The notes under the pieces: generated by a model
The model's database searches: none
What the model saw: only the letters and a program-made list of their open reading frames with translations
Told to the model about the DNA's origin: nothing
Assembly: GCA_946410185.1 (NCBI GenBank)
Contig: CAMJZI010000001.1
Span: 1-64,000 of the forward strand
From: an uncultured Porphyromonadaceae bacterium
GTDB lineage: Bacteria; Bacteroidota; Bacteroidia; Bacteroidales; Muribaculaceae
Length of the DNA: 64,000 bases
Direction of reading: 5' to 3'
In this document: positions 1 to 64,000 of the stretch, piece after piece
Position numbering within the stretch: the first letter of the stretch is position 1
Layout of the letters: the number at the start of each line of letters is the position of its first letter
Translations under genes and position numbers: made by a program

Positions 1-27
1 TTGACCTATAGAACCACTATAAGTCAA
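1..27. repeat. Imperfect inverted repeat at window edge
   Basis: TTGACCTATAG and CTATAAGTCAA form 11-base arms with one mismatch around a 5-base loop. TGACCTATA recurs as a direct repeat at about 43-51. The element lies downstream of the minus-strand kinase gene, so it may be part of a terminator or an operator for a gene beyond the window. The sequence alone does not decide this. Confidence 0.35.
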
Positions 28-111
28 TTTCATCCTGCAAAATGACCTATACGCCTGAAATAATTGCTCGTTTCGGACTCCTCACGTCCATTGCAGGCGC
101 CGAGCCGTTGA

Positions 112-1152
112 TCACTTCCCCTCGTTGCTCAGCAGGAACTTGCGCTTGGGGGCGATGGCGACAAAATCCTCGTGGGTCAGCGGCGCGATGCGCTCGAGCA
201 TGCCGCCCAGGCGCTTGGCAACCTTGTACTCCTCGGGTTCGGTCTCGGGCACCTCATTCAGCAATTGCAACACACGGGGCCTGATGGCCGAAAATTCAAA
301 CACCATCGACGTGTTGAACCACGCGTCGGCATGGCTGGCAAACGGCAGAATCCACATGTGCTCGCCACGCAACACGCCAGGCCACCATTGCAGCGTCTGC
401 AAGGCACTGGCACCACGGCTGTTATAGTCACGATAGATGCGGCGCAACAAACGGTTGTCATGCTCGCCCAGCCCTGCCTTCTCTCCATAGTAGATCGTGG
501 CCTGGGCAGTGACAAAGAGCTTGAACTTCAGCTCGTCATCTATCTCGGGAACCAATTGGGGATTGAGCGCGTGCAAGCCCTCGAGAAATAGCAGGCTGTT
601 GCTCTCGAGTTTGAGCGTATTGCCGCGGTAGGTGCGCTCTCCCTTGACGTAGTCATAGGTAGGCATCGACACCTGATCTCCTGCCAGCAGGCTGGACACG
701 TCGCGGCCCAGCTGCTTCAAGTCCAACCCATAAAAAGACTCATAGTCGATCTCGCCATGCATATCGAGCGGACGCTGGCTCAGATTAAGGAAATAATTGT
801 CAAGAGAGACAACGCAGGGCTGAATGCCGTTATCACGCAGCATGTGGTTGAGGAAACGCGATGTGGTCGTCTTGCCCGAACACGATGGCCCGGCAACGAG
901 CACCATGCGCAAGCCCTCCTGGCGGAATCGGCGCGTGATTTCGGTCGTGATACGCTCCAGGCGCTTGCTGTGCTGGAATTCGTCCTCGGCTATCAGGTCG
1001 GGGGCATAACCTTGCGAAATCACCTCGTTAAAGAGCGAGATGCCGTTTTGGCCCTGCGATTCCATGCGCCTGATGGTTCCACAGAAGTCCTCCAGTGACA
1101 TATGCTTCTTGGCCGCCGTCTGCTGTTCAGCACTTGCTGTAATGTCAATCAT
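112..1152 (-). CDS. Uridine kinase-like nucleoside kinase, short paralogue
   Basis: This is a 346-residue P-loop kinase of the phosphoribulokinase/uridine kinase family, expected to phosphorylate a nucleoside (probably uridine or cytidine) with ATP or GTP in the cytoplasm. The Walker A motif GPSCSGKTT lies at residues 88-95, followed by the family's DNYF and DYESFYGLDL segments. Residues 1-60 are a short leader, not the TGS-like domain seen in the neighbour. The ATG start at 1152 is clear. It lies 106 bases behind the 561-residue paralogue on the same strand, and no separate -7 element is visible, so the two are probably co-transcribed. The substrate is inferred from family only. Confidence 0.85.
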   Translation of the reverse strand: MIDITASAEQQTAAKKHMSLEDFCGTIRRMESQGQNGISLFNEVISQGYAPDLIAEDEFQHSKRLERITTEITRRFRQEGLRMVLVAGPSCSGKTTTSRFLNHMLRDNGIQPCVVSLDNYFLNLSQRPLDMHGEIDYESFYGLDLKQLGRDVSSLLAGDQVSMPTYDYVKGERTYRGNTLKLESNSLLFLEGLHALNPQLVPEIDDELKFKLFVTAQATIYYGEKAGLGEHDNRLLRRIYRDYNSRGASALQTLQWWPGVLRGEHMWILPFASHADAWFNTSMVFEFSAIRPRVLQLLNEVPETEPEEYKVAKRLGGMLERIAPLTHEDFVAIAPKRKFLLSNEGK

Positions 1153-1258
1153 TGGGTCTATTGTTATATTTTAAGTGTTATTAATTGGCTCAGAATAGTG
1201 CAATTATATCATAAGCAGTGGGCCCTATTGCACATCACAATAGAGCCCACTTGGTTTG

Positions 1259-2944
1259 TTAGTAGTGAAAACTGCTGCCTCCCAGAAATTCTCGCAGCAA
1301 ACTCGTGCTGGGAATATCTTTCTCATCGATAGACTCAAAATAGTTCAAGAATTTTATCAGTCGCGAGGCCTCGGCATACTCGGGCGTATTACTGGGCACT
1401 TGCTGCAGGATGGGCAACGCATAGCTCTTCATCACCGAGAGCTCAAACAGCAGCGAGGAGTTGAACATGGCGTCGGCATTCTCGTGGAAGGGCATGATCC
1501 ACTTGTCCTCGCCACGGCGCACACTGGGCCACCGCTTGATGGTGTCCAGGGCTCCACAACCACGGTACTTGTAGTCGCGTATGATGCGCCGCAACAGGCG
1601 GTTGTCATAGGTCCCTATCCAGTTGTGGTCGTCGATATTGAGCGTGGTCAGTGCCGAGACAAACACACGGAACTTCTGCTCGTCGGGGATGGTGCTGGTG
1701 AGCTCGGGATTCAGACCATGAATGCCCTCCATGAGCAGGATGTCGCCCTGCTCGAGCTTGAGGGTGTTGCCCAGGTACTCGCGCTCGCCTGTCTTGAAGT
1801 TATAGGTGGGCATGGCTACCTCCTTGCCCGCCAGCAGGTCGGTCACGTCTTTGTTGAACTGCTCCAGATCAAGGGCATAGAGCGACTCGTAGTCATAGTC
1901 GCCCTTCTCGTCACGCGGCGTGCGGTCACGGTTGACGAAGTAGTTATCCAGTTCTACCACCTTGGGCACGATGCAGTTGGTTATCAACTGGATGGCCAGG
2001 CGCTTGGACGAGGTGGTCTTGCCGCTCGACGACGGGCCGGCAATGAGCACCACGCGGGCGCCGCCCTCGTGGTAGCGGCGGGTAATCTCGTCGGCTATCT
2101 GGATAAAGTACTTATTGTGCAGGGCCTCTACCACGTTGATGAGCAAGGGGGCATAACCAGCATTGATAGCCCTGTTGAGCTCGCCAACGTCGCCCACACG
2201 GATGATTTTGTTAAAGTTGATGTAATCGGTGAATGCGTTGAACAGCTTGGGCTGCGGCGCCCATTTGACCACCTTGCTGATATCTGCGCGGTCGGGACCC
2301 AGCAGCAGCATGCCCTTCTCGTAGGGGACAAGATCAAAGACCTTGAGCATACCGGTCGAGGGAACCAGGGGACCATAGAAGCTGTCGATGATATCGTCCA
2401 GCTTGTAATAGATGGTATAGAGCTGATTGACGGTCTCCAGAATGCGCACCTTGTCCTTGAGACCCTGCTTGCGGAACATCTCGATGACGTCGGCTGTCAG
2501 GCGCTCGCGACGCTTGAATGGCATGTCGGCAGCGATAATCTCGCCCATGCGATGCTTGAGCTGCTCGATGACTTGCGGGGTGAGGAAATCCTCCTCGTGC
2601 TTGATCTGGCAATAATGGCCGCTACTGATGCTGTGCTGGATGCACAGGCGCTTGCCGGGATACAAGTCGTTAAGGGCCTTGTACAAGACCATGCACAACG
2701 AGCGGGTAAAAACTCGATAACCGGCATTGGAGGTGATGTCGATAAACTCGATGTGTTTGGGAGCAAAAACAGGATAGTGAAGATCCTCGACCTTGTTGTT
2801 GACAAGCACGCACACAGCCTCGCCTTTAAGCCCCAGACGACCCTTGACCGTGTCATAGAGGTCGATGAGCGCATCGCCGCCTTCGATTGCTAAATACTCG
2901 TTAGTATTCTTGCAGAAGACCTTGAGTTCATCGTACTTTTTCAT
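1259..2944 (-). CDS. Nucleoside kinase with TGS/ThrRS-like N-terminal region
   Basis: This 561-residue protein joins an N-terminal half resembling the TGS and second additional domain of threonyl-tRNA synthetase (about residues 1-260) to a uridine-kinase-type P-loop domain with GPSSSGKTT near residue 302. This long architecture is well known in Bacteroidetes and Firmicutes and is usually annotated as nucleoside kinase. The ORF track starts at a TTG (2956). I prefer the ATG at 2944 (MKKYDELK), which lies about 22 bases after a TAATTTTG -7 element. The C-terminal half is similar to the next gene (112-1152), which indicates tandem duplication with loss of the N-terminal half in the copy. Confidence 0.87.
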   Translation of the reverse strand: MKKYDELKVFCKNTNEYLAIEGGDALIDLYDTVKGRLGLKGEAVCVLVNNKVEDLHYPVFAPKHIEFIDITSNAGYRVFTRSLCMVLYKALNDLYPGKRLCIQHSISSGHYCQIKHEEDFLTPQVIEQLKHRMGEIIAADMPFKRRERLTADVIEMFRKQGLKDKVRILETVNQLYTIYYKLDDIIDSFYGPLVPSTGMLKVFDLVPYEKGMLLLGPDRADISKVVKWAPQPKLFNAFTDYINFNKIIRVGDVGELNRAINAGYAPLLINVVEALHNKYFIQIADEITRRYHEGGARVVLIAGPSSSGKTTSSKRLAIQLITNCIVPKVVELDNYFVNRDRTPRDEKGDYDYESLYALDLEQFNKDVTDLLAGKEVAMPTYNFKTGEREYLGNTLKLEQGDILLMEGIHGLNPELTSTIPDEQKFRVFVSALTTLNIDDHNWIGTYDNRLLRRIIRDYKYRGCGALDTIKRWPSVRRGEDKWIMPFHENADAMFNSSLLFELSVMKSYALPILQQVPSNTPEYAEASRLIKFLNYFESIDEKDIPSTSLLREFLGGSSFHY

Positions 2945-2966
2945 ATTGATGAGCAATTTGGAATTG

Positions 2967-2974
2967 CAAAATTA
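2967..2974 (-). promoter_or_regulatory. Bacteroidetes -7 element for the nucleoside kinase pair
   Basis: TAATTTTG on the minus strand matches the TAnnTTTG consensus. The predicted transcription start falls about 15-18 bases before the ATG at 2944. Confidence 0.45.
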
Positions 2975-3171
2975 CAAAAAATTCCTGAATTCCGGCAGTT
3001 TTTGTCCGATATTCTCATTATGACGTGGCAGAACTTCTTTTTCCATGTCAGGGCTGATTCATGCCGTTATGGGTAAAAAACTCGATGAAATCGACGTTTT
3101 TTGCACTTCAAGGGGCGGCGATATTGATTAATTGCTTACCTTTATGGGCATGTAAAAATACAATAACGTTT

Positions 3172-3927
3172 ATGATCAGAATCAATTTTTTACTTATGGC
3201 AATGATGATTGTTGGTGCCATGTGCGGTTGCACGGCACAGGAGAGTGTGGAGAATGGTTGTGACACCTTCAAGACGCAGGGCGGCACAACAGTGAGGATG
3301 TATTGCATCAAGCACGGTAGCGTGAGGATGCAGGTGGGTGACAAGTGGATTTATGTGGATCCCGTGACGACGGCTGTCAAGCCCGAGACCGACTACTCTA
3401 CCCTGCCCCAGGCCGACTACATCCTGGTGACCCACGAGCACTTTGACCACCTGGACTCGGTGGCCATCAACCAGCTGAGCAAGCCCGGCACCGTGCTCAT
3501 CACCAATGCCCGCTGCCACGAGTTGCTGGGCGGCATGGGCGACGTGATGGCCAATGGCGACAGCCGCACCCTGGCCGAGGGCTGGACCGTTGAGGCTGTG
3601 CCGGCCTACAACAACTCGCCCGACAAACTTCAGTTCCACCCCAAGGGCCGTGACAACGGCTTCGTGCTGACGATTGAGGGAATGCGCATCTACATCGCCG
3701 GTGATACCGAGGACATCCCCGAGATGGCCTCTATCAAGGACATCGACGTGGCCTTCCTGCCCTGCAACCTGCCCTTCACGATGACGCCCGAGCAGTGTGC
3801 CCGTGCCGCCACGATGGTTGGGCCCACGGTGCTCTTCCCCTACCACTACGGCCAGACCGACATCCAGCAAGTGGTCAAGCAGCTCGACGGCAGTGGCATC
3901 GATGTGCGCATCCGCGATTACCAGTAA
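3172..3927 (+). CDS. Exported MBL-fold metallo-hydrolase (UlaG-like)
   Basis: The protein has 251 residues from the ATG at 3172. The longer track start (3061) would place the hydrophobic signal segment internally. Residues 1-20 form a signal peptide with a possible lipobox (GAMC or MCGC). The body is a metallo-beta-lactamase fold with the zinc motif THEHFDHLD (H88, H90, D92, H93), a later AGDTED segment and a C-terminal PYHYGQTD segment. This resembles UlaG/RomA-type L-ascorbate-6-phosphate lactonase-like hydrolases, which are usually cytoplasmic, so the export signal is notable. The substrate is unknown. A weak TACCTTTA sits about 25 bases upstream. The gene stands alone, converging on the susD gene. 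Confidence 0.85.
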   Translation: MIRINFLLMAMMIVGAMCGCTAQESVENGCDTFKTQGGTTVRMYCIKHGSVRMQVGDKWIYVDPVTTAVKPETDYSTLPQADYILVTHEHFDHLDSVAINQLSKPGTVLITNARCHELLGGMGDVMANGDSRTLAEGWTVEAVPAYNNSPDKLQFHPKGRDNGFVLTIEGMRIYIAGDTEDIPEMASIKDIDVAFLPCNLPFTMTPEQCARAATMVGPTVLFPYHYGQTDIQQVVKQLDGSGIDVRIRDYQ

Positions 3928-3937
3928 CTCAAGATTT

Positions 3938-3961
3938 TCTAGACAATCTAGATATTCTAGA
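3938..3961. repeat. Three TCTAGA units at 9-base spacing
   Basis: TCTAGA occurs three times, separated by CAA and TAT, just after the MBL stop codon and before the GC-rich hairpin. The pattern is a short non-coding tandem repeat. A related CTAGATATTC word appears in the palindrome at 39192-39215. Confidence 0.6.
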
Positions 3962-4005
3962 TAATAAAAAAGCTGCCGCCGTGTCGTGAGTGACGCGGCG
4001 GCAGC
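3961..4005 (-). terminator. Intrinsic terminator of the first susCD operon
   Basis: GCTGCCGCCGTGTC pairs with GACGCGGCGGCAGC (one G:U) around a short loop at 3972-4005. On the minus strand it is followed by TTTTTTATTA. It lies 51 bases after the susD stop. It may also stop transcripts of the plus-strand MBL gene, though without a T tract on that side. Confidence 0.8.
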
Positions 4006-4056
4006 CATTTCTTATTGTGCTGTGACCCTGGGATGGGTCACGCGGTGGTCACGCGA

Positions 4057-5778
4057 TTACCAACCGGGGTTCTGGCCAATCTCGGGATTCAGGTTGATCT
4101 GATCATCGGGAATGGGGAACAGGTTGTACTTGGCATCCCACTTGCGCGGAGCACCGTTGTTCGTGCAGTTGATGTAACCGTCGGCATCGATGGTGACGTC
4201 GCTGATCTTCACGCCCTGGGCGTCATATCCGCCAACGTAGGCACCACGGCTCAGGTTGGGATTGTTGTCGGTGTCAAGCAATGAGAGCTGGTTCCAGCGA
4301 ACCAGTGACCAGTAGCGGTCGTTCATACAGTACATCATCTCGACGCGGCGCTCGCGGCGAACCTCCCAGATGATGTTGCTCACGCCCATGTTATTGGCGG
4401 GATCGGCCTCAACAGCGGTGGTCAGGTGAGGCATGCTCACGCGGTCACGCAGCAGGTTGATGGACTTGTCGAGGTCGTTCTGGGTGATGTTGCCCAGTTC
4501 GGCGCAAGCCTCGGCATAGTTCAGCAGGATCTCGGCATACCAGAAGATGGGAGCGTCGGTCCAGTTACCATAGGTGCTCTGACGGTTGGTGTTGTCAATC
4601 AGGTTGGTATCAAACAGGAATACACCATAACCGGTCGAAGCGGTGGACTGGGCACCGCCAAAGCGAGCGTAACCACAGCCGGGGAATTGCAGGATCTTGT
4701 CAACCTGAGCGCTCAGGCGCGGGTCGCGGGTCGCGAGCACGTTGCTGATGTCGATGTAGTGAGCCTCGCCCAGGCCCGAGTTGTCGTCGAGGACAACCAC
4801 GGTACCGTGGTCGCTGGTGTTCAGGGCGGTGGTAGCCAGGGGCTTACCGTCCTTGAACAGGTAACTGTCGAAAGCATCCTTGGTCATACCGTTGACCTGG
4901 GTTGAACCGCAGGTGTAGTCGATAGTACCATGGGCAAACGTACCCTTGATGTAGTGCTTGTACAGGATCATCTCCTTGTTACCAGCCAGATCAAGCGAGT
5001 TGAAGTTGGCCTGGTAGTTGCTGTTGAGGCTGAAGTTGCCCGAGTTCATGATCTCCTCACAGGCCTTCTTGGCTTCGGTCAGGTAGGCGTTGGCGCGGGT
5101 ATTGTCGTTCTTGACATACTTGCTGTAGTCACCCTCATACAGGCACACCTCGGCCTTCATGGCCAGAGCAACCCACTTGTTGAAAGCGGTGCGCGAATTG
5201 GCATTGTCGGTGATGTTGGCGCAAGCATAGTTCAGATCCTCAAGCACCTTGTCCATGACGATGTTGCGGGGCTGACGGGGACCGTACAGAATATCATTAT
5301 CACTGGGATCGAGCACCTTGTCTACCCAGTAGCAGTCGCCATAGGCACGCACGAGCTTGTAGTGCTGCCATGCGCGGTACAGGCGGCCGATACCCAGCCA
5401 GTTGGCCCTCTTGGCCTCGCTCATCGACTCAATGCTTGGGATAGCGGCAATCATCGTGTTGGCACGGCGAATCTCCACATAGGGCGTGTTCCATGCACCA
5501 GCGCTACCAGGAACGTTCATGTAGGTCCACTTGGTGATACCAGTCGAAGCCTGGTCGTCGTTCAGCGTGTTGAAATAGTAGTCACCGCTGCCGCTGCCAT
5601 AACCCGTAAAGGTGTTATAGAAGGAGTTGGCGAACAGCTGGACGTTGGTCTCACTGGTAAAATAGTTGTCCTTGGTAAACTGATCGTAGGGGTCAGTGTC
5701 GAGAACATCATTGCAAGATGCCAGCGACAACAAGGCAACACCCAGTCCACACAGTATAATTGATTTGAGTGATTTCAT
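4057..5778 (-). CDS. SusD/RagB-family outer-membrane lipoprotein
   Basis: This is a 573-residue substrate-binding lid of a SusC/SusD nutrient transporter. The lipoprotein signal ends in SLASC at about residue 22, giving a surface lipid anchor. The N-terminal CNDVLDTDPYDQFTKDNYF is typical of SusD, and the helical TPR-like region and the C-terminal WEVRRERRVEMMYCMNDRYW(S)LVRW block match the family. It follows susC by 126 bases in the same operon. No glycoside hydrolase, sulfatase or protease gene lies beside the pair, so the substrate cannot be inferred. Length is normal for the family. Confidence 0.93.
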   Translation of the reverse strand: MKSLKSIILCGLGVALLSLASCNDVLDTDPYDQFTKDNYFTSETNVQLFANSFYNTFTGYGSGSGDYYFNTLNDDQASTGITKWTYMNVPGSAGAWNTPYVEIRRANTMIAAIPSIESMSEAKRANWLGIGRLYRAWQHYKLVRAYGDCYWVDKVLDPSDNDILYGPRQPRNIVMDKVLEDLNYACANITDNANSRTAFNKWVALAMKAEVCLYEGDYSKYVKNDNTRANAYLTEAKKACEEIMNSGNFSLNSNYQANFNSLDLAGNKEMILYKHYIKGTFAHGTIDYTCGSTQVNGMTKDAFDSYLFKDGKPLATTALNTSDHGTVVVLDDNSGLGEAHYIDISNVLATRDPRLSAQVDKILQFPGCGYARFGGAQSTASTGYGVFLFDTNLIDNTNRQSTYGNWTDAPIFWYAEILLNYAEACAELGNITQNDLDKSINLLRDRVSMPHLTTAVEADPANNMGVSNIIWEVRRERRVEMMYCMNDRYWSLVRWNQLSLLDTDNNPNLSRGAYVGGYDAQGVKISDVTIDADGYINCTNNGAPRKWDAKYNLFPIPDDQINLNPEIGQNPGW

Positions 5779-5787
5779 ATTTTTTCT

Positions 5788-5880
5788 AAGTTTTTAGTTT
5801 TAAGTTTTTAGTTTTAAGTATAATTTGTATCGCCTGGAAAATGAATTGTCTCTCGGTAATATTACTTACAACTTAAAACT
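5788..5880. repeat. AT-rich direct and inverted repeats between susC and susD
   Basis: A 14-base unit AAGTTTTTAGTTTT occurs twice in tandem (5788-5815). The complementary word ACTTAAAACT at 5871-5880 can pair with AGTTTTAAGT at 5796-5805 or 5810-5819. In the susC-susD mRNA this would form a long AU-rich stem-loop between the two reading frames. Confidence 0.6.
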
Positions 5881-5904
5881 TACAATTTAAAACTCAATTA
5901 ATAC

Positions 5905-8900
5905 TTACTTCACAATGATCTCGCAGATTGAAACACGATTCCAGCTCAACTCATCAAACATCTTGCTGATGCCCTGACCCTGGGCATTGATGCGCTTGGC
6001 ATCAATGCCATACTTGTTCACGAGCATGTCCTTCACGCTGGCGGCACGGCCGTTAGCGAGCTTGATGTTGTTGTCCATCGGACCCTCGGGTGAGGCATAA
6101 CCGTTGATGACGCAGGTTGCCTCGGGGTGGCTCTTCAAGTAAGCGGCAACACGCTCCACGTTAGGACGCTGGTCGGCGCTGACGGCGGTCTTGTTCACGG
6201 GGAAGTGAACGAGCACGTTCATGTACTGCTTGCTGTTGTCTACCACCTTGGGAGCGGAATTCTTGGCAGCATTCAGGTCGTTGCGGCAGTTGGCCAGAGC
6301 GCGGTTGGCGGCATCCAGGTCATTCTGCAACTGGGCCAGACGGCTGTTATAGTTGTTCTCAGCATCGGCGAGCTGAGCGCGCAGGTCATTGATCTGGGCA
6401 TTCAGGGCGCTGTTGTCGGCGGGAGCGGCAACGGCACTGCGGTTGTTGCTGCCGAAGGTCAACTGCACACCCACACTGTAAGTGCGCATGACAGGCTCGG
6501 TACGGCCCCAAACGGCGTTACTTAAGTAACCCACACCGGTGTTGATCTCGGGATCGATGCCAGTGCCGTTGTTGTGGTTGATGATGTCGAACAGGTTGTC
6601 GGTCGAAGCATAGATGCGCAGCTTCTCGATCATGGCCTTGCGGGTCCAGTTCTGAGGCAGCGTGTAACCCACGGTGATGTTCTTCATGCGCAGGTAAGCC
6701 ATGTTCACCAGATACTTGCTCTGGGGATAGAAGTTGAACTTACCCAGGTCAAGGATGTCGCTCGAAGCGTTACCACGGCCGGCACCACCAGCCCACATAC
6801 GCGGGAATTCGGCGCCCTGGTCGATCTTGCCAGCGGCATAGTCGGCCTCGGTGATATAGCTGGTCTGGTTGTCATAGATGGCATCAGCACCACGCATGAA
6901 CGGCATCACGAATGCAGACTGGGTCCACATGTCGCGCTTGCCCACGCCCTGCATGTAGATATCAATATCAATGCCCTTCCAGGCAGCGCCCAGACGCAGT
7001 GAGTACTGGTAGCGCGGGGTGAAGTTACCAATGCGCTTCAGGTCACCGTGATCCTCGGGAGTACCCTTGCCCCAGTCGATAACGCCGTTACCGTCCAGGT
7101 CCTTGAACTTGATGTCACCAGGGCCATAGACGAAGCCGTTGGACTGCAGCTTGGTCTGGTCGGCAACGCCAGCGGCATAGGTGCCGTCGGCATTGAAGTC
7201 CTTGAAGTCGAAGTAGCGGTCGGTCTCAAAGCCCCAGATCTCGCCATACTCCTTGCCAGAGTAATTGTTGTTGATCATGTTGTTGCTGTCCCACTTGATG
7301 ACCTTGGTTTTGTAGTCACTCAAGACTGCGGTTGCATAGAAATCAACATTGCCGATGCGGTTGCGGTAGTCAAGGCTGACTTCCCAACCACGGGTGCGCA
7401 TATCACCAGCGTTCTCCCATGCGGCGTCTGCACCAATAACTGAAGGCAGAGCCTTGCCAGGAGCAAGCATGTCCTTATTTTCACGCTGGAACCAGTCGGC
7501 AATCAAGTTCAGGTGGCCGTTAAAGAAGGCCAAGTCAATACCCACGTTCAGGGTATGGATTTTCTCCCAGGTCAGGGATTCAGAAACCATCTTGGGAGCA
7601 CCAAAGAAGTCCAAGGGCAAATCATTAGAACTTAACCAATTAATGTGTCTGGTATTGCGTTCACCATAATCCTTGTTCTTTTCCAGGGTCTCGATGAACA
7701 TGTAATCACCCACCTCTTGGTTACCGATTACACCATAAGATGCACGGATCTTGGCATTGCTGATGGTGTTCTTGATGGGTGCCCAGAAGGCCTCCTCGCT
7801 GATGCGGTAACCAATCGATGCCGAGGGGAAGAATGCCCACTGATCCTTCTTGGGGAACTTGCTCGAACCGTCATAGCGGCCGTTCAACTCGATCAGGTAG
7901 CGACCCTTGTAGTCATAATTGATGCGGCCAAAGAAGCCCGCCGAGCCCCAGTGGTTGTGGTGATGCTCATAACTATAGTCCTCATTGCTGAGAGCCAACT
8001 CAGGCATGTTAATATCCTGGATGCCATGACGCTCGTAGTAGAGGTACTCATAGTCAGTCTTATCCACGTTGGCACCCACCTTCAGGTTGAAGTTGTGGGC
8101 ATCGTTGATCGACTTGAAAAAGTCGAAGTAACCGTTGGCAACGTGGTTCTCCTTGAAAGCGCGAGAGGTCTCGATGAAGGTCGAGGACGTGATGTCCACA
8201 GGTCCCTGGGGATTCAGACCCCAAGTGTTATAGACAATCGAGGGAAGACCTACGCCTTTGTACCTGTTGGTCCTCTTGATGAAGGTGTAGTCGGCATTGA
8301 AGCTCAGGCCGTAGCCAAAGTCAATCTTGCCAAACACGCCCAAGCTCATGTTGTTCATCTTGTAGTAGCTGTCACCACCGGTGTTGCGACCGCCAATCAT
8401 GGTGCGGGCGTCATACTGCTTGCCATCCTCGGGATTCACAAAGTAGCCGTAGGGGCCAAAGAACGAGCCCCAGCGCCACAGGTACTGGTAGGTACCGGCA
8501 CCGCGCTTATAGGGGGTCTCAAAGGTCCTGTCAACGTAGCTCACACGGGTACCGAGTTCCAACCAATCGGTAGCACGTACCGAAACGTTGGCAGTGGCAT
8601 TGTACTTGCGGAACTTGTCGGGGTTGAAGTTCATCAACGATTGCTTCTGGTTGTAACCAACGCTGGTGTAGAAATTGATGCGACCCGAGTTACCAGTTAC
8701 GCTCAGGTTGTGACTCTGGCTGGGAGCATGGTTGTTGAACATGATGCCAGGCACATCCCAGTTGGCATAGTAACCGTTCTCATCATAGTCGTCACCATAG
8801 ACCATCTCGCGATACTTGTCCTTGATGTCGCCATGCTTCTTGATCCAGTTGTTGATACCATTCTGGAATTCCTCGCTGTCGAGATACATACCGAAGAGTT

Positions 8901-9768
8901 CCGATGCAACGCCCATGCGCTTGTTCACGTCGTTAAGGGCGCTCACCTGGGTGGGCACGTTGGGATAGTCGGGCAGCGTGGTTGCCTGACTCCAAGCGAA
9001 GTTGTTGTTGTAGCTTATCCTGACGTTATCCTTCACGTGAGCGGTCTTGGTAGTGATCAATACAACACCAAAGGCTGCACGAGTACCGTAGATCGAGGTC
9101 GAAGCAGCATCCTTCAAGACACTGATGTTCTCGATATCGGCGGGGTTGAGGTCACCCAGGGTTTCAACGGGGACACCATCAACGATGTACAACGGGGTAG
9201 AAATACCATCATTGGACAGCGTACCGATACCACGGATGACGATTGAGGGATCGGCGCTGATGTCACCGTTAGCGTTCAAAATGGTCAAGCCGGGAACGTT
9301 ACCCTGAAGAGACTTGCGGATGTCGGTCTCGGACTTGGAACCAAGCACTTTGTCCACATCCACGGTGCTCACGGCGCCGGTCAGGTTGGCCTTGCGCTGT
9401 GTACCGTAACCAACGACTACGATCTCATCGAGCTTGGCGTTATCCTCGGCGAGGACAACACGCATGCCGTTGCTGGCACGCAACTCCTGCGTCTTGTAGC
9501 CGATGAATGAAATCTGAAGCTTAGCGTTTGGGCTAGCTTTGAACGAGAAGTTACCGTCCACATCGGTAGATGTGCCACGGGTCGTTCCAACCTCGACAAT
9601 GCTGGCGCCGATGACGGGTTCTCCCTGCTCATCGACAACACGGCCTGTCACAATGCTGGTGGCGGTACTTGCCGTCACCTGGGGCGCGGGTGCTGCCTGG
9701 GCCTGATAACCAGTGCCGCAGAACATCAACAAGGCGCCCAAAAGAGCTAAATGTCCTTTCATAAGCAT
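5905..9768 (-). CDS. SusC/RagA TonB-dependent transporter fused to OmpA-like domain
   Basis: The protein has 1287 residues. It has a signal peptide (to about residue 25), a carboxypeptidase-regulatory-like domain (VTGRVVDEQGEPVIGASI), a TonB-box-like DEIVVVGYGTQ, a plug domain and a 22-strand-type barrel ending at VGVQLTF near residue 1105. Normal SusC proteins stop here. This one continues for 182 residues: an alanine/asparagine-rich heptad coiled coil (about 1118-1170) and an OmpA C-terminal-like domain (about 1181-1287) with GYASPEGP and NGRAASVKDML. The OmpA position that usually holds the diaminopimelate-binding Asp is Ser in GYAS, while the Arg in NGRA is kept. The barrel C-terminus faces the periplasm, so a peptidoglycan-directed tail is the simplest inference. 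A second ATG at 9762 is an alternative start. Confidence 0.93.
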   Translation of the reverse strand: MLMKGHLALLGALLMFCGTGYQAQAAPAPQVTASTATSIVTGRVVDEQGEPVIGASIVEVGTTRGTSTDVDGNFSFKASPNAKLQISFIGYKTQELRASNGMRVVLAEDNAKLDEIVVVGYGTQRKANLTGAVSTVDVDKVLGSKSETDIRKSLQGNVPGLTILNANGDISADPSIVIRGIGTLSNDGISTPLYIVDGVPVETLGDLNPADIENISVLKDAASTSIYGTRAAFGVVLITTKTAHVKDNVRISYNNNFAWSQATTLPDYPNVPTQVSALNDVNKRMGVASELFGMYLDSEEFQNGINNWIKKHGDIKDKYREMVYGDDYDENGYYANWDVPGIMFNNHAPSQSHNLSVTGNSGRINFYTSVGYNQKQSLMNFNPDKFRKYNATANVSVRATDWLELGTRVSYVDRTFETPYKRGAGTYQYLWRWGSFFGPYGYFVNPEDGKQYDARTMIGGRNTGGDSYYKMNNMSLGVFGKIDFGYGLSFNADYTFIKRTNRYKGVGLPSIVYNTWGLNPQGPVDITSSTFIETSRAFKENHVANGYFDFFKSINDAHNFNLKVGANVDKTDYEYLYYERHGIQDINMPELALSNEDYSYEHHHNHWGSAGFFGRINYDYKGRYLIELNGRYDGSSKFPKKDQWAFFPSASIGYRISEEAFWAPIKNTISNAKIRASYGVIGNQEVGDYMFIETLEKNKDYGERNTRHINWLSSNDLPLDFFGAPKMVSESLTWEKIHTLNVGIDLAFFNGHLNLIADWFQRENKDMLAPGKALPSVIGADAAWENAGDMRTRGWEVSLDYRNRIGNVDFYATAVLSDYKTKVIKWDSNNMINNNYSGKEYGEIWGFETDRYFDFKDFNADGTYAAGVADQTKLQSNGFVYGPGDIKFKDLDGNGVIDWGKGTPEDHGDLKRIGNFTPRYQYSLRLGAAWKGIDIDIYMQGVGKRDMWTQSAFVMPFMRGADAIYDNQTSYITEADYAAGKIDQGAEFPRMWAGGAGRGNASSDILDLGKFNFYPQSKYLVNMAYLRMKNITVGYTLPQNWTRKAMIEKLRIYASTDNLFDIINHNNGTGIDPEINTGVGYLSNAVWGRTEPVMRTYSVGVQLTFGSNNRSAVAAPADNSALNAQINDLRAQLADAENNYNSRLAQLQNDLDAANRALANCRNDLNAAKNSAPKVVDNSKQYMNVLVHFPVNKTAVSADQRPNVERVAAYLKSHPEATCVINGYASPEGPMDNNIKLANGRAASVKDMLVNKYGIDAKRINAQGQGISKMFDELSWNRVSICEIIVK

Positions 9769-10123
9769 GTTTTAGTTAGTAATATTAATAAATTATTAAT
9801 TGTTAATTCATAATCAAATGCCGCATAATTGCAACCATTCTCAACAAAATGCGTTTGCTTGCGCATTTTGCTTTTATAATAATAAAGTGCAAAATTCTAT
9901 AATTTTTTTGAAATGGCAAAAAATTAGGACACTTTTTACAAATACAAACGTTAAAAATGATGAAAAATCGTACCAAATTCAAAAATACAGGGGCTCAAAT
10001 GCCCCTTTTTAGAGTTTTTGATAGCATTCCTTCAACATATTTTAGACTCTCAAATTTAAGTTTGCAAATTCTTGGAGATCGATAGTGGACATGTCATGAG
10101 AAGAGGTCAATCGATGGCAGGGC
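9769..10123. other. Intergenic region upstream of fused susC
   Basis: This 355-base gap is AT-rich. An AGGGGC/GCCCCT hairpin lies at 9989-10006 and may end the glycosyltransferase transcript that reads towards it. Two minus-strand words match the -7 consensus: TATTTTTG at 9980-9987 and TAAATTTG at 10051-10058. Either would give a leader of over 200 bases for susC. I cannot choose between them and see no small ORF or known riboswitch here. Confidence 0.4.
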
Positions 10124-11263
10124 TCATTCGTCGGTCGATGGCACGTCGATGTCGATGACCGGGGCGGCCTCGAGCAGGCGGCGGTACAGGTCGGTCATCT
10201 TGTGATAGAAGGTGGGATAGTCCAGGTTGTCCTGGAAATCCTTCTGGGCCTGCGTTCCCATGCGGGAGCGGCCGGCTGTGTCGTTGATGAGCTGGTTGAT
10301 GGCAGTGAGCAGGGCTTGCTCATCGCCCGGCGGTACGAGCAGACCATTCACGCCGTCGTGCACATACTCGGGCTGTGCGCCGTTGTTGCTGCAGATGTGG
10401 GCCTTGCCTGCCATCATATACTCCAAGTTACTGATACCCAGCGCCTCGGGCTGAATCGACGGCAGCACGCCGAAGTCGGCTTGCCGCAGGTACTCCAGGA
10501 TGTTGTCCCTGAAACCGAGCAGGGTCACGTTATTGACCATGCCGGCAGCAACGATGAATCCCTTGATTTTTGCCTTGTATTTGGGCTGTCCCTCGCCGAT
10601 GATGGCCAGGTGATATTTTGTCTTGTCCACATGGGTCAGGGCACCCAGCAGGGCCTCTATGCCCTTTTCGGGAGTGAGCTTGCCGTGGTACATGATCAGG
10701 GCCTGATGGCTGTCAAGACCCAATTCACGCCTCAGATCGGGCACCGCAGTGCCTAACTGGCTGTCACACACGCTGTCACGAATGACCACCGCACGGTCGG
10801 CATACTGCTTCTTGGCCTTGCCCAGGAAGGCGTCTCGCGCCATCTGGGACGAGAAAACAAAACCGTCAATCGACTTGTATAACTTATTGTACATGTAGTT
10901 GTTCTTGGGCTTGTAAACACCGTGAACGCTCACTATCACGCGCGTATCGCGGTTCTCACTGATGCGACGGGCCATCACGGCCATGAAGGCATCCTTGAAA
11001 CTGTGCACATGGATGATATTTTTACCCTTGCGCAACAAGCGTGCAAACCTCACGGGCGAATCGATGTCGGTCACGCCCTTAAGCGGCAGGATGGAAATGG
11101 GAATTTCCAGGCGACGGTACTGCTTGAGCACGTTTGGATGCTTGCGGCATACCACCTCGGCATAGAAATCGGGGTCGTTGCGTAACCGCTCGACCAAGTC
11201 ATAAGTATATTGCTCGGCACCTGTCCAGTGCTTGTTAGAAACAATATGAAAAACGTTAATCAT
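10124..11263 (-). CDS. Glycosyltransferase, GT4-like (group 1)
   Basis: The 379-residue cytoplasmic enzyme has the GT-B fold expected to transfer a sugar from a nucleotide donor to a glycan or lipid acceptor. The N-terminal half has HIVSNKHWTGAEQYTYDLVE, and the C-terminal donor-binding half has GKLTPEKGIEALL, IIGEGQPKYKAKIKG and the E-x7-E type segment PEALGISNLEYMMAGKA. No polysaccharide locus surrounds it, so the acceptor is unknown. A TAACTTTG -7 element lies about 56 bases upstream. The start at 11263 is an ATG. Confidence 0.85.
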   Translation of the reverse strand: MINVFHIVSNKHWTGAEQYTYDLVERLRNDPDFYAEVVCRKHPNVLKQYRRLEIPISILPLKGVTDIDSPVRFARLLRKGKNIIHVHSFKDAFMAVMARRISENRDTRVIVSVHGVYKPKNNYMYNKLYKSIDGFVFSSQMARDAFLGKAKKQYADRAVVIRDSVCDSQLGTAVPDLRRELGLDSHQALIMYHGKLTPEKGIEALLGALTHVDKTKYHLAIIGEGQPKYKAKIKGFIVAAGMVNNVTLLGFRDNILEYLRQADFGVLPSIQPEALGISNLEYMMAGKAHICSNNGAQPEYVHDGVNGLLVPPGDEQALLTAINQLINDTAGRSRMGTQAQKDFQDNLDYPTFYHKMTDLYRRLLEAAPVIDIDVPSTDE

Positions 11264-11318
11264 CTGAAAATTAGATTTTTGCGGTCACAATTTATCAATC
11301 GCACCGATATTTGTGCTA

Positions 11319-11326
11319 CAAAGTTA
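11319..11326 (-). promoter_or_regulatory. -7 element for the glycosyltransferase at 10124-11263
   Basis: TAACTTTG on the minus strand matches TAnnTTTG, giving a predicted leader of about 50 bases. Confidence 0.5.
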
Positions 11327-11390
11327 CACAATTATCCGCTACCATCCCCCACCCTTTCCAATTAATTTTTTTTGACATGATGCGACAACA

Positions 11391-11449
11391 GGCGCGGCAA
11401 TGCACTTGCCGCGCCCGTCATGATGATGGGGCTGGAGAGGTGACCTCTC
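11391..11449. terminator. Two hairpins after the SPFH gene
   Basis: GGCGCGGCAA and TTGCCGCGCC form a perfect 10-base stem at 11391-11415. A second near-palindrome, GGAGAGGTGACCTCTCC, follows at about 11435-11451. Both lie just downstream of the minus-strand SPFH stop. The T tract (TTTTTTTT) is about 20 bases further on, so this is a weak or non-canonical terminator. Confidence 0.45.
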
Positions 11450-11459
11450 CCCTACCCGA

Positions 11460-12425
11460 TTACTCCTTCTTGCCGTCGCTGCCAAACAGCTCCTTGATAC
11501 CGCCAATCGAGCCCAGCAGGTTGGTGGCCTCATAGGGCAGGTAAACCGTCTTGGTCTTGTCACCGCTGGCCACGGTGTCGAGCATCTGGATGTACTTCTG
11601 GGCCAGCAGGTAGTTGGCGGGGTTGGTGCTCTGCCCTACGGCCTGGGTAATCTTGTCGATGGCGATAGCCTCGGCCTCGGCCTTACGGATACGGGCCTGG
11701 GCCTCACCCTCGGCACGCAGGATCTCGGTCTGCTTGTCAGCCTCTGCCTGGTTGATGCGGGCTGTCTTCTGACCCTCGGACTGGAGGATGGCTGCCTGTT
11801 TCTGACCCTCGCTGGTCAAGATAGTAGCGCGCTTGTTGCGCTCGGCCTGCATCTGCTTCTCCATGGCCTGGAGCACGGTTTGAGGCGGCTGAATGTCCTG
11901 TAACTCAACGCGGTTGACCTTGATGCCCCACTTGTTGGTGGCATCGTCAAGCACGGCACGCAGCTTGCTGTTGATGGTGTCGCGCGAGGTCAGCGTCTGG
12001 TCCAGCTCGAGTTCGCCAATGATGTTACGCAGCGTGGTCTGGGTCAGTTTCTCGATAGCGTTGGGCAGGTTATTGATCTCATACACGGCCTTGAAGGGGT
12101 CCATAATCTGGAAGTAGAGCAGTGCATTGATCTGCGTCATGACGTTATCCTTGGTGATCACGTTCTGCTTGTCGAAGTCATAAACTTGTTCACGCAGGTC
12201 GATGACGGTGGTCGTGCGGTAGCGGCCATGCTCATAGGCGACGATACTCTTGGCCCTGTCGATGAACGGGATAATCAGGTTGATACCAGGTTTGAGTGTG
12301 GCATAATACTTACCCAGACGCTCGATGATCTTGGTCTCGCTCTGAGGGATGATCACTAATGCACTCTTAACGAGAATGAGTGCCAACACAATAATGACAA
12401 TGAGAAAAATGGATATTGGTGACAT
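11460..12425 (-). CDS. SPFH/band-7 membrane protein (QmcA/stomatin-like)
   Basis: The 321-residue protein has one N-terminal membrane segment (about residues 3-25), then an SPFH/prohibitin domain (SETKIIERLGKYYATLKPGINLIIPFID, and GELELDQTLTSRDTIN), then an alanine- and glutamate-rich coiled coil (about 190-260). It is expected to oligomerise in membrane microdomains and act in membrane protein quality control. The NfeD-type gene lies 61 bases upstream on the same strand. NfeD proteins are regular genomic partners of SPFH proteins, which supports a shared function and operon. Confidence 0.9.
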   Translation of the reverse strand: MSPISIFLIVIIVLALILVKSALVIIPQSETKIIERLGKYYATLKPGINLIIPFIDRAKSIVAYEHGRYRTTTVIDLREQVYDFDKQNVITKDNVMTQINALLYFQIMDPFKAVYEINNLPNAIEKLTQTTLRNIIGELELDQTLTSRDTINSKLRAVLDDATNKWGIKVNRVELQDIQPPQTVLQAMEKQMQAERNKRATILTSEGQKQAAILQSEGQKTARINQAEADKQTEILRAEGEAQARIRKAEAEAIAIDKITQAVGQSTNPANYLLAQKYIQMLDTVASGDKTKTVYLPYEATNLLGSIGGIKELFGSDGKKE

Positions 12426-12486
12426 ATTGTTTGAGTTTTGAGTTAATAGTCATTAGTTGATTAGTCGTTGGCAGTGGGCGCCTCCC

Positions 12487-12966
12487 CTACTCCACGGCAT
12501 TATTATCGATGGGATTATTGATGGGCTCGACGGTGAGGATGATGCTGTCCATCTTCACGACACGCACACGCGCGCCCTGGCCAATCGCACTGCCATCGGC
12601 ACTGACGGCTTTCCAGTCGTCGCCGTCAATGGCCACACGGCCAAATCCGCCGGCCTCGATGGTCTCGCTCACGCGGCCCTGCTGGCCAATCATGGCCTCG
12701 GCATTGCTCAAGCGCTCGCGATGCGGTTTATGCAGTTTCTTGACAAGCGCGGGACGCACCAGCAGCAGACTCAAGGCCGAAACCACGGCAAAAATGATGA
12801 TCTGCCAGGTGAGCGACAATCCGCAACCGGCCAGCAGGGCGGCAACGGCGGCGCCGATAGCAAAGCACAGGATAAAGAAATCACCTGATGATAATTCCAA
12901 AATAAGGCACAAAATAGAAACGATGATCCATATGAGCCATAGGTTAGATGTGAAGTACTGTATCAT
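12487..12966 (-). CDS. NfeD family membrane protein
   Basis: The 159-residue protein has two to three hydrophobic segments in its first 75 residues (LWLIWIIVSILCLILEL; FFILCFAIGAAVAALLAG; IIIFAVVSALSLLLV) and a C-terminal OB-fold-like domain (IGQQGRVSETIEAGGFGRVAIDGDDWKAVS). This is the short NfeD type without the ClpP-like protease domain. It is first in a two-gene unit with the SPFH gene and has a TACCTTTG -7 element about 77 bases upstream. Confidence 0.9.
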   Translation of the reverse strand: MIQYFTSNLWLIWIIVSILCLILELSSGDFFILCFAIGAAVAALLAGCGLSLTWQIIIFAVVSALSLLLVRPALVKKLHKPHRERLSNAEAMIGQQGRVSETIEAGGFGRVAIDGDDWKAVSADGSAIGQGARVRVVKMDSIILTVEPINNPIDNNAVE

Positions 12967-13042
12967 AATTTTACCAATATTTTATAGTGTTACTGTTATC
13001 GGCAAATTTTAACGCATCGAGGTCCTATCCACAAGACGTCCT

Positions 13043-13050
13043 CAAAGGTA
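13043..13050 (-). promoter_or_regulatory. -7 element for nfeD-SPFH operon
   Basis: TACCTTTG on the minus strand is a perfect TAnnTTTG match, with a leader of roughly 70 bases to the nfeD ATG. Confidence 0.5.
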
Positions 13051-13347
13051 TTATTTTATTGGTAAACCTGCAAATTTTATGCCAATTTTTATCAAAAATT
13101 CTCCAATAATCGTCCAAGAGGCACCAAATTTTCAATTCTCAGCGGGTTAAAGTGGGGTTTAAGGCTGTTTTTCAGCACATTTGGCGTTTTTAGTCATGTC
13201 GTCAGAAAAATCATGGATCGGGTTCACAGCGCATCTTTTTACCTTGAGGAGGGCGCAATGCAAGCCCGCACCACGATTACAAGATGCCGATAAAGCATTT
13301 AGCTCAAAACTTGTCGCTTAATGCTTGTTTATAAAAAAATAATGTGT

Positions 13348-13355
13348 TATCTTTG
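13348..13355 (+). promoter_or_regulatory. -7 element for ybeY
   Basis: TATCTTTG lies 27 bases before the ybeY ATG at 13383. It overlaps the upstream part of the longer track ORF (13344), so it argues for the shorter start. Confidence 0.55.
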
Positions 13356-13382
13356 TCTCCCGTTTTTCAAACCATTGTTGAA

Positions 13383-13826
13383 ATGACCGAAATCAATTAC
13401 ATGACCCAGGGGCAAGTCGAAATGCCACGGCTCAACGAGGATGCCGTTCGCGACTGGATTGTGGCCGTTGCCCAGCAACACGGGCAGCGGGTGGGATGCC
13501 TGACCTATGTCTTCTGTGACGATGAGTACATCCTCCAAACCAATCGGGAATTCCTGCGGCACGATTACTACACGGACATCATCACGTTTGATTACACCAA
13601 CTCGCGACACATTGCGGGCGACATGGTCATCTCGCTGGATACCGTTCGCAGCAATGCCGAGATGCTGGGTGCGGAATACAACACAGAGCTAATGCGTGTC
13701 ATCATTCACGGCGTGCTGCACTTGTGCGGCATCAACGACAAGGGCCCTGGAGAACGCGAGATCATGGAGCAACATGAGAACACCGCCCTTGCCATCCTCC
13801 CTGCCAACGTCTTCTGCAACGATTGA
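13383..13826 (+). CDS. ybeY: Endoribonuclease YbeY (rRNA maturation)
   Basis: The 147-residue protein is a zinc endoribonuclease for 16S rRNA 3'-end processing and 70S quality control. The conserved block is HGVLHLCGINDKG: H109 and H113 are zinc ligands, and the position of the third His of the E. coli HGxLHLxGYDH motif is Asp119. Bacteroidetes homologues often lack that His, as far as I recall. The ATG at 13383 is preferred over the track start because the promoter element lies between them. mnmG follows after 13 bases, so it is probably in the same transcript. Confidence 0.9.
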   Translation: MTEINYMTQGQVEMPRLNEDAVRDWIVAVAQQHGQRVGCLTYVFCDDEYILQTNREFLRHDYYTDIITFDYTNSRHIAGDMVISLDTVRSNAEMLGAEYNTELMRVIIHGVLHLCGINDKGPGEREIMEQHENTALAILPANVFCND

Positions 13827-13839
13827 TTTCCCCTAAAAG

Positions 13840-15717
13840 ATGAGAAACGACTATGATATCATAGTGGTGGGTGCCGGCCATGCCGGTTGTGAGGCAGCTA
13901 GCGCCGCCGCACGCCTGGGTTCACACACACTGCTCATCACTATCGACATGAACAAGATTGCACAAATGAGCTGCAATCCTGCCGTGGGAGGCATCGCCAA
14001 GGGCCAAATCGTGCGCGAAATCGATGCCCTTGGTGGTCAAATGGGCATCGTCACCGACCGCAGCAGCATCCAGTTCCGCATGCTCAACCGCAGCAAGGGG
14101 CCCGCCATGTGGAGCCCCCGTTCACAAAGCGACCGCCAACAGTTTATCCTGCAATGGAGACAGATTCTTGAAAACACGCCCAACCTGCACATATGGCAGG
14201 ATTCTGTCGATGAATTCATCATCGAGGGTGGGGTAGTGAAGGGAGTAAAGACCGCACTGGGCATGACTTTCAAGGCCCAGGCAGTGGTACTCACCGCCGG
14301 CACATTCCTGAACGGACTGATGCATGTGGGCAAGGTGCAGACCCCTGGCGGTCGCGTCGCCGAGCCTCCCGCAAGGGGCATTACAGAGCAGCTGGCATCG
14401 CTGGGACTGGTCACGGGCAGAATGAAGACTGGCACGCCTCCACGTCTTGACGAGCGAACCATCGATTTCTCACAGTGCATCCGCCAGGACGGCGAGCAGG
14501 ATTTCCACCATTTTTCCTATCTGCCTGGCATCAGTTCAACGCTGCCTCAGCGCCCTTGCTGGATTGTACATACCAACGAACAAGTGCACGAAGTGCTGCG
14601 ACAAGGTCTGCCCCAGTCACCGCTCTATAACGGCCAAATCACCAGCATCGGCCCCCGTTACTGCCCCAGTATCGAGACTAAAATCGTGACCTTTGCCGAC
14701 AAGACATCCCATCAACTGTTCATCGAGCCCGAGGGCGCCACGACCCACGAGATGTACCTGAACGGCTTCTCCTCGTCACTGCCCTGGGACATTCAGATCG
14801 AGGCCCTGCGCCACATTCCCGCTCTGCGGGATGTGCATGCTTTCCGCCCTGGTTATGCCATCGAGTATGACTACTTTGATCCCACACAGCTCTATCACAC
14901 CCTCGAGTCCAAGCTTGTAAAGAACCTCTTCCTGGCAGGACAAGTCAACGGCACGACCGGATATGAAGAGGCGGCAGGGCAGGGGCTCATTGCCGGCATC
15001 AATGCCCATCAAAACATCACTGGCGGCAAGCCGTTCACCCTGGCCCGCAACGAGGCCTACATCGGAGTCCTTATCGATGACCTGGTAACCTGTGGCGTGG
15101 ACGAACCTTACCGCATGTTCACCTCGCGAGCCGAGCACCGCATCCTGTTACGACAGGACGATGCCGACATGCGACTCACCGCAAAGGGCTACGAACTGGG
15201 ACTCGCGACACGCGAGCGCTATGACCTGATGCGCACCAAGCGCGACCAGATGGAATCGCTGACGGCCTTTTGCCGCGACTATACGGTCAAGACCGCCATA
15301 ATCAACCCCGTGCTCGAAGCCAACGGCATGCAGCCGCTGACACAAGGGCAACGACTGCACGACCTGCTGCTGCGTCCCCAACTGAACATGGCCATGCTCG
15401 CCGACGCACTGCCCGAGTTCATGCAAAGGGTAGGGGAGATCGGGGCCGAACGCCGCGACGAGATCATCGAGGCCACCGAAATCGCCATCAAGTACCGAGG
15501 CTACATTGAGCGCGAGACGCTCATCGCCGACCGCGTGGCACGCCTCGACAATGTGACCCTCAAGGGCAAATTCGACTACTCACAGATACACCAGATTTCC
15601 ACCGAAGCCCGCCAGAAACTCCAGACCATCGACCCCGAGACCATCGGACAGGCTTCACGCATCCCCGGTGTATCTCCCAGCGATATCAACATCCTGCTCG
15701 TTTTATTGGGCAGATGA
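13840..15717 (+). CDS. mnmG: tRNA uridine-5-carboxymethylaminomethyl modification enzyme MnmG
   Basis: This is the 625-residue FAD-dependent subunit that works with MnmE to modify U34 of tRNAs in the cytoplasm. The N-terminal dinucleotide-binding motif is GAGHAGCEAA (residues 8-17). The family signatures GGIAKGQIVREIDALGG and AGQVNGTTGYEEAAGQGLIAGINA are intact, and the helical C-terminal MnmE-binding region ends in IPGVSPSDINILLVLLGR. Length is standard. A parS sequence begins 2 bases after its stop codon. Confidence 0.97.
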   Translation: MRNDYDIIVVGAGHAGCEAASAAARLGSHTLLITIDMNKIAQMSCNPAVGGIAKGQIVREIDALGGQMGIVTDRSSIQFRMLNRSKGPAMWSPRSQSDRQQFILQWRQILENTPNLHIWQDSVDEFIIEGGVVKGVKTALGMTFKAQAVVLTAGTFLNGLMHVGKVQTPGGRVAEPPARGITEQLASLGLVTGRMKTGTPPRLDERTIDFSQCIRQDGEQDFHHFSYLPGISSTLPQRPCWIVHTNEQVHEVLRQGLPQSPLYNGQITSIGPRYCPSIETKIVTFADKTSHQLFIEPEGATTHEMYLNGFSSSLPWDIQIEALRHIPALRDVHAFRPGYAIEYDYFDPTQLYHTLESKLVKNLFLAGQVNGTTGYEEAAGQGLIAGINAHQNITGGKPFTLARNEAYIGVLIDDLVTCGVDEPYRMFTSRAEHRILLRQDDADMRLTAKGYELGLATRERYDLMRTKRDQMESLTAFCRDYTVKTAIINPVLEANGMQPLTQGQRLHDLLLRPQLNMAMLADALPEFMQRVGEIGAERRDEIIEATEIAIKYRGYIERETLIADRVARLDNVTLKGKFDYSQIHQISTEARQKLQTIDPETIGQASRIPGVSPSDINILLVLLGR

Positions 15718-15718
15718 T

Positions 15719-15734
15719 TGTTCCACGTGAAACA
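15719..15734. other. parS centromere-like site 1
   Basis: TGTTCCACGTGAAACA matches the ParB-binding consensus TGTTNCACGTGAAACA at every defined base. It sits in the 43-base gap between mnmG and apt. ParB loading at such sites directs origin segregation and condensin recruitment. Confidence 0.85.
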
Positions 15735-15760
15735 TTTTCAACTTAATATACTGATTCACA

Positions 15761-16294
15761 ATGACTAAGAAAGATTTAGAGAAAGTAAAAAGTGTGGTTC
15801 GCAACGTGCCTGACTTCCCTGTTCCGGGCATCCAGTTCAAGGACCTGACCACCGCGTTCAAGGATCCTGAAGCCTTGCAGATCATGACCCGCGCCATGAC
15901 CGACTTGTATCGCGACAAGGGCGTGACCCGAGTCGTGGGTATTGAGGCACGCGGCTTCATTGGCGGAGCCATCCTCGCCACCCAGCTGAATGCCGGTTTC
16001 GTGCCCCTGCGCAAGCCTGGCAAACTGCCCGCCGAGGTCATCCAGAAATCCTATACCAAGGAGTATGGCACCGACACCATCGAGATCCACAAGGATGCCA
16101 TCACGCCCGACGACGTGGTTGTCATCCACGACGACCTCCTCGCCACTGGCGGCACAATGCTGGCTGCCTATGAGCTTGTCAAGTCGATGAACCCCAAGAA
16201 GATTTACATCAACTTCATCTGCGACCTGGCCGACCTGCACGGACGCGAAGTCTTCCCGTCCGACGTGGAAATCACCTCGTTGTTCACCTTCTAG
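15761..16294 (+). CDS. apt: Adenine phosphoribosyltransferase
   Basis: The 177-residue purine-salvage enzyme converts adenine and PRPP to AMP and pyrophosphate. The family blocks are present: VPDFPVPGIQFKDLTT near the N-terminus, GIEARGFIGGAILA, VPLRKPGKLP and the PRPP-binding loop VVVIHDDLLATGGTM. The length matches the family. It lies between mnmG and uvrC on the same strand. Confidence 0.96.
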   Translation: MTKKDLEKVKSVVRNVPDFPVPGIQFKDLTTAFKDPEALQIMTRAMTDLYRDKGVTRVVGIEARGFIGGAILATQLNAGFVPLRKPGKLPAEVIQKSYTKEYGTDTIEIHKDAITPDDVVVIHDDLLATGGTMLAAYELVKSMNPKKIYINFICDLADLHGREVFPSDVEITSLFTF

Positions 16295-16336
16295 GCCTCA
16301 TCACCCAGGATCGATTGTCCACTAGCTATCTGCTGC

Positions 16337-18148
<1,812 letters not shown>

Positions 18149-18191
18149 CGCTTTTATAAGCCAAAATGCACTGGTAATAAAATAAAGTCAT

Positions 18192-18199
18192 TATATTTG
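18192..18199 (+). promoter_or_regulatory. -7 element immediately before nadK
   Basis: TATATTTG ends 5 bases before the nadK ATG, so the predicted transcript start coincides with the start codon and the mRNA would be leaderless. Confidence 0.55.
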
Positions 18200-18204
18200 C
18201 CAAC

Positions 18205-19074
18205 ATGAAACGACTGGTCATATTTGGAAACAGTTATCAGCAAGACGGCACCGCCAGGGTGCATGCCCTGTTGACGTATCTGTGCGAACGGGGACTCGAG
18301 ATTGCCATCGAGAAGGAGTATCAGCGATATCTTGACAATGACAACGGCACGGCCAGTAGCTACCGCTCATTTGACACCAGCGAGGTTCCCGATGCCGACT
18401 TGGCACTGTCGCTGGGCGGCGACGGAACGTTCCTGACCACAGTAATGTGGGTCTCGAGCCAGGGAATGCCTATTCTTGGCATTAATTCAGGCCATCTGGG
18501 TTACCTTACCGCCGGCAGTCTGGACGAGGCCAGGAGCATCATTGACGACGTGCTGGAGGGCAATTACCGCATCGAGGAACGCACCATGCTGCAGGTATCC
18601 TGCGACACCGTCGAGATTCCGCACCCATGGGCACTCAACGAGGTGGCCATACTACGGCACGACACCTCGTCGATGCTCGACATGGAAACCTGGCTGCGCA
18701 GCCACCAGCTGACCACCTACCGCGGCGACGGACTCATCGTGAGCACGCCCACGGGCTCCACTGCCTATAACATGAGCGTGGGAGGCCCCATCCTGGAACC
18801 TACCACCTCGTGCATGGTGCTGTCGCCCATCTCGCCGCACTCCCTGACGATGCGCCCGCTTGTCGTGCGCGACGATAGCGTGATTGTCGTGCGCACCCAT
18901 TCTCGAGCGTCCAGCTACGAGGTGAGTATCGACGGTGAGGTCACACTGTGTCCCACAGGCTCGAGCCTGACCATAGGACGCGCACCCTATTGCGCCCGCG
19001 TGGTGCAACGCCAAAGCAATAATTTTGCCAGCACCCTGCGGCAGAAACTCCTGTGGGGAACCGATCAGCGCTAA
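18205..19074 (+). CDS. nadK: NAD kinase
   Basis: The 289-residue cytoplasmic enzyme phosphorylates NAD to NADP with ATP. The diagnostic GGDGTFL motif (residues 72-78) and the GDGLIVSTPTGSTAYNMSVGGPI segment are intact, followed by the C-terminal beta-rich domain with EVSIDGEV. Start choice is clear because a -7 element is directly upstream. It follows uvrC by 56 bases but seems to have its own promoter. Confidence 0.95.
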   Translation: MKRLVIFGNSYQQDGTARVHALLTYLCERGLEIAIEKEYQRYLDNDNGTASSYRSFDTSEVPDADLALSLGGDGTFLTTVMWVSSQGMPILGINSGHLGYLTAGSLDEARSIIDDVLEGNYRIEERTMLQVSCDTVEIPHPWALNEVAILRHDTSSMLDMETWLRSHQLTTYRGDGLIVSTPTGSTAYNMSVGGPILEPTTSCMVLSPISPHSLTMRPLVVRDDSVIVVRTHSRASSYEVSIDGEVTLCPTGSSLTIGRAPYCARVVQRQSNNFASTLRQKLLWGTDQR

Positions 19075-19120
19075 AACAGGAGAACGCATCACACGCTTAT
19101 CTACCACACCAACAAAAAAA

Positions 19121-19155
19121 AATGCGGCGGATCATTTCCGTCGCATTCTTTTTGT
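19121..19155. terminator. Bidirectional terminator nadK / glycosyltransferase
   Basis: AATGCGGCGGA and TCCGTCGCATT form an 11-base stem (one G:U) with a 5-base loop. On the plus strand it is followed by CTTTTTG, and on the minus strand by TTTTTTTTTG. It serves both converging genes. Confidence 0.8.
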
Positions 19156-19172
19156 TGGATAAACTGTCCGCA

Positions 19173-20315
19173 TTACTCCTGGAAGAGGCGGCGGTGCATC
19201 AGCACCGAGCGATAGATGTGAATCATGTGGTCGGCAAGAACCTTTCCCGTGAAGCGTTCGGTGTTGTCGCGGGCAGCTTTGAGCATCGCTGCCTTCTTGT
19301 TCTCGTCTTCGAGCACATCACTCAGCAAGTCGGCACCATCATGGAAATCAGAGTAATAGATCGCACCTTCACCGCCAATTTCACGCGCCTTGGCCGAGTC
19401 CTTGCAGATGACAAGGGCACCACTGCGCTGGGCATTGATCAACTTGTAGAGGTCACGGGTGCGGTCGGTGTTGGGAATGATGACAGCCTGAGCCATCTTG
19501 GCCACTGCCGTGAGGTCGGCATGGTGCACCTTGTCCACCTGTTTAAAGCGGTGGAAGATGTGCAAATCGTGGGCCTGTTCCTTGATCACGTGGTCAAAGT
19601 AGTCGGTGCGGTAACCCAGCATCACCACCGAGATCTTGCGGTTGCGCAGCTCATGTATCAGCTTCATGGCCTCGATAAGGTTGTCATCCTTGTCCAGACG
19701 GCCCTTATAGAGCACAAAACGCTCGGGCAGGTGATACTTTTCACGCAGGATGTCGAACATGCTCTCGGGCACCGACTCGTCACAGCCCTCATAGAAGCAG
19801 GGGTGTACCACCTCCACGTCATCAGGATTCACATGATAGTGGTCAATGATGAGCTGGCGATCTTCCTCGGTCAGCGCGATGACACGCTTGGCAATACGGC
19901 ACGACTTGCGCGCTTTGCGCTGCATGAGCATGCGCTCAATCCATCCGTGCGCACTCTTGTACAAGGGATCGGTCATCGTGAAAACCGTGGGGAAGTTACT
20001 GCCGTTAAAACCTGATGCGATGCCGTCATCGATACCATGGAAGGTATTCACTCCATGACCCTTGGCCGACTTGACGATACCATTCTTGGTGTACCAGCGG
20101 CTCTTGATGTGCACGTGGTTGCGCGGAAACTTCACACGCACGCTATCGTCGTTAAACAGCGCGGTAAGGCGCTTGTTGGATTTGTTCTCAGGAGAGTACA
20201 GGATATAATAGTTGTCAGGATAGTTTGTAGCCAACGCTTTGATAAGGATGCGCCCATAGTAAGACGTATCATTATTCTCCATGATGATTCTGCGACCACC
20301 GTAACCTACTACCAT
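19173..20315 (-). CDS. Glycosyltransferase, group 1-like
   Basis: The protein has 380 residues from the ATG at 20315 (MVVGYGGRRI). The track ORF begins upstream at 20396, which overlaps the -7 element, so the extra 27 residues are unlikely. The GT-B type is shown by VNTFHGIDDGI, VIALTEEDRQLIIDHYHVNPDDVEVVHPCF in the centre and YKGRLDKDDNLIEAMKLI in the donor half. The usual E-x7-E region is only loosely kept (INAQRSGALVICKDS), so the fold call is surer than activity. No neighbouring glycan-biosynthesis genes indicate the acceptor. Confidence 0.78.
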   Translation of the reverse strand: MVVGYGGRRIIMENNDTSYYGRILIKALATNYPDNYYILYSPENKSNKRLTALFNDDSVRVKFPRNHVHIKSRWYTKNGIVKSAKGHGVNTFHGIDDGIASGFNGSNFPTVFTMTDPLYKSAHGWIERMLMQRKARKSCRIAKRVIALTEEDRQLIIDHYHVNPDDVEVVHPCFYEGCDESVPESMFDILREKYHLPERFVLYKGRLDKDDNLIEAMKLIHELRNRKISVVMLGYRTDYFDHVIKEQAHDLHIFHRFKQVDKVHHADLTAVAKMAQAVIIPNTDRTRDLYKLINAQRSGALVICKDSAKAREIGGEGAIYYSDFHDGADLLSDVLEDENKKAAMLKAARDNTERFTGKVLADHMIHIYRSVLMHRRLFQE

Positions 20316-20393
20316 ATTATTTTGTCGTTTTTTTTGATTAATGTTCAGATTAACTATGCGAGCGGTTGGCTGGTGCCAATCATTCACAATCGG

Positions 20394-20401
20394 CAAAATT
20401 A
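20394..20401 (-). promoter_or_regulatory. -7 element for glycosyltransferase at 19173
   Basis: TAATTTTG on the minus strand lies about 78 bases before the ATG at 20315. It overlaps the start of the longer track ORF. Confidence 0.45.
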
Positions 20402-20454
20402 CTATGTTTTTTTCATTTTATGCTTTTTTTTGACCGCATTTTTATAGAAATAAG

Positions 20455-20462
20455 TAACTTTG
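20455..20462 (+). promoter_or_regulatory. -7 element for DUF4923 lipoprotein gene
   Basis: TAACTTTG lies 12 bases before the ATG at 20475, predicting a leader of only a few bases. Confidence 0.5.
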
Positions 20463-20474
20463 CTGCAAAATATT

Positions 20475-21098
20475 ATGATTATGAGACGATTCACCTCCAT
20501 CTTATGCATGATTCTTGTGCTGCTGGCTAGCACTTCATGCAAGACATCAACATCGGCGGCTGCCAGTGACAGGGGCCTCCACCCCGATGAAGTTTTCACC
20601 GTGACCGACGATGACATTGCCAACGAAACCTGGCGCATCAACTCCACCATCAAGGGTGAGTGGAATTATAACGGCCCCAGCGTTGACGTCAGCGGCAAGA
20701 ACCTGCTGGCGGGCATCGGTAAACCCATTACCAAGAGCAAGTTCAAGAAAAAACTGAAAAATGCCTTTAAAAAGATTGGCCTGGACAAGATGCGCCCGCA
20801 ATTCACCTTCAACCAGGATGGCACCTGCGCCATCAAGCTGCTGGGCAAGAGCCTGAAGGGAACCTACAACTACAATCCCGACCAGGACAAGATTCAAATC
20901 AAGTGGCACGGCATGCCAGTTAGCGCGCGGCTCAAGCGCGACGGCAATAAGAAACTGCACATCACCTTTGATGCCGACAGGTTCCTCTCCTTGCTCACCC
21001 TGGCGGGGAACTTCAGCGACAACTCGGCTATCAAGACACTGTCAAAGCTCATGGAGAACTACGAGGACGTGATGGTGGGCTTTGAGCTCAAGAAATGA
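20475..21098 (+). CDS. DUF4923-family lipoprotein (lipocalin-like)
   Basis: The protein has 207 residues from ATG 20475; ATG 20481 (MRRFTS) is equally possible. A lipoprotein signal ends at LASTSC. The body has WRINSTIKGEWNYNGPSVDVSGKNLLAGIGKP, PQFTFNQDGTCAIKLLGKSLKGTYNYNPDQDKIQIKW, which matches the DUF4923 pattern of Bacteroidales lipoproteins with a lipocalin-like beta barrel. The molecular function is unknown. It lies alone between converging and diverging neighbours. Confidence 0.8.
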   Translation: MIMRRFTSILCMILVLLASTSCKTSTSAAASDRGLHPDEVFTVTDDDIANETWRINSTIKGEWNYNGPSVDVSGKNLLAGIGKPITKSKFKKKLKNAFKKIGLDKMRPQFTFNQDGTCAIKLLGKSLKGTYNYNPDQDKIQIKWHGMPVSARLKRDGNKKLHITFDADRFLSLLTLAGNFSDNSAIKTLSKLMENYEDVMVGFELKK

Positions 21099-21130
21099 GC
21101 CACAAGAGCCAGTGATTACATGAAAACAAT

Positions 21131-21177
21131 CAGGAGGGACCCTCGGCATTGGTGAGGATCCCTCCTGGCTTGTCATG
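21131..21177. terminator. Bidirectional terminator hairpin
   Basis: CAGGAGGGA-CCCTC pairs with GAGG-A-TCCCTCCTG between the converging DUF4923 gene and the gene at 21203-21820. The stem is strong, but the T tracts are poor on both sides (GATTGTTTTC on the minus strand). Confidence 0.65.
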
Positions 21178-21202
21178 TCATTACCTTGACTAACGCACTC
21201 GG

Positions 21203-21820
21203 TTAGCGGCGCGGAGGCCTGTTCATCTGCTGCTTGCCCTGGTTGATGGCCTGCCTCTTGGTCATCGTGCCACTGGTGCGGTTACCTGGCTGGCTCTTGC
21301 TGCCGCTGCCCATGCCAGGCTGGCTAGCGCCCATGCCGGGCTTGGGCTGTGACTTGCTGGCAGGAGCGCCAAAGGTGCGCCCATTGTAAGCACTGTGGTC
21401 AAAGTAGCGATTTGAACCCTTATACACCTGGTAGCCCGGAGGGGCCGGACGGAAATAGCGGTCCTTGGTGTAACGGTTATAGATTGTGAACACAAATTTC
21501 TTGTTCTCCCACGACACGGGGCGATAGAAATATTCAAGCGTGACATACATCTGGTACTGTGCAGGCGAGAGCACATACTTCAACTCGTTGTTACGACGGG
21601 CCCAGAAGGTGCCGAAGAGATCATCATACACATCAAGACACATGATGTAATCCATGTTGATTTCATACACGGCATTATACTGGTCATCGCTCAATCCAAG
21701 TTCATAGGCCATCTTGTCGGTCAGGAAAAAGGCCTGATCGCGGGCCGACTTGTAACTCATCGCATTGGCGGCTGAACCAAGGGTCAGCACTGCCACCATT
21801 GTTAAGATAAAGCGTTTCAT
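21203..21820 (-). CDS. Exported hypothetical protein with Gly/Pro/Gln-rich tail
   Basis: I do not recognise a named family for this 205-residue protein. Residues 1-20 are a Sec signal peptide (MKRFILTMVAVLTLGSAANA). The middle (KMAYELGLSDDQYNAVYEINMDYIMCL) resembles the LTxxQ-type helical pattern of Spy/CpxP-like periplasmic proteins, which is a weak analogy. An aromatic-rich segment follows (YNRYTKDRYFRPAPPGYQVY). The last 45 residues are low-complexity, basic and rich in S/Q/P/G/M (SKSQPKPGMGASQPGMG). A -7 element lies about 40 bases upstream. Confidence 0.7.
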   Translation of the reverse strand: MKRFILTMVAVLTLGSAANAMSYKSARDQAFFLTDKMAYELGLSDDQYNAVYEINMDYIMCLDVYDDLFGTFWARRNNELKYVLSPAQYQMYVTLEYFYRPVSWENKKFVFTIYNRYTKDRYFRPAPPGYQVYKGSNRYFDHSAYNGRTFGAPASKSQPKPGMGASQPGMGSGSKSQPGNRTSGTMTKRQAINQGKQQMNRPPRR

Positions 21821-21860
21821 AGTGCGTATGTTTTTAGTAGTTGATAAATGTTTGTTGCCT

Positions 21861-21868
21861 CAAAGTTA
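21861..21868 (-). promoter_or_regulatory. -7 element for gene 21203-21820
   Basis: TAACTTTG on the minus strand, 40 bases before the ATG. Confidence 0.5.
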
Positions 21869-22076
21869 GCCATAATGAACATTTATTGCAACTATTTTAG
21901 ACAAATATTCATAAACAATCGACTAACCACCCTTCAAAGTGCATATTCCATGCCATCAAGCCACCATTTTGATCAATCACCTGCATTGCATCGCAGTAAG
22001 GATAAATTCTATCGACCAAAGACCCGAAATGACCGGTTTTTTCAGCCGCTAGTTTATTTATTTCGTGCATTATTTG

Positions 22077-22084
22077 TATTTTTG
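22077..22084 (+). promoter_or_regulatory. -7 element immediately before the GH3-like gene
   Basis: TATTTTTG ends 5 bases before the ATG at 22090, the same spacing as for nadK, the HAD gene and the MATE gene. Confidence 0.55.
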
Positions 22085-22089
22085 CGCCC

Positions 22090-23610
22090 ATGATAGACTT
22101 CACTCCATTTGTTCGCAGCCACTTTATGGCGCGCCTGCAACAGCAGGTACGTTACATCAGCCATGCCGATGCTGTGCAACAGGGCGAGTTGGTGCGCTTG
22201 ATTGAGAAAGCGGCACTGACACGCATCGGGCGCAAGTATGACTTTTCTTCTATCAGGACCTACAAGCAGTTCGCATCCAGGCTGCCGCTGTATAGCTATG
22301 AGGACCTTAAACCCCACATCTTGCGCATGGTTAACGGGGCTAAGGACGAGTTGTGGCCTGGACAATGCTTCAATTTCGCACAGTCGTCGGGCACTAGCGA
22401 CGGACGCAGCAAGTACATCCCCATCACCCGCGAGTCTTTCCAGTGGAACCACTACCAGGGTGCAAGCGACGTGGTGTCACACTACTTGAACCTGAATCCC
22501 GAGAGCCGCATCTTTGCTGGCAAAGCATTCATCTTGGGTGGCAGTTTTGCCAACAACCTGCAGGTGCCGCGAGGCGTCAGGGTAGGGGACCTGAGCGCTA
22601 ATCTCATCGAGAACATGAACCCGCTGGCCAACCTGGCGCGCATTCCAAGCAAGCAGGTGGCACTGCTCGAGAACTGGGCCGAGAAACTGCCTCGACTGGT
22701 CGATGCCAGCATCCATGCCAACGTGACCAACCTGAGCGGTGTCCCCTCGTGGTTCCTGACCGTACTCAAAGAGGTGCTCAACAAGACGGGCAAGTCATGC
22801 ATCCATGACGTATGGCCCAACCTGGAGGTGTTCTTCCATGGCGGCATCGCCTTTGGACCCTACAGGAAGCAATATGAAGAAATGTGCGACATGGGCAAGA
22901 TGCACTTCCTGGACACTTACAATGCCAGCGAAGGCTTCTTTGCCGTGCAGAGCGACTGGCAGAGCGAGGCGATGTTGCTGCTGCTCGACACAGGCGTGTT
23001 CTATGAATTCCTGCCCGTCGAGGACAGTGACAGCGACACACCCGAGGTCTATCCCATTTGGGAAATCGAGGCCGGGCGCACCTATGAACTCATCATCACT
23101 GCTGCCAACGGCCTGTGGCGCTACCGCCTGGGCGACACGGTGACCATCGAGCAACTCAACCCCGTCAAGCTCACTATTGCTGGCCGCACACACAGTTTTA
23201 TCAACGCATTTGGCGAGGAATTGATGGTGCATAACGCCGACAAGGCCATTGAATTGACCGAACAGGAAACCGGGTGCAGAATCCTAAATTACACGGCAGC
23301 ACCTGTCTATGCCCACGGCAGCAAGAGCGGTCACCACCAGTGGCTTATCGAATTTGCCACCCAACCCGCCGACAAGGCCGTCTTCATGCAGTTGCTGGAT
23401 CAGCACCTGCGCGAGGCAAACAGCGACTATGACGCCAAGCGCACCGACGACATCTTCCTGGTCATGCCCACGCTCGTCATCGCTCCCACTGGCTTGTTTG
23501 ACCGCTGGCTGGCAACTACAGGCAAGCTGGGCGGACAGCGCAAAGTCCCACGATTGAGCAACAACCGCGACATCATCGACCAGATGCTGGAACTCATCAA
23601 AACACAGTAA
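22090..23610 (+). CDS. GH3-like acyl-acid amido synthetase
   Basis: The 506-residue protein is an adenylate-forming enzyme of the family named for plant GH3 auxin-responsive proteins, which activate a carboxylic acid as an acyl-AMP and conjugate it to an amine or amino acid. The ATP-binding loop SSGTSDGRSKYIPIT lies at about residues 98-112, and later motifs include FFHGGIAFGPY, TYNASEGFFAVQ and LWRYRLGDTVTI, as in plant GH3 proteins. Bacterial members are common in Bacteroidetes, but their substrates are unknown. The gene is followed after 15 bases by the LtaS-like gene, which suggests that the two act on the same envelope or lipid product. Confidence 0.9.
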   Translation: MIDFTPFVRSHFMARLQQQVRYISHADAVQQGELVRLIEKAALTRIGRKYDFSSIRTYKQFASRLPLYSYEDLKPHILRMVNGAKDELWPGQCFNFAQSSGTSDGRSKYIPITRESFQWNHYQGASDVVSHYLNLNPESRIFAGKAFILGGSFANNLQVPRGVRVGDLSANLIENMNPLANLARIPSKQVALLENWAEKLPRLVDASIHANVTNLSGVPSWFLTVLKEVLNKTGKSCIHDVWPNLEVFFHGGIAFGPYRKQYEEMCDMGKMHFLDTYNASEGFFAVQSDWQSEAMLLLLDTGVFYEFLPVEDSDSDTPEVYPIWEIEAGRTYELIITAANGLWRYRLGDTVTIEQLNPVKLTIAGRTHSFINAFGEELMVHNADKAIELTEQETGCRILNYTAAPVYAHGSKSGHHQWLIEFATQPADKAVFMQLLDQHLREANSDYDAKRTDDIFLVMPTLVIAPTGLFDRWLATTGKLGGQRKVPRLSNNRDIIDQMLELIKTQ

Positions 23611-23625
23611 CAACACGATTCTACC

Positions 23626-25584
23626 ATGTGGAAAAAAATCCTTCATTGTAACATTGGCGCCGCCATCGCCAATATGCTGGTGGCCTATCTCGTCTTCATG
23701 CTTTCGCGTGTGGCCTTTTTCGTCGAGAACTGGTCCACGTTTGCTCCTCACGCCACCTGGCAATCGATATGCAATGCGTTTCATGGAGCTCTGATCTTTG
23801 ACACATCGGCGCTACTCTATATCAACAGCGTCTATCTGGCCCTCATGCTGCTGCCCTTGCGTCTCAAGGAGAAGCCTGGCTTCCACAAGGGGCTCAGGTG
23901 GCTCTTTGTGGTGACCAACGCTGTGGGCGTGGCAAGCAACCTCATGGATTCGGTGTTCTTTCAATACACCGGGCGCCGATCCACCATATCGGTGTTCAGC
24001 GAGTTTTCCAACGAGAACAACATTGCATCCATCATCCTGACCGAGGCGCTCCGCCACTGGTATCTTGTGGTGGTGTTCATCGTGCTGGTCTTGATACTGT
24101 GGCGGTGTTTTACCCAGCCCCGCCGCGAGGTGTACCCGTCCCGCCTGTCCTATTACTTGACACAATCAGTCGCCCTGCTGGTCATGGTGCCGCTGGCCAT
24201 TGTAGGCATCCGCGGCAGCACCTCGGCTGGCACACGGCCCATCACCATCATCAATGCCAACGAGTTTGTTGACCGCCCGGTCGAGGCGTCACTGGTGCTC
24301 AACACGCCGTTCTCGATGATACGCAGCATTGGCAAGAAAGTGTTCATCACTCCCGAGTACATGACAAACGAGCAGATGGAATCAATCTACAGCCCTGTCC
24401 ACAGCCATCCTGTCGTCGATTCATTGAGCCATCCTGGCAAGAATGTGGTCATCCTCATCGTCGAGAGCATGGGCAAGGTGAACATTGGGTCATTCAACCC
24501 TGATATGGACGGAGGAAAATTCAAGGGATACATGCCCTTTATCGACAGCTTGATTCCCAAGTCTCTCACCTACAAGTATAGCTATGCCAACGGACGCATC
24601 AGCATGGACGCGATGCCGTCGCTGCTGTCGGGACTGCCCATGATGGTTGAGCCGTTCTTCCTCACCCCAGCCTCACTCAACGACCTGGAAGGCCTGCCCA
24701 AGATGCTGAGCCGCATGGGCTACCATAGCGCGTTTTTCCACGGGGCACACAACAGGTCGATGAGTTTCAACTCCTTTGCCCACGCGGTGGGCTACCAGCG
24801 CTATTACGGCCTTGACGAGTATTGCCAATCACCCAAATACGGGGGTATGGACGACTGGGACGGCAAGTGGGCGATATGGGACGAACCGTTCCTGCAGTTC
24901 TCGCTCGACAACATCAATGGCATGCAGGAGCCGTTCCTGGCCACCGTGTTCACCGCTTCGTCCCATCACCCCTTTAACCTGCCTGAACAATACAGGGATT
25001 CGCTCAAGGAGGAGGGCGGCATGCCCATCTACAAGTGCGTGCGCTATGCCGACTTGTCGCTGCGCCGTTTCTTTGAGCAGGCAAGCAAGCAGCCGTGGTA
25101 CAACAACACCATCTTTGTCATTGTTGCCGACCACACCAATAACAATAACCGTGAACTCTATCTGACCGATCTGGGCTGGTACAGTATTCCCATCATTTTC
25201 TTCACCCCCGACGGCTCCATCGCACCGGCTATGCGCGACGACATCATCGCCCAGCAGACCGATGTGACTCCCACCTTGCTGCACATGCTGGGCTATGACA
25301 AGCCCTACCTGGCCTTCGGCTTTGACCTGCTGTCGGCCGATCCGTCCAGCACCTGGGCATTCAGCTACAACTCAGGTGTCTATCAGCTTGTCAAGGGGGA
25401 CTTGATGCTTCAATTCAACGGTACTAAGACCACTGCGGTTTACCGCTTCAAGACCGACCTGCTGCTCAAGAACAACCTTGTAGGCCAGCTGCCAGAGCAA
25501 CAGCCAATGGAACAGCTGTTGAAAGCCATCATACAGCAGTACATGTCACGCATGAACGAGAACCGTCTGCTTCCTGACCGGTAA
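23626..25584 (+). CDS. LtaS-like sulfatase-fold membrane phospho-/sulfo-transferase
   Basis: The 652-residue protein has about five membrane segments in its first 190 residues (for example MLVAYLVFMLSRVAFFV and WYLVVVFIVLVLILW) and then a large periplasmic alkaline-phosphatase-superfamily domain. Metal- and catalysis-related blocks include NVVILIVESMGK, ANGRISMDAMPSLLSGLP (likely nucleophile Ser326 in the position of the LtaS Thr), SSHHPFNLP and VIVADHTNN. In Gram-negatives, relatives transfer phosphoglycerol or phosphoethanolamine to surface glycans or lipids. The exact donor and acceptor are unknown. It is in an operon with the GH3-like gene. Confidence 0.88.
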   Translation: MWKKILHCNIGAAIANMLVAYLVFMLSRVAFFVENWSTFAPHATWQSICNAFHGALIFDTSALLYINSVYLALMLLPLRLKEKPGFHKGLRWLFVVTNAVGVASNLMDSVFFQYTGRRSTISVFSEFSNENNIASIILTEALRHWYLVVVFIVLVLILWRCFTQPRREVYPSRLSYYLTQSVALLVMVPLAIVGIRGSTSAGTRPITIINANEFVDRPVEASLVLNTPFSMIRSIGKKVFITPEYMTNEQMESIYSPVHSHPVVDSLSHPGKNVVILIVESMGKVNIGSFNPDMDGGKFKGYMPFIDSLIPKSLTYKYSYANGRISMDAMPSLLSGLPMMVEPFFLTPASLNDLEGLPKMLSRMGYHSAFFHGAHNRSMSFNSFAHAVGYQRYYGLDEYCQSPKYGGMDDWDGKWAIWDEPFLQFSLDNINGMQEPFLATVFTASSHHPFNLPEQYRDSLKEEGGMPIYKCVRYADLSLRRFFEQASKQPWYNNTIFVIVADHTNNNNRELYLTDLGWYSIPIIFFTPDGSIAPAMRDDIIAQQTDVTPTLLHMLGYDKPYLAFGFDLLSADPSSTWAFSYNSGVYQLVKGDLMLQFNGTKTTAVYRFKTDLLLKNNLVGQLPEQQPMEQLLKAIIQQYMSRMNENRLLPDR

Positions 25585-25610
25585 GCTATCCATAGCGCAG
25601 AGAACAATCG

Positions 25611-25651
25611 CAAAAAGGGTCCCGACAATCTCATCGACTGTCAGGACCCTT
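25611..25651 (-). terminator. Terminator of tRNA-Leu
   Basis: AAGGGTCC and GGACCCTT (with inner GACA/TGTC) form a hairpin immediately downstream of the tRNA on the minus strand, followed by TTTTTGCG. It may also end the LtaS-like transcript from the other side. Confidence 0.75.
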
Positions 25652-25656
25652 GCTTG

Positions 25657-25741
25657 TGGTGCCCAGGGCGGGACTCGAACCCGCACACCTTGCGGCACAC
25701 GCACCTGAAACGTGCGCGTCTACCAATTCCGCCACCTGGGC
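25657..25741 (-). tRNA. tRNA-Leu (anticodon CAG)
   Basis: The minus strand reads GCCCAGGTGGCGGAATTGG at the 5' end and CGGGTTCGAGTCCCGCCCTGGGC at the 3' end, giving a perfect 7-bp acceptor stem and T arm. The anticodon loop is TTCAGGT (CAG), and a long variable arm (GTGCCGCAAGGTGTG-type), typical of leucine tRNA, is present. The 3' ACCA is encoded. A TACCTTTG promoter element and a terminator flank it. Confidence 0.95.
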
Positions 25742-25778
25742 ATTAGGTTGGGCGCTTAACGTTTTGCGTTTAGCGGTG

Positions 25779-25786
25779 CAAAGGTA
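25779..25786 (-). promoter_or_regulatory. -7 element for tRNA-Leu
   Basis: TACCTTTG on the minus strand, about 37 bases before the mature tRNA 5' end. Confidence 0.6.
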
Positions 25787-25908
25787 GTACTTTTTTTTAA
25801 TATACAAGTGATTTGACAAAAAAAATGCGCAAAAAACGCACTTTTCTCTTCTTTCGAGCCATCCAGAATACCATCAGAGCCCTTGTCACGAGCTAAAAAA
25901 CAATGCCC

Positions 25909-28005
25909 TTAACGCAGGCTATTGCGACGGCGTTTGGACTTGGCATCGTTATACTTGTCACCCGTATAGGTGTTGTTGAATCCGGTGCCGAACTCGTCCT
26001 CCTCTTCTTCACCTTCCTCGCCAGGACGCTGGTCTTGCTTCTTCTCTACCTTGTTCTTGGCCTGCTCGGGCTTATTGTGCTTGATTTCATCGGGTTTCTG
26101 CAAGTCAAGAGCCGTCTCATAGATATTCCAGCTCTCGTCAAGGTCCCAGTTGCGGCGCAGTCGCAATTTTTTGGGATAATAATAAACCTCCTCGGGTTGC
26201 AGGTGTTGCTTATAGTTACCTGTATCCCACTTGCCATTGCCGTTGCCGTCGATAGTCAAACGGATGAAATAGGAACCTGGATTGACGTTGAGAAATTCAA
26301 ACGCTCCGTTCTTGACCTGAGCGATGCGCTCCACCTTTTCATTTGTTGACAATAGTTCAACAAAGGCGTTGCCCTTGACATTGACCTTGAAGTAAACGTT
26401 GGCATACTCTTCCAGCGGTTTTACCGACAGCTCCCGGCTTAACTTACTGTTATACAATCCATAAACCGACGTGACGGCGGCACTGTCGATAGTGAGCCGG
26501 TAGATGGAGTCGGGCTGGGTGGCGACAGGCAGCCAGTAGCGCATGGGGTTGTAATCATCCACTGGCTTGATGCACGGCACGGGCAGAGTAACAGGCACCC
26601 ACAACGTGTCGCGCTTGATCTCGAAGTGCACGCCTCTGGGATTGATCGAAGCGATGGGCGCATCAAACTTGAGGATAATCGAGTCTCCGATATCCATCTG
26701 AACCCCTTTGGCCAGATCCATTTTAAGCTTGGGTATCTCGTTGGGATCGACACGCTGCAATTCTTTCAGTTCTTCTTGCTCACCTTCATCAAGTTCCTTG
26801 CCTTGGGCTACGGCATTTTCCTGTTTCTCGAGCAGTTGAGTCAACCGCTTGGCACGTTCCTCGCGCTCCTTGGCTTTCTTCTCTTCTTCCTTGACCTGGG
26901 CATTGGGCTTGCGGTAGCCAAAACGCACGGTGTCGGTCACCTGAACCAGCCTGTCGGCCGAATCTGAGCGCAGATAGGTCATCGCCACAACGATGGTGTC
27001 GCACTTGATCATCGCCGAGTCGGTAATCCAGTAAATCAACGAATCGTTGGCGCTCGTGCGCTCCACACGGCACCAGTCGGACCGATGCTCGGCAGGACGC
27101 AATACCTGCATCAACGGCAAGGTGTCGTTAGGCGCACCAAACAGCACGTTAAGTTTATTGTCGGACGGACGGCCTGTCTGCTTGACGTAATGTGAACGAT
27201 AACCCTCATTAAACATGCACAGCAGCAGGTTGTTGGGCAAGCACAGGGTATGGGTAGCCTCTATCACGGTATCGATGCGGTGATCAAAGGTGAAGATGGT
27301 GTCCTGCGAGGTGTATTGCTGGGTCGTTGGGGTGATGATGGTATCCAGGAATGCAATGTCCTCGGTACGGGCCATGCGGTAATCGCCGTCCACATCATTG
27401 AGGGCGAAAACATGGTAGTTGCCCGGCTTGAGGTTGCGAATCGTGAACTTGCCGAGGTCGTTCGTGCGGCTCACACGAGACAGGGGAACGTGGGTAAACG
27501 CCGTGTCGTCAAGGTTGCTGTGCAATCCCACTATCACATGCTGCATGGGCTCCAGGTCATCGGCTTTTAACACTATTCCCGACACTGCCAGGGTATCAAT
27601 CTGGTCGCCTGTCGAGAATGCAAACGTGTATCCTTCAAGCTGATTGCTCTCGTTGTTGTCCTCGATGGCATTAGAGAAATCTATGACATAGGTCGTGTTC
27701 TCCTCCAATTCGTCACGAAACTCGACTGTCACCTTCTTGCCCACAGTGCGGATGAGCGGCATGGTCTTGGGGGCCGGTGAAATGATGACTTTTTTTTGCT
27801 GGTCCTTGATATTGACAATCTCGTCGAATGTGATTTCCACCTTGTTCCCCTTGAAGTTGAGCGCACCTGGCTCGGGCGATGACTTGACCACGCGGGGTGG
27901 GGTATAGTCACGCGGGCCGCCCTCGGGCGAGCCGATGCTGGCACAGGCCACGAGCAGCAAGCCCATGACCAATGCCATCAACCCATATTTCCAGCGGTTC
28001 AACAT
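25909..28005 (-). CDS. Ig-like domain lipoprotein, Bacteroidales type
   Basis: The protein has 698 residues from ATG 28005 (MLNRWKYGL). The track start at 28044 lies upstream of the -7 element at 28014-28021, so it cannot be used by that promoter. The lipoprotein signal ends at LLLVAC. Next comes a bacterial Ig-like (SbsA-type) domain (PPRVVKSSPEPGALNFKGNKVEITFDEIV), a carboxypeptidase-regulatory/SpaA-like segment (GKFTIRNLKPGNYHVFALNDVDGDY), a charged helical stretch (EEEKKAKEREERAKR) and a second beta-rich unit (GSYFIRLTIDGNGNGKWDTGNYK). The C-terminus is highly charged (EEGEEEEDEF, KSKRRRNS). A surface or periplasmic structural role is likely; the function is unknown. Confidence 0.82.
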   Translation of the reverse strand: MLNRWKYGLMALVMGLLLVACASIGSPEGGPRDYTPPRVVKSSPEPGALNFKGNKVEITFDEIVNIKDQQKKVIISPAPKTMPLIRTVGKKVTVEFRDELEENTTYVIDFSNAIEDNNESNQLEGYTFAFSTGDQIDTLAVSGIVLKADDLEPMQHVIVGLHSNLDDTAFTHVPLSRVSRTNDLGKFTIRNLKPGNYHVFALNDVDGDYRMARTEDIAFLDTIITPTTQQYTSQDTIFTFDHRIDTVIEATHTLCLPNNLLLCMFNEGYRSHYVKQTGRPSDNKLNVLFGAPNDTLPLMQVLRPAEHRSDWCRVERTSANDSLIYWITDSAMIKCDTIVVAMTYLRSDSADRLVQVTDTVRFGYRKPNAQVKEEEKKAKEREERAKRLTQLLEKQENAVAQGKELDEGEQEELKELQRVDPNEIPKLKMDLAKGVQMDIGDSIILKFDAPIASINPRGVHFEIKRDTLWVPVTLPVPCIKPVDDYNPMRYWLPVATQPDSIYRLTIDSAAVTSVYGLYNSKLSRELSVKPLEEYANVYFKVNVKGNAFVELLSTNEKVERIAQVKNGAFEFLNVNPGSYFIRLTIDGNGNGKWDTGNYKQHLQPEEVYYYPKKLRLRRNWDLDESWNIYETALDLQKPDEIKHNKPEQAKNKVEKKQDQRPGEEGEEEEDEFGTGFNNTYTGDKYNDAKSKRRRNSLR

Positions 28006-28013
28006 TTGGCCTG

Positions 28014-28021
28014 CAAAGTTA
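28014..28021 (-). promoter_or_regulatory. -7 element for Ig-like lipoprotein
   Basis: TAACTTTG on the minus strand, with 8 bases between it and the ATG at 28005. It fixes the start codon choice. Confidence 0.6.
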
Positions 28022-28077
28022 ATGATTTTATCAATCTCCAACAAATAATACTTCCCTGGTAAATCGCTTGATAGCCA

Positions 28078-29088
28078 TCAGGAATGATTCATGAGCAACT
28101 GGCGGGCCAGGGTTAAGGCCTGTGCTCGGGCAGGCTTCCCCGTGGGCGTATAGGGCAATTCAGGCACCATGAGCACATGTTTGGGGCAGGCATACCGGGG
28201 CAATACCCGACGGCATTTTTCAAGAATTTCGGCGACATTTGCCTCTGCACCCTGCACGAGCATCACCACGATTTCGCCGTATTTTGCATCAGGACACTTG
28301 GTGATGAAAAAAGGGCGGCTCAGGTGGGACGCCAAAACTTTCTCGACCTGCTCGATATGGATTTTAACACCACCTGAATTTATCACGTTGTCGATGCGGC
28401 CCAGCACTCTGAAGCGCTGGGTGCCAGGTTCCATTTCCACCACGTCATGAGTTACAAGCCGCTGTGGACACAGATGCGGGGCATCGATCATCAAGCAATT
28501 GTCGGCATCGACACCGACGGTGACTCCGGGCATTGGGCTAAACCATGAAGAGGCCTCCTTGCCGCTCACGCGGCGCAGGGCAATGTGAGACAACGTCTCG
28601 GTCATACCATAACTGTGCCAAATGGCGTTTTCAAAACCGTGCAGCTGCTCTTCCAACTCCGTTTCAAGCGGTCCTCCGCCAATGATGATGTGGCGAATAT
28701 GGCTCAGAATTTGGCGCTCACGTGGCACCTGCAGGCTGCAGTAAACCTGCATGGGCACCATAGCGGCAAAATCGAGATTTTTCCCCATTTCATCGACAAA
28801 ACCGGGCATCGACAGGGGGTGGCTCGAGGCAGGAACAACCATCAATTTCAGGTTGCGCTCAATGGCCCTGACCACCATCATCTTGCCGGCGATGTAATCC
28901 ACGCTCATGCACAGCAGGGCTGTGTCACCCTGCTTCAAGCCCAGGAAATCACAAGTGGTGCGTGCACTGGCCAGCATGCGGTGTTTCTCGACATGCATGA
29001 CCTTGGGCATACCTGTCGAGCCGCTCGTTGTCACCTCGATGGTGGAAGCGGCATCGTGCCATTGCTCGATGAATTCATCAACGGTCAT
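28078..29088 (-). CDS. menE: o-Succinylbenzoate-CoA ligase
   Basis: The 336-residue adenylate-forming enzyme activates o-succinylbenzoate to its CoA thioester in menaquinone synthesis. The AMP-binding signature TTSGSTGMPKVMHVEK is near residue 20, with later SYGMTETLSHIALR, GRIDNVINSGGVKIH and the terminal YTPTGKPARAQ containing the catalytic Lys. At 336 residues it is shorter than the 450-480-residue enzymes of E. coli and Bacillus, as is common in Bacteroidetes. It overlaps the menC stop by 4 bases (ATGA) and is last in the operon. Confidence 0.92.
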   Translation of the reverse strand: MTVDEFIEQWHDAASTIEVTTSGSTGMPKVMHVEKHRMLASARTTCDFLGLKQGDTALLCMSVDYIAGKMMVVRAIERNLKLMVVPASSHPLSMPGFVDEMGKNLDFAAMVPMQVYCSLQVPRERQILSHIRHIIIGGGPLETELEEQLHGFENAIWHSYGMTETLSHIALRRVSGKEASSWFSPMPGVTVGVDADNCLMIDAPHLCPQRLVTHDVVEMEPGTQRFRVLGRIDNVINSGGVKIHIEQVEKVLASHLSRPFFITKCPDAKYGEIVVMLVQGAEANVAEILEKCRRVLPRYACPKHVLMVPELPYTPTGKPARAQALTLARQLLMNHS

Positions 29089-30125
29089 GGCTGATACCAG
29101 AGTTTTTCGCCACGAATGGCAATGGGAACCGTGTCGATATTGTCGGTAAACAACTGGCCCGTGCCAAGACCCTGAGGCATGGTGATGCCAGGGCCATAGA
29201 CCTCGGCAGCAAGGTGGGCAATGGCATTAAGCCCCACGTTACTCTCCAGCGCACTGGTAATCCATGAACCTATACCACGTTCCCGGGCCAAGCTTATCCA
29301 CTCCCGGCATCCGGACAAGCCCCCGTGCAACGAGGGCTTGAGAATGATGTAATGGGGGCGTATCGTATCCAGCAAGTGGCATTTTTGCTCAGGGCTGTTG
29401 ATGCCTATGAGTTCCTCGTCGAGAGCAATCGGCAATGGCGAAACTTGGCACAGGTGAGCCATCTCCTGCCACTGTCCAGCCTTGATGGGCTGCTCGATAG
29501 AGTGGATGTCGTTGGCTGCCAACTGATGCAGCCTGTCCAATGCCTCACCAGGTGAGAACGCGCCATTGGCATCAACCCGCAACTCGATGCGGTCACTGCC
29601 ATAACGGTCGCGCAATCGGCGAATCAACGCGATTTCATCGGCAAAATCAATCGCTCCGATCTTGATTTTCACACATGAGAAACCCTGGGCGAGCTTCTGC
29701 TCCAAGCGGCTAGCCATCGTGTCAAAATCTCCCATCCACACCAGTCCATTGATGGGAATACCTTCCTCGCCACGGGCAAACGGGGTGCAAGACAACGCTG
29801 TGCTTCCTCCTGCATGCAGCTGCTTCCAGGCTGTTTCCAGGCCAAAAAGCATCGACGGGCAATCACGCAACATGTCCACATCAATGCCGCCGCGGTTGCA
29901 CACCTCGTCACTGTGGCGGCGCAATACAGCGTCATAGTCGGGCAGGTCGTCGCAACTGAGCCGCGGCAACGGGGCGCACTCTCCCACACCCTCGATTCCC
30001 GGATGGTCGTCGCTGGTGAGCCTGACAAAACGGCTCTCACGGGTGCGGTAAATGCCTCGCGAGGTGCCCGCTGGCTCCTTGAAATGGAATGTGCGGGTTG
30101 TGATATCGATGTGGTAACGACTCAT
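29085..30125 (-). CDS. menC: o-Succinylbenzoate synthase
   Basis: The 346-residue enolase-superfamily dehydratase converts SHCHC to o-succinylbenzoate. Visible motifs are the N-terminal capping region (ECAPLPRLSCDDLP), the KIK catalytic motif (SCVKIKIGAI), ELRVDANGAF with a metal Asp, SIEQPI, ALDEEL and ILKPSLHGG. The track start is a TTG at 30128. The ATG at 30125 overlaps the menB stop as TGATG, indicating translational coupling, and is preferred. Confidence 0.93.
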   Translation of the reverse strand: MSRYHIDITTRTFHFKEPAGTSRGIYRTRESRFVRLTSDDHPGIEGVGECAPLPRLSCDDLPDYDAVLRRHSDEVCNRGGIDVDMLRDCPSMLFGLETAWKQLHAGGSTALSCTPFARGEEGIPINGLVWMGDFDTMASRLEQKLAQGFSCVKIKIGAIDFADEIALIRRLRDRYGSDRIELRVDANGAFSPGEALDRLHQLAANDIHSIEQPIKAGQWQEMAHLCQVSPLPIALDEELIGINSPEQKCHLLDTIRPHYIILKPSLHGGLSGCREWISLARERGIGSWITSALESNVGLNAIAHLAAEVYGPGITMPQGLGTGQLFTDNIDTVPIAIRGEKLWYQP

Positions 30126-30952
30126 CAAGGCAGGTATGGATACTGGTCAAAGTCGGGCTTGCGCTTCTCGAGGAAAGCCTTTCCTCCCTCTTGAGCCTCG
30201 TCCATGCAGTAATACAGCATGGTGCAGTCGCCAGCCAGTTGCTGGATGCCGGCCTGGCCGTCGAGCTCGGCATTGAGGCCCATTTTGATCATGCGCAGGG
30301 CCAGCGGTGAGCGTTCCATCATTGTCTGGGCCCACTCTACACATTCGTCTTCAAGGCGTTCCAGGGGCACCACCTTGTTGACCATGCCCATCTGTTCGGC
30401 CTCGTGGGCAGTGTATTGACGGCAAAGGAACCAGATTTCACGGGCCTTTTTCTGGCCAACGATACGGGCCAGATAAGACGAACCGAAACCTGCGTCAAAC
30501 GAGCCCACCTTGGGACCCGTCTGGCCGAAAATAGCATTCTCGCTGGCAATGGTCAGGTCGCATACCACATGCAAGACATGACCGCCGCCGATGGCATAGC
30601 CGTTGACCATGGCGATGACAGGCTTGGGCAGGCGGCGGATCTGCATCTGCACGTCGAGCACGCTCAAGCGGGGCACTCCCTCGCTGTCCACATAGCCGCC
30701 ACGCCCCTTGACGTGCATGTCGCCACCGGCACAAAAGGCCTTGTCGCCGGCACCGGTGAGCAGTACCACGCGGATGTTGGATGCCTCACGGCAGTGGTTA
30801 AACGCCTGAGACATCTCCAGCGTGGTCAATGGTGTGAAGGCGTTGCGGTATCGCTCGCGGTTGATGGTAATCTTGGCGATGCGGTCGTACTGTTCAAACA
30901 GGATTTCCTTGAAGTCGAATCCCTCAATTTTTTTCCATTCTCTTTTTGCCAT
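30125..30952 (-). CDS. menB: 1,4-Dihydroxy-2-naphthoyl-CoA synthase
   Basis: The 275-residue crotonase-fold enzyme cyclises o-succinylbenzoyl-CoA. It starts at ATG 30952 ([14 protein letters not shown]); the track extension of 42 residues runs into the menD gene and is rejected. Motifs include [23 protein letters not shown], the oxyanion-hole region [14 protein letters not shown] and the [21 protein letters not shown] block of MenB. The length is normal. menD lies 13 bases upstream. Confidence 0.96.
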
Positions 30953-30965
30953 AATATTTCTTGAT

Positions 30966-32585
30966 TTATTGGTTGCTGATATTGCTGGTGACAACCTCGA
31001 GCAAGCGCGGACGGTCACTGTCGTCCTGTATGAGCCATGTGATGCCGCTATACAGATCCTCACTGCCGTAGGCTGCACGATACGCTATGCCATGCTGTGC
31101 GCAACACCCATCGGCATGGGTCGAATGACCGGCGGCAATCATCGTGTCACGGGCAGGTGAAGCTTCCAGACCTGGCAGTTGGGCAAAGATTCCACCACCA
31201 CCATTGTTCAACAACAGGATGCGCAGGTTACCACCCAGGTTGCTGTTCCACAAGGCATTCTGGTCATAAAAGAAACTTAAATCACCCGTTACACACAGCA
31301 CGCGGTCATCGGTCACCGCGGCACATCCGGCAGCGGCCGAGGTGGTCCCTTCTATGCCGTTCACTCCTCTATTGCAGCACACATGTTGCCGCGCAAACAA
31401 ATTGGCCATGCGAATAGGCTGGCTGTTGGCGAAATGCAGCACAAACGGTTCGCCTGACTCACTGACGGATCGCAATGCCAGTTTCACAGCCAGCATCTGG
31501 GAGAAATCTGGACGAAGGCTGTCTAAATGCATTCTCTCTTGATGAAGTGCCTTGTTCCAACGAAGGGCAAAGGCATTTGCAGCCTTCTTCTCTCCATCAA
31601 GCACACGGCTCAGCGAGTGCAAGGCCACTTGGGGCTCACAATTGATGATCTGGGTCAAATGGCCGAAGGTGTCGTGAATCTCGCCATCGGCACTCACTTG
31701 AGTCATGGGCACACCTTCCAATCGGCGCAAGTATGCCTTGATGCGCTTGCTGACCAATGTACCACCCATATAGATGACGGCATCGGGCACATAATCATCT
31801 TCATGCTCCACCTGTTGCAGCAAGTGGTCAAAGGGTACACCGCCAGCATCGGCCCCTAATGCCTCGACCAGCACAGCAACATGCGACGACAGGCTTTCGA
31901 CGAGTTCTCGTGTAACCACACCGCGTGGCATTTGACCGATGATTAGCATGGGGCGCTGAACATCCTTAAAATGACTGAAAATACCTAAAAGCGCCATTTC
32001 ATCGACCGTTGCGGTCATCGACTTGATGATACGCTCCTGAGGCAAGTGCGGCACCGTGAAGTTGAACAAGGGCTCGTCATAGGGGACATTGATGTGCACC
32101 GGTCCTCCTCGACGGGTGGCCAGCATCGCTTCGTTGGCAAGGCGGTTGCAATGCCAGCGGGTGAGAGCGTCATGAGGCTCCACCAGGTTGACATCCATCA
32201 TCGTGAAACGTGACAAGGCACCCGGCTGGTCAATGGTCTGTCCCATCTGCTGGCCGATGTGGGCCATGGGACGGTCGGCACTGATGACCACCAATGGCAA
32301 ATGACGGTGACGGGCTTCGGCCACGGCAGGTGCCAAATCAAGCAATGCCGTTCCTGAGGTAACTACCACTGCGACAGGCTCCTGCAACTGCTCGGCCATG
32401 CCCAGGGCAAAAAATCCCGCACTGCGCTCATCGGTAACAGGATAGCACTTGACTTGCGGGCACTCATTCAGGTTGTGCACGATGGGCGCATTGCGTGACC
32501 CTGGGCAAACCACAGCATGGCCAATGCCGTGGCCCAACATCACCGAACACATGATGTTAATATTATCCTTGTCGCTATAACTCAT
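30966..32585 (-). CDS. menD: SEPHCHC synthase (2-succinyl-5-enolpyruvyl-6-hydroxy-3-cyclohexene-1-carboxylate synthase)
   Basis: The 539-residue thiamine-diphosphate enzyme condenses isochorismate with 2-oxoglutarate. It has the PYR-domain start ([13 protein letters not shown]), [18 protein letters not shown], and the PP-domain ThDP-binding region ([19 protein letters not shown]...[11 protein letters not shown]). The length matches the family. It lies 6 bases behind menF and 13 bases before menB. Confidence 0.96.
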
Positions 32586-32591
32586 TGTGGT

Positions 32592-33620
32592 TTAATTAAT
32601 TATAGATAACATGGTCTGCATTTTGGCTGCTGTTTCTTCCCACTCCAGCGCTTCCTCGCTCTGTGGCAGGATTCCTCCTCCCGCATAGAGACGGTAACGG
32701 TCGCCAAAAATGCGCATGCAGCGCAATGAAACAAACAGAGCCGTTTCGCCATTCAAATTGAGAGGACCCGAAAAACCGCTGTAATAACCGCGTTCACATG
32801 ACTCATTTTCAAGGATGAACCGATAAGCCTGCTGCTTGGGCAAACCACACACAGCGGGCGTGGGATGCAAACTGTCAAGCACGTCGCCAACATGGGCATC
32901 GGCAGCCAGTGTGAATGAGAAATCGGTGCGCAGATGCACAAGATGGCCTGTGCTGATGGTGTAAGGTGCTGTCATTCTCACATCATCACTGTAGCGGTCA
33001 AGACATTCTTTGATATACTGAGTAACGTAGGCCTGCTCTAGTCTGTTTTTTTCGCTCCATTCAGGCGATGAACCGGCATCACGCATCGTGCCTGCCAGAG
33101 CCATCGTGTGCCATTCATCAGCCTCACGCGATAGCAATACCTCAGGCGTTGCCACGAGCCAGGTGCCGCATTGCGGTGCCGAGAACAGCGTTACAAAAGC
33201 ATCAGGATATCTCCTGCATGCCATGGCAAACAATTCAACAGGCCTTGCCCCACGATGCTCAATATCACTACTGCGCGCAAGCACCAGTTTTTGAATGTCT
33301 GTTGCCGAAAATGTACGATGAAATCGGGAAAAATCGTCATGGTATGCCTCCCTGCCAAGGACTATACCCAATTTGTTTCCACCATCGGTATGGAATGGGA
33401 GATAATCTATTTCCACCAATTCGTCGTAAGAATACTGGCGCACCACATCAGGACGGAGCAAAATAATCGGAGAGTCACTACCGGGGCTGAACGGCGCAAT
33501 CACAAAGCCATGCTCATCACCTATCAAGCGCAACGAGGGCAATGAGGACGACTCACCACTCTGTCCAATCAGCAGGCAATGGCTGGCACAAGGCAAACGA
33601 TATAAGGCAAATGAATCCAA
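32592..33620 (-). CDS. menF: Isochorismate synthase
   Basis: The 342-residue chorismate-utilising enzyme supplies isochorismate for menaquinone. C-terminal family blocks are visible: LVLARSSDIEH, WLVATPEVLLS, ALAGTMRD, LVHLRTDFSF, LHPTPAVCGLPK and YYSGFSGPLNL. The only usable start is a TTG at 33620: an in-frame TAG lies 8 codons upstream, and the first in-frame ATG is far inside the conserved domain. It is the first gene of menFDBCE, 23 bases after rdgB. Confidence 0.92.
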   Translation of the reverse strand: MDSFALYRLPCASHCLLIGQSGESSSLPSLRLIGDEHGFVIAPFSPGSDSPIILLRPDVVRQYSYDELVEIDYLPFHTDGGNKLGIVLGREAYHDDFSRFHRTFSATDIQKLVLARSSDIEHRGARPVELFAMACRRYPDAFVTLFSAPQCGTWLVATPEVLLSREADEWHTMALAGTMRDAGSSPEWSEKNRLEQAYVTQYIKECLDRYSDDVRMTAPYTISTGHLVHLRTDFSFTLAADAHVGDVLDSLHPTPAVCGLPKQQAYRFILENESCERGYYSGFSGPLNLNGETALFVSLRCMRIFGDRYRLYAGGGILPQSEEALEWEETAAKMQTMLSIIN

Positions 33621-33643
33621 TGGTATTAAATGATATATCTATT

Positions 33644-34222
33644 TTACTTGTTGAGAAATTCGACCAGGCGGGCCACGGCACGGCCACGGTGGCTAATGCG
33701 GTTCTTTTCTTCGGGCGACATCTCGGCAAATGTACTGCCGTCACCTTCAACTGGTTGGAAAATACTGTCATAGCCGAATCCTCCTGTACCGTGGCGTTCG
33801 GTAAGGATAATTCCCTCGACCTGGCCCTCAAACAGGTGCATTTCCTCACCCTGCAACAGAGCTATAGCCGTGCGGAAACGGGCTGTACGCTTGGTTATCC
33901 CCTCAAGTTTCTTCAATACCTTATCGATGTTGGCCTCGCTATCATGCCCTGGTCCGGCATAGCGCGCCGAGTAAACACCGGGTTCACCATTCAGGGCATC
34001 AATCTCAAGTCCGGTATCGTCGCTAAAGCAGTCATAACCATAATGCTGCTTGACATAAAGTGCCTTCATTTTGGCATTTCCTTCGATAAAATCGGCGGTC
34101 TCGGGTATATCTTCATGGCAACCAATGTCGGCAAGACCAAGTATCTCATATCGGTCACCCAACATCTGGCGCAACTCCTGCAACTTGTGTGCATTATTAG
34201 TCGCAAAGACAATCTTCTTCAT
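33644..34222 (-). CDS. rdgB: Non-canonical purine NTP pyrophosphatase (RdgB/HAM1)
   Basis: The 192-residue enzyme hydrolyses ITP, dITP and XTP to monophosphates and so cleans the nucleotide pool. It begins with the typical KIVFATNNAHKLQELRQML, followed by CFSDDTGLEIDALNGEPGVYSARYAG and GTGGFGYDSIFQP, with MSPEEKNRISHRGRA near the C-terminus. The length is standard. It sits between leuS and menF on the same strand. Confidence 0.96.
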   Translation of the reverse strand: MKKIVFATNNAHKLQELRQMLGDRYEILGLADIGCHEDIPETADFIEGNAKMKALYVKQHYGYDCFSDDTGLEIDALNGEPGVYSARYAGPGHDSEANIDKVLKKLEGITKRTARFRTAIALLQGEEMHLFEGQVEGIILTERHGTGGFGYDSIFQPVEGDGSTFAEMSPEEKNRISHRGRAVARLVEFLNK

Positions 34223-34245
34223 TTCAAAACTACTATTATAAAAAA

Positions 34246-34310
34246 CAATAAATACAACAAATACAAATAATTAATAGTCAGTTAATTAATTGTAATTATT
34301 GTATTTATTG
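34246..34310. repeat. AT-rich inverted repeat between leuS and rdgB
   Basis: CAATAAATACAA (34246-34257) and TTGTATTTATTG (34299-34310) are perfect 12-base arms around a loop that itself contains further ATTAAT self-complementarity. It could be a processing or attenuation stem between the two genes. Confidence 0.6.
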
Positions 34311-34321
34311 CTGTTGATTTG

Positions 34322-37093
34322 TCACACGACTACGTTGACAATCTTGTTGGGAACGACAATCACCTTTTTGGGCTGCTTGCCGTCGAGCCAACGGGTTGCA
34401 CCCTCATCGGCAAGAGCGATGCGCTGTACCTCTTCCTGTGCGGTGCCGGCGGGCACTTCGATGTTATAACGGGGCTTGCCGTTGAACAAGACGGTGTATT
34501 TTACTGTCGATTCCTTGAGATAATCCTCATTCCATGTGGGCCATTGAGCGTCGCACACAGTGGTTTCGTGACCCAGCACATGCCACAATTCCTCGGCAAT
34601 GTGGGGTGCAAAGGGTGCCAACAATACAACCAGTGGCTCATATATCTCACGCGAACGACATTTCATACTCGTCAACTCGTTGACACAAATCATGAATGCA
34701 GCCACCGATGTGTTGTAGCTGAACGTCTCGATGTCACCACTCACTTTCTTGATGAGTTTGTGCAACGACTTGAGCGCCTCGGCACTGGGTTTCTCGTCGG
34801 TGAGCTGCATGTCATCGCCCTTGTAGAAGAGTGCCCACAAGCGCTTAAAGAAACGCTGAACACCATCAATGCCTTGGGTATCCCAAGGCTTGCTTGCCTC
34901 GACAGGACCCAGGAACATCTCGTACATGCGCAAGGTGTCAGCACCACGCTCCTCAACAATGTCATCGGGATTGACAACGTTGTACATCGACTTGGACATT
35001 TTTTCAATGGCCCAGCCACAGATGTACTTGCCATTCTCGAGAATGAACTCGGCATTCTTGAATTCGGATCTCCACTCGCGGAATTTCTCTATGTCGAGGG
35101 CATCCTTTTCAACGATGTTGATATCCACGTGAATGGGGGTCACATCATACTGGTCCTTGAGGTTCACCGAGACGAACTTGTTGGTGTCCTTGATGCGGTA
35201 AACAAAGTTACTGCGACCCTGAATCATACCCTGGTTAACCAGCTTGCGGAACGGCTCGGTCTCACACACATAACCATAGTCATACAGGAACTTGTTCCAG
35301 AATCGGCTGTAAATCAAGTGACCCGTTGCATGCTCGGTACCTCCCACATAAAGATCCACTTGACGCCAGTAATCATTGGCCTCGTGCGAAACAAGTGCTT
35401 CGTCGTTGTGCGGATCCATATAGCGCAGATAATAGGCCGACGAACCGGCAAAGCCAGGCATCGTGTTCAACTCCAGGGGATAGCCATCTTCGGTTACCCA
35501 GTTTTTAGCGCGGCCCAGTGGGGGCTCTCCTGTCTCGGTGGGCAAGAATTTATCGACCTCGGGAAGCTGCAAGGGCAGATACTTTTCGTCAAGGGCTTGC
35601 GGCTGGTTGTTCTCATCATAATAGATAGGGAACGGCTCACCCCAGTAACGCTGACGGCTGAAGATGGCGTCACGCAGGCGGTAGTTGACCTTGACATGAC
35701 CGATACCTGCATCCTTGATATACTGTTTAGTCTTGGCAATCGCTTCTTTGACCTGCAGACCGTTGAGTTGCAGACGCTCGTTGGACGAATTGGCCATGAT
35801 ACCCTCCTTGGCATCAAAACTCTCCTCGCTGATATCTGCACCCTCAATCAACGGAATAATGGGCAGGTCGAAATGCTTGGCAAAGGCATAGTCACGGCTA
35901 TCATGAGCGGGGACAGCCATGATGGCACCCGTGCCATAACCTGCCAATACATAGTCGCTGATATAAATAGGAATATTCTTGCCAGTAATGGGATTGACAG
36001 CATAACTGCCTGTAAACACACCGCTCACCTTTTTCTCAATCATGCGCTCGCGCTCGGTCTTGTGCTTCACCTCGTCGAGATATGCATCGACTGCCGCACG
36101 CTGGTCTGCGGTCACCACATCGTCCACATAGATGCTCTCAGGAGCCAGTACCATGAAGGTGACACCAAAGATGGTATCGGCACGGGTGGTGAAAATCAAC
36201 AGGCTCTTGTCGCTGTCGGCAATGGGAAATGTCATCTCGGCACCCTCGCTGTAACCAATCCAGTTGCGCTGTGTCTCCTTGATCGACTCGGTCCAGTCAA
36301 CAGCATCCAGGTCGCGCAACAGGCGGCCGGCATAGGCCGACACGCGCAAGCACCACTGCCTCATCATCTTCTGCTCCACGGGATATCCTCCGCGCACCGA
36401 CACACCCTCGCTCACCTCATCATTGGCAAGAACGGTACCCAGTTTGGGACACCAGTTGACCATCGTGTTGCCAAGATAAGCGATACGATAGTTCATCAGC
36501 ACGTCGTTACGCTGCACTTGGGTCATGGCATTCCACTCATCGGCAGTGAATTCATCGGCACTGTTGGTATGGGCATTACATCCTTCGGTTCCGTGTTTCT
36601 CAAAATGAGCGACCAGTTCCTCGATGGGACGTGCCTTATCAAGTTCGGTGTTATAGTAACTCTTGAACATCTTCAAGAAGGCCCACTGTGTCCACTTGTA
36701 ATACTTGGGGTCGCAAGTGCGCACTTCACGATCCCAGTCATAGCAGAAACCTATCTTATCCAACTGCTCACGGTAGCGGGCAATGTTCTCATTGGTAGTG
36801 ATTTCGGGATGTTGACCCGTCTGAATGGCATATTGCTCGGCAGGCAAACCATAAGCATCATAGCCCATGGGATGAAGCACATTAAAGCCCTTCAGGCGCT
36901 TGTAACGCGCATAGATGTCGCTGGCAATGTAACCCAGCGGATGTCCCACGTGCAGACCTGCTCCCGACGGATAAGGAAACATGTCGAGCACATAGAATTT
37001 TGGGCGGTTATTATCCACATCACACTTGTAGGTGTGATGATCACGCCAGTATTGTTGCCACTTTTTCTCTATTTCTTTATAGTTATAATCCAT
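34322..37093 (-). CDS. leuS: Leucine-tRNA ligase
   Basis: The 923-residue class I aminoacyl-tRNA synthetase charges tRNA-Leu. The HIGH motif is HVGH at residues 48-51, and KMSKS appears as EKMSKSMYN near residue 698. The CP1 editing region is present ([32 protein letters not shown]), as are the [11 protein letters not shown] and [12 protein letters not shown] segments. The length is slightly above the 860 residues of E. coli LeuRS, as is usual in Bacteroidetes. A tRNA-Leu gene lies about 9 kb away but is not linked by operon. Confidence 0.98.
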
Positions 37094-37159
37094 TTATGTT
37101 TTGAAAATTTTGTGTGAATAAAGGGGGGCGGTTATTCTTTTTGTCACAACTGATATGCA

Positions 37160-37762
37160 TCAGAGTAATTTCTTGATGGCTTCTTCGATGATGGAACACT
37201 CGGTGGTGGGCTCGTAGCGCTCTACCACATTGCCGTCACGGTCAATCAGGAATTTTGTGAAGTTCCACTTGATGTCGGGCTTGCTCGCATAATCGGCATC
37301 GGCCTTGGAGAGCATCTCGTCAAGCAAGGCACCTATCTTGTGGTTCTTGTCAAAACCCTTGAAACCCTGCTGTGATTTCAAGAAGGTGTATAGCGGTGAC
37401 TCGTTCTCACCATTGACCTCAATCTTCTTGAACTGCGGAAACTCGGTGCCGAAGTTGAGCGTACAGAACTGATGGATTTCCTCCTCGGTGCCAGGTGCCT
37501 GCTCACCAAACTGATTGCATGGAAAATCCAGAATTTCCAGACCCTGATCCCTGTAATTCTTATATAGGGCTTCCAACTCTTCGTATTGCGGTGTGAATCC
37601 ACAGCGGGTGGCCGTGTTGACAATGAGCAACACCTTACCCTTATAATCGTTGAGCGACACGTCGTTGCCACGACGATCCTTTACAGTAAAATCATACACA
37701 TTCTGTGCCATAATATTGAATACATTAAATATAATAAATAATGATAGTATTGTCTTTTTCAT
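37160..37762 (-). CDS. Glutathione peroxidase-like thiol peroxidase, probably exported
   Basis: The 200-residue protein of the GPx family reduces hydroperoxides, in bacteria usually with thioredoxin. The peroxidatic Cys54 is in [12 protein letters not shown], with the Gln and Trp partners in FPCNQFG and IKWNFTKFL. The ATG at 37762 begins 6 bases after the nadA stop and gives a signal-peptide-like N-terminus ([20 protein letters not shown]). The internal ATG at 37711 (MAQNVYDF) would give a usual cytoplasmic GPx. Spacing favours the longer form, so a periplasmic location is likely but not certain. Confidence 0.88.
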
Positions 37763-37768
37763 TGTTTA

Positions 37769-38755
37769 TTACTTGATTATTCCCAGGTCGCGGGAGATGT
37801 CAAGCATGCGTTGGATGGGCTTCACAGCACGCTTGGCAATCTGCTCATCCACCTCGATGGTGGGAGCCATGTACTTGAGCGAGTTATACAATTTCTCGAG
37901 CGTGATGAGTTTCATGTATTCACACTCGTTGCAGGCACACGTGCCATCCTCGGGCGGAGCAGGAATGAAAGTCTTTTCAGGGCAGCGCCGCTGCATCTCA
38001 AAGAGGATGCCGCTCTCGGTGCACACGATAAACTCCTGACTCTCGTCATCAACGGCAAAGTTGAGCAGAGCCTGGGTCGAACCCACCTTGTCGGCCATGA
38101 TGCGCACCGGCTTGGGACACTCGGGGTGAACCAGGACCTTGGCACCGGGATGCTCACGCTTGAGGTCGGCCAGCTTGGCGGCACTGAACTTTTCATGCAC
38201 ATGGCAAGCACCATCCCACAGCAGCATCTCCCTGCCGGTAATGCTGTTGATGTAATTGCCCAGATTGCGGTCGGGACCAAAGATGATTTTCTCATCCTGC
38301 GGCAGACTACCGACAATTTCCTTGGCATTGGACGAGGTCACCACAACATCGGTCACGGCCTTGACAGCCGCACTCGTGTTCACATAGCTGATGACCGTGT
38401 GGCCAGGGTGCTCGGCCACAAACTTTGAAAACTCATCGGCTGGGCAGCTGTCGGCCAGCGAACAACCCGCGCTCAAGTCGGGCACAATCACCGTCTTGTC
38501 GGGACACAAGATTTTGGCCGTTTCTCCCATGAAGTGCACACCACACAGCACGATGACCGATGCATCGGTCTTGGCAGCCAGCTGAGCCAGTGCCAAACTG
38601 TCGCCGATGTAGTCGGCCAATTGCTGAATTTCTTCACGCTGGTAATAATGCGCCATGATAACTGCATTGCGCTCCTGCTTCAAGCGCAGAATCTCATTTT
38701 TCAGGTCAATGCCATCCTCGATGGGCGCATCAACATAGCCTTTGTCAACATTCAT
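37769..38755 (-). CDS. nadA: Quinolinate synthase
   Basis: The 328-residue iron-sulfur enzyme condenses iminoaspartate with dihydroxyacetone phosphate in de novo NAD synthesis. The N-terminal AHYYQREEIQQLADYIGDSLALAQLA, GVHFMGETAKILCPDKTVIVPDLSAGCSLADSC, VHPECPKPV and MQRRCPEKTFIPAPPEDGTCACNECEYMKL contain the conserved cysteines for the 4Fe-4S cluster. nadB and nadC are not in the window. The gene begins at the left edge of a 528-base divergent region. Confidence 0.96.
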   Translation of the reverse strand: MNVDKGYVDAPIEDGIDLKNEILRLKQERNAVIMAHYYQREEIQQLADYIGDSLALAQLAAKTDASVIVLCGVHFMGETAKILCPDKTVIVPDLSAGCSLADSCPADEFSKFVAEHPGHTVISYVNTSAAVKAVTDVVVTSSNAKEIVGSLPQDEKIIFGPDRNLGNYINSITGREMLLWDGACHVHEKFSAAKLADLKREHPGAKVLVHPECPKPVRIMADKVGSTQALLNFAVDDESQEFIVCTESGILFEMQRRCPEKTFIPAPPEDGTCACNECEYMKLITLEKLYNSLKYMAPTIEVDEQIAKRAVKPIQRMLDISRDLGIIK

Positions 38756-39191
38756 ATTATATATTATTTGGTTTTAAGTTTTTTAAAAAATTAAAATTTA
38801 ACAACAACAATAATGGCTGTTAATTGTGTTGAAAACTTTTTTGTCGCCGGCAGTCGATTATTAGGTTATCAACTGCCTTATTGAGTTATCTATAGTTTGT
38901 CAACAAGCCTAAATGCTGTGTCATAGCTAGTTTGATATGTTATTAACAAGGTGTTAACAACCTGCAAAGTTAATAAAAACTCGCCGTATGACCCATCAAA
39001 TTGTGTCAAAAACCGTGTATAAAGACCAATAAAAAAAATATGCTAACTTTTTTGGCTGGCTAAAAAAGAATGATAAGCAGCATCGATTTTGATTTGTCAA
39101 GTGTTTTTTGTCATTTTTTATTGATGAGTTTTGAACAGTTATTGACAGGCTTGTTGACAGCTTAATTAACTGTGAAGATGGCCTCTGTTTC

Positions 39192-39215
39192 ACTAGATAT
39201 TCAAGAATATCTAGT
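39192..39215. repeat. Perfect palindrome, 11-base arms
   Basis: ACTAGATATTC and GAATATCTAGT flank a two-base AA centre. The symmetry fits a dimeric DNA-binding protein site or a cruciform. It lies 33 bases upstream of the -7 element of the methyltransferase gene. Confidence 0.75.
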
Positions 39216-39247
39216 TTGTTGGATTGGCCGGTATGCCAAATTATTAG

Positions 39248-39255
39248 TACTTTTG
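39248..39255 (+). promoter_or_regulatory. -7 element for the RNA methyltransferase
   Basis: TACTTTTG, 28 bases before the ATG at 39284. Confidence 0.5.
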
Positions 39256-39283
39256 CAATGAGCAATGTCATAGCATGTAGATT

Positions 39284-39823
39284 ATGTCAAGAAAAAAGTC
39301 AATGATTGAACTGCACCGCGTGGGTGTGGAAGAATATAAAAAGGTAAAAAAACTGCCTGTAACGGTGGTGCTTGACAATGTGCGCAGCGAGATGAACGTG
39401 GGATCGGTGTTCCGCACTGCCGACGCGTTTCTCATCGAGCGCATCTGCTTGTGTGGCATTACTCCGCAACCCCCCAAGGCCGAAATCCACAAGACGGCGC
39501 TGGGTGCCGAGGATTCGGTCGATTGGCAGTATTTCGATTCAACGCTCAACGCGGTGCAGCAGCTCAAGGACCAGGGTTACACCATATGCAGCATCGAGCA
39601 GGTGCATGACAGCGTGGCGCTGCAAGACTTCCCTGCCGGTCTTCAACGGCCTGTTGCCATAGTCTTGGGCAATGAGGTCAAGGGAGTGAGCCAGCAGGTG
39701 GTCGATGCAAGTGACCTGTGTGTAGAGATACCGCAGCACGGCACCAAGCATTCACTTAATATTTCCTGCTGCGCGGCCATCGTGATGTGGCAGGTGTATC
39801 AAGCAATGGCTCTTGGTCGCTGA
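39284..39823 (+). CDS. TrmH/SpoU-family RNA 2'-O-methyltransferase
   Basis: The 179-residue SPOUT-fold enzyme has the three family motifs: VVLDNVRSEMNVGSVFRTADAF (motif 1), PVAIVLGNEVKGVSQQVVDASDLCVEIPQHG (motif 2) and SLNISCCAAIVMWQVYQ (motif 3, normally SLNVSVAAGI). It is expected to methylate a ribose 2'-OH in tRNA or rRNA with SAM. The target nucleotide cannot be told from sequence. It lacks the N-terminal substrate-binding domain of RlmB. Confidence 0.9.
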   Translation: MSRKKSMIELHRVGVEEYKKVKKLPVTVVLDNVRSEMNVGSVFRTADAFLIERICLCGITPQPPKAEIHKTALGAEDSVDWQYFDSTLNAVQQLKDQGYTICSIEQVHDSVALQDFPAGLQRPVAIVLGNEVKGVSQQVVDASDLCVEIPQHGTKHSLNISCCAAIVMWQVYQAMALGR

Positions 39824-40255
39824 TGCCCTCCCGAAAAGTTATTAACAGGCCTGATTTGTCATTTTTTGGAGAAAAATATGGCCCGAATCCAACAAAATTT
39901 AGTTAAAAAATGAATGTTAAAGGGTGTTGTTTTTAACATTTTTATTAACCCTCTTGTGAATTGGGAAAAAGTGCCGTTTTAAAACTATAAATTATTGAAA
40001 TTGAAATGAGTATCTAGCGCCTGGCATGATTTAAGGTTATATATTGCAAAATATTTCCAAAATGTACAAAAAGATAGAAAATATAGGGGTTTAGTTAAAT
40101 TCTTCCATTTGTTGTGTCCGTTCCATCGAGTTTGACTATTTTTGCATAATTGTAAACCATCGAAGATTTATTACTAATTATCTTTTCGATACCTTACAAT
40201 ACACGATTTAAAAACACATTTTTAACAATTGTATTAATTAATAAAACACATTTTT
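39824..40255. other. Intergenic region upstream of second susC
   Basis: This 432-base AT-rich gap has TTATTAACA at 39839-39847 (the DnaA-like word also seen at 38940) and a loose inverted repeat AAAGGGT/ACCCTCTT at about 39917-39955. A TATTTTTG -7 element lies at 40137-40144. I see no ORF. Confidence 0.4.
40137..40144 (+). promoter_or_regulatory. -7 element for second susCD operon
   Basis: TATTTTTG matches TAnnTTTG, predicting a leader of about 105 bases before the susC ATG at 40256. A possible upstream TTTG lies at 40108-40111. Confidence 0.45.
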
Positions 40256-43200
40256 ATGAAGAAAATTGTTCTGTTGCTGATTGCTACATGTATGGTGGCA
40301 CTCTCGGCTTATGCCGACCGCACCATTCATGGGCAAGTGTTAGATGAAGCCAATGGTGAGCCACTCATTGGCGCCACTGTACAGGGTGTCGGCGTGAATC
40401 AAGGCACCGCTACCGATATTGATGGTCATTTCACGCTTAACTTGCCTGATCATGTAAAGTATGTCAACGTTTCCTATGTTGGCTATGCAACTCGTCAGGT
40501 AGAGGTTGCTAACGAAATGATAATCAAGTTGTCAGACTCTGGCCAGAGTCTTGATGAGGTAGTTGTTGTGGCTTACGGTAGCGCTAAGCGTCAGTCAATT
40601 ACCGGTTCTATCTCGGTTGTGGATGAGAAGAAAATCAAGGACCGCATCGGTTCATCGGTAACTGCCGCTCTCGAGGGTAGCACCCCTGGTATCCAGGTGA
40701 ACAATACCTACGGTGAGCCTGGTGCAGCCCCCAACATCCGCATCCGCGGTATCGGTAGCATCACCGGTTCGAGCGCTCCTCTCTATGTTGTTGATGGTGT
40801 GGCATTTGATGGCAACATCGCCGAGATCAACCCCGTGGACATCGAGAGCATGAGTGTCCTCAAGGATGCCGCTTCGGCAGCCCTGTATGGTAACCGTGCA
40901 GCCAACGGTGTTGTGCTGATTACCACCAAGAAGGGTAGCTACTCCAACAAGCCCACCGTGACTGTCCGCATCAACCAGGGTATGTACAAGCGTGGTATCG
41001 CCGAGTATGACCGCATGAATGCCGACCAGTGGATGGAGGCTTCGTGGATAGCTATGAGGAACTTTGCCATGAACGGTAGCTTGGGTCTTGATGCCGATGC
41101 TGCTGCCCAATATGCTTCCCAACGCCTTATTAGTGACTATGTAAAGCGCAATATCTATGATGTAGCTGCTACCAGTTTGTTTGATGCTAATGGTAAGCTG
41201 ACTGGACATGTTCTCCCCGGTTATGATGACCTGGATTGGGAGAAGGAAGTTGAACGCACGGGTTATCGTCAGGATTACAGCCTCTCGGGCACCGCTGGTG
41301 GCGAGAAGTACAACGTATATGCTTCGGCTGGTTACACCAATGAGAAGGGCTATGTTCAGGCCAGTGCCTATGAGCGTTTCACTGGACGTCTGAACTCCAA
41401 CTTCACCCCTAACAACTGGTTCAAGACTGGTGTGAACTTGAGTGCTACTTATGCTACCCGCAACTTCAATAGCAATGCAACTGGTAATTACTATGCCAAC
41501 CCCTTCTATGTAGCCCGCTACATGGCTCCTGTTTATCCCCTGTTCCTCCACAACGAGGATGGCTCCTACCTGCTTGACAAGAATGGTGAGCGTCAGTATG
41601 ATACCAAGTCTTCTTATCTGACCAACCGCAACATCGCCTTTGAGCTACGCAACGACTTTGACCGTAACCGTCGTGCCGTGATCGATGGCCAGATCTATGG
41701 TACATTCACCCTGCCTTTCGGCTTATCGCTGACGTTGAAGGCTGACTTCAACCACTCCAATTCCAATCGTCGTCATTACAACAACCCGTTCATTGGTGAC
41801 GGTGCTACCAATGGTGGCCGCTTGACCAGTTATGCCTATGAATATAACACCCGCACCGCTCAGGAAATCCTGAACTGGTACCGTGACTTTGACCGTCATC
41901 ACATTGAAATCATGCTGGCTCATGAGAACTATGAGAGCAACAGCCGTAGCGCCTATGGCATGAACACTGGTTCGGCAGCCGATGGTATATATGTTCCGGG
42001 TAATTTCCAGACCAACTCCTACTTCAAAGGTTTGGACGATGTAGACAGGACTGAGTCCTACCTGGGTCGTGCCCGTTACAGCTACTTTGAGAAATACTTC
42101 GTTGACTTCTCGTTCCGCCGTGATGGTTCTTCACGTTTTGCCAAGGATAACCGCTGGGGTAACTTCTACTCCTTCGGTGTGAACTGGAACATCAAAAAGG
42201 AGAACTTTCTCCAGAATGTAGACTGGCTTGACCAGCTGCGTATCCGCGCTTCTTATGGTGAGACTGGTAACAACTCTGGTGTCAGCTTGTATGCTTACCA
42301 GCCTCTGTATTATATCGAGAAGAATGCTGGTACTGCCGCTTTCATGAAGCAGAGCCTTGCTGCCGAGGACATCAAGTGGGAGACCTGCCAGAATATCGAC
42401 TTGGGTATCGAGGGTCGCGTGTTTGACCGCTTGAACTTCAACTTTGTGCTGTTCGACAAACGTAACAAGGACCTCTTGTTTGCAGTACCTCTGCCCCTGT
42501 CTGCTGGTTCTTGGAACTGGGATGATAACTACAACATGAGCATCTACAAGAACATCGGTACCATCACCAACCGTGGTATTGAGGTTTCGCTGAGCTATGA
42601 TGCAATCCGCAACAGAGATCTTAACTGGACCCTGAGCACCGAGGGCACTTTCATGAAGAGCAAGATTAAGAAGCTGCCTAACGGCAGGGACATTATTCAT
42701 GGTCAGCAGAACTACAGCGAGGGCCATGATCCCTACGAATTCTACACCTATCACTTTGTGGGCGTTGACCAGATGACAGGTCGTTCGCTCTACACCATCG
42801 ATCCCGACCTTCAGGCAAGGGCCATTGCCTATGGTGAGGCAGTAGAAATCAATGGCGTGACCTATACCACCCTGCCAGGCTCCTTTGGTAAGCGTGACTG
42901 GGCCGGCAGTGCACATCCTTGGTTCTATGGTTCGTTCAACTCAGTGCTGCAGTACAAGGGCTTCTCATTCAACGCCCTGTTTACCTATAGTCTGGGTGGC
43001 AAGGTTTATGACAGTGCTTATCAGTCACTGATGTCCACCAACTCGGCATCGTCGGCCAGCGCTAACCATTGCGACTTGATAAATTCCTGGAGCGGTGTTC
43101 CCGCAGGCATGACCGAGGATTCTCCCAACCGCATTGATCCCGATGGTCTTCCCCAGCTCGACTTTGAGAACAGCTCCTACAACAATGCTACCAGTGACCG

Positions 43201-43438
43201 CTGGTTGACCAGCGCTTCCTACTTTGTAGTGAAAAACCTCAGCCTGAGCTATTCCCTGCCCAAGCTGCTTATCAACAAGGCTGGTCTGCAGGCCCTCACC
43301 CTTACCGCAGGTGTTGAGAACCTGGCCACCTTCACTGCCCGCAAGGGTCTGAATCCCCAGTTCAACTTCAGCGGTGGTTCTGATGATACCTATGTTACCG
43401 CACGAGTGTTCAACTTCGGCCTTCAGCTTCAGTTCTGA
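40256..43438 (+). CDS. SusC/RagA TonB-dependent outer-membrane transporter
   Basis: The 1060-residue protein has a signal peptide (MKKIVLLLIATCMVALSAYA), a carboxypeptidase-regulatory-like domain (IHGQVLDEANGEPLIGATV), a TonB-box region (LDEVVVVAYGSAKRQSITGSISVV), a plug (APNIRIRGIGSITGSSAPLYVVDGV; SVLKDAASAALYGNRAANGVVLITTKKG) and the beta barrel ending in VFNFGLQLQF. It ends normally at the barrel, unlike the 1287-residue SusC at 5905-9768. It forms the pore for the SusD lid encoded next. The substrate is unknown and no CAZyme is adjacent. Confidence 0.96.
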   Translation: MKKIVLLLIATCMVALSAYADRTIHGQVLDEANGEPLIGATVQGVGVNQGTATDIDGHFTLNLPDHVKYVNVSYVGYATRQVEVANEMIIKLSDSGQSLDEVVVVAYGSAKRQSITGSISVVDEKKIKDRIGSSVTAALEGSTPGIQVNNTYGEPGAAPNIRIRGIGSITGSSAPLYVVDGVAFDGNIAEINPVDIESMSVLKDAASAALYGNRAANGVVLITTKKGSYSNKPTVTVRINQGMYKRGIAEYDRMNADQWMEASWIAMRNFAMNGSLGLDADAAAQYASQRLISDYVKRNIYDVAATSLFDANGKLTGHVLPGYDDLDWEKEVERTGYRQDYSLSGTAGGEKYNVYASAGYTNEKGYVQASAYERFTGRLNSNFTPNNWFKTGVNLSATYATRNFNSNATGNYYANPFYVARYMAPVYPLFLHNEDGSYLLDKNGERQYDTKSSYLTNRNIAFELRNDFDRNRRAVIDGQIYGTFTLPFGLSLTLKADFNHSNSNRRHYNNPFIGDGATNGGRLTSYAYEYNTRTAQEILNWYRDFDRHHIEIMLAHENYESNSRSAYGMNTGSAADGIYVPGNFQTNSYFKGLDDVDRTESYLGRARYSYFEKYFVDFSFRRDGSSRFAKDNRWGNFYSFGVNWNIKKENFLQNVDWLDQLRIRASYGETGNNSGVSLYAYQPLYYIEKNAGTAAFMKQSLAAEDIKWETCQNIDLGIEGRVFDRLNFNFVLFDKRNKDLLFAVPLPLSAGSWNWDDNYNMSIYKNIGTITNRGIEVSLSYDAIRNRDLNWTLSTEGTFMKSKIKKLPNGRDIIHGQQNYSEGHDPYEFYTYHFVGVDQMTGRSLYTIDPDLQARAIAYGEAVEINGVTYTTLPGSFGKRDWAGSAHPWFYGSFNSVLQYKGFSFNALFTYSLGGKVYDSAYQSLMSTNSASSASANHCDLINSWSGVPAGMTEDSPNRIDPDGLPQLDFENSSYNNATSDRWLTSASYFVVKNLSLSYSLPKLLINKAGLQALTLTAGVENLATFTARKGLNPQFNFSGGSDDTYVTARVFNFGLQLQF

Positions 43439-43487
43439 TAGATCAGAGATCAATTAATAACAATTACATTTCTAATTGAAATTCATT

Positions 43488-45152
43488 ATGAATAAGAATA
43501 TAAATAAAATTTTATTGAGTGGTCTTCTGTTAGGGTCAGCAATGGTCATGACCTCCTGCGGAGAAGATTACCTCGAGACTAAACCGACCGAGTCGATTAA
43601 CTACCCTACGGCCTTTGCCACTGTCGATAATTGCTACAAGGTACTGAACGGTGTGGCTAAGTCAATGACAATCCAGCATAGCAACTATGGTAATGGCTTT
43701 TGCGGTGAAAATGCAATCATGCGTCTCTATGAAAACTATCCCTCGCAGGATTACTATTACAATGAGTATGCATCTGGTTGGGCAGCCATCCACAATCAGA
43801 CGATGCACACCAACAAGAACACTATTTACAACCACTATGCTTGGTACTACTATTATCAAATCATAGCCCAGGCCAATATTATCATCAATCGCATCGACAA
43901 TGTCGAGGGTGCTGAGGCCGACAAAAAGTTCATCAAGGCTTCGGCGCTGACATTCCGTGCCTATGGCTACGAGAAGTTGATCCACTACTACTGCGTGCGC
44001 TGGAAAGACTCCAACAATGGCACCGCCCAGGGCCTGCCCCTGCGTCTCGATGAAAGCACTGGTGACCTGGCTCCCTCAACAATGGCACAGGTTTATACCC
44101 AGATTTACAAGGATCTGGATGATGCTATTTCCCTGTTCGACGAGAGCGGTATTAAGCGCAAGGCTGGTCAGTGCTGGATTCCCAACCTGAACGTGGCCCA
44201 CGCTGTGTATGCCCGTGCTGCCCTCTACAAGGAGGATTACCAGACGGCCCTCAACCACGCCAAACTGGCCGAGGTAGGTTATCCCCTGATGAGTAACAGT
44301 GACTATGCAGCAGGTTTCTGCCGTCCCACCAGCGAGTGGATCTTCGGCAGCTATGGCAGTGCCGACGAGAACAACTGGTACTGGAGCTTTGGCACCCAGT
44401 ACAGCTGCAACGGTTACTATGCCAGCAACAGTCAAAACGGTGCCGGTACTATCGGCCGCGAGCTCATCAACCGCATCCCCGACGAGGACTTCCGCAAATC
44501 GTTGTTCCTTACCGAGAGTGGTCTGGGCATCGATGCCAGCAATCCCGCACAGGTTCAGCAGACTGTAGGTTACATTGGTGTTGACAATAATGGTACCCGC
44601 TGGATTATCACCGATATGGAAGCCTATTCCAAGGCTAAAGCCTATGTTGATGAGCACGCTGCTCCTGGTCTGGATGCTCCTTATCAGTTTGGTATATATC
44701 ACTTGGGTGCCCACTTGAAGTTCTATGTCTTTGACATGCCGGGCGTGGGCTATCTGCCCTTTATCCGCACAAGCGAGATGCTTCTCATCGAGGCTGAGTG
44801 CTACTACTTCCTGGGCGATGACGCTGCTGCTCAAGACGCTCTCGTGCGCTTGAATGCCGGTTCGGGACGTAACCCCGGCTACACGTGCAGCAAGACTGGT
44901 CAGGACCTCTTCAACGAGATTGCCGACTACCGTGCACTCGAGCTCTGGGGCGAGGGCTTCCAGTGGAGTGACTTGAAGCGCTGGAAACTGCCCGTTGTGC
45001 GTCACGGTTGGGATGAGGGTGGTAACGCCCATCCTGCAGTTGCTATCACCATCCAACCCACCGATGCCAACAACTGGACCTGGGAAGTGCCCAAAGCCGA
45101 GACCGACTACAATGGTGGCTACACGGACATCAATGGCCCCACGGCCGAATAA
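43488..45152 (+). CDS. SusD/RagB-family outer-membrane lipoprotein
   Basis: The protein has 554 residues from ATG 43488; the track start at 43476 is a TTG and adds only four residues. The lipoprotein signal is MNKNINKILLSGLLLGSAMVMTSC, followed by GEDYLETKPTESINYPTAFATVDNCYKVLNG, typical of SusD. The C-terminal IADYRALELWGEGFQWSDLKRWKLP block is conserved. It is the binding lid for the SusC encoded 49 bases upstream. A strong hairpin lies about 35 bases after the stop. Confidence 0.94.
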   Translation: MNKNINKILLSGLLLGSAMVMTSCGEDYLETKPTESINYPTAFATVDNCYKVLNGVAKSMTIQHSNYGNGFCGENAIMRLYENYPSQDYYYNEYASGWAAIHNQTMHTNKNTIYNHYAWYYYYQIIAQANIIINRIDNVEGAEADKKFIKASALTFRAYGYEKLIHYYCVRWKDSNNGTAQGLPLRLDESTGDLAPSTMAQVYTQIYKDLDDAISLFDESGIKRKAGQCWIPNLNVAHAVYARAALYKEDYQTALNHAKLAEVGYPLMSNSDYAAGFCRPTSEWIFGSYGSADENNWYWSFGTQYSCNGYYASNSQNGAGTIGRELINRIPDEDFRKSLFLTESGLGIDASNPAQVQQTVGYIGVDNNGTRWIITDMEAYSKAKAYVDEHAAPGLDAPYQFGIYHLGAHLKFYVFDMPGVGYLPFIRTSEMLLIEAECYYFLGDDAAAQDALVRLNAGSGRNPGYTCSKTGQDLFNEIADYRALELWGEGFQWSDLKRWKLPVVRHGWDEGGNAHPAVAITIQPTDANNWTWEVPKAETDYNGGYTDINGPTAE

Positions 45153-45187
45153 TGAACCGGGTTCATTAAGACCATAAAAAAACATCT

Positions 45188-45231
45188 TTAAGGGTGGGCG
45201 CTCCAGTATTCAAGGAGTTGCCCACCCTTAA
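45188..45231 (+). terminator. Terminator-like hairpin after second susCD
   Basis: TTAAGGGTGGGC and GCCCACCCTTAA are perfect 12-base arms with inner CTCC/GGAG pairing. The following plus-strand sequence (TTCTTG) is a weak T tract. Confidence 0.7.
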
Positions 45232-45366
45232 TTCTTGACGTGAGGGCTGCACCTGTACAGTGACATCTTTTTTTGTTTCCCTTTATTTTTTTGGGAATTT
45301 ATGAAACTTTTTGGGCCTGTTGTGCGTCTTATAGATGTATAGAAACACAAAAAAGAGATTTGAACT

Positions 45367-46155
45367 ATGAAGAAGTTTTTAGTATTCAGCCTGGTGGCTA
45401 TGGTGACAATGATGACGATGATGTCGTGCATGCACGTCAAGGTGGGTGACAAGGATTGGTCTATCGGCGGCATGGGGAGCCGCAACGACACGCCTACCCA
45501 GGTGCACCAGGTGGGGCAGGAAACTGCCATGCAGCCGTTTGATGAACTGAGTGTGTGTGGACCGTTCAATGTCATCCTGGAACAGGGCACTGGCAATAAC
45601 GTGCGTGTTGACGGCACCATCGATCAACTGGAGAAAATCACCATCTATGTCAAGGATGGTGAGCTCTACATCGATGAGCGCGACTCAAAATGGAAATATG
45701 AGGACTTCAAGGGCATGAGAATCTTTGTGACCTCGGCCACGATCAAGGGTATTGACATTGCCGGCTCGGGCTCGGTAACCGCACCCAAGGCCTGGAAATC
45801 TGCCGAACTCGACCTGGAAGTAGCCGGCTCGGGCAACATCACACTGGCTCAAGTGGAATGCACTGACCTGAATATCGAAATCGCCGGCTCGGGCGATGTG
45901 ACCACTGGCCCCGTCCTGGCCCGGAATGTCAAAACCGAAATCGCTGGTTCGGGCGACATCAATATCGCCGGCCTTACCAGCACAACCCTGCGCAACGAAA
46001 TCGCCGGCTCGGGCGACATTGTCTGCGGCAACATGAATGTAGATCGAGTCGATAGCGAAATCGCCGGCTCGGGTGACATCTATCTGAAAGGCAAAATCGG
46101 CACTCACAACCAGGACATCGCCGGCAGCGGTAAGGTCCACGTTAATGAGGAATGA
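45367..46155 (+). CDS. DUF2807/GIN-domain lipoprotein with GSG repeats
   Basis: The 262-residue lipoprotein has a signal ending in MMTMMSC. The body is the putative auto-transporter adhesin head GIN domain (DUF2807): FDELSVCGPFNVILEQGTGNNVRVDGTIDQLEKI, then a right-handed beta-helix built from repeats of the form EIAGSGDI/ VAGSGNI, seven times at about 18-20-residue spacing. The repeats are near-identical at DNA level (GAAATCGCCGGCTCGGG), indicating recent expansion or homogenisation. It is expected at the cell surface; the ligand is unknown. It is a monocistronic gene between susD and converging minus-strand genes. Confidence 0.88.
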   Translation: MKKFLVFSLVAMVTMMTMMSCMHVKVGDKDWSIGGMGSRNDTPTQVHQVGQETAMQPFDELSVCGPFNVILEQGTGNNVRVDGTIDQLEKITIYVKDGELYIDERDSKWKYEDFKGMRIFVTSATIKGIDIAGSGSVTAPKAWKSAELDLEVAGSGNITLAQVECTDLNIEIAGSGDVTTGPVLARNVKTEIAGSGDINIAGLTSTTLRNEIAGSGDIVCGNMNVDRVDSEIAGSGDIYLKGKIGTHNQDIAGSGKVHVNEE

Positions 46156-46179
46156 GAAATCTTGAGCCAGGAGATTTTC

Positions 46180-47160
46180 CTAATCTTTGATTCCTAATTG
46201 AATAAGCATCTCGGCGGTGGTGCTGTGACGCACACCGTTCAGGTCGCTAAGATAGGCGTTGACATCGGTCGGCGCCATTTTTCGTGCATTGTTAAAACGC
46301 TCTGGCCGCGTGATGCGGGTAAAGACCACGCGCTGGATCGCCGTCTTGTGGCAGCGTCCCATGCTGTATCCCATCAACTCGGGATGCTCACCAGGCCCGT
46401 TGCTGGACCAATAGGTGACCGTATCGCCCTCACAACCCATAAAGATGACGCTGTGGCCCGCTTCCTGGTCAGCGTTCTTGTCGTCGTTGCAGCCGATGAT
46501 GGCTCCGCTGTCGCTGCCACGGCTCTCGTTGCGGTTCCAAAATATCTTCATCAAGTCGCCCGGCATGGCCCTGTCCCACACGTCAAGGGCGCACCACTCC
46601 TGGCTGGTAAGGTAACGCTCGCCTGGCGTTTCACGGTTGCGCTCGCTCTTGGCTCCGCGATAGGCCGTGAAGCTGTAGCCAGCGCCCAATTCCCGCACCA
46701 GCACGCCCAGGCCCGGGCCATTGGCGTTGGCACGCCCCCAGAAGCCCACACCATCGTCTTGCCCGATTCCGTCGGGATTAAACTCGTCGGCAATGCCCAC
46801 GCGCGGTTTCATGTTCACCCATGCCTCGCGCTTGATTTTGTGCTTCGTGTCCCAGATGAGCAAGGCCTTGACGAGCACGGCAAATGTCGCGCTCGAGCAG
46901 AACGACGGCTGCGCCAGCATGGGGTCAAACCGCGGGCGCTCGTCCTCGGCCGTCATCTGGTAGGCCTCGTGCAGGCCCTGCCATGTAGTCTTGGCAAACA
47001 ATGCGTTGGGCTTGCTGCCAGTGTAGTAACCGCCATGCTCGGGGAACGAGTCGATGGCAGCCAGTATAGCCCGCTGCCAGTTCTCGTTGACCCTGTCGCC
47101 AGCGATAGCCGATCCAGCCACAAACAGCAGGATCAAAAATGCAAAAATCTTCCGTTTCAT
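46180..47160 (-). CDS. Secreted NlpC/P60-like cysteine hydrolase candidate
   Basis: The 326-residue protein has a Sec signal peptide (MKRKIFAFLILLFVAGSAIA). I do not recognise a named family. The order PSFCSSATFAVLVKAL (Cys88), AMPGDLMKIFWN (about 199-210) and EAGHSVIFMG (His236) mimics the Cys...PGDL...HxxI layout of NlpC/P60 or CHAP amidases that cut peptidoglycan peptides. Catalytic assignment is inference from spacing. It starts 11 bases after the superoxide dismutase stop on the same strand, so the two are probably co-transcribed. Confidence 0.6.
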   Translation of the reverse strand: MKRKIFAFLILLFVAGSAIAGDRVNENWQRAILAAIDSFPEHGGYYTGSKPNALFAKTTWQGLHEAYQMTAEDERPRFDPMLAQPSFCSSATFAVLVKALLIWDTKHKIKREAWVNMKPRVGIADEFNPDGIGQDDGVGFWGRANANGPGLGVLVRELGAGYSFTAYRGAKSERNRETPGERYLTSQEWCALDVWDRAMPGDLMKIFWNRNESRGSDSGAIIGCNDDKNADQEAGHSVIFMGCEGDTVTYWSSNGPGEHPELMGYSMGRCHKTAIQRVVFTRITRPERFNNARKMAPTDVNAYLSDLNGVRHSTTAEMLIQLGIKD

Positions 47161-47171
47161 CGACCCGTTTT

Positions 47172-47780
47172 CTACTTTTCGTAGCGATCATTGATCACGT
47201 CCCAGTCGATAATCTGCCACAGGGCGGCCAAGTGGTCGGGACGGCGGTTCTGGTAGTCGAGGTAATAGGCGTGCTCCCACACGTCCATCGTCAGCAGCGG
47301 ACGCAGGCCGTGCTGGATGGGATTGGCAGCATTGGGCTCTTGGGTGATCTTCAGGTTGCCATCGCTGTCGGCACACAGCCATGCCCAGCCCGAGCCGAAC
47401 AATGTCGCTCCGGCCTTGGTGAAAATCTCCTTAAAAGCCTCAAATGAACCGAACTCCTCGCCTATGGCTTGGGCCAAACGGCCAGTCGGGGCATTGCCGG
47501 CCCTGGGGGCCCTGAACTGTGAGAAATACAGGTTGTGGTTCAAAATCTGCCCCGCATTGTTGAGCATTCCACCCTGGGCATCGAGCACAATCTCCTCCAG
47601 GGGCTTGCCTTCGAGCCCGCTGCCTGGCAGAGCGGCATTCAGGTTGTTGACATAGGCAGCCAAGTGCTTGCCGTGGTGAAAACTCAGTGTATTGGCACTG
47701 ATGACGGGCTCCAGCGCATCGCTGGCATATGGCAGAGCCATCAATTCAAACTTTCCTTCTACAGGCATGGTCTTCTTCAT
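47172..47780 (-). CDS. sodB: Superoxide dismutase, Fe/Mn family
   Basis: The 202-residue enzyme converts superoxide to peroxide and oxygen. All metal ligands are present: His35 (SFHHGKHL), His82 (ILNHNLYF), Asp166 and His170 (MDVWEHAYYLDYQ). Fe versus Mn cannot be settled by reading, though Bacteroides homologues are cambialistic Fe/Mn enzymes. The first 14 residues (MKKTMPVEGKFELM) are a short extension that is not a clear signal peptide. A TAAATTTG -7 element lies about 31 bases upstream. Confidence 0.95.
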   Translation of the reverse strand: MKKTMPVEGKFELMALPYASDALEPVISANTLSFHHGKHLAAYVNNLNAALPGSGLEGKPLEEIVLDAQGGMLNNAGQILNHNLYFSQFRAPRAGNAPTGRLAQAIGEEFGSFEAFKEIFTKAGATLFGSGWAWLCADSDGNLKITQEPNAANPIQHGLRPLLTMDVWEHAYYLDYQNRRPDHLAALWQIIDWDVINDRYEK

Positions 47781-47811
47781 TGTTCCTAATCGTTTTTTAA
47801 GTAATAGGGGA

Positions 47812-47819
47812 CAAATTTA
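47812..47819 (-). promoter_or_regulatory. -7 element for the sod operon
   Basis: TAAATTTG on the minus strand, 31 bases before the sod ATG. Confidence 0.45.
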
Positions 47820-47906
47820 CTCTTTTTTGCCCACAATAGCAACAGCAAGCGCATCTAAAAAATGGAAAAGATAAGTCTTACCCACTTCTATTAGGCTAAA
47901 AAGCAG

Positions 47907-47914
47907 TACTTTTG
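47907..47914 (+). promoter_or_regulatory. -7 element immediately before the HAD gene
   Basis: TACTTTTG ends 5 bases before the GTG start at 47920. Confidence 0.5.
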
Positions 47915-47919
47915 CGGCT

Positions 47920-48792
47920 GTGAAACACCACGGCAAGAATCAGCACAAGACACTTTATGTGAGTGACATGGATGGGACACTGCTGGGCGAGGACTCGCAA
48001 CTGTCACCAGGCACCGTTGCCACGCTCAACCGCGTTATCGGCGAGCTGGGCGGACTGTTCACGGTGGCCACTGCGCGCACGCCGGCCACGGTGGTACCGC
48101 TCATGCAGCAGGTGCAGGCCAGGTTGCCCTTTATCGTCATCGGCGGCTCGGCGATGTGGAATCCCGTCACCAGCGCCTATGAGCACACGCGCGGTATCGA
48201 CGATGACACGGTCAACGCCGTTGCCGATGTGTTTGACCGCCATGGCGGGCATCCGTTCATTTATCGTCGCCATGGCAGCGGACTGCTGCACACCCACCAT
48301 TATGGCCCACTGTCCCCTCAGGAAGAGCGTTTTGTGGATCAACGGCAGCACCTGCCGTTGAAAAAGTTTTTCCTTGATGACCGTGACTACCGTCACAACA
48401 ACGACGAGGCGCTGCTCATCTTCTCGATGAACAAGTATGACGTGCTCAAGGAGATAGCCACCGACCTGCAGACCACCGTAAAGACTTGCACGGCAATGGT
48501 CTACCACGACATCTTTGACCCCAGCGAGGGCTACCTCGAGATTTTCACCGCTGGCACCAGCAAGGCGGGCGCCATACGCCAGCTGGCCACACAACTGGGT
48601 GCCGATAGGGTAGTGGTCTTTGGCGACAACCGTAACGACATCGCCATGATGCAGGCAGCCGACCACAGCATTGCGGTGGGCAATGCCTTTGCCGAGGTCA
48701 AGGCCATCGCCAGCGAAGTCATCGGCCCCAACACCCAGGATAGTGTTGCACGCTGGATCGAGCGTGAACTGGTGGCAACTGGTCAAGAATAA
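47920..48792 (+). CDS. HAD-superfamily phosphatase, Cof type
   Basis: The 290-residue protein is a IIB-cap HAD hydrolase acting on sugar phosphates, nucleotides or FMN-like substrates in the cytoplasm. Motif I is VSDMDGTLL, motif II is VATARTPA and motif IV is VVFGDNRNDIAMMQAADHSIAVGNA. The start is a GTG at 47920 (MKHHGKNQ); no ATG lies nearby and the -7 element is 5 bases upstream. The specific substrate is unknown. Confidence 0.9.
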   Translation: MKHHGKNQHKTLYVSDMDGTLLGEDSQLSPGTVATLNRVIGELGGLFTVATARTPATVVPLMQQVQARLPFIVIGGSAMWNPVTSAYEHTRGIDDDTVNAVADVFDRHGGHPFIYRRHGSGLLHTHHYGPLSPQEERFVDQRQHLPLKKFFLDDRDYRHNNDEALLIFSMNKYDVLKEIATDLQTTVKTCTAMVYHDIFDPSEGYLEIFTAGTSKAGAIRQLATQLGADRVVVFGDNRNDIAMMQAADHSIAVGNAFAEVKAIASEVIGPNTQDSVARWIERELVATGQE

Positions 48793-48847
48793 AAGGCAGA
48801 TGCAAACTATTCTATGCTCTCACCTCACGATTATTCAAAAAAATCAT

Positions 48848-48855
48848 TACCTTTG
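48848..48855 (+). promoter_or_regulatory. -7 element for the histidine kinase
   Basis: TACCTTTG with 8 bases to the ATG at 48864. Confidence 0.5.
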
Positions 48856-48863
48856 CGCACAGC

Positions 48864-50105
48864 ATGGCAAACCTGCGCAACATATATGACTCGCGACGCA
48901 TCTGGAAGGTGGTCTTTCTCGCCATCTCGCTGCTGCTCGTGGCGCTCTTCCTCTATATCTCTAACAATCTGGTCAAGGACCTGGCCGTACAGGAGCGCGA
49001 GCGCATGGAAATTTGGGCCGATGCCACCCAGGAACTGGCCACGATGGGCAGCGGCAGCGAGGTCGATGCCGAGGGTAACCCGGTAGCATCGAGTGCGACC
49101 GATGTCGACTTCCTGCTGAGCATTATCGAGGCCAATCACAACATCCCCGTGTTGCTGGTCGATGACAAGGACAATATACTGCTACATCGCAACTTCCGCT
49201 TACCCGAAGCCCAAGATAGCCTCGCCTTTGAAATCTCACCCGTCAATCTGGAATACCTCAACAAGAAGTTGAAGCACCTCAAGACCACCGAGAACAAAAT
49301 CGACATCCAAATCGACGAAACCACTACCCAATACCTCTATTACGAGGATTCGACATTGCTGCGGCGGTTGTCCTATTTCCCCTACATCCAACTGGCAGTG
49401 CTCATCCTGTTCTTTGCCATCGCCTACTTTGCCCTGATGAGCATCAAGCGAGCCGAGCAGAACAAGGTGTGGGTGGGCTTGTCAAAGGAGACCGCCCACC
49501 AGCTAGGCACACCCATCTCGTCGCTCATGGCTTGGACCCAACTGCTTGAGTCGATGGGAGTGGACAAGAGCATCGTCACCGACATGGATAAAGACGTGAA
49601 ACGCCTCTCGACCATCGCCGACCGCTTCTCCAAAATCGGTTCCATGCCCGACAAGGAACTCGTGTCGATCAACGAGGCGGTGACAAGCAGCCTGGAGTAT
49701 ATGCGTGCACGCATACCCAAACGCGTGAGCCTGTACATCCACACCAATGACGAGACCAACAATGGTGTGATGCTGAGCCAGACGCTGTTTGCATGGGTGA
49801 TGGAAAACCTGACCAAGAATGCTGTCGATGCCATGGACGGTGAAGGCCGTCTTGACATCACGGTAGAGGATAGCCCCAACAATGTCGTCATCCTGGTCAA
49901 GGATACCGGCAAAGGCATTGCCCGCAAAAATTTCAAGAATGTCTTCAATCCCGGCTTCACAACCAAGAAGCGCGGATGGGGCCTCGGTCTGACGCTGGTA
50001 AAGCGCATCATCGAGGAATATCACAACGGACAGATCTATATCAAGGAGTCGGAGTTGGGCCGTGGCACCACATTCGGCATCGAGCTTCCAAAAATCAAAT
50101 CATAA
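48864..50105 (+). CDS. Membrane sensor histidine kinase, orphan
   Basis: The 413-residue protein has two membrane segments (about residues 15-33 and 168-190) enclosing a periplasmic sensor loop of about 130 residues. The cytoplasmic part has the phospho-acceptor His212 in KETAHQLGTPISSLMAWTQLL, the N box ENLTKNAVDAMDGEG, the G1 box VKDTGKGIA, an F box FNPGFTTKKRGWGLGLTLVKRI and a terminal GTTFGIELP. There is no HAMP domain or receiver. No response regulator is adjacent; instead the gene overlaps an MBL hydrolase gene (TAATG). Confidence 0.92.
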   Translation: MANLRNIYDSRRIWKVVFLAISLLLVALFLYISNNLVKDLAVQERERMEIWADATQELATMGSGSEVDAEGNPVASSATDVDFLLSIIEANHNIPVLLVDDKDNILLHRNFRLPEAQDSLAFEISPVNLEYLNKKLKHLKTTENKIDIQIDETTTQYLYYEDSTLLRRLSYFPYIQLAVLILFFAIAYFALMSIKRAEQNKVWVGLSKETAHQLGTPISSLMAWTQLLESMGVDKSIVTDMDKDVKRLSTIADRFSKIGSMPDKELVSINEAVTSSLEYMRARIPKRVSLYIHTNDETNNGVMLSQTLFAWVMENLTKNAVDAMDGEGRLDITVEDSPNNVVILVKDTGKGIARKNFKNVFNPGFTTKKRGWGLGLTLVKRIIEEYHNGQIYIKESELGRGTTFGIELPKIKS

Positions 50106-50935
50106 TGGCCATGAATAATAGTACCACCACCTCCCGTATCACCATGTTGGGCACCGGCAATGCCATGTGCGTTAACTGCTACAACACGTGTTTCTACCTG
50201 CACACCCCCAGGGGGGGGATGCTGGTCGACGGCGGTGGCGGCAATGGCATTTTGCAGCAGGTCATCAAGGCCCGGATCCCCTTCGAGAGCATCCGTCACA
50301 TGTTTGTCACCCACTGTCACACCGACCACATCCTGGGTGCCATATGGATGATGCGCAAGATTTCTCCCATGATCTTCAAGGGCAAGCACAAGGGCCCGTT
50401 GACCATCTACTGCAACGACGTGGTCAAGCATGCCCTTTACACCATGGGCGAATTGATGATTCCGCGCAAAATATTCGATTCCATCGGCCAAACCATCATC
50501 CTGAGAGAGGTGGCCGACGGTGAAGAGGTGGAAATTGACGACATGCGTGTCACCTTCTTTGACATCGCGTCAAGCAAGACCAAGCAATATGGATTCAGTG
50601 CCAAGTTGCCCGACGGACAGCGACTGGTGTGCCTGGGAGATGAACCCTACGGCATACAGTGCGAGCCCTATGCCCGTGACTGTGACTGGCTGATGTGCGA
50701 GGCCTTCTGCCTGTACAAGGACCGCTTCGCCTTCAACCCCTACGAGAAAAGCCATAGCACGGCACTCGACGCCGGCATGCTCGCCCAGGAATTGGGCGTG
50801 AAGCACCTCGTTCTTTATCATACCGAGGACACCCACCTCGACACTCGCGCTGCCAATTATAGCGCCGAGGCGGCGCAGTACTTCAAGGGACCCATCATTG
50901 TCCCCGATGATTTGGAATCTATTGTCTTGAAATAA
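50105..50935 (+). CDS. MBL-fold hydrolase, RNase Z-like
   Basis: The protein has 276 residues from ATG 50105, which shares its first base with the kinase stop codon (TAATG), so translation is coupled. The zinc motif is THCHTDHILGA (H70, H72, D74, H75) after the GTGNAMCVNCYNTCFYL start typical of the tRNase Z/PhnP-like MBL branch. Later metal-ligand segments are LVCLGDEPYG, SHSTALDAG and LYHTED. The track ORF start at 49976 lies inside the kinase and is rejected. The substrate may be a phosphodiester or RNA; this is unknown. Confidence 0.87.
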   Translation: MAMNNSTTTSRITMLGTGNAMCVNCYNTCFYLHTPRGGMLVDGGGGNGILQQVIKARIPFESIRHMFVTHCHTDHILGAIWMMRKISPMIFKGKHKGPLTIYCNDVVKHALYTMGELMIPRKIFDSIGQTIILREVADGEEVEIDDMRVTFFDIASSKTKQYGFSAKLPDGQRLVCLGDEPYGIQCEPYARDCDWLMCEAFCLYKDRFAFNPYEKSHSTALDAGMLAQELGVKHLVLYHTEDTHLDTRAANYSAEAAQYFKGPIIVPDDLESIVLK

Positions 50936-50957
50936 GATAACGCGATGGCATGTAGTG

Positions 50958-51012
50958 CAAGTTTCTAAACAAAGCCGGGCCTTCGACCCGTCCAACCTGC
51001 TTTAGAAACTTG
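50958..51012. repeat. Inverted repeat CAAGTTTCTAAA/TTTAGAAACTTG
   Basis: Perfect 12-base arms (50958-50969 and 51001-51012) enclose a GC-rich inner stem with CGGG..CCCG around CTTCG. It lies 22 bases after the MBL stop and may be its terminator, although no T tract follows. Confidence 0.65.
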
Positions 51013-51132
51013 AGTTTGAAGAATTGGAAGAAGCTATGACCGCCTAATCAAGACAAACCACTGGTTTTGTCTCATAGAGGGCTTATATGATCATTCAAGT
51101 AATATTAATAACATCACTAACATTAAACTCAA

Positions 51133-53976
51133 ATGATTAAAAGATTCTTAACCTTGCTGGCGCTCGTGTGCTGCGGCATTGCTGCCGTTGCCATGCCGGC
51201 CAAACCTGGTTGGCAGACATTCAACCAGAGCGATGGCACCACCCTGAAGGTTCAGGCTGTGGGCAATGCCTTTAACAACGCAATTCTCACCAGCGACGGC
51301 CTGACGGTGGCCCGAGGTGCCGACGGCGATTTCTATTACACCTCGTCGCTGACCGGGCTCACAGCCATGCGTGCCCATGACGAGGGACAGCGCACACCGG
51401 CCGAGATGGCCTTTATCAAGGCCCAGCGCGGCAACTTGACGATGACCTTCAAGTCTTACAAGCCTGTGAGTCAGAAGGGTAAACTAACAGTTGGAGGCAG
51501 CAATGCCGAGGCGGGTATCCCCGCCATGGGTCAGCGCCGCATTCCCATCGTCCTGGTCGAGTTCCAGGACAAGAGGTTCAACAACACCCGTCAGGAAATC
51601 ATCAATGCCATGCTCACCGGCAATGAGAGCGTGGGCCAGTACTTCCGCGACCAGTCCAATGGCTTGTATGAGCCCGATTTTGATGTATATGGCATCTACA
51701 CTTTGTCACAAAACCGCTCTTACTACGGGGGCAATTCGGGAGGTTCTGATAAGGGCCTGGGCTGGATGGTGACCGAGGCTTGCCAGATGGCAGCCGCCGA
51801 CGGCGTGTCGTTCAAACCCTATGACACCAACAACGATGACTTCTGCGATGTGGTCATTGTCATCTATGCCGGCGTGGGCGAGGCTCAGGCTTCGACAACC
51901 CATCCCGAGTCGGTTTGGCCCTGCAACTGGACGCTCGACGCTGCTGTCTACTACTCTTGTGGCGGCAACGGCTCTTTCAGGCCCTCGACAGGCGATCCCT
52001 ATGTCAATATGTTTGCTGTGTTCAACGAGTTGCATGGCAGCAACGACGAGGGCAAGACGATCGACGGTATCGGCACGTTTGCCCACGAGTTTGGCCATTG
52101 CCTGGGCTTGCCCGACTTCTACGACACGGGCAACGGTGGCAACTATGGCATGGGCGACTGGGACATCATGTGCATGGGTTGCTACAACAACGACGGCTTC
52201 ACGCCTGCCGGCTACACGGCCTATGAAAAGGTGTTCATGGGTTGGGTTAATTACATCAAGGCTCAGCCCGGCTTCTATTATACCTTGCCCGTGTGGAACC
52301 AGAAACAGCAATCTACCGACAAGGCTGTGTGCATTACCAGTGACGTGAACGAGAACGAGTATTTCATCCTCGAGAACCGTAAGCGTCAGGGATGGGACCG
52401 CTACATGCCTGGCGAGGGCATCATGATCACTCATGTCACCTACAATGCCGACCGCTGGGTCGAAAACACACCCAATAACCAGAACGTGCAGCTGATGACC
52501 ATTATTCCCGCCGACAACAGGCTGTCCTACTACAGCGAGAACGCTGACCTGTGGCCCCAGAACGGCAAGACCGAGTTTACCGACAATTCGACACCAGCAG
52601 CCCGCCTCAACATGAGGGCCGATGGCTCCATCACAGGCAATGCCGGATATCTGGGCAAGCCTGTGACCGAGATGACCATCAATGCCGATGGCACGGCCAG
52701 CTTCTGGTTCATGAAGGGTACCGTGGTTGACCCGCAGATTTCGGTTTCGTCAAGCGATATCGACTTTGGCAACGTGATGATGACTACCAGCGGCACCAGC
52801 AACTTGAAGGTTTACGGACTGGCCTTGACAGACAACGTGACCATGACACTCGACGATGCCGACGGTGTGTTCAGCATCAATCCTGCAACGATCACTGCCG
52901 ACGATGCCGGTAATGGCAAGGACGTGACGGTGACGTTCGCCCCGGCTGCTATTGGTGACTACAGCGCTACCCTGACGCTCAGGAGCAATGGCGCCGAGGA
53001 TGTGGTGGTTAACCTGACTGGCCATGGCACCATCGAGGGTTATGCCCCCGTGATGCTACCTGCCGACGAGAGCGCCATCAACTTGACCCAATTCCGCGCC
53101 GACTGGACCGACCAGACCCCCAAGAGCAATGTGCAGAGCTACACTCTTGAGGTGATGACCAGGCCTCTTGTTGAGCAGCTCGAGGATGTTGACTTCAGCG
53201 ACGTGCCCGATGCCGTGACGGCCGACGGCCAGGGTCTTGACGATGTGTCGGGCAAGTATAGTGATTACTTGCCGGCAGGGTGGACGGCCACGAGCTACCT
53301 GGGTGCCTATGACGGCGCGATGATTCTTGCCTTCAATGGCACAATGAAGACCCCGACCTATAGCTTGAATGGCTATGACAAGGTAACGGTTGTCATCAAG
53401 GGTGCAGCCTACTACTATGACAACTCGGTCATCACAGTGTCGACCGGCATGAGCTCACAGGAGGTAACACTGAACTCCGAGATGACCGACTATACCATTG
53501 TGCTCGACTGTGGTGCCAACGATGCCATTACCTTCCAGTCCAAGAACAACTATACCAGCGTGAAGCACATCACGGTTTATGCCGGTGATTTGACACATGC
53601 CAAGTATGGTGCCAATGAGACGGGTGACGCAACCTATCGCTTGATTACCGGCATCACCAGCAAGTTCTATACCGTGCGTGGCCTTGAGGCAGCAGGCTCC
53701 TATATCTACAAGGTGAAATCGCTGTTTGCCGATGGTACCGAGAGCGATTGGAGCAATGTGGAGGACGTCACCCTGTTTGAGAACGGTCACGGTTATGAAC
53801 TGGGCGACGTTAATCACGACAATAGCGTGAACATCGCCGATGTCTCGGTATTGATCGACTATCTGCTGGACAATGCCAATCAGTGCTGCATGATTTGTGC
53901 CGACGTGAATATGGACGAAGAAGTCACCATCGCCGATGTCTCGGAGCTTATCGACATGCTTCTCACTGAGAATTAA
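51133..53976 (+). CDS. M6-family secreted metalloprotease with dockerin-like C-terminus (long paralogue)
   Basis: The 947-residue zinc protease has a signal peptide (MIKRFLTLLALVCCGIAAVA), an N-terminal propeptide-like domain (PGWQTFNQSDGTTLKVQAVGNAF), and an M6/immune-inhibitor-A-like catalytic domain with HEFGHCLGLPD (His318, Glu319, His322) and a later YGMGDWDIMC segment. Beyond the catalytic domain are an ASH/HYDIN-type beta domain (about 531-635), a fibronectin-III-like and adhesive beta region (about 636-880) and two dockerin-like repeats at 888-947 (GDVNHDNSVNIADVSVLIDYLL and ADVNMDEEVTIADVSELIDMLL). It lies next to a shorter paralogue. Confidence 0.88.
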   Translation: MIKRFLTLLALVCCGIAAVAMPAKPGWQTFNQSDGTTLKVQAVGNAFNNAILTSDGLTVARGADGDFYYTSSLTGLTAMRAHDEGQRTPAEMAFIKAQRGNLTMTFKSYKPVSQKGKLTVGGSNAEAGIPAMGQRRIPIVLVEFQDKRFNNTRQEIINAMLTGNESVGQYFRDQSNGLYEPDFDVYGIYTLSQNRSYYGGNSGGSDKGLGWMVTEACQMAAADGVSFKPYDTNNDDFCDVVIVIYAGVGEAQASTTHPESVWPCNWTLDAAVYYSCGGNGSFRPSTGDPYVNMFAVFNELHGSNDEGKTIDGIGTFAHEFGHCLGLPDFYDTGNGGNYGMGDWDIMCMGCYNNDGFTPAGYTAYEKVFMGWVNYIKAQPGFYYTLPVWNQKQQSTDKAVCITSDVNENEYFILENRKRQGWDRYMPGEGIMITHVTYNADRWVENTPNNQNVQLMTIIPADNRLSYYSENADLWPQNGKTEFTDNSTPAARLNMRADGSITGNAGYLGKPVTEMTINADGTASFWFMKGTVVDPQISVSSSDIDFGNVMMTTSGTSNLKVYGLALTDNVTMTLDDADGVFSINPATITADDAGNGKDVTVTFAPAAIGDYSATLTLRSNGAEDVVVNLTGHGTIEGYAPVMLPADESAINLTQFRADWTDQTPKSNVQSYTLEVMTRPLVEQLEDVDFSDVPDAVTADGQGLDDVSGKYSDYLPAGWTATSYLGAYDGAMILAFNGTMKTPTYSLNGYDKVTVVIKGAAYYYDNSVITVSTGMSSQEVTLNSEMTDYTIVLDCGANDAITFQSKNNYTSVKHITVYAGDLTHAKYGANETGDATYRLITGITSKFYTVRGLEAAGSYIYKVKSLFADGTESDWSNVEDVTLFENGHGYELGDVNHDNSVNIADVSVLIDYLLDNANQCCMICADVNMDEEVTIADVSELIDMLLTEN

Positions 53977-54007
53977 TCCCCTGCCGGTAACTTTCTAGAC
54001 AAGGGAC

Positions 54008-54076
54008 ATCTGAACCGTAGTGCCCCCCCGAAGAGTGAGACAAGAACACCACCCTTCAGATGGGGGGCTTCTTTAT
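54008..54076 (+). terminator. Terminator with alternative pairing after the long protease
   Basis: GCCCCCC (54022-54028) pairs with GGGGGGC (54062-54068), followed by TTCTTTATTGTTT. A second complementary pair, ATCTGAA (54008-54014) and TTCAGAT (54055-54061), interlocks with the first, so the two stems form either a pseudoknot or mutually exclusive folds. Confidence 0.6.
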
Positions 54077-54196
54077 TGTTTGGGCTTCCGGCCTGATGTG
54101 CCATGGCAAGCGGCCAGTTGCTGTGATGTGTGTAACGCGTCACCAATAGTCTGTTCATACCGTTTTTAGTTATTTTCAAGGATAAGAAACAAATAA

Positions 54197-54228
54197 TTTG
54201 TTTGCATGAATTTTTATTCCTAATTTTG
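54197..54228 (+). promoter_or_regulatory. -33/-7 promoter of the second protease
   Basis: TTTG (54197-54200) and TAATTTTG (54221-54228) are separated by 20 bases, matching the Bacteroidetes TTTG-N19-21-TAnnTTTG consensus. Confidence 0.55.
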
Positions 54229-54339
54229 CCGATGATTCGTGATTTGCTGCGTTTTACGGGGCGATGAGAATGTGACATTTATTATTGTTGGCTTTAATAA
54301 CCTTTTATATATCAATAACTCAACAACTCACTATTATCA

Positions 54340-56121
54340 ATGAGAAAAAAGTTTTTTTCCCTATTGACAATCGCATGCTGTGGTCTAATGGCTCTGGCAA
54401 TGCCTGCCAAGCCGGGTTGGCACACTTTTCAGCAAAGTGATGGCTCGACATTGCAGCTCCAGGCAGTAGGCAATGCCTTTAACAATGCCATCTTGACCAA
54501 CGACGGCCTGACTGTCGCACGCGGCGCTGATGGCGATTTCTATTACACCTCCTCGCTGACGGGTTTGACGGCCATGCGTGCCCATGAGGTTGGTCAACGC
54601 ACTGCTGCCGAGAAAGCCTTTGTCGCAGCCCAGCGGGGCAACTTGTCGATGCAGTTCAAGCCCTACAAGCTGCCTGCTCGTCAAGGCAGCTTGAATGCAG
54701 TGGGCAGCAACACCTCGGCCGATGTGCCTGCCATGGGTGAGCGCCGCATTCCCATCATTCTGGTCGAGTTCAAAGATAAAAAATTCAACAATACCCGTGA
54801 GAAGATCATCGAATCGATGCTTACCGGCCCCGAGAGTGTTGGCCAGTACTTCCGCGACCAGTCCAACGGTTTGTACAAGCCCGAGTTTGACGTGTTTGGC
54901 ATCTACTGCCTGTCTGAGGACCGTGAATACTATGGCGGCCGCAACGGCAACGTCAAGGACAAGGGCATCGGCTGGTTGGTGACCGAGGCCTGCCAGCTCG
55001 CTGCTGCCGACGGCGTGTCGTTCAAGCCCTATGATACCAACAACAACTACTACTGCGACGTGGTCATCATCATCTATGCCGGCGTGGGCGAGGCACAAGC
55101 CTCGATGTATCACCCCGAGGCCATCTGGCCATGCAACTGGACACTCGACGCAGCCAAGTATTATTCCAGGGGAGGCGATGGCGCCTTCAGCCCCAATGTG
55201 GGAGACCCCTATATCAACCACTTTGCCGTGTTCAACGAGCTGCATGGCTCCAACGACAATGGCAAGACGGTTGACGGTATCGGCACCTTTGCCCACGAGT
55301 TTGGCCACTGCCTGGGCTTGCCCGACCTCTATGACACGGGCAATAACGACAATTACGGCATGGGCAACTGGGACATCATGTGCCTGGGTTGCTACTGCAA
55401 CGACGGCTACACTCCGGTGGGCTATTCGGCCTATGAAAAGGCCTTTATGGGATGGATCGATTACATCCAACCGGTACCCAACACCTACTATACACTCACC
55501 AAGTGGAACCAGGTTAACAAGGAGACCGACCAGGCCATTTGCATCAAGAGTGATGTGAACCGTAACGAGTACTTCATCTTTGAGAACCGCGCCCGTGAGG
55601 GATGGGACCGCTATTTGCCGGCCCGTGGTCTGCTGGTGACACACATCACTTATAGTGCCAGCTACTGGACCAACAACAAGCCTAACAATGAAAAAATCCA
55701 GCTGGTGACCTTGCTGCCTGCCGACAACAAACTGTCGAAGTATAGCGAGAGCGGTGACTTATGGCCCCTGAGCGGCAAAACAGAGGTGTCGGACAATTCC
55801 ACTCCCGCCACCACGCTCAACATGACTTCCTATGGCGACATCACCGGCAAAGCCGGCAACCTGGGCAAGCCCGTGACCGAGATTGTCTTGAATCGTGACG
55901 GAACCGTCAGCTTCTGGTTCATGAAGGAGACCCACAACTACCAGCCTGGCGACTTGAACCATAGTGGCTCGTTGACCATCAGTGACGTCAGCGCCTTGAT
56001 CGACCTGCTGCTGGACGCTAATAACGATGGCTGTCCCATTTGTGCCGACGTGAATGGCAAGGATGGTGTCAGCATTGCCGACGTCAGCGCCTTGATCGAC
56101 CTGTTGCTGGCCAGCAGTTGA
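54340..56121 (+). CDS. M6-family secreted metalloprotease with dockerin-like C-terminus (short paralogue)
   Basis: The 593-residue protease is closely similar to the neighbour from signal peptide to catalytic domain (for example AMPAKPGWHTFQQSDGSTLQLQAVGNAFNNAIL and HEFGHCLGLPDLYD, His319). It lacks the ASH, Fn3-like and adhesive regions and goes directly to the dockerin-like repeats (534-593: GDLNHSGSLTISDVSALIDLLL and ADVNGKDGVSIADVSALIDLLL). The two genes are a tandem duplication in which one copy gained or lost about 350 residues. It is expected to be secreted and calcium-binding at the C-terminus. A strong terminator follows. Confidence 0.89.
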   Translation: MRKKFFSLLTIACCGLMALAMPAKPGWHTFQQSDGSTLQLQAVGNAFNNAILTNDGLTVARGADGDFYYTSSLTGLTAMRAHEVGQRTAAEKAFVAAQRGNLSMQFKPYKLPARQGSLNAVGSNTSADVPAMGERRIPIILVEFKDKKFNNTREKIIESMLTGPESVGQYFRDQSNGLYKPEFDVFGIYCLSEDREYYGGRNGNVKDKGIGWLVTEACQLAAADGVSFKPYDTNNNYYCDVVIIIYAGVGEAQASMYHPEAIWPCNWTLDAAKYYSRGGDGAFSPNVGDPYINHFAVFNELHGSNDNGKTVDGIGTFAHEFGHCLGLPDLYDTGNNDNYGMGNWDIMCLGCYCNDGYTPVGYSAYEKAFMGWIDYIQPVPNTYYTLTKWNQVNKETDQAICIKSDVNRNEYFIFENRAREGWDRYLPARGLLVTHITYSASYWTNNKPNNEKIQLVTLLPADNKLSKYSESGDLWPLSGKTEVSDNSTPATTLNMTSYGDITGKAGNLGKPVTEIVLNRDGTVSFWFMKETHNYQPGDLNHSGSLTISDVSALIDLLLDANNDGCPICADVNGKDGVSIADVSALIDLLLASS

Positions 56122-56161
56122 AAGCAACCGGACAAAAGAAGATAGGAATACACAGAATAGA

Positions 56162-56209
56162 CCCTGCAATGTAACGTCACTGCGACACATTGCAGGGCCT
56201 TTATTTTTT
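56162..56209 (+). terminator. Intrinsic terminator after the short protease
   Basis: CCCTGCAATGT and ACATTGCAGGG form a perfect 11-base stem followed by CCTTTATTTTTT. Confidence 0.88.
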
Positions 56210-56264
56210 ACTATCGACTGGCCGTGGTGACCAGATACACACATGTACCGGCCTTCTCCTGGCT

Positions 56265-57563
56265 TTATTCCAGTGCGCCGTGCTTGAGGTAGCCGTTGTA
56301 AAGGATGGTCTGGATGATACCGCGCAGGGCCAGGAAACTCAGGTAGGCGATCCACAAGCGGTTGTTGCCCCACCCGTCGGGCGTTATCCAATAGATCACA
56401 AAGAACAGCGACCAGGCAATTGAGGCCGAGATGAGCATGCCCATCGAGCGCGTCAGGCTGATGAACACGCCGTCCCACACAAAGGCTGCCATGCCTGCCG
56501 CAGGAATCAGCGCGCACCACACGCGGTAATCCATGGCGGCCTCGATGACGCTCTGCTGGTCGGTCAGCAGCCCGAAGGCTACGCGTGGGAACGAGTAAAC
56601 CAGGGTAAACACGGCGGCGACAGCCAGGCCCCACACAAACAGCAGCCTGATGCAACGGCGCATGCGCCCCATGTCGCCCATGCCATAGTACTTGCCCACG
56701 ACAGCCTCGCCAGCAAAGGCAATGCCGTCCATGAAGTGGCTGTAGAGGGTAAATAGTTGCAATATCAAGGCATTGACGGCAAGGATGAGGTCGCCGCTAC
56801 GCGCTCCAATCGAGACAAACGCCAGACTCACGGTCATCAGCAGGAAACTGCGCACAAAGATGTCGCGGCTCACCTTGAAGTAGCGGCCAGCACCCCTGAA
56901 CCGCCACACGCGCCTCCAGTCCAGCAGGCCGTTCAGCCGCGGGAACTTGCGCTGTACCGTCAGGGCGGCATAGAGCAGCCCCAGCCATTCACCCGCCAGC
57001 GTGCCCACGGCAATGCCCACAAAGCCCATCTTGAACAGATAGACACATACTAGACTGGCCGCAATGTTGAACACGTTGGTCATGATCGAGATCCACATGG
57101 CACTCTGCGAGTCCTGCATGCCCAGCAACCACCCCTTGAACGCCATCATCACCAGCACGGGCGGCACGCCCCAGATGCAGATGGTGAAATAGGTGATGGC
57201 CAGCGACGTGACGTCGGGCGAGGGACCGATGATCCACAGCAATAGCAGCCTGATGGGCCATTGCAGCACGATGATGATGGCCGAGACGAGCAGCGCCAGC
57301 GCGGTCGATTCGCCCAGCAGTTTGGCCGACTGCTTGAAGTCGCCGCTGCCATAGGTCTGCGCCGTCATACCCGACGTGCTCATGCGCAGGAACCCGAAGT
57401 TCCAGTACACCAGGTTGAACATCATCGCGCCCACCGCCACGGCACCGATGAACACCTTGTCGCCCAGATGACCGGCGATGGCGGTATCCACCAGTCCCAG
57501 CAGCGGCACTGTGATGTTGGCCACAATCGCCGGCAATGCAATCCTCAATATTTCCCTATTCAT
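56265..57563 (-). CDS. MATE-family efflux transporter
   Basis: The 432-residue inner-membrane protein has about 12 membrane segments and MATE signatures: IALPAIVANITVPLLGLVDTAIAGHLG at the N-terminus, VAVGAMMFNLVYWNFGFLRMSTSGMTAQTYG, and in the second half DGIAFAGEAVVGKYYG. This is the DinF-like branch, an ion-coupled exporter of cationic organic compounds. The ATG lies 5 bases after a TACCTTTG -7 element, predicting a leaderless mRNA. It is separated from deoC by a large nested palindrome. Confidence 0.92.
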   Translation of the reverse strand: MNREILRIALPAIVANITVPLLGLVDTAIAGHLGDKVFIGAVAVGAMMFNLVYWNFGFLRMSTSGMTAQTYGSGDFKQSAKLLGESTALALLVSAIIIVLQWPIRLLLLWIIGPSPDVTSLAITYFTICIWGVPPVLVMMAFKGWLLGMQDSQSAMWISIMTNVFNIAASLVCVYLFKMGFVGIAVGTLAGEWLGLLYAALTVQRKFPRLNGLLDWRRVWRFRGAGRYFKVSRDIFVRSFLLMTVSLAFVSIGARSGDLILAVNALILQLFTLYSHFMDGIAFAGEAVVGKYYGMGDMGRMRRCIRLLFVWGLAVAAVFTLVYSFPRVAFGLLTDQQSVIEAAMDYRVWCALIPAAGMAAFVWDGVFISLTRSMGMLISASIAWSLFFVIYWITPDGWGNNRLWIAYLSFLALRGIIQTILYNGYLKHGALE

Positions 57564-57568
57564 GCCTG

Positions 57569-57576
57569 CAAAGGTA
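57569..57576 (-). promoter_or_regulatory. -7 element immediately before the MATE gene
   Basis: TACCTTTG on the minus strand with 5 bases to the ATG. The -33 region falls inside the palindrome at 57584-57656. Confidence 0.55.
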
Positions 57577-57583
57577 CATTAAA

Positions 57584-57656
57584 CAACCGAATAATCTGAA
57601 TTTTCTGATTTTATCCTCGGCTGGACAAAATCAGTTTTTTTCAGATTATTCAGTTG
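57584..57656. repeat. Nested palindrome between deoC and the MATE gene
   Basis: Outer arms CAAC-n-GAATAATCTGAA and TTCAGATTATTC-n-GTTG, and inner arms CTGATTTT/AAAATCAG, form one long hairpin with a loop ATCCTCGGCTGGAC. It could terminate the deoC transcript and at the same time act as an operator over the -33 region of the MATE promoter. Confidence 0.8.
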
Positions 57657-57684
57657 CTGACTAATGCCTGTCGGCGTTTGGTTT

Positions 57685-58632
57685 TTAGAACGGTTTCTCG
57701 TCGGTGCCGGTAAAGGACTGGAACAGCGAGTTGGCCAGGCTGGAGGCTCCGATGCGGAAGTACTGGTTGTCGAGCCACTTCTCGCCCAGAACTTCCTTGA
57801 CGATGGTGTAATACTTCACGGCATCCTCGGTGGTGCGGATTCCGCCCGATGCCTTGAAGCCCACCATGCGGCCGTGCTGAACAAAGTATTCCTTGATGCA
57901 CTGGCACATCACATAGGCGGCCTCGAGCGACGCGCCGGGATAAACCTTGCCCGTCGAGGTCTTGATAAAGTCGCAACCCGAGTACATCGACAGGATGCTG
58001 GCGTTGCGGATGGCCTCGGCGCTCTTCAACAGGCCTGTTTCCAGGATGACCTTGAGGGGACGCTCGCCCACAACCTGCTTGAGCTCGGCGATTTCGTCAC
58101 ACAGTTCCTCGTAGGCCTCGTCCTTGAAGTAGCCCACGTTGAGCACGATGTCCACCTCGTCGGCACCGTCGGCAATGGCCAGGGCGGTCTCGGCAATCTT
58201 GGTCTCGATGTGGGCCTGGCTGGCGGGGAAGCTGGCGCTGCACACGGCCACGTCAACACCCGTCACCTCGAGCGTGCCGCGCACCACAGCGGCAAAGTTG
58301 CTATACACGCAGATGGCCGCCACATTCTTGAACTGGGGGTAGTTGTTGTCAAAGTCGTTGACCTTCTGGACAAAGCGGGCAACGCTGCGCTCGCTGTCGT
58401 CGGTGGCCAGGGTGGTCAGGTCCACGCAGTTCAGCAGGAACTGTTGCACCTCGGGCGTATTGTTCTCGGCGGCGTGCTTGTCGATGATTTCCTGCACGGC
58501 GGCGCTGATGGCAGCATCGTCGGTGCTGACGCTTGACTGGCTGATGGCGGTCATGTACTTGTCCATGGGCTTGTGGTCATGGTCATGATGTTCGCAGCCA
58601 CAGCCGCAGTGTTCGTGTTCGTGATTGCTCAT
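57685..58632 (-). CDS. deoC: Deoxyribose-phosphate aldolase with His/Cys-rich N-terminus
   Basis: The 315-residue TIM-barrel aldolase splits deoxyribose-5-phosphate into acetaldehyde and glyceraldehyde-3-phosphate in deoxynucleoside catabolism. Catalytic blocks include VAVCSASFPASQ, GADEVDIVLNVGYFKD and CDFIKTSTGK with the Schiff-base Lys. The first 21 residues (MSNHEHEHCGCGCEHHDHDHK) contain seven His and three Cys, a feature not part of the family and suggestive of metal binding. The coding region is followed by the palindrome at 57584-57656. The MazG-like gene lies 18 bases upstream on the same strand. Confidence 0.94.
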   Translation of the reverse strand: MSNHEHEHCGCGCEHHDHDHKPMDKYMTAISQSSVSTDDAAISAAVQEIIDKHAAENNTPEVQQFLLNCVDLTTLATDDSERSVARFVQKVNDFDNNYPQFKNVAAICVYSNFAAVVRGTLEVTGVDVAVCSASFPASQAHIETKIAETALAIADGADEVDIVLNVGYFKDEAYEELCDEIAELKQVVGERPLKVILETGLLKSAEAIRNASILSMYSGCDFIKTSTGKVYPGASLEAAYVMCQCIKEYFVQHGRMVGFKASGGIRTTEDAVKYYTIVKEVLGEKWLDNQYFRIGASSLANSLFQSFTGTDEKPF

Positions 58633-58650
58633 AATGATTTAATGATATTT

Positions 58651-58980
58651 TTATTGGTTAGTAAGTTTGTCGTTGTTGAGGTGTCTTGTGCTGTCGCGGC
58701 GGGTCTTCTTGGCAAAGTTGCGCTCCAGGGCCTCGTCCAGGTCGATGCCCGTCTGGTTGGCCAGGCACATCACCACCCACAGCACGTCGGCCAACTCGTC
58801 GGCCAGGTCCAGGTCGTCGCCTGGTTTGCTCGACTGGTCGCCGTAGCGGCGTGCGATCACGCGTGCCACCTCGCCCACTTCCTCGGTGAGCACGGCCATG
58901 TTGGTCAGCTCGCTGAAGTAGCGCACGCCATACTGTCTAATCCAAGCGTCAACCCGCGCTTGAGCTTCTTGTATTGTCAT
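58651..58980 (-). CDS. MazG-like nucleotide pyrophosphohydrolase
   Basis: The protein has 109 residues from ATG 58980 (MTIQEAQARVDAW). The track start at 59031 lies upstream of the -7 element and is rejected. The all-alpha NTP-PPase metal motif EEVGEVARVIAR with ELADVLWVVMCLAN (E-E-x-x-E ... E-x-x-D) is intact. It hydrolyses NTP or dNTP to the monophosphate. It is first in a unit with deoC, both acting on deoxynucleotide metabolism. The C-terminus is basic and polar (KKTRRDSTRHLNNDK). Confidence 0.9.
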   Translation of the reverse strand: MTIQEAQARVDAWIRQYGVRYFSELTNMAVLTEEVGEVARVIARRYGDQSSKPGDDLDLADELADVLWVVMCLANQTGIDLDEALERNFAKKTRRDSTRHLNNDKLTNQ

Positions 58981-58988
58981 AGTGATGG

Positions 58989-58996
58989 CAAAGGTA
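58989..58996 (-). promoter_or_regulatory. -7 element for mazG-like/deoC unit
   Basis: TACCTTTG on the minus strand with 8 bases to the ATG at 58980. Confidence 0.55.
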
Positions 58997-59277
58997 ATAC
59001 TTTTTAGTGAATAATCTTGTAGATGGGTCAAATTGCATCTTCAATCATCAAGGTAAAAGTCCTGATACTGACGGCCTGAGGACTGAAAATTTTATGCATT
59101 TTAAACTTTGGTGACGAGGTGCCGTGATTCTTGATCCCTCAAAAAGCACTAAAACACTGATAGACAATTTGTTTCCAAATTTTTCCCATCTTTGCCAAAA
59201 ATGATAAGAAAATTATTTTGCCTTGTCGATACTTTTGCTTTATTTTGCATTTTCTTTCATATTAACCCTCAATCTTC

Positions 59278-60591
59278 ATGAAATCTTTATTACATCTTCT
59301 GGGCTTCGACGAAGCAAAGCACAAGGTGAAGACCGAGCTTTTGGCAGGACTCACCACGTTTCTAACAATGAGTTACATTCTCGCCGTCAATCCACTCATC
59401 TTGGGTGAGACCGGCATGGACAAAGGAGCTGTGTTCACAGCTACCGTAGTCGCAGCAGCCATGGCCACTCTGGTCATGGCTTTTTATGCTCGTTTACCCT
59501 TTGCCCTGGCGTCGGGCATGGGACTGAATGCATTCTTTGCTTACACGCTGGTACTCGTCATGGGCTTCACATGGCAGCAGGCCCTCGCTGCCGTGCTTAT
59601 TGAAGGTATCGTGTTCATCCTGCTCACGGCTTTCAAGGTGCGCGAAGCCATCGTGAATGCCATTCCTGTGAACCTGCGCTACGCAATCTCGGTGGGAATT
59701 GGTTTGTTCATTGCATTTATCGGATTAAGGAATGGTGGCATTATCATCAAGAGTGATGCCACGGTAGCTACCCTGGCTCCCTGGACTGCCACATCGCTGC
59801 TTGCAGTGGGCGGTGTGGTCCTCGGTTGTGTGCTCATGGCCCTCAAGGTGCGCGGTGCCCTGTTCTACACCATCATTGCCATGACGTTGATTGGCATACC
59901 CATCGGGGTGACACAGATTCCCGAGGGGTTCTCGCTGCTCAGCCTTCCTGCCTCGATCGAGCCCGTGGCTTTCCAGTTAGACTTTTCTCGTTTCCTGAGC
60001 CTTGATATCGAATACTTGATTGTTGTGTTCACTCTGGTGTTCATGGACCTGTTCGACACCCTGGGCACCCTCATCGGTGCATCAACCAGTGCAGGCATGG
60101 TCGATAAGGACGGCCGCATACGCGGACTGAACCGTGCGCTCATGGCCGACGCCATCGGCACCACGGTGGGCGCCCTGGCTGGAACTTCTACCGTGACCAC
60201 CTATGTGGAGAGCACCACGGGCATTGCCGCTGGCGGACGCACGGGTCTCACCTCGTTCACGGTAGCCGTGCTGTTCCTCCTGGCCTTGTTCTTCTCGCCC
60301 TTCTTCTTGATGATTCCTGCTGCCGCCACGACAAGTGCGCTGGTGCTGGTGGGCGTGCTGATGATTCGCACGATTTCCAAGATCGACCTCACCGACATTA
60401 CCGAAGCTTTCCCCTGCTTCGTCACCATCCTGATGATGCCCTTCACGGCAAGCATTGCCGAGGGCATCGTGCTGGGTATGCTCAGCTATGTGCTGGTCAA
60501 GCTCTTAACCGGACGCCATCGCCAGGTGTCGGTGGCCATGTATGTGCTGGCTGTGTTCTTTGTGCTGAAGTATGTGGCACCGCTATTATAA
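59278..60591 (+). CDS. NCS2-family purine permease, AzgA/PbuG type
   Basis: The 437-residue inner-membrane transporter has about 12-14 membrane segments. It starts with FGFDEAKHKVKTELLAGLTTFLTMSYILAVNP and contains ASGMGLNAFFAYTLV and VFTLVFMDLFDTLGTLIGAS, the AzgA-branch signatures for adenine, guanine or hypoxanthine uptake by proton symport. The DUF5020 gene 51 bases downstream encodes a Tsx-like outer-membrane protein, giving an inner- plus outer-membrane purine route. A weak -7-like CATCTTTG lies about 83 bases upstream. Confidence 0.92.
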   Translation: MKSLLHLLGFDEAKHKVKTELLAGLTTFLTMSYILAVNPLILGETGMDKGAVFTATVVAAAMATLVMAFYARLPFALASGMGLNAFFAYTLVLVMGFTWQQALAAVLIEGIVFILLTAFKVREAIVNAIPVNLRYAISVGIGLFIAFIGLRNGGIIIKSDATVATLAPWTATSLLAVGGVVLGCVLMALKVRGALFYTIIAMTLIGIPIGVTQIPEGFSLLSLPASIEPVAFQLDFSRFLSLDIEYLIVVFTLVFMDLFDTLGTLIGASTSAGMVDKDGRIRGLNRALMADAIGTTVGALAGTSTVTTYVESTTGIAAGGRTGLTSFTVAVLFLLALFFSPFFLMIPAAATTSALVLVGVLMIRTISKIDLTDITEAFPCFVTILMMPFTASIAEGIVLGMLSYVLVKLLTGRHRQVSVAMYVLAVFFVLKYVAPLL

Positions 60592-60642
60592 TAATTGTAA
60601 ACCCGTATCCGTTAAAAACTTATATTAAATCACATCAACAAA

Positions 60643-61347
60643 ATGAAAAAGCAGATTCTCTTTGCCATGCTGGTGATCATGGGCATGGCTGTGCAGGCAC
60701 AGGACGTGCAGTTGCACTACGACTTTGGCCGCAACATCTATCCCAATGAGGAGGCCGGCCGCCAAAAGGTGACCATGACCATCGAACAGTTCAAGGCCGA
60801 CAAACTGGGCTCGTGGTTCTACTTTGTGGACATCGACTTCAGCCGCAAGTTCACCGAGGGTGCCTACACCGAGATCTCTCGCGAATTCAACCTGGGCAAG
60901 CAGGCGCCTGTCGCTGCCCACATCGAGTACAACGGCGGCCTTAACCGCTTTGGCAGCTTCCAGCAGGCCGCCCTGCTGGGTGCCGCATGGAACGGCCACT
61001 CGGCCGATTTCTCCAGGACCTGCTCGGTTCAACTCATGTACAAGCGCTACTTCAAGAGCTACGAGAACACCCGCGCCTATCACAGCTTCCAGCTGACAGG
61101 GGTTTGGGGACTGAACTTTGCCAAGGGCAAGGGCACGTTCTCGGGTTTCATCGACCTGTGGCGCGGCGAGAAGGCCAATGGCCACGGGCAGCTCGTGCTG
61201 CTCACCGAGCCCCAGCTGTGGTACAATGTGACACCGCACCTGAGCTTCGGCAGTGAGATTGAGATCAGCAACAACTTTATCTTTAACACTTACAATAGCA
61301 AGACGTTCTTTATCAATCCCACCCTGGCAGCTAAGTGGAATTTCTGA
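60643..61347 (+). CDS. DUF5020 outer-membrane barrel, Tsx-like nucleoside channel
   Basis: The 234-residue protein has a signal peptide (MKKQILFAMLVIMGMAVQA) and alternating-strand barrel sequence: VQLHYDFGRNIYPNE, GSWFYFVDIDFSRKFTEGAYTEISREFNLG, and a terminal FFINPTLAAKWNF with the aromatic C-terminal residue recognised by the BAM machinery. DUF5020 belongs to the Tsx-like nucleoside-specific channel group. Its location after a purine permease supports nucleobase or nucleoside import. It is likely co-transcribed with the permease. Confidence 0.86.
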   Translation: MKKQILFAMLVIMGMAVQAQDVQLHYDFGRNIYPNEEAGRQKVTMTIEQFKADKLGSWFYFVDIDFSRKFTEGAYTEISREFNLGKQAPVAAHIEYNGGLNRFGSFQQAALLGAAWNGHSADFSRTCSVQLMYKRYFKSYENTRAYHSFQLTGVWGLNFAKGKGTFSGFIDLWRGEKANGHGQLVLLTEPQLWYNVTPHLSFGSEIEISNNFIFNTYNSKTFFINPTLAAKWNF

Positions 61348-61432
61348 AATTCCCGGCCCAGGCTTCCTGGAGAGACGATCAAGAAGCGACCTCACACCCG
61401 CCGGCATGACCATTGCCGCAACGGGGCATGAA

Positions 61433-61478
61433 CACGAGGCGACCCCCGGCATCTGGCACGCATGGGGGTCGCCTCGTG
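61433..61478. terminator. Long GC-rich hairpin after DUF5020 gene
   Basis: CACGAGGCGACCCCC and GGGGGTCGCCTCGTG form a perfect 15-base stem with a 16-base loop. No T tract follows, so it may protect the 3' end or terminate by another mechanism. Confidence 0.65.
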
Positions 61479-61626
61479 CTATTGAGCTGGACAGGACTCT
61501 GAGGCGGCGAAGTGGCAAAAAATCAAAATATGTAATATTTTTGTCACTTTTTCTTTGTTATATCAAAAAAAATGTGTAAAATTGCGGCCAAATTGTAATG
61601 TTTTTTCAAAACTGCGATACACGATC

Positions 61627-61998
61627 ATGGATAGGAATTACAACCCTCAAGCCATTGCTAGGACGGTGAAGGTCGAGGACCTCTACGACTTTGACATCAC
61701 CATAGCACGCTTTATTTTGCCTCGACTCATGGTGTTCAAGGAGCATTGCGAACGAACGCCACGGGTGACGATGACTCATGAGGAGTGGAACGAGATCCTG
61801 GACAAGATGATTTATGCCTTTGACCGCATCGCCTGCCAAACCGAGGAGGATACGCCCGAGTACAAGGCCTATATCAAAGCCATCTGGAACAACGAGATGG
61901 ACCTTGTGGATCTCAAACGTGCCGCCAAGGCATCGCTCAAACCCATTGCCGACGGACTCTCGCTCTACCACAAGTACTACCGAAGCCTGTGGTGGTGA
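61627..61998 (+). CDS. Conserved-looking small hypothetical protein, 123 aa
   Basis: I cannot name a family. From ATG 61627 the protein reads MDRNYNPQAIARTVKVEDLYDFDITIARFILPRLMVFKEH; the track start is upstream in an AT-rich leader and is less likely. It is predicted all-helical and cytoplasmic, with an EEWNEILDKMIYAFDRIAC segment and no signal peptide. A similar DxxxFDxTIARFILPRL pattern is seen in some phage and Bacteroidetes hypotheticals, as far as I recall, but no function follows. It lies 280 bases after the DUF5020 gene. Confidence 0.6.
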   Translation: MDRNYNPQAIARTVKVEDLYDFDITIARFILPRLMVFKEHCERTPRVTMTHEEWNEILDKMIYAFDRIACQTEEDTPEYKAYIKAIWNNEMDLVDLKRAAKASLKPIADGLSLYHKYYRSLWW

Positions 61999-62069
61999 TG
62001 ACATGCGTCAAGATCCTGAAGCCTGCACACAGACAATTTATCGCTGATGTGTCCGTTATAATAGAGTAT

Positions 62070-62107
62070 TCAAGTTCCTGAAAGTGGACCAGCCACTTTG
62101 GGGACTT
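62070..62107. repeat. Stem-loop CAAGTTCC..AAAGTGG/CCACTTT..GGACTTG
   Basis: The perfect 7-base inner stem AAAGTGG/CCACTTT is extended by an 8-base outer stem with one G:U. It resembles the 50958-51012 element in its CAAGTT ... ACTTGAG ends. Confidence 0.6.
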
Positions 62108-62236
62108 GAGGTGTAGTGTTTAGAGCATCCTGGCGCTGTCGGCAAGAACAAACGGGAAGACGTCATTTATAACCGCTTAACCCGTTTAGCAAACCAGCAA
62201 CCGGCGAGACATCAAACCGATAATTGCAGACAAACG

Positions 62237-62956
62237 ATGAGACAAACGATACTGATTCTTTTAGCAATACTCATGCTCGCTCCTGCCGCCCTGCGCGCCC
62301 AGGAGGCCGAGTCGTTGTTCAACAGCTGGGGCGTGGGTTTCCAGGTGGGAGCCGGAGGCATGGTGCCCACAGGCTCGCTGAGCGACGACCTCAAGGGGTG
62401 CGCCCTGTTCACCGGCGGCATCAATGCCGAGTACCGGCACATGCGGCTCAAGGCCGATGTTGCCTATGGCCAGCCATCGTTCAAGAACGATAACCCCTAT
62501 GCCGTGGTCGACGGCCAGGGTCGCAACCTGCAGCTCAACGCCACGGCCAATCCCACCCTGCTGGGACTGGGACTGCAGCTGGGCTACACCGTGTGGCGCA
62601 AGGGCAGCCTATCGGTCACCCCGCTGGTGGGCCTGAGCTGGAGCCGCCTGTCGTGGGACCTGAACCACATCAAGTATGAGGAGGATGACGAGGGCCAGGA
62701 GCGCCCGTCGATCGAGGACGTGACCGGCACCCACGAGAACAATCTGGGCTGGATGGCGAGTGTGGACATCGACATCAAGCTGCATGGCAAGCTGGTGGAC
62801 AGCCCCGTGGGCGGCAACCAGGCCCATTACGCCTCGTCGGTGCGCGTCAGCCCGTTTGTCACCTATGCCAAGTACGGCCACCTCAGCCCATCGGTCAAGG
62901 GGGCCTGCATCGGCGCCACGGTCACCTATGCCGGTTTTCTGCGACTGTTCAAGTAA
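62237..62956 (+). CDS. Outer-membrane beta-barrel protein, function unknown
   Basis: The 239-residue protein has a Sec signal (MRQTILILLAILMLAPAALRAQ). The mature part alternates hydrophobic and polar residues in strands (WGVGFQVGAGGMVPTGSLS; TANPTLLGLGLQLGYTVWRKGSLSVTPLVGLSWSRLSWDL; VRVSPFVTYAKYG) as in the porin-like OmpW/PorT-type small barrels of Bacteroidetes. The C-terminus ends in FLRLFK rather than F. It is an isolated gene; no substrate is evident. Confidence 0.72.
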   Translation: MRQTILILLAILMLAPAALRAQEAESLFNSWGVGFQVGAGGMVPTGSLSDDLKGCALFTGGINAEYRHMRLKADVAYGQPSFKNDNPYAVVDGQGRNLQLNATANPTLLGLGLQLGYTVWRKGSLSVTPLVGLSWSRLSWDLNHIKYEEDDEGQERPSIEDVTGTHENNLGWMASVDIDIKLHGKLVDSPVGGNQAHYASSVRVSPFVTYAKYGHLSPSVKGACIGATVTYAGFLRLFK

Positions 62957-63019
62957 GGTGGGGCGTGGGCATAAAGACAATTTAACACACTAACCTTGCT
63001 GGGTATCATTTCTTTGTTC

Positions 63020-63027
63020 TACTTTTG
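63020..63027 (+). promoter_or_regulatory. -7 element for DUF4294 gene
   Basis: TACTTTTG with 11 bases to the ATG at 63039. Confidence 0.5.
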
Positions 63028-63038
63028 CTGTCATTATA

Positions 63039-63695
63039 ATGAAACGATTATTCCTCATATTGGCTATGGCCGTGCTGATGTCGGCTACCGCGGGCGCCAA
63101 GGCGCACGCCGCTCCCGCCGTCAACGACCCGCTCGACAACATCGAGTTGCCCTCGGTGCTGCAAAAGACCTTTGCCGGCTACTATCACTTCATCGAGCCC
63201 TCGACGGGCGACACGCTGGCGATGATCGTTTTCAACCCCATCACCATCTATCCGCGCGAGCGTTTCCGCAACAAGTCCGAGGAGAAACTCTACTGGAAGA
63301 CCGTGCGCGATGTCAAGAAGACCCTGCCCTATGCCAAGCTCATCAGCTCCACGCTGCTCGAGACCTATGAGTACATCGACACCTACCAGAACCAGAAGCA
63401 GAAACAGGCCTACCTCAAGCGCTTTGAAAAGGAACTCTTCAACCAGTACAAGCCCCAGATGAAGAAGATGACCAAGAGCCAGGGCAAAATGCTCATCAAG
63501 CTCATCAACCGCGAGACCAACCAGAGCAGCTACAGCATCGTCAAGGCGTTTTTGGGCACCTTCAGGGCCGGTTTCTGGCAGACCTTCAGCAAATTCTTCG
63601 GCGCGAGCCTCAAGGCCGGCTATCACCCCAACAAGGACAAGAAAGACGCCATGATCGAGCGCATCTGCGTCCGCATCGAGCAAGGCGCCCTGTAA
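63039..63695 (+). CDS. DUF4294-family exported protein
   Basis: The 218-residue protein has a signal peptide (MKRLFLILAMAVLMSATAGAKAHA). The core VFNPITIYPRERFRNKSEEKLYWKTVRDVKKTLPYAKLISSTLLETYEYI, KRFEKELFNQYKPQMKKMTKSQGKMLIKLINRETNQSSYSIVKAFLGTFRAGFWQTFSKFFGASLKAGY matches the DUF4294 pattern of Bacteroidetes, which is often encoded near envelope genes. It is expected in the periplasm; its function is unknown. Confidence 0.82.
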   Translation: MKRLFLILAMAVLMSATAGAKAHAAPAVNDPLDNIELPSVLQKTFAGYYHFIEPSTGDTLAMIVFNPITIYPRERFRNKSEEKLYWKTVRDVKKTLPYAKLISSTLLETYEYIDTYQNQKQKQAYLKRFEKELFNQYKPQMKKMTKSQGKMLIKLINRETNQSSYSIVKAFLGTFRAGFWQTFSKFFGASLKAGYHPNKDKKDAMIERICVRIEQGAL

Positions 63696-64000
63696 ACTCC
63701 CGTCCCCCCTTGCCAGACATACACAAGGTTTTCCCTGCTTTCCGCATCGGGACATGTGAGTCATGTGGATTGTGCTGGCGCACAAGAAATCAAAAAAAAT
63801 GATTCTTGCCATTTTTTACCGGGCAACAATCATAAATATTTGGTATTCTGCACGACATGCACTATCTTTGCCAGTGGAAACGGCGCGCCCCGATGCGAGC
63901 CGCTTCCAAGACATTGCGGTAAAAAATTAGCGTTGGCTATTATTCAAACGTTCAGAAACTTGCAGGTAGAAGAACATGTCTTTAGGATAATGGTAGCGCT
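63696..64000. other. Terminal non-coding stretch with an orphan promoter
   Basis: No ORF of note lies here. A TATCTTTG -7 element at 63863-63870 points to the right, so a transcript (gene or small RNA) probably begins at about 63876 and runs beyond the window. The word CAGAAACTTGCAG at about 63953 resembles the ends of the inverted repeat at 50958-51012. Confidence 0.4.
63863..63870 (+). promoter_or_regulatory. Orphan -7 element at right window edge
   Basis: TATCTTTG, perfect TAnnTTTG match, with no start codon closely downstream. Confidence 0.4.

Follow-up and report, generated by a model that had tools for sequence, protein, structure and literature searches.

SusCD importers are central nutrient transporters of gut Bacteroidota and, as far as we are aware, are not known to be anchored to the cell wall. 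Canonical SusC/RagA proteins, as described by TIGR04056 and by the structures of the dextran and levan utilisome SusC (8aa4, 8aa0), BT1762-63 (6z9a) and RagA (6sln), consist of a CarboxypepD_reg-like domain, a plug and a barrel, are followed by a downstream SusD, and terminate at the last barrel strand. A C-terminal periplasmic domain is found in OmpA, OprF and Omp38, in which a small barrel is connected by a linker to an OmpA domain (3td3, 5u1h). OmpM of diderm Firmicutes is a single protein that provides a nutrient channel, a stalk in the form of a coiled coil and a domain that binds the wall, with an N-terminal SLH domain and a C-terminal barrel; OmpM has been reported to be absent from Gracilicutes (PMC10628300). 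Here we analyse a SusC transporter encoded in a stretch of 64,000 nucleotides (the window) that possesses all canonical SusC/RagA parts, including the downstream SusD, but runs on for exactly 182 residues beyond the last strand (residues 1106-1287; 5908-6453, plus stop), the extension comprising a linker, a long helix and an OmpA-like domain (Table 1).

Table 1. Coordinates of the fused SusC gene, its parts and its SusD partner in the window.
Feature	Position	Strand	Basis or remark
SusC/RagA TonB-dependent transporter with C-terminal OmpA module, 'type A', 1287 aa	5905..9768	(-)	single uninterrupted ORF
CarboxypepD_reg-like domain, residues 40-118	9415..9651	(-)	PF13715 E 1.1e-17
TonB plug domain, residues 126-235	9064..9393	(-)	PF07715 E 1.3e-14; TIGR04057 signature 211-241
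SusC beta-barrel, last strand residues 1094-1105 (...YSVGVQLTF)	6454..9063	(-)	TIGR04056 end at 1105; model strand 975-986 + 119; Foldseek
Linker, barrel to coiled coil	6412..6453	(-)	~14-15 aa, unstructured in AlphaFold2 model
Long helix / coiled coil, ~51 residues (1120-1170)	6259..6411	(-)	predicted in two models; homologous to coil of host OmpA (L003)
Tail tract of C/D/E class inside A-type gene, residues 1146-1211	6136..6333	(-)	18 consecutive diagnostic sites
OmpA C-terminal-like domain, residues ~1181-1287	5908..6228	(-)	PF00691; Foldseek
Ser1226 (GYASPEG), in place of DAP-contacting Asp	6091..6093	(-)	alignment to 3td3
Arg1241 (NGRAAS), in place of DAP-contacting Arg, conserved	6046..6048	(-)	alignment to 3td3
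Cognate SusD, 573 aa, directly downstream of SusC	4057..5778	(-)	PF07980 E 4e-32; PF14322

That a SusC normally stops at its last barrel strand, as the first-pass annotation had pointed out, is borne out by the second SusC of the window (40256-43438), which ends together with the TIGR04056 model (position 981 of 981 at residue 1060 of 1060). This ending is usual for SusC proteins and no NCBI criterion; the type A protein departs from it by its 182 residues. Here, TIGR04056 (NCBIfam) matches residues 40-1105 over model positions 3-981 of 981, with 802.5 bits against a cut-off of 368, and since the match reaches the final model position, the barrel is complete ahead of the extension. The SusC signature TIGR04057 is present as well (59 bits), and Foldseek searches with the model of the whole protein returned the SusC structures 8aa4, 8aa0 and 6z9a as top matches, along with RagA (6sln). 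The order of SusC followed by SusD is common to the other fused loci, and two type A orthologues (L099, L100) share 83-85% identity with the window SusC.

The extension had been read from the letters of the window as a heptad-rich helix followed by an OmpA-like domain, and this reading, coordinates included, withstood closer analysis. PF00691 (OmpA; Pfam) matches residues 1189-1270 (E 6e-12, 46.2 bits; scores of 46-50 bits against a cut-off of 27.2), and the best Foldseek match of the tail is the Acinetobacter baumannii OmpA domain (E ~1.1e-12), in the entries 3td3, 3td4 and 3td5, solved with glycine, diaminopimelate (DAP) and a muropeptide. Structure prediction, which had been proposed as a check, was carried out with AlphaFold2 on an alignment of 63 SusCs from the genus and yielded a SusC barrel up to residue 1105, an unstructured stretch, a 51-residue helix and an OmpA fold (mean pLDDT 72; ~70-89 for most of the OmpA part and a modest ~60 for the helix). 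A model of the tail on its own contained the same parts with a mean pLDDT of 87.4, reaching 92-95 over most of the helix. The helix, predicted in both models, would measure ~7.7 nm, similar to the length of the Braun's lipoprotein helix. Its a and d positions are hydrophobic beyond chance: none of 300 shuffles matched the score of the window helix, with one register shift allowed, and none of 100 did so for one member each of the SusC types A, C, D and E introduced below. Conservation within the tail is strongest at the end of the OmpA domain (MFDELSWNRVSICEI), not in the coil.

A fusion known from one contig might be an assembly artefact, in which an adjacent ompA gene was joined to a SusC gene by misassembly, a possibility that the first-pass annotation had raised, and the source genome is a fragmented draft, 62% complete. 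However, its stand-alone ompA lies on a separate contig (C16), and the identical junction occurs on five SusC types in independent assemblies from many projects, which rules out misassembly as the cause; we give this explanation practically no credence. The source genome carries a second fusion, of type B, on contig C79, and the proposed search for further SusC-OmpA fusions recovered 104 copies in all, with 38 of 101 genomes of the genus carrying at least one. The fused records stem from independent metagenome projects, among them goat, sheep, roe deer and water buffalo samples, and are labelled Muribaculaceae, Prevotellaceae, Porphyromonadaceae or just Bacteroidales; titled fused records were metagenome-derived, and no fused isolate was seen among them. 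Some fused SusC frames are short or split (L053, L077 and G316:C58; for example 763, 851 and 402 aa); these are perhaps pseudogenes, recombination products or assembly errors.

Among the genomes searched, the fusion is restricted to one sub-clade of a ruminant-gut Bacteroidales genus. In 297 sampled genomes of the family, those of the listed matches that span barrel and tail were confined to this genus, SusC and OmpA being separate in the other family genomes. Searches of the order (393 genomes, 207 genera) and of the phylum (396 genomes, 172 genera) returned no spanning match outside the genus, with four candidates per genome scored at cut-offs of 1e-48 and 1e-24, at which weakly similar independent fusions could be missed; the SusCs matched beyond the genus in the phylum-wide search end approximately at the barrel end. 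A wider distribution finds no support in these searches of sampled family, order and phylum genomes. In the open-access papers searched, we found no description of a SusC-OmpA fusion.

The tail originates from the OmpA family of the genus, as indicated by its grouping and by a homology that includes the coiled coil. The host's stand-alone OmpA (414 aa) is 68% identical to the tail, coil included, and in a tail tree that includes 13 of the genus's OmpAs, the tails group together without exception, the nearest OmpAs being those of the source genome (G000) and of G009. This tail is found on five SusC types, termed A (the window protein) to E. The barrels of A, C, D and E are only 28-36% identical to each other, and those of A and B 52%, compared to 67-90% for the tails; among the paralogues within a single genome (G018), nucleotide identities amount to 45-51% for barrels and 72-85% for tails. 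In the barrel tree, unfused close relatives from sister species are found for four of the types (B: G010/G011; C: G005/G010/G015; D: G012; E: G011/G015), while type A shares its nearest unfused relatives with type B. AU tests reject both a grouping of all fused barrels in one clade (p-AU 0.0006) and a clade of A and B alone (p-AU 3e-5), and the fused barrels need at least 5-6 changes of state. One fusion followed by ordinary duplication was discarded as an explanation, being at odds with both the barrel tree and the discordant barrel and tail identities. The barrel tree by itself does not distinguish gains from losses, but the tails are far more alike than their barrels, and loss alone would therefore not explain the pattern. 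As the fused barrels are not one clade, yet their tails form one group, the tail was probably captured once from OmpA and then spread among SusC paralogues by recombination. This spread across at least five SusC types lay beyond what the first-pass annotation could see and is the more interesting part of our results. An unfused type C SusC of G015 (L162, 5286-8480) is nested among the fused C sequences, with support 99, in the larger of two barrel trees, but not in the smaller; it is possible that it lost the tail or that there was a separate gain.

It is conceivable that the tail is a neutral addition of little function, whose repetition across linked SusC genes, together with tolerance at the C-terminus, lets it spread by recombination. 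Its spread among linked paralogues and the fact that some sister species manage without it would agree with this notion. The dN/dS ratios within types, however, are 0.10-0.25 for tails, similar to the 0.07-0.21 of barrels, indicating that the tail is maintained by purifying selection. Together with its occurrence on five SusC types with few truncated copies, and with a constant linker length (15-18 aa from the last barrel Phe to the start of coil homology in all five types), this makes a neutral tail very improbable.

The tail in the window is itself a mosaic. At 23 diagnostic sites, tails of the A/B class differ from those of the C/D/E class; the window gene, although of type A, follows the C/D/E class over an unbroken run of the first 18 and the A/B class at three of the last five. 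The identity of its tail reaches 89% with C/D/E-class tails, but is 73-78% with the A- and B-type tails compared, and every other A-type gene tested (16, then more) has a mainly A/B-type tail. Judged by this pattern of sites, the tract at 6136-6333 is likely to reflect gene conversion; alternatively, it may be a chimera produced locally by short-read assembly of the MAG, which would leave the fusion itself unaffected. In G018 and G024, types A, C and D are adjacent to one another, with glycosyltransferase-like and SPFH-type proteins on one flank. The window locus has kept A and these flanking genes, and C and D are missing: the two SusCD pairs, which in G018 and G024 separate the type A gene from the glycosyltransferase gene, are absent from 9768-10124, where only ~355 bases remain.

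Two PRK/uridine-kinase-like paralogues are encoded at 112-1152 and 1259-2956 (-), the second being longer, with a kinase domain at residues 303-499 (from a domain scan of this second gene); similar neighbours occur in the same order at the G018 locus. We saw no link to a polysaccharide locus in the flanks examined, which comprise PRK/uridine kinase-like, metallo-beta-lactamase fold, glycosyltransferase and SPFH genes. Elsewhere in the window, the gene at 51133-53976 (+) encodes an M6 peptidase that bears a type I dockerin at its C-terminus. The source genome has 83 dockerin matches above cut-off and no cohesin matches; in 12 further genomes of the genus, dockerin matches number 36-153 per genome, and cohesin matches are weak and never exceed four. 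Since these many dockerins are present in fused and unfused species alike, a link between them and the fusion was rejected; a Bacteroidales genus so rich in dockerins and almost without recognisable cohesins merits a separate study.

For the A. baumannii OmpA domain, a passage in PMC6572160 that cites the structure names D271 and R286 as the residues contacting DAP; the same Asp corresponds to D268 in the strain used there, in which D268A impaired several functions. In the tails, the Arg is invariant, as it is in the OmpAs of our alignment (A3), whereas the Asp is absent: Ser takes its place in 69 of the 70 tails that were split off, the remaining one lacking the GYA motif. The Asn of the 'VNK' motif, aligned to NK of the A. 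baumannii protein, is replaced in most type E tails. The first-pass annotation had correctly placed Ser at the position of the usual Asp and had taken it as a hint that the fused domain binds a different ligand. This latter proposal we abandoned. The GYAS motif is invariant in the aligned stand-alone OmpAs of the genus and also occurs in OmpAs from another genus of the family (L203) and from other families of the order (L205, L027), indicating that Ser predates the fusion and that nothing about it is fusion-specific. Given the replacement of the Asp, classical DAP binding by the tail may be weak or absent. One might imagine that the ligand of the tail is not peptidoglycan but a partner particular to the lineage, such as a lipoprotein of the periplasm or a wall component other than DAP, which the Ser-type OmpAs of the order would bind as well; the presence of Ser in tails and OmpAs of this and other lineages is in line with that. 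But both fold and Arg contact match those of OmpA domains that bind peptidoglycan, and Ser may simply reduce affinity; we consider a partner of this kind improbable.

The tail corresponds to the periplasmic half of the host OmpA, and the function most economically inferred for it is therefore a tether that links the SusCD importer with the wall or a different envelope complex; the proposal of the first-pass annotation that the transporter is tied to peptidoglycan or to such a complex is retained in this form. On balance, we favour a genuine functional fusion, in which the OmpA-like tail probably ties the importer to the wall or joins it to OmpA. A SusC would have gained the periplasmic half of the host OmpA, that is coiled coil and OmpA domain, right after its last barrel strand, and recombination would then have carried this module to five or more divergent SusC types. 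The barrel would stay in the outer membrane with SusD as its lid, and the tail would hang into the periplasm, its linker of ~15 aa and its ~7.7 nm helix leading from the outer membrane to the wall. The OmpA domain would hold the importer to peptidoglycan, or the coil would join the coil of OmpA or of a SusC partner. In either case, the transporter would double as an envelope tether and would keep a set position and distance with respect to the wall and TonB.

SusCD complexes are dimers in the solved structures, so two tails would lie close together. The coil could then be the main functional part, forming SusC homo-oligomers or hetero-oligomers with the host OmpA, and possibly OmpA-linked importer arrays, with the OmpA domain as a passenger. 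The homology of the coil to that of the cell's own OmpA, its significant a/d pattern in the types tested and the missing DAP-contacting Asp are compatible with such a role, but the peak of conservation at MFDELSWNRVSICEI, outside the coil, speaks against it, and we regard it as rather unlikely. Returning to the tether, we see an even prospect for a broader formulation, in which the tail is a transplantable periplasmic cassette that was taken once from the host OmpA and copied by recombination onto unrelated SusCs; one protein would then both import nutrients and anchor the outer membrane to the wall, as a new kind of tether in Bacteroidota.

Compared to known systems, the window SusC shares the C-terminal periplasmic domain of OmpA, OprF and Omp38, but has a TonB-dependent importer barrel in place of their small barrel, and Ser instead of the DAP-contacting Asp, a trait shared with OmpA of the genus. 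PorE and TraB (NF052230, NF033763), which are outer-membrane or periplasmic proteins, but not TonB-dependent transporters, likewise join an OmpA domain to other modules; their models match the window SusC weakly, in the OmpA region only and far below the family cut-offs. With its channel, coil and wall-type domain, the fusion would work in a manner analogous to OmpM, without being homologous to it or a member of its family: the Pfam scan of the window SusC detected no SLH domain, and its tail is C-terminal. If the tether is real, import, TonB engagement and envelope stability would be coupled in one protein, in a group reported to lack OmpM, much as such coupling has been proposed for OmpM in Terrabacteria (PMC10628300). 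The movement of one domain across at least five paralogous transporters within a single genus, with unfused close relatives available for comparison, opens a direct test of how a wall tether affects SusCD function. The parts, a SusC and an OmpA module, are known from the systems above, and the fusion is a variation on them whose evolutionary history is unusual.
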